Source: Entophlyctis helioformis
Lineage: Eukaryota > Chytridiomycota > Chytridiomycetes > Chytridiales > Chytriomycetaceae
Assembly (NCBI GenBank): GCA_025526915.1
Contig: JAHLKH010000436.1
Location: forward strand, 1-12,684
Reading direction: 5' to 3'
DNA length: 12,684 nt
The translations under genes and the position numbers were made by a program. The notes beneath the pieces are model-generated. The model was not told where the DNA came from, searched no databases, and saw nothing but the letters and a program-made list of their open reading frames with translations. Shown piece by piece: positions 1 to 12,684 of this stretch; the first letter of the stretch is position 1; each line of letters starts with the position of its first letter.

Positions 1-934
1 CCACGAGTTGGACGCGTTGGGCGAGTTGGATGAGCGCGTCTGTGCGCGTCCACGGCGGCGGCTGCCACCCGCAGCAGCAGCAGCATGCGAGTCGACAGCA
101 GAGCCGTCGGCCAAGAGGCCCGACTCTGCCTCGTCGACAAGCTGGAGGGCCGAGGCCTGGTAGACGCGGGTCAGGGTCACGAGCAGGGCGACGAGCGACA
201 GTCGCACGACAAAGACGCAGAGGACGACGACGTCGAGCGGGGCGGCCAAGGGCGAGTCCGGCCGCGGGGCCACGATGAACATGCACCAGTTGTAGGCGCG
301 GACGGCCTCTGCGGCGAGGGCCAGCGACCAAAAGTGCTGCAGCACGGCCGGGATGCCGTGCACGAGCATGGAGCGGCGCCGACGTCGATGGTGACGCTGG
401 TGCAGATGCGGATGTTGCCGACGACAGCGGACAGCGAGGCGTAGGCGGGCGAGGGGATGCTGGGCGAGCCGCTGGGCGAGCGGCGGGCATAGTCGCGGGC
501 GTCCCAGGTGGCGACAAAGAAGACGACGGCGCAGGCGACGAGGCCAGGCAAAGGGCCAGCAGCACGTCGGCCAGCGTGCGGGCGGCCTTGGCGCGGGCGA
601 TGACGGTGACGGTGTCGGGATGGACGGCGAGGAAGAGGTCGGCCAGCAGGTCGGCGACGCAGGTGGCGAGCACGGCGGCCGAGAGCAGACGCGAGACGGC
701 CGAGAAGGTCTGCAGGTGCGACGCCGTGTAGGCGGGCACGGCGCGGCTCTGTGCGTGCGTGCGTGCGTGTGTGCGTGCGTCGTGTGCGTGCGTGTGTTCA
801 TATGCGTGCAAGCGACGGTCAGCAGGCGTCACGTGGAGGTGGTGGTGGTGGGCAGCCAGTAGGCAGCCAGTAGGCAGGCAAGGGGCAAGGCGAGAGGCAA
901 GGCGCCACCTGGTGCGGCAGCAGCGCAGCGGCCT

Positions 935-975
<41 letters not shown>

Positions 976-1238
976 TCGTCGTCGTCTGCATTGTCGCCGT
1001 GGCTGCCGTGGCCAGATACGGCGTGAGACACCGGGCGAGCGTCGGCGTGAGACACGGCGTGAGACACCGGGCGAGACAGGCGCAGGAAGCGCCGCAGCCA
1101 GCGCACGGAGCCGACGAGCACGGCGAGCAGCAGGACGGCGGCCAGCGCGGTGTCGAGGGCGCACGGCGCGATGCGGAAGTGGCTCCACAGCGGCGCCGGG
1201 CAGAAGGGCGCAGCCGCGGGAGGGGCGGGCGAGGGCAT
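1..1238 (-). CDS. 5' part of a polytopic membrane protein, TMD0-like (possible ABCC/MRP-type transporter), runs off the window
   Basis: Read on the minus strand. The first ATG (1238) begins MPSPAPPAAAPF, followed by a Trp/Cys-containing segment and a hydrophobic helix (LDTALAAVLLLAVLVGSV). Exon 1 is 909-1238 (110 codons, phase 0) and ends in an Asp/Ala repeat. A likely intron lies at 749-908 (CAG|GTGGCG ... CGCACAG|AGC). Exon 2 encodes about four more hydrophobic segments: LLSAAVLATCVADLL, GLVACAVVFFVATW, GIPAVLQHFWSLALAA and DVVVLCVFVVRLSLVALLV. Five helices followed by a polar linker is the layout of the TMD0-L0 region of long ABCC transporters. The core transmembrane and nucleotide-binding domains would lie beyond position 1, so the family call is an inference. 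Exon 2 stays open only if two apparent -1 frameshifts are allowed, near 548-556 and 369-380. It could be another multi-pass protein or a pseudogene. Confidence 0.4.
751..799. repeat. (GTGC)n simple repeat inside the transporter-like gene's intron
   Basis: Imperfect GTGC/GTGT tetranucleotide run. On the coding (minus) strand it reads (GCAC)n and ends directly at the proposed 3' splice site CACAG at 749-750, so it takes the place of a polypyrimidine tract. Confidence 0.8.
934..986. repeat. (GGCGTC)n/(GTC)n coding repeat
   Basis: Hexanucleotide GGCGTC repeats merging into GTC triplets. In the minus-strand frame of the membrane-protein gene this encodes a run of Asp followed by alternating Ala-Asp, an acidic low-complexity loop after the first membrane helix. 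It stays in frame. Confidence 0.75.
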
Positions 1239-1547
1239 GCGGCGGCTGGTTGGCGGTTGAAGTTGGCTTGTTGGTGGATGTGCGGGAAAGCCGCGGGCAC
1301 ACGCGCAGGGGCAGCAAGGGTCGCTGCCACCGGCAGCCAGCCAGCCGCGTCTGTAAAAGCAGCACTTGTTTGTGGTGGTGCACTCGACACTCGATACACG
1401 AACAACTTCTGCTACAACAACTGGAAGAACAGTCACAGGGACAACAACAACAACAACTAGAAGAACAGCATCAGGTCGTTTGGACGCGTGCACAAAATCA
1501 CAGCTTCATTCACATGCGCGGCCGGTGACGGGGCGTCAGCAGGCGGC
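1239..1547. other. Intergenic region between the transporter-like 5' end and the LRR-A 3' end
   Basis: About 310 bp holding the 5' flank of the minus-strand membrane-protein gene and the 3' flank of LRR-A. No TATA box is clear. It contains CAA-rich low-complexity sequence around 1441-1470 and an imperfect direct repeat (GTTCTTCTAGTTGTTGT and GTTCTTCCAGTTGTTGT on the minus strand). No AATAAA is seen downstream of LRR-A. The minus-strand reading frame is open through much of it, but the Val/Pro-rich product looks non-coding. Confidence 0.5.
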
Positions 1548-2379
1548 TTAGAGAGCGAGGGCAGCGACACCGGCAGCGAGCAGGGCGGCAACCGACGTGC
1601 CAAAGGCAGACGCGCCAGACACAATCGGGGCATCGCCGTACGTGGCCTTGTCGTCCTTGGCAGCAGGGGTCTCCTCGGCAGCGGGGGTCTCCTTGTAGTA
1701 GCCGGGAGCAGCGGGCTTGGGCGACTTCTTGTCGTCCTTCTTGGTGGGGTAGGCGGGGTAAGCAGGCTTGTAGGCGGGCTTCTTGTCGTCGGCGTCGTAG
1801 CCGTACGAGGGCAGCTCGGGCTCAACGGGGGTCGGGGCAGGGGTGCCGTAGGGCTTGTCAGCGGGAACGGTGGTGGCGACGTAGGGCTTGTCGGCAGCAG
1901 CGGTGGTGGCGACCACGACGGGGACGGTGGTGGCGGGAGCAACAGGGACGGTGGTCGTGGGGAGGGCGGGGAGGGCCGAGCAGAGCACGGTGACACCGCA
2001 GGCGGGCTTCTGGCCGTCGGCGAGGCAGAGGCGGGGAGCAGCCGACGTGCAGACCTCGATGGTGGCGGGCAGGGCAGGGAGCGCGCCGTCGAACGCGGTG
2101 CCGTCAAGCACGAGGTACTTAAGCGAGGCGGCGGTGAAGGCGGGCACGGGGCCGGTCAGCTTGGTGTTGGACAGGTTGATGCCGACAATCGACTTGAGGC
2201 CAGCGAGGCCGGCGGGGAGGGCGCCGGTGAAGTCGTTGCCGTTGAGCGTGCTGGCGTTGATACGATGGCGGTGGTGGTCGCGGTGATGGTGCACAGGCGT
2301 GTCAGCGGCGATATTCTGGCAATTCTGCCGCGTGCAAGGCTGCGTGGGTGGGCTCGCACCAACGGCGAGGAGATGGACG

Positions 2380-2412
<33 letters not shown>

Positions 2413-2876
2413 TAACGCTCGCTACTCACAGCTGCTCGAGGGCGGCGAGGCTGGCAAGGCTGGCGGGGATGGCGCCAGAGAGCTTGTTGTTGCCGAGGGC
2501 AAGGTCCTGGAGACCGGCGAGCGAGCCAATGTCGGCGGGGAGCGAGCCAGTGAGCTCGTTCTTCTGGAGGTACAGCTGCTGGAGGGCAGTCAGCTTGGTG
2601 ATGGTGGCCGGGAAGGCGGTCTTGAGGGCCTTGCCGGAGAGGTCACTGGAGGTCGGCGGTCACAGCCAAGCAGGCAGGCATAGGCAGGCAGGCAGGCAGG
2701 CGTGTGAGCAACAGGCGTCCGCCAGATGAGCCGAAGCGAGAGGCGGGCGGCACTCACAGCTGGGTGATGCGGTTGTCCGTGCAGATGATGCTCTCGTGGG
2801 TGCAGCAGTCGGCACCGAACGTGACGGACGGGAAGGCAGCAGCGACAACAGGGCAGTCAACAGAGACGGCAGACAT
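1548..2876 (-). CDS. LRR-A: leucine-rich-repeat protein with Pro/Thr/Lys-rich stalk and hydrophobic C-terminal tail
   Basis: Exons on the minus strand are 2758-2876, 2430-2645 and 1548-2250. Both introns (2646-2757 and 2251-2429) start GTGAGT, end CAG and are phase 2. The sum is 1038 nt, 345 residues plus TAA. The ATG at 2876 follows a TATA box by about 60 nt. Residues 1-40 form an N-terminal cap with Cys near 8, 24, 25 and 32 (GADCC). Exon 2 encodes exactly 72 residues, three plant-type 24-residue LRRs such as LQQLYLQKNELTGSLPADIG. Exon 3 adds two more repeats, a four-Cys cap (EVCTS...CGVTVLC), a short Thr/Val/Pro stretch, a Tyr/Lys/Pro stalk (DDKKSPKPAAPGYYKETP) and a hydrophobic end (SVAALLAAGVAALAL). 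The tail suggests GPI or tail anchoring and a binding role at a membrane, but the ligand is unknown. There is no N-terminal signal peptide. It is a paralogue of the gene at 5396-6989. Confidence 0.88.
2381..2411. repeat. (AGGC)n tetranucleotide repeat in LRR-A intron 2
   Basis: Seven perfect AGGC units plus a partial one. It lies just inside the intron, about 20 nt from the 5' splice site on the minus strand. Confidence 0.9.
2671..2701. repeat. (CAGG)n tetranucleotide repeats in LRR-A intron 1
   Basis: Two adjacent runs of the same CAGG/AGGC unit (2671-2679 and 2682-2701), 26 nt from the proposed 3' splice site on the minus strand. It is the same repeat unit as in intron 2. Confidence 0.85.
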
Positions 2877-2936
2877 CTTTCTAGAGTGTTTAGAGGAGTG
2901 TTGGGATGGCGGCAACTGCGGGGCGGGCAGCCGCTG

Positions 2937-2946
2937 GTTTATAAAC
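2937..2946 (-). promoter_or_regulatory. TATA box of LRR-A
   Basis: The palindromic sequence GTTTATAAAC lies about 60-70 nt upstream of the LRR-A ATG. Spacing fits a TATA element with a short 5' UTR. The paralogue has a TATA-like element at a similar distance. Confidence 0.6.
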
Positions 2947-3672
2947 AGGGGCGGCCGGCTTGTGTGCCGTGTGGAGCAGAGCCGTGTGACGAGGCTCGCA
3001 CCACGCGGGTTGGACTCGTGTGCGAGGAGCGTGGAGGGTGGCCCCCGTCCAATTTTGCCTTTTATGGAAAGATTTGTGCGCTCGCTCGCGTGGCTGCCGC
3101 GTGGACAGACACGCGCTTGACACAAATTCGCTTGCTCTCCTTCAAGTCTTTGCTGCGCTGCGGCGTTTTATGTGTGTCAGTGCGCTGCTGTGTGATGTGC
3201 GTTGATGTGTGCTTGTGTCAGCGCCGCAAGGAGGAAAGAAGCTGTGGTTGTGTGTTGGTGAGTGTGTTGTTGGCAGGACGTCGCTCGCCTGCCAGTCATC
3301 CGCAGCAGCTGGAACCAGCGTGTGTGGGGATGACGGCGCCAGTGGCCACAGAAGATGCGATGCGCAGTGGCCGTGGGCGGTTTGCAGCGATCCTCGGTCT
3401 GCTTCTGCCGTCCATGCCGCCAAGAACGCTCGCTCGCTGGCCGCTGCAGGTCGTGGCTGGTGGCTGCACTGTTGTGTGTCTGCACAGCTGCACGGCTGCA
3501 CGAGTCGCAGTGTTCCTGTCGGTGTGCTCTCTGCTTTGGCCGTCGGCCAGCGCCACCGTCGCCACATCTATTGGCGCATGATCGAACCCTTTGGACGCGT
3601 CGTGTCGGTTTCCCTTTCGTCCCCAAACACAACAAAGACACACACAAGCACAAGCACACAAGACACGAGCAT
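2947..3672. other. Divergent intergenic region between LRR-A and the TRF4-like gene
   Basis: About 725 bp with no convincing gene. Several open frames occur on both strands but have low-complexity or Cys/Arg-rich products. The part from about 3288 to 3565 resembles the 5' flank of LRR-B (see the repeat entry). It carries CCACGCGG at 3001 and CCGCGTGG at 3097. The last 60 nt before the ATG at 3673 are A/C-rich (ACACAAGCACAAGC), as expected for a 5' UTR. Confidence 0.6.
3288..3565. repeat. Duplicated 5' flank, copy 1 (upstream of LRR-A)
   Basis: It shares an ordered series of blocks with 7343-7612: GTCGCTCGCC, CTGCCAGTCA, GCGCCAGTGG, TTGCAGCGATCC, AACGCTCGCT, TGTGTCTGC-type blocks and CGTCGGCCAG. 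Order and spacing match, so this is homology and not chance. Both copies sit upstream of paralogous LRR genes in the same orientation. Length differences between blocks show indels. Confidence 0.75.
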
Positions 3673-5217
3673 ATGAGCGCCGAGATGTTTCCTTGCAAGT
3701 TTGAGCCCCTCGACACGGTCGACTACCTGGCCGATGCGTCCGCACCGCCCGCCAAGCGGCTCGCAACGCCTCGCAACGCCCTGGCGCTGCAGACAGCGGT
3801 TGCCCCAGCAACGAACCCAACCACCGCTTCGTCCACGTCCACGGCCATGCCGTCAGCCGACAGCAAACCGCCGCCCCGCCCGACTGACGATGCCATGTTC
3901 CTGACGCAGCTGACGCACGACCTGATGGCGCTGTCGAGCGACCTGGCCCCGAGCGTGCCCGAGACGGCGCTCGTCCGCTGGCTGACGGGTGTCGTGTCAG
4001 CCGTGTGCCGCTCGTCGCTGGCGACCACGGGCCTGCACGTGGCCATGGTCGGCTCCGTGCGGTGCGGCACTGCGTTGACGGGCGACGGCGACGATGTGAA
4101 TCTGAGCGTGGAGCTGCCGGCGCGGTCGCTGCCGACGCGTGCCAAGGTGGACGCGTGGGGCAACCGGTCGGACGTGGAGGTGCTCGTGCGCGTGAGCCGG
4201 CGGCTGCGCGAGCAGGTGTGGGTAGATGGCCGGTCGGTTGTCTTGACGATGCCGTCGTCGTTGTCGGTGGCGTCGGTGGCGTCGGCTGCTGTTACAGACG
4301 CGACAGACGCTTCGGCGGCGGAAGCTGGCCCGCGACTGACGTGGGAGACGAGCGCGCTGCTTGGTTGCAGAGTGTCCATGAGTCTGACGGCGTTTGATCA
4401 GACGAGTGTGGATCGCTCTGCGCTGTGTGTCGAGTGGACGCGCGTGTATGAGCAGTCTGCGCCGCTGGTGCTACTCATCAAGGCGCTGCTGAGACAGCAC
4501 GGTCTGCATCGTCGTGCGCTTGCTGGTGCTCGTGCGGGCTCGGGTTCAAGTGGCGGCGACGGGCTGAGTGGGTACGCGTTGCTCAACATGGTCGTGGCTG
4601 TGATCCTGAGAGTCAGAGAGGGGTCACGCTCGGCGCTGCGCACGATGCTCGGCCCGCTGTTTCTGGATTTCCTCAAGTTCTACGGCTGGGAACACGACTA
4701 TGGCCGCCATGCGATTGCGCTGCGTCGGACGGCGTCGCCATGGCAGCCCCTCACTGCGTTTATCATTGACCGACCCGATGCTCCAGCACACGGCACGCAG
4801 GGCACACACGGGGGCGTGGGCACTCGCGAGTATCCGATCAACCTGGCGAGGGCAGACCAAGCGAGCAGGGGCAGCAGCAGCAGCAGCAGCAGCAACGGCC
4901 TCACGCTCTTTATCAGCGACCCGCTGCAGTTTGGCACGAACATTGCAGCGAGCACCACACGCGTGCATGACATGCGCCGCGTGTTCCGCGACGTGTACAG
5001 CCGGATTGTGCAGTCGTCGCGGCTGTTTAGCGTGTCGCCGTGGACCGACTCTGTGCTCGCTGGCGCCATCCGCCGCGGCACGGGGCATGCCGACCAACGC
5101 CGCGCCATTGCCGCAACGTGGGAGCGTGTCCAGCACACACGGACGATTCTTGAGAAGCGATGCGGCCCTGGCTATGTGACTGTCAACGACATGCTGCGCG
5201 TCATGTCGCGTTGGTAG
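3673..5217 (+). CDS. TRF4/Cid1-like noncanonical poly(A)/nucleotidyltransferase homologue with degenerate catalytic site
   Basis: Single exon of 514 residues. The ATG at 3673 (MSAEMFPCKF) is preceded by an A/C-rich leader. After a disordered Pro/Ser/Thr N-terminus comes the nucleotidyltransferase signature VGSVRCGTALTG (G127-S128). Then follow the PAP-associated domain (GDGLSGYALLNMV, about 295-307; FLDFLKFYGWEHDYGRHAI, about 330-348) and the terminal IxDP motif with downstream helix (LFISDPLQFGTNIAAS, from about 412). That order is typical of TRF4/5 (PAPD5/7) enzymes, which add A tails to nuclear RNAs for exosome decay. In the active site, the strand expected to carry DxD reads DDVNLSV (D141, N143), although D138/D140 is another register. 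The strand expected to carry the third Asp reads CRVSMSL (232-238) with none. It may therefore be inactive or a scaffold. Seven AGC codons (about 401-407) form a Ser run before the last motif. Confidence 0.8.
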   Translation: MSAEMFPCKFEPLDTVDYLADASAPPAKRLATPRNALALQTAVAPATNPTTASSTSTAMPSADSKPPPRPTDDAMFLTQLTHDLMALSSDLAPSVPETALVRWLTGVVSAVCRSSLATTGLHVAMVGSVRCGTALTGDGDDVNLSVELPARSLPTRAKVDAWGNRSDVEVLVRVSRRLREQVWVDGRSVVLTMPSSLSVASVASAAVTDATDASAAEAGPRLTWETSALLGCRVSMSLTAFDQTSVDRSALCVEWTRVYEQSAPLVLLIKALLRQHGLHRRALAGARAGSGSSGGDGLSGYALLNMVVAVILRVREGSRSALRTMLGPLFLDFLKFYGWEHDYGRHAIALRRTASPWQPLTAFIIDRPDAPAHGTQGTHGGVGTREYPINLARADQASRGSSSSSSSNGLTLFISDPLQFGTNIAASTTRVHDMRRVFRDVYSRIVQSSRLFSVSPWTDSVLAGAIRRGTGHADQRRAIAATWERVQHTRTILEKRCGPGYVTVNDMLRVMSRW

Positions 5218-5395
5218 TGCCTCATGCGAGACGACTATCGAACAGCAGTGAACAAACAAGAGCCAGCACGGTGGAAACGACCATTGTGAAGAGACACATC
5301 CAACCACGCGTTCAGCGATCCACAACCAACCAACAGCTATAAAAGCAGGAGTGAGCGAACAAAACAATGTTTTATTGGACAAGGTCTAGACACGC
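5218..5395. other. Convergent 3' intergenic region (TRF4-like / LRR-B)
   Basis: 178 bp between two stop codons facing each other. It is locally A-rich on the plus strand, including CTATAAAAGC at 5337-5346, which is more likely 3'-end sequence of the TRF4-like transcript than a promoter. The LRR-B polyadenylation signal lies in its right part. Confidence 0.6.
5371..5376 (-). terminator. AATAAA polyadenylation signal for LRR-B
   Basis: The minus strand reads AATAAA 20 nt after the LRR-B TAA, with a GT-rich stretch (TTGTTTTG) following, as in canonical eukaryotic 3'-end signals. Confidence 0.65.
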
Positions 5396-6989
5396 TTAGA
5401 AGGCAAGGGCGGCGATACCAGCAGCGAGCATGGCAACAACCGACGAGCCGAAAGCAGAGGCGGACGAGAGGATGGGCGAGTCACCCTCCTTGTACGAGCC
5501 CTCGGGAGCAGGGGTCTCCTCGGGAGCGGGGGTCTCCTTGTAGTAGCCAGGGGCAGCGGGCTTGGGCGACTTCTTGTCGTCCTTCTTGGTGGGGTAGGTG
5601 GGCTTGTAGCCGGGGTAAGCGGGCTTGTTGCCGGGCTTCTTGTCGTCGGCGTCGTAGCCGTACGAGGGAAGCTCGGGCTCAACAGGGGTCGGGGCAGGGG
5701 TGCCGTAGGGCTTGTCAGCGGGGACGGTGGTGGCGACAGCAGGGACAGTGGTGGCGGGAGCAGCAGGGACGGTAGTGGTCACGCCGGGAACGACAACAGG
5801 GGCGGTGGTGGCCTTGGCAGCGGTGGTGGTGGTGCCAGGAGCAACAGCAGGGACGGTGGTGGTGGTGCCAGGGACGACAACGGGCACAGTGGTGGTGGTG
5901 CCAGGGACGACAACGGGGACGGTGGTGGTCTTGGCAGCGGTGGTGGTCGTGGGGGGAACGACAACGGGGACAGTGGTGGTGGTGGCCACGACCGTGGTGG
6001 TCTTGGCAGCAGTGGTGGTGGTCGAGGCGACGTCGCCAGATGCGCAGACCTTGGTCACACCGCAGACGGTGGTGCCAGCAGCCACACAGGCGTTGGCGGC
6101 GTTGGCAGCCGTGCAGACCTCGACGGTGGTGGGCAGGGCCGGGAGGGAGGTGAAGCCGGTGCCGTCAATGAGGAGGTACTTGAGCGAGGCGGCGGTGAAG
6201 GCGGGCAGGGGGCCAGACAGCTTGGTGTTGGACAGGTTGATGCCCGTGACGGCCTTGAGGTTGGCGAACTCGGCGGGGAGCGGGCCCGAGAAGTCGTTGC
6301 CGTTGAGCGTGCTGGCGGGTGCAAGAAGGTGCAGTCATGTTGGTGCACAGGCGGGCGGCGGCAGGCGGCAGGCCGAGATGGTGCACAGGCAGGCGGGCAC
6401 GCGTGTCAGCTCGAGGGCGGAAAAGGCGTTTTGCCGCAGCACCTTGCCAAGCCGATCGCGCACACGGCGGCCACGGCGGCGAAAATGGGCAAGGCGAGCA
6501 GGAGTGCAGGCAAGGCAGGCAAGAGCGAGAGCAAGAGGGAGACGTACAGCTGCTCAAGGAGGGCGAGCTTGCCAAAGTCGGCGGGGATGGCGCCAGAGAG
6601 CTTGTTGCCAGAGAGCGAAAAGTCCTGGAGCTTGACGAGCGAGCCAATGTCGGTGGGCAGCGAGCCGGTGAACTGGTTGCCGGCAAGGTAGAGCTGCTGG
6701 AGGCCGGTGAGCTGGCTAATGGTGGCGGGGAAGACACCCGACTTGTTCTGGCCGGTGAGGTCGCTGTGGAGGGGAAGCAGGCGAAGGTGCAGGAGCAGGC
6801 GGGCGGTGTGTCAGCAAGCGGGCGGGCGGGCGGGCGGGCGGCAAGGTGCACCGACGCAGATACGGGCGAGACTCACAGCTGGGTGACACGGCCGGCGTCA
6901 CAGAGGACAAACTCGGAGGTGCAGCAGTCGGCGCCGAACGAGACGGACGGGAAGCCAGCAGTGAGGATAGCGCAGTCAGCAGAGGCCAT
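5396..6989 (-). CDS. LRR-B: leucine-rich-repeat protein with expanded Thr/Val/Pro mucin-like stalk and hydrophobic C-terminal tail
   Basis: Exons on the minus strand are 6877-6989, 6548-6763 and 5396-6311. Introns 6764-6876 (GTGAGT...ACAG) and 6312-6547 (GTACGT...CCAG) are phase 2, at the same places as in LRR-A, and exon 2 is again 216 nt. The total is 1245 nt, 414 residues. The ATG at 6989 has an in-frame TAA directly before it, so the N-terminus cannot be extended without an upstream exon. Order of parts: Cys cap (FGADCCTSEFVLC), about five 24-residue LRRs (LQQLYLAGNQFTGSLPTDIG), four-Cys cap (EVCTA...CGVTKVC), about 90 residues of repeats of the type TTTTVPVVVPG, the Tyr/Lys/Pro stalk shared with LRR-A, and tail SSVVAMLAAGIAALAF. 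The Thr-rich region is a likely O-glycosylation target. Function beyond a probable membrane-linked binding protein is unknown. Confidence 0.88.
6820..6839. repeat. (GGGC)5 tetranucleotide repeat in LRR-B intron 1
   Basis: Five perfect GGGC units within the 113-nt intron. Intron 1 of LRR-A carries (CAGG)n at the equivalent place, so both first introns hold a tetranucleotide repeat of different sequence. Confidence 0.85.
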
Positions 6990-7040
6990 TTAGGAAGTGT
7001 ATGAGAGGGGATGCCGGCAAGGGCAGCGGCGACAGGCCCA

Positions 7041-7050
7041 GCTATTTAAC
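7041..7050 (-). promoter_or_regulatory. TATA-like element of LRR-B
   Basis: The minus strand reads GTTAAATAGC about 52-61 nt upstream of the LRR-B ATG, matching the position of the LRR-A TATA box. The sequence is weaker than a consensus TATAAA. Confidence 0.45.
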
Positions 7051-7342
7051 GGAGCCGCCTCCTCGCCCTCATCTGCTGCCATCGCACGCACAACCCATGA
7101 CTTGAAACGACCGCGTGGTTGGCCGCGCGTGCACCGAGGAGGCCACGCGGTGGCCGCGTGAAAAACGGGAGAAATATTGCCAAAAATGCGCAAATGGGTG
7201 GCTCGCCACGTGGAGCAGCAGCATGGCCGGGCTGGGCCATGCTGTGTGTGCGCGACAATTTGCAGTGTGATTCACCCGCACGCAGGAGCAAGGAGTGCTG
7301 TGTGTGTGTGTGCGCGCTGCTGATTGTGGCCGATAGCGCTGT

Positions 7343-7612
7343 CCAGGTGTCGCTCGCCCGCCCGCCCGCCTGCCAGTCAGCCGGCAGCGCAGTCCAGGTG
7401 TTGGTTAGCAGCAGCAAGCGTGCGTGGGCATGCCGGCGCCAGTGGTCGTGTTGGCGTTCTTGCAGCGATCCACGGCATGTTGCTGTCGCCCATGCTGCCA
7501 CGAACGCTCGCTTGCAGGCAGGTGAGACTGCACTGCTGCGTGTCTGCCGATCCAAGCTGCACGCTCGCTGGCGGCTGCAGTGTGCTCGCTGCTCCGACGT
7601 CGGCCAGATCGA
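7343..7612. repeat. Duplicated 5' flank, copy 2 (upstream of LRR-B)
   Basis: Counterpart of 3288-3565, with the same ordered blocks (GTCGCTCGCC, CTGCCAGTCA, GCGCCAGTGG, TTGCAGCGATCC, AACGCTCGCT, CGTCGGCCAG). It includes an inserted CCCG-type tetranucleotide run near 7356-7370. With LRR-B this makes a duplicated unit of about 2 kb. No convincing gene lies in 7051-7663. The octamers CCGCGTGG (7111) and CCACGCGG (7143) also occur upstream of LRR-A. Confidence 0.75.
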
Positions 7613-7663
7613 GTGGCAGGATCGAGTAGCCCCGTCAAGGATCCTGCCCGCCTTGTGCTGCCC

Positions 7664-7795
7664 TCACGATGCCTGCACGATGCCCTCACGATGCCCACAC
7701 GCTGCCTGCACGATGTCCACACGCTGCCTGCACGATGTCCACACGATGCCCACACGATGCCCATAAGATGTCCATAACATGTCCACATGGTGCAC
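7664..7795. repeat. 11-bp minisatellite, 12 tandem units
   Basis: Twelve consecutive 11-nt units of consensus NCACGATGCCC (variants ACACGCTGCCT, GCACGATGTCC, ATAAGATGTCC). The last units are more diverged. Because 11 is not a multiple of 3, the open frames over it are by-products of the repeat. It lies between the LRR-B flank and the Fanzor relic. Confidence 0.85.
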
Positions 7796-8161
7796 ACGCA
7801 GGCCCCTTCATGGCGCGTCCGAAGCGCCAACGTCTCCGCCCGCACACGCAACAGATCGCGGCCCGGTTCTCATACCATTACCCTTGGTGGAATCGCTGTG
7901 ATTGGTCGATCTAGAGAGCCCTTGCGAAGTGCTGACATTGCGTGATGCGAGCACAGCAACAACGCGCCATGCCAGATCCAGACGCTGCTGCACTTGCCGC
8001 CCAACTGCACACAAGCAACAACGAGACCAACGACGAGCCGTTGTGTGGGCATTTGGCATCGACTTTACAGGCCAAGGTGGCCGGCACGCTGTGTTTGAGA
8101 AGTTTCTCATCAGGCATCTGCGGTTGTCTGGATATGCCTATGTGCGTCTGATGCCACACTG

Positions 8162-8185
8162 TCCATCCATCCATCCATCCATCCA
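8162..8185. repeat. (TCCA)6 microsatellite in the Fanzor intron
   Basis: Six perfect TCCA units, 20 nt after the proposed 5' splice site of the Fanzor relic. Confidence 0.9.
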
Positions 8186-8213
8186 TCTGTGCACCAACTG
8201 ACCACACGATCAT

Positions 8214-8214
<1 letters not shown>

Positions 8215-8286
<72 letters not shown>
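8215..8286. repeat. (CA)36 microsatellite ending at a splice acceptor
   Basis: Thirty-six perfect CA dinucleotides. The final CA followed by G makes the CAG of the 3' splice site of the Fanzor relic's intron. It explains the long His/Thr or Cys/Val frames here on both strands. Confidence 0.97.
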
Positions 8287-8288
<2 letters not shown>

Positions 8289-8545
8289 TCTACCGCTGCA
8301 ACGAGAACCTGACCAGCCAGATGTGCCCGCAGTGCAAGCAGCGGATCCCATACGAGAACCGCACCAACCTGCGACGCTACAAGTGCACAGACTGCAAGAC
8401 CGTCTACCACCGAGACGTGCTTGGAGCCACCAACATCGGGATGGTCGCACAGGGACATCTGTTCCATGGACAACGACCGCTCTACTTGACGAACACACGC
8501 CACCTGACAGCAATCCAGCCACGCAAGAGTACCTTGCAGACATAG

Positions 8546-8923
8546 AGGCAACTCATCATGACATCCAGTGGCGTGCACAACATCACATCATGCTGCTCGC
8601 GACACCGCCTGATCAGCCTGTCGTCCAGCAGCCTCCGTCACCCGATCTGCTTCCCTTCAAGTCGCATGTGGCCTCATGGGATCAGATCATGCTGCCATGT
8701 CTGCCAACAACAACACTTTGAATCGGGGCACCTCCCGATCGACCTAACGGGTCACTTCAATAGAAGGTGAGACCCTTGTTGGATGTGCCTCGCCCGCTTG
8801 TCGTCGCATGCTCGTTGCTGACTCGAACCTTCCATCGTGTGATACGCGGGCTTGCATTCGACGCCTCTTGGGTAACTCCAAAATCCTTGGTAATTGTATC
8901 AATATCGGGCCAAGATCGCCGAG
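8546..8923. other. Intergenic region between the Fanzor relic and GCP4
   Basis: No gene is convincing. A plus-strand frame running from the CA repeat to 8721 has a varied composition downstream of the Fanzor stop but no recognisable motif. The hairpin cluster is at 8722-8769. The last 100 nt are less GC-rich (TAATTGTATCAATATCGG) and should hold the GCP4 promoter and leader. Confidence 0.5.
8722..8769 (+). ncRNA. Three consecutive small hairpins downstream of the Fanzor relic (candidate guide-RNA scaffold remnant)
   Basis: Hairpin 1: ATCGGG (8722-8727) pairs with CCCGAT (8734-8739) across a 6-nt loop. Hairpin 2: GACC (8741-8744) pairs with GGTC (8750-8753) across TAACG. Hairpin 3: CACTTC (8753-8758) pairs with GAAGGTG (8763-8769) with one bulged G and an AATA loop; it shares base 8753 with hairpin 2. 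They lie about 180-220 nt after the Fanzor stop, where TnpB/Fanzor guide RNAs are encoded. Pairing is seen; function is inference. Confidence 0.25.
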
Positions 8924-11820
8924 ATGCTGCACGAGCTGCTGACGGCGCTGGCCGGCCACACTGGCGACGTTTTTGCCGTGCCGCCTACGACACATACGAC
9001 GGCCTCGACACCTACGAAGCCCACGATGGCCCGCCTCCCGTTTGTCCACCCGGCCGAGCGGGCCGTGCTGGAGCGGCTCGCCAGCCTCGGCGCCGCCCAC
9101 AACGACCTGGCGGCGTTTGTCGCCCGCCACTCGTCCGCCCGCCGGCCGCCTCCGCCGTCAACGAGTACAGCGACGACGACTACGACGACGACGACGACGA
9201 CGACGACAACGACAACGACGACAACGGCCACAGCTACAGCGACGGCAGGCGGCCTGTACCTGTCGGCCCTCGCCGCCGGCGTGGCGGCCACGCTGCACTC
9301 GTACCGCCGCCTGCTGTCCGCCCTTGAACGGCGGCTGCTGTCCACAGACGCTTCCGACGCATACGCCGACGACGGCCACAGCACGGGCAAGGGCAGCGAC
9401 ACCCGCGGCGGCAAGACGCCGCTGTCGCTCATCGCCTCGCAGGTGCACTCGTACTACACGCTGTTTGCGCACATCGCCCGCCTGCTGGCCGTCGTCGACC
9501 CGCTTCAACCACAACCACAACCACAACCACAACCACAACGTCCACACGGGCTGCAGATCCTGGACGCGATCCACGCGGCCGCGGGCTGCGGCATCCCCGT
9601 CGTGGCGGCCGAGATGCTGGCCTACCAGACAGCAGCCATGCGCGTGCTGCTGCGGCAGCTGGTGGGCTGGATGCTCTACGGCCAGCTGGCTGATCCGTAC
9701 ACCGAGTTTTTCATTGTCGAGCACCCCGCGCAGTGTCGTCGGCGAGAGGCGGCGCGGGCTAAGCGGGCCAAGCGCGATGGACGGGATGCGGGTGATGGAG
9801 TCGGTGTGACTGGAGCGACAACGACAACGATGACGACGACGACGTGGGCGGAAATGTACATGATTGTCGAGGACCGCGTGCCGCGTGTGCTCGGTCGCGC
9901 GGTGGCCGAAATGGTGCTGTTCAACGGCAAAGCCATGGCGATTGTCTCTGCGCGCAAGCCCGAGCTCGGTGAGTCGGCTGCACGTGCGGGCACAAAGAGA
10001 GTGCTGTCATGATGCTCGTGATGCTTATCATACCGAGTGGACAGTCGAGCCAATCGTCGGGCCGTTTGTCGATCGGCTAGCCAGGCTGGGCACGAGGATG
10101 CAGGACGCGCTGGCGGACCCGTCGGCGGCGCGGCGGATCAACGAGTCGGTCGTGGCAGATCTGGCTGCGTGCTGCGCAGACATGAACCGCGAACTTGCTC
10201 GCGTGCTGTGGGATATCGTCGTGATTGACGAGCATCTGCCTGTGCACCTCATGGTTCGTTTTACTTGTTGTCCCTTGTCCAGTCATGCTCGTCTCCACGC
10301 AAGATGCTGACCACAAGCAACAACGACAGGCGTTCCGCAATGTGATGCTGGCTGGCAAAGGCGACTTTATTCTCGAGCTGATCGAGAGCCTCGACACCGT
10401 CAAGCACCGCTCAGCGACGACGCTGACACCCCGTCTCGTCGTCGGACCTCTCCCTCGCCTTCCACAAGACGTGGGGCAAAGTCGTGTGGCCCGAGTCCCA
10501 GACGCGCTACGCCAAGCCGCGCTTTTCGCTGCGCGCCGTATCGGCCCAGTCGGTCGGCACGGCCACGACATCAGCAGGCAGCACCAGTGGGAGTGGTCGA
10601 CGGCGTGCAGCAGGCGTCCGCCGCAACGTGTACGCAGCAGCCGTAGCAGGCGGCGGAGTGAATGCCGCGCTCGACTACGACCTGGCGTGGCCGCTCGACC
10701 TGTTCCTCACGCCGGGCGACATGGACGCGTACAACCGCCTCTTTTGCTTCCTCGTGGCCCTGCGGCGCGTCCAGCGGCGGCTGCAGCGCCTGTCGCTCGT
10801 CTTTGGCTGCGGCGGCCTCGTGCGTGGCATGGCCGCGTCACGCTCTCGCCACGGCTCGGTCGGCGCTCCTGCTGCTGGCAGTGCTGGCAGTGGTGGCAGT
10901 GCTGGCACGACTGGCACGACTGGCACGACTGGCCGCAGTGCTCGGCAGCAACAGACCGACACGGCCACCAGGCTGCCCACATCCGTCTGGACGCTTCGCT
11001 GCCGCATGCTCTTTTTCATCGACTGTCTGTGGTCGTATGTCCAGGTATGCCCTAGTTCCACACTATACCGCATGCTCGGCACTGACTCTGCCCGCTCACC
11101 GCACGACTGCCCCCGCCCAGATGGATCTCATCGACGTCGAGTTCAAACCGGTTCCTTCAGGGCGTGCGCGGCCGGTCGCAGCATCGCGGTCGCCGGCGCT
11201 GTCGGGCGACACGTGGCCCCCGCTGCCCAGGTCTGGCTCTGGCTCTGGGCTGGCGTCCGACGATCCCGCAACTCCGACCGCCCCGACTGCCCCGTCGCTC
11301 GACGATATCCAGCAAGCCCATCGCGGTGCCTCGACCGTATACTGAGCGGCTGTTTCCTGGAACCACATGGCGATGCGTCTGGCAGTGGTCCCAGCAGTGG
11401 TCCCAGCAGTGTGGGTAACAGCGTGTACGAGGCGATTGATCTGTGCGGACGCGTGTGTGCGGCCGTTGAGCGGTATGCTGGCGATGCGGGCATGGCCATG
11501 TCCGTGTCCATGGCCACGGGTCGCGCCGACCGCCATGCGCGCGATGTCGAGAGTCTGTGCCGCGACGTGGGAGAGTCTGGGCAAGCCAGTTTGAGACGCG
11601 TGCCGCGTTCCTCTTCCAGGTGTTTTCAGGCGTGCAGGGGCCTGCCGGTGGCACTAGTAGTGGCAGTGGTAGTGCGACGGGTGCGGCTGGTGCGACTGCG
11701 GGCAGTGCACACGCCGCGTCAGAGTCCAGGTCGCGAATGGACTCGCCCGCGCAGTTCTCGTCTGCGCTGCTCGGCCAGCTGCTCATCCGGCTAGACTTTA
11801 ATGCTGCAGACCGACAGTAA
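8924..11820 (+). CDS. TUBGCP4: Gamma-tubulin complex component 4 (GCP4) homologue, with apparent frameshifts
   Basis: Exons: 8924-9968, 10045-10253, 10330-11044, 11121-11820. The ATG at 8924 gives MLHELLTALAGHTGDVF, matching the start of animal GCP4, so the in-frame codon at 8894 is not used. Conserved parts follow in order: PFVHPAERAVLERLASLG; GGLYLSALAAGV; LQILDAIHAAAGCGIP; the GRIP1 motif VGWMLYGQLADPYTEFFI; RVLGRAVAEMVLFNGKAM; ELARVLWDIVVIDEHLP; FRNVMLAGKGDFILELIESL; then the GRIP2 part, WPLDLFLTPGDMDAYNRLFC with FLVALRRVQRRLQ, MLFFIDCLWSYVQ and the end LLGQLLIRLDFN. GCP4 belongs to the gamma-tubulin ring complex that nucleates microtubules. The frame breaks near 10429-10432 (an extra C in CCCC), 11326-11330 (one base short) and 11565-11592 (one base short). 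Either the sequence has errors or the gene is decaying. Disordered inserts (Thr run, QP run, Gly/Ser/Thr) are not in animal GCP4. Confidence 0.88.
9159..9243. repeat. (ACG)n repeat encoding a poly-Thr insert in GCP4
   Basis: ACG/ACA triplets coding for about 20 Thr followed by Thr-Ala alternation, within a loop between conserved N-terminal helices. The frame is kept, as expected for slippage under coding constraint. Confidence 0.85.
9506..9538. repeat. (CAACCA)5 repeat encoding Gln-Pro in GCP4
   Basis: Five hexanucleotide units that keep the frame, giving alternating Gln-Pro before the conserved LQILDAIHAA segment. Confidence 0.85.
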
Positions 11821-12535
11821 AGGTGCCAATGAGCGTTTAATGGGCTGGAAGAGTGTACCAGTGATATCAACGGAGCGGGTTCGTGCATGTGAGGAAGGTC
11901 GAGAGTGTGCAGTGCTCGGGCAGTGCAGTGCGGCGTGGATGCAGACAGGTGAGAGAAAGCGATAGAGAGAGCCAGAGCGAGACAAGACAGAGCAGAGGAC
12001 AGCGAGAGCAGACTGAGCGAGAGGACCGACGCGCGACGAGCCAGACTGGCTGCCACTACCACCACCACGAAGTTGCGATGCCGTGCCCATGGCAGACAGG
12101 CGAGGCGAAGCAGGCCGAACGAGCGAGACCGAGATCCAGAGAATGGGCGTCCACATGTGTGCCAGCAGCCATACACGGCCATGCCTAAGGGGGAAAGGAC
12201 AGGCAGGCAACAAGCAAAGACACCACCGCGACTGGGGTTCTGGCCGGAAGGGAGAGGGCGACAAGGGGACAAGGGAACGACGCGTACAAACCTCGTGTTG
12301 GCACACATGTGGATCGGCAAACGACTTACGGTGGCACAGATGCAGATGAGATGGACAATGGTACAGTGGGCAAGTGGTTGGTTGGGCAGTTGGGTGGTCG
12401 TGGACAGTAGGTGGCATGGTAGTGGCAGTAGTCGTCGTCGTCGTCCATGTCTGTGCAGGCCGTGTTCGAGATGGCCGCGCTCAACAGAATCGCCACAAAA
12501 GCCGCCACGTATCCAGGAACAGTGTCTTGGTCGGC
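11791..12535 (-). CDS. Possible spliced gene with two hydrophobic segments, 5' end uncertain
   Basis: On the minus strand a textbook intron lies at 12185-12329: GTAAGT donor and CCTTTCCCCCTTAG acceptor. The exon before it (12330 to about 12535) encodes YVAAFVAILLSAAIS, a plausible membrane segment or signal, then Asp-rich and Cys/Pro-rich sequence. The splice joins in frame (phase 2) to an exon reading VWLLAHMWTPILWISVSLV, a second hydrophobic segment, then Ser/Gly-rich and low-complexity sequence to a stop at 11791. That stop would overlap the end of GCP4 by 30 nt on the opposite strand. No family is recognised. The start is unclear: a stop lies just upstream in this frame, while the neighbouring frame is open to the window end and contains MSRQSASRSE. 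The reading may be wrong in detail. Confidence 0.35.
11836..11841 (-). terminator. Possible ATTAAA polyadenylation signal
   Basis: The minus strand reads ATTAAA between the ends of GCP4 and the minus-strand gene. If used, that gene's stop at 11791 would lie beyond it, so either its true stop is earlier or this signal is not used. Confidence 0.2.
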
Positions 12536-12684
12536 TTGGTCCTTTGCTCACTCTACGCGTCGCCTGGCCTCTGCAGTGTCTTGGCATCGTGGCCGTCTCA
12601 GACCTTGACGCGCTTTGGCGCGACATCGATTCCTGGCTCGAGGATATCTGAGAGCAAGTGTCAGCTGTAAAGTACCACACGAAC
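12536..12684. other. Right-edge region, no assigned gene
   Basis: 149 bp. Both strands have short readable pieces: on the plus strand SDLDALWRDIDSWLEDI ending in TGA at 12651 after a possible acceptor CTCTGCAG; on the minus strand a Ser/Arg-rich open frame. The window ends too soon to choose. Confidence 0.4.

What the first reader, a model, noticed from the sequence alone, without database searches (positions are those of the whole stretch)
8010..8545. Relic of a Fanzor RNA-guided nuclease next to GCP4
The sequence shows both zinc-ribbon CxxC pairs (CPQC, CTDC), the RuvC-II Glu in NENLTSQ and the RuvC-III Asp in HRDVLGATNIG, plus the preceding VVWAFG strand. All three sit in one plausible spliced frame. 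The C-terminal catalytic half is thus well preserved while the N-terminal domains and RuvC-I Asp are not detectable. That is unusual: either a recent 5' truncation, a host-captured zinc-ribbon/RuvC fragment, or a gene whose upstream exons lie in the poorly coding 7620-8009 stretch.
Basis: partly seen in the sequence, partly recalled or inferred. Interest (0 to 1): 0.78.

Follow-up and report, generated by a model that had tools for sequence, protein, structure and literature searches.

The report
Shrunken Fanzor transposon beside GCP4
A chytrid fungus carries a shortened copy of a jumping gene that normally encodes an RNA-guided DNA cutter; this copy has lost the front of the cutter but keeps both transposon ends and the stretch that may make the guide RNA, right in front of a gene for building microtubules.

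Summary
In detail: 8288-8545 matches the TnpB/Fanzor zinc ribbon (PF07282, E 4.8e-11) and keeps the relocated RuvC-II Glu and the RuvC-III Asp. But it is not a 5' relic. It is a complete, internally deleted transposon, 7860-8911 (1052 bp), with 23-bp terminal inverted repeats and an 8-bp target duplication (7 of 8 bases), ending 12 bp before the GCP4 start codon. It matches positions 1-168 and 8157-8965 of an 8,965-bp copy in the same genome, Entophlyctis helioformis; about 8 kb, with the RuvC-I Asp, is missing. The deletion junction is spanned at 11 of 40 scored places, so the short form seems to have moved. No ATG is in frame with the Fanzor piece and the copy has a frameshift: it makes no nuclease. 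The non-coding 3' end is more conserved than the coding tail before it, and a 28-nt hairpin motif in it occurs at 188 places, control 0. My reading, partly inferred: a 'ghost'-like non-autonomous element that may supply a guide RNA to full-length Fanzors. Full elements also carry an XPG-like gene, apparently a new variant.

The parts
7852..7859 (+). left copy of the 8-bp target site duplication (CAGATCGC)
   Evidence: 7 of 8 bases equal 8912-8919; 13 of 33 examined elements have an exact 8-bp duplication, 21 of 33 at most 2 mismatches
7860..7882 (+). 5' terminal inverted repeat GGCCCGGTTCTCATACCATTACC
   Evidence: 68 places at up to 1 mismatch in the genome, control 0
7860..8037 (+). 5' end of the element; holds an ATG (7945) whose frame is not the Fanzor frame
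   Evidence: 89-97% identical at 38 other places (40 scored of 148 candidates); 88.7% to positions 1-168 of the C24 element; frames
8037..8038 (+). internal deletion junction (about 8 kb lost relative to the C24 element)
   Evidence: junction spanned at 11 of 40 scored places
8038..8141 (+). Fanzor exon remnant (VVWAFGIDFTGQGG...)
8142..8287 (+). GT-AG intron, here enlarged by a (CA)n run (about 8215-8286); 146 bases against 68-117 in the 20 other copies
8288..8721 (+). last Fanzor exon: RuvC-II Glu, zinc ribbon, RuvC-III Asp; frameshifted near 8490, so the frame stops at 8545
   Evidence: PF07282 E 4.8e-11
8715..8911 (+). conserved non-coding 3' end, candidate guide (omega) RNA scaffold with three small hairpins at its start
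   Evidence: no RNA data; fold z-score only -0.61
8889..8911 (+). 3' terminal inverted repeat (reverse complement of GGCCCGATATTGATACAATTACC)
   Evidence: 84 places at up to 1 mismatch, control 0
8912..8919 (+). right copy of the target site duplication (AAGATCGC)
8924..11794 (+). neighbouring host gene GCP4-like (GCP_N and GCP_C domains); ATG 12 bp after the element
   Evidence: sequence; PF17681 E 1.3e-35, PF04130 E 4.2e-13; end coordinate is that of the ORF, not of a checked gene model

Best explanation
A non-autonomous, internally deleted DNA transposon of a large Fanzor-carrying family in Entophlyctis helioformis. Shown: both inverted repeats, an 8-bp target duplication, longer relatives, a deletion junction shared by several places, and loss of coding capacity. 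Inferred: enzymes of other copies moved it in trans; its conserved 3' end may still be transcribed as a guide RNA whose guide is the sequence to the right of the element, here the first codons of GCP4; loaded on a full-length Fanzor it would cut a GCP4 allele without the insertion and so favour keeping or re-copying the element, as proposed for Fanzor/TnpB elements. The confidence below is for the identity as a short Fanzor transposon; for the guide-RNA step I would put about 0.4.
For: TIRs and duplication; alignment to both ends of the 8,965-bp C24 element, which has an exact duplication; TIR pattern 213 places against 0 in the reversed control; junction spanned at 11 of 40 scored places, one of them (C109) with its own exact duplication; no in-frame ATG in any of the four short copies read, window frameshift; 3' end conserved above the coding tail, 28-nt motif at 188 places, control 0; published ghost loci keep IRs and the guide-RNA region and lack the gene (PMC10432273 section 7).
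Against: For the guide-RNA step: no RNA data; fold z-score -0.61; only 3 of 52 consensus pairs show a double change; no Rfam family above its gathering score; no clear TAM in 20 independent sites. For mobility: no transposase identified; 12 of 33 TIR pairs lack a recognisable aligned duplication, some probably mispaired. C35 is the same insertion as the window, so independent short insertions read in detail are three (window, C109, C9), and C9 lacks a clean 5' TIR.
Confidence: 0.9

Rival explanations
1. Same transposon anatomy, but the short copy is inert: a MITE-like deletion derivative whose 3' end is conserved because a transposase binds it or because copies are young; no guide RNA is made.
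For: Weak folding, few double changes, no transcripts available; 5' end is also highly conserved between window and C35 (177 of 178), as expected for ends that a transposase needs.
Against: The conserved block extends about 190 bases inward, far beyond the 23-bp TIR, and the 28-nt motif is exact at 100 or more places while the coding tail beside it is 32-65% identical in nine subfamily copies.
Confidence: 0.45
2. The short form encodes a selected mini-protein (zinc ribbon plus RuvC-III), a domesticated or element-encoded regulator.
For: C35 against C9, both short, gives pN/pS 0.04 over exon 1 and part of exon 2 (about 9 differences); C35, C9 and the window keep all four cysteines and the RD.
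Against: No in-frame ATG in the window, C35, C109 or C9; C109 is frameshifted inside the ribbon and the window behind it; the window shows pN/pS 0.82 against 14 long copies. C9 carries the 3' tail of another subfamily, so exchange with long copies can explain the low ratio.
Confidence: 0.04
3. The Fanzor exons are part of GCP4 or of a longer host gene whose other exons lie in 7620-8009.
For: Only the neighbourhood and strand: the element ends 12 bp before the GCP4 ATG.
Against: 7860-8037 is matched at 38 other places and is the 5' end of the C24 element; the GCP4 ORF opens with its own ATG at 8924 and has its own N-terminal domain.
Confidence: 0.01

Closest known systems
Ghost Spu-1 elements of Spizellomyces punctatus (Saito et al. 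2023, PMC10432273; section 7 read, other passages seen)
   Same: Inverted repeats at both ends, no functional Fz gene, 3' end homologous to that of Fz-bearing copies; also in a chytrid, with many full and short loci (42 Fz loci, 134 ghosts there).
   Different: Here the short form still holds the last two Fanzor exons as debris, has an 8-bp duplication with different TIRs, and derives from a 9-kb element with many introns and a second gene; the published ghosts are about 550 bases and their RNA was shown to work, which is untested here.
Fanzor1 elements of Bao and Jurka 2013 (PMC3627910; abstract and sections 4 part 1, 12 and 15 read)
   Same: TIR-bounded element carrying a protein with D-X(125,275)-[TS]-[TS]-X-X-C4-X(5,50)-RD (here X 187 and X 5 in a long copy); some of theirs have 9-bp duplications (MuDr-like) or no recognisable transposase; CMe-1A there has about 150 copies.
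   Different: In the sections I read, no element pairs Fanzor with an XPG-like nuclease or has an 8-bp duplication with these TIRs.
Internally deleted non-autonomous DNA transposons (Ac/Ds type; recalled, no call)
   Same: Both ends kept, interior lost, presumably moved in trans.
   Different: The kept 3' end may also be a guide-RNA unit.

Membership tests
Fanzor / TnpB nuclease family | OrfB zinc ribbon (PF07282) | tested here: met
   window 8288-8545, E 4.8e-11, 43.1 bits over cut-off 26.3
Fanzor / TnpB nuclease family | relocated RuvC-II Glu six residues before the ribbon, and RD after it | tested here: met
   E-x6-C and C4-x5-RD in the window; definition from PMC10711439 passages
Fanzor / TnpB nuclease family | RuvC-I Asp and N-terminal domains | tested here: not met
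   absent from the window element, which jumps from element position 168 to 8157; in long copies I assign RuvC-I to GIDWGE by eye
Fanzor / TnpB nuclease family | DPG at RuvC-I, near exclusive in Fanzors according to PMC10711439 | tested here: not met
   long copies read D-W-G (C24, C63, C172, P0001, P0008, P0010), so the full-length family is atypical for Fanzor in this feature
Fanzor / TnpB nuclease family | sequence match to a solved Fanzor | tested here: inconclusive
   no solved Fanzor matched; best were TnpB-like LaTranC, E 0.037 and 0.28
Ghost-type Fanzor element | inverted repeats at both ends homologous to those of Fanzor-bearing copies | tested here: met
Ghost-type Fanzor element | Fz ORF lacking | tested here: inconclusive
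   no translatable ORF, but the last two exons remain as debris, unlike the published ghosts
Ghost-type Fanzor element | 3' end made into an RNA that is bound by Fanzor | not testable with these tools
   no RNA data; conservation only
Non-autonomous TIR DNA transposon | TIRs plus constant-length target duplication | tested here: met
   8 bp; window 7 of 8, C109 and C24 exact, 13 of 33 exact and 21 of 33 within 2 mismatches
Non-autonomous TIR DNA transposon | identified transposase superfamily | tested here: inconclusive
   ten ORFs of the C24 element gave no Pfam family above cut-off (best transposition-like: Integrase_1, E 0.022); KDZ has 4 matches elsewhere in the genome; hAT none, but the control stayed silent

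The most novel reading that the evidence does not exclude
The element is a natural guide-RNA cassette: a short form that spread by borrowing the enzymes of full-length copies, each insertion re-programming a Fanzor with the flank it landed beside, here the GCP4 start codon, so that alleles without the insertion are cut and the element homes into them. The two-nuclease make-up of the full element (XPG-like plus Fanzor, no transposase recognised so far) would be the homing machinery.
Probability: 0.15. Interest if true: 0.85.

Novelty: new variant of a known kind. Interest (0 to 1): 0.5.

Why it matters
What Fanzors do for eukaryotic transposons is still open. A 29.6-Mb genome with at least 150 Fanzor-type zinc ribbons, long and short forms, exact 8-bp duplications and a shared deletion offers a natural experiment: short copies cannot make the enzyme, so selection kept on them must act on the ends or on RNA. 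The linked XPG-like gene is a concrete new lead on how such elements move.

Tried and rejected
Rejected: 5' truncation (both TIRs); host capture and upstream exons; mini-protein.

Led nowhere or weak: a TAM logo from left flanks (among 72 positions of 20 independent sites only G at -4, and A at positions 2 and 4 of the duplication, reach uncorrected p below 0.02); fold z-score of the 3' end; Rfam (two matches, both far below gathering score); PDB sequence searches of the C-terminal piece and a longer model; PDB search of the XPG-like protein alone (nothing) and as a profile (best were ribosomal proteins S5/S2, E 0.14, no nuclease); its structure (mean pLDDT 41, so no fold search was made); hAT search. 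Protein searches found relatives in Entophlyctis only: 3, 4 and 3 proteins (word-based, so distant Fanzors can be missed).

Counting limits: loci that carry the 3' motif without a zinc ribbon could not be counted; 34 of the 100 listed motif places had no listed PF07282 hit, but both lists are capped and some of these places do hold a frameshifted exon (e.g. C24, C109). The nearest-TIR pairing is imperfect: the C25 pair is probably false, since a separate junction-bearing copy lies at its 3' end. One search examined 32 of those 35 pairs plus C109; not fetched were C5:205250 and C297, and the C35 copy was left out as the same insertion. Dropped before counts: C14, C122, C109, C24 (indels); C109 and C58 (the script did not find their 3' TIR). 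The 34 rows are not independent (some share flanks).

Full report
Observation. The zinc ribbon and RuvC motifs are real. Exon 8288-8545 matches PF07282 at E 4.8e-11 (43.1 bits, cut-off 26.3); the exon before it has no Pfam match. E-x6-C4-RD occurs once in six frames of the window and in 2 of 300 first-order Markov random windows. The relocated Glu and the ribbon are features that PMC10711439 (passages seen) and PMC3627910 (sections read) give for Fanzors; the latter names two more residues, G500 and E536, as extremely conserved in Fanzor1, which I take to be the Gly of VVWAFG and the Glu of NENLTSQ (my mapping). The genome holds at least 150 places that match PF07282, all 150 scored being above its cut-off (205 candidates).

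Organism. It is a chytrid. The window is the whole contig C436.

Anatomy. A search with 7560-8760 gave 63 matches from 40 scored candidates (of 399); most begin at window 8038, which looked like a common truncation. The fetched copies showed otherwise: in 17 of 20 the similarity to each other runs on upstream for kilobases, as far as fetched, with insertions in some; the other three (C35, C109, C9) share with the window a different sequence before 8038. That sequence is the 5' end of the element. The copy C24:161158-170122 is 8,965 bp, with TIRs and an exact 8-bp duplication CAAAGCCG; the window element aligns to its positions 1-168 (88.7%) and 8157-8965 (87.5%). In the window the TIRs are 7860-7882 and 8889-8911 and the flanking octamers CAGATCGC and AAGATCGC. 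The joint TIR pattern occurs 213 times at up to 2 mismatches, control 0. Of 33 elements with both ends examined, 13 have exact 8-bp duplications and 21 at most 2 mismatches; 12 do not. Positions 2-4 of the duplication favour A: 30, 29 and 31 of 50 distinct 3' flanks.

Spread of the short form. A query across the junction matched across it at 11 of 40 scored places (304 candidates): C436, C35, C109 and C9 at 95-100%, seven more at 82-85%. C35 has the same insertion in the same flanks (GCP4 side 777 of 783, left flank 931 of 995 aligned bases identical), so it is an allele or duplicate. C109 has its own exact duplication CAAAGCAG. C9 lacks a clean 5' TIR. I could read the 5' side of four of the seven diverged places: C401 and C25 show, to my eye, a decayed TIR-like end, C113 and C1 do not. 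So the junction is probably old and the short form moved after it arose; independent insertions read in detail are three.

Coding state. No ATG lies in the Fanzor frame between the 5' end and VVWAFG in the window, C35, C109 or C9. The 5' ATG (7945) enters another frame at the junction in the window, C35 and C109; in C9 that frame stops before it. The window is frameshifted near 8490, C109 inside the ribbon. Of the 17 long copies fetched, C14, C122 and C24 also carry frameshifts in these exons. Over exon 1 and 65 codons of exon 2, 14 long copies give pN/pS 0.32 (91 pairs); the window gives 0.82 against them and 0.70 against C35, so it drifts; C35 gives 0.34 and C9 0.19 against the long copies, and C35 against C9 gives 0.04. 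The last value would fit selection on the short protein. I discount it because C9 has the tail of another subfamily, so exchange with long copies is likely, and because there is no start codon; it remains the best argument for the mini-protein rival.

3' end. In 34 copies, mean column conservation is 0.81-0.87 over 8504-8719 (coding tail) and 0.89-0.97 over 8720-8911 (non-coding); the core of exon 2 is mostly higher still (0.87-1.00 over 8288-8503). In nine subfamily copies whose tail is 32-65% identical to the window, the two blocks 8722-8800 and 8801-8888 are 74-95% identical. A 28-nt motif from this block occurs at 188 places at up to 3 mismatches, at least 100 exact, control 0; 66 of the 100 listed lie 181-544 bp beyond a listed PF07282 hit on the same strand. 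Three hairpins at its start persist, one with a paired change in C123, another with a changed and enlarged stem in several copies. Against a structured RNA: z -0.61 for the window copy, double changes in 3 of 52 consensus pairs. Window and C35 are identical over all 197 positions of 8715-8911 and 177 of 178 of the 5' end, while exon 2 differs at 13 of 203.

Setting. The element ends 12 bp before the ATG of the neighbouring gene (8924). Its product starts MLHELLTALAG, like GCP4 as I recall it, and has the GCP_N and GCP_C domains. A guide of about 15 nt past the duplication would cover the first codons.

Mechanism. Ghost loci in Spizellomyces have IRs, no Fz ORF and a 3' end like that of Fz loci, and the RNA runs 14-15 nt past that end (PMC10432273 section 7); ghost RNAs supported editing (passage). 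PMC10711439 places TIR and TSD in the guide-RNA scaffold of Fanzor1 (passages). By analogy the window element would make a GCP4-directed guide for Fanzors from other copies. This is inference: no RNA was seen, and no TAM could be read.

The full element. At its 5' side it encodes a protein with FEN1/XPG-like acidic motifs (P0004-P0007: VDF, VDG, YEAD, NDSD, TDY; my reading). Pfam XPG_I_2 matches at E 0.0047-0.014, below cut-off; a PDB profile search found no nuclease and the structure model was poor. It has 264 matches from 142 scored candidates. Of 88 loci merged from the listed matches, 47 have a listed PF07282 hit downstream on the same strand within 12 kb, against 0 upstream and 1 on the other strand; 18 of the 35 TIR pairs hold a listed match. 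In ten ORFs of C24 no Pfam family was above cut-off; Integrase_1 appeared at E 0.022. In the long copies the presumed RuvC-I reads DWG, not the DPG that PMC10711439 calls near exclusive for Fanzors, so the family is atypical.

Literature. The listing of papers with at least two of Entophlyctis helioformis, Fanzor and transposable element shows none of the 12 listed (of 37) naming the species. Fanzor with ghost and inverted repeat: PMC10432273 only. Further listings. Academ with XPG: none (one search gave one unrelated paper). PMC11423790 was seen in listings only.

Verdict. An ordinary process, internal deletion, in an unusual family. The identity as a short Fanzor transposon is firm; the guide-RNA role is a testable proposal.

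Noticed in passing
L061:1982-3718 (- strand, C24 element); P0004-P0007: The full Fanzor elements carry a second gene with FEN1/XPG-like acidic motifs; 264 matches in the genome, linked to zinc-ribbon hits downstream on the same strand at 47 of 88 listed loci.
   Followed up: partly
window 8730-8760 and 188 places in G000: The motif ACCTCCCGATCGACCTAACGGGTCACTT is exact at 100 or more of 188 places, stronger conservation than the coding tail next to it.
   Followed up: partly
L001, L004, L005, L006, L008 (C366, C235, C123, C40, C336), 3' flanks: Five copies on different contigs share the 3' flank atttgccggcggtttgcc: insertion into a repeat, or a subfamily with a longer 3' end.
   Followed up: no
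L040 and L058 5' ends; rows 26-52: The 5' end carries a variable number of subterminal tandem repeats of about 26-29 bases around CTTGGTGGAATCGCTGTGATTGGTC.
   Followed up: no
window 7667-7800: A minisatellite-like run of CACGATGCCcACAcG-type units lies in the host flank just left of the element.
   Followed up: no
G000:C334:6404-7253, C271:9823-10062, C396:222-449: KDZ (Zisupton-type) transposase matches, 4 in the genome; C396 also holds a Fanzor 3' end at 10280-10302. Whether KDZ moves the family is unknown.
   Followed up: no
L048, L049, L051 and C60; L055 and C297; L057 and C480: Groups of copies share the same 3' flank, so the assembly holds haplotype or segmental duplicates and copy numbers overstate independent insertions.
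   Followed up: partly
window 5396-6810 (- strand): A leucine-rich-repeat protein gene with a Thr/Val-rich tail (LRR_8 E 1.2e-12); ORFs at window 1548-2659 on the same strand look similar (by eye).
   Followed up: no
window 3334-5217 (+ strand): Long ORF with a weak Cid1-type poly(A) polymerase match (PF03828 E 1.8e-4, just under its cut-off).
   Followed up: no
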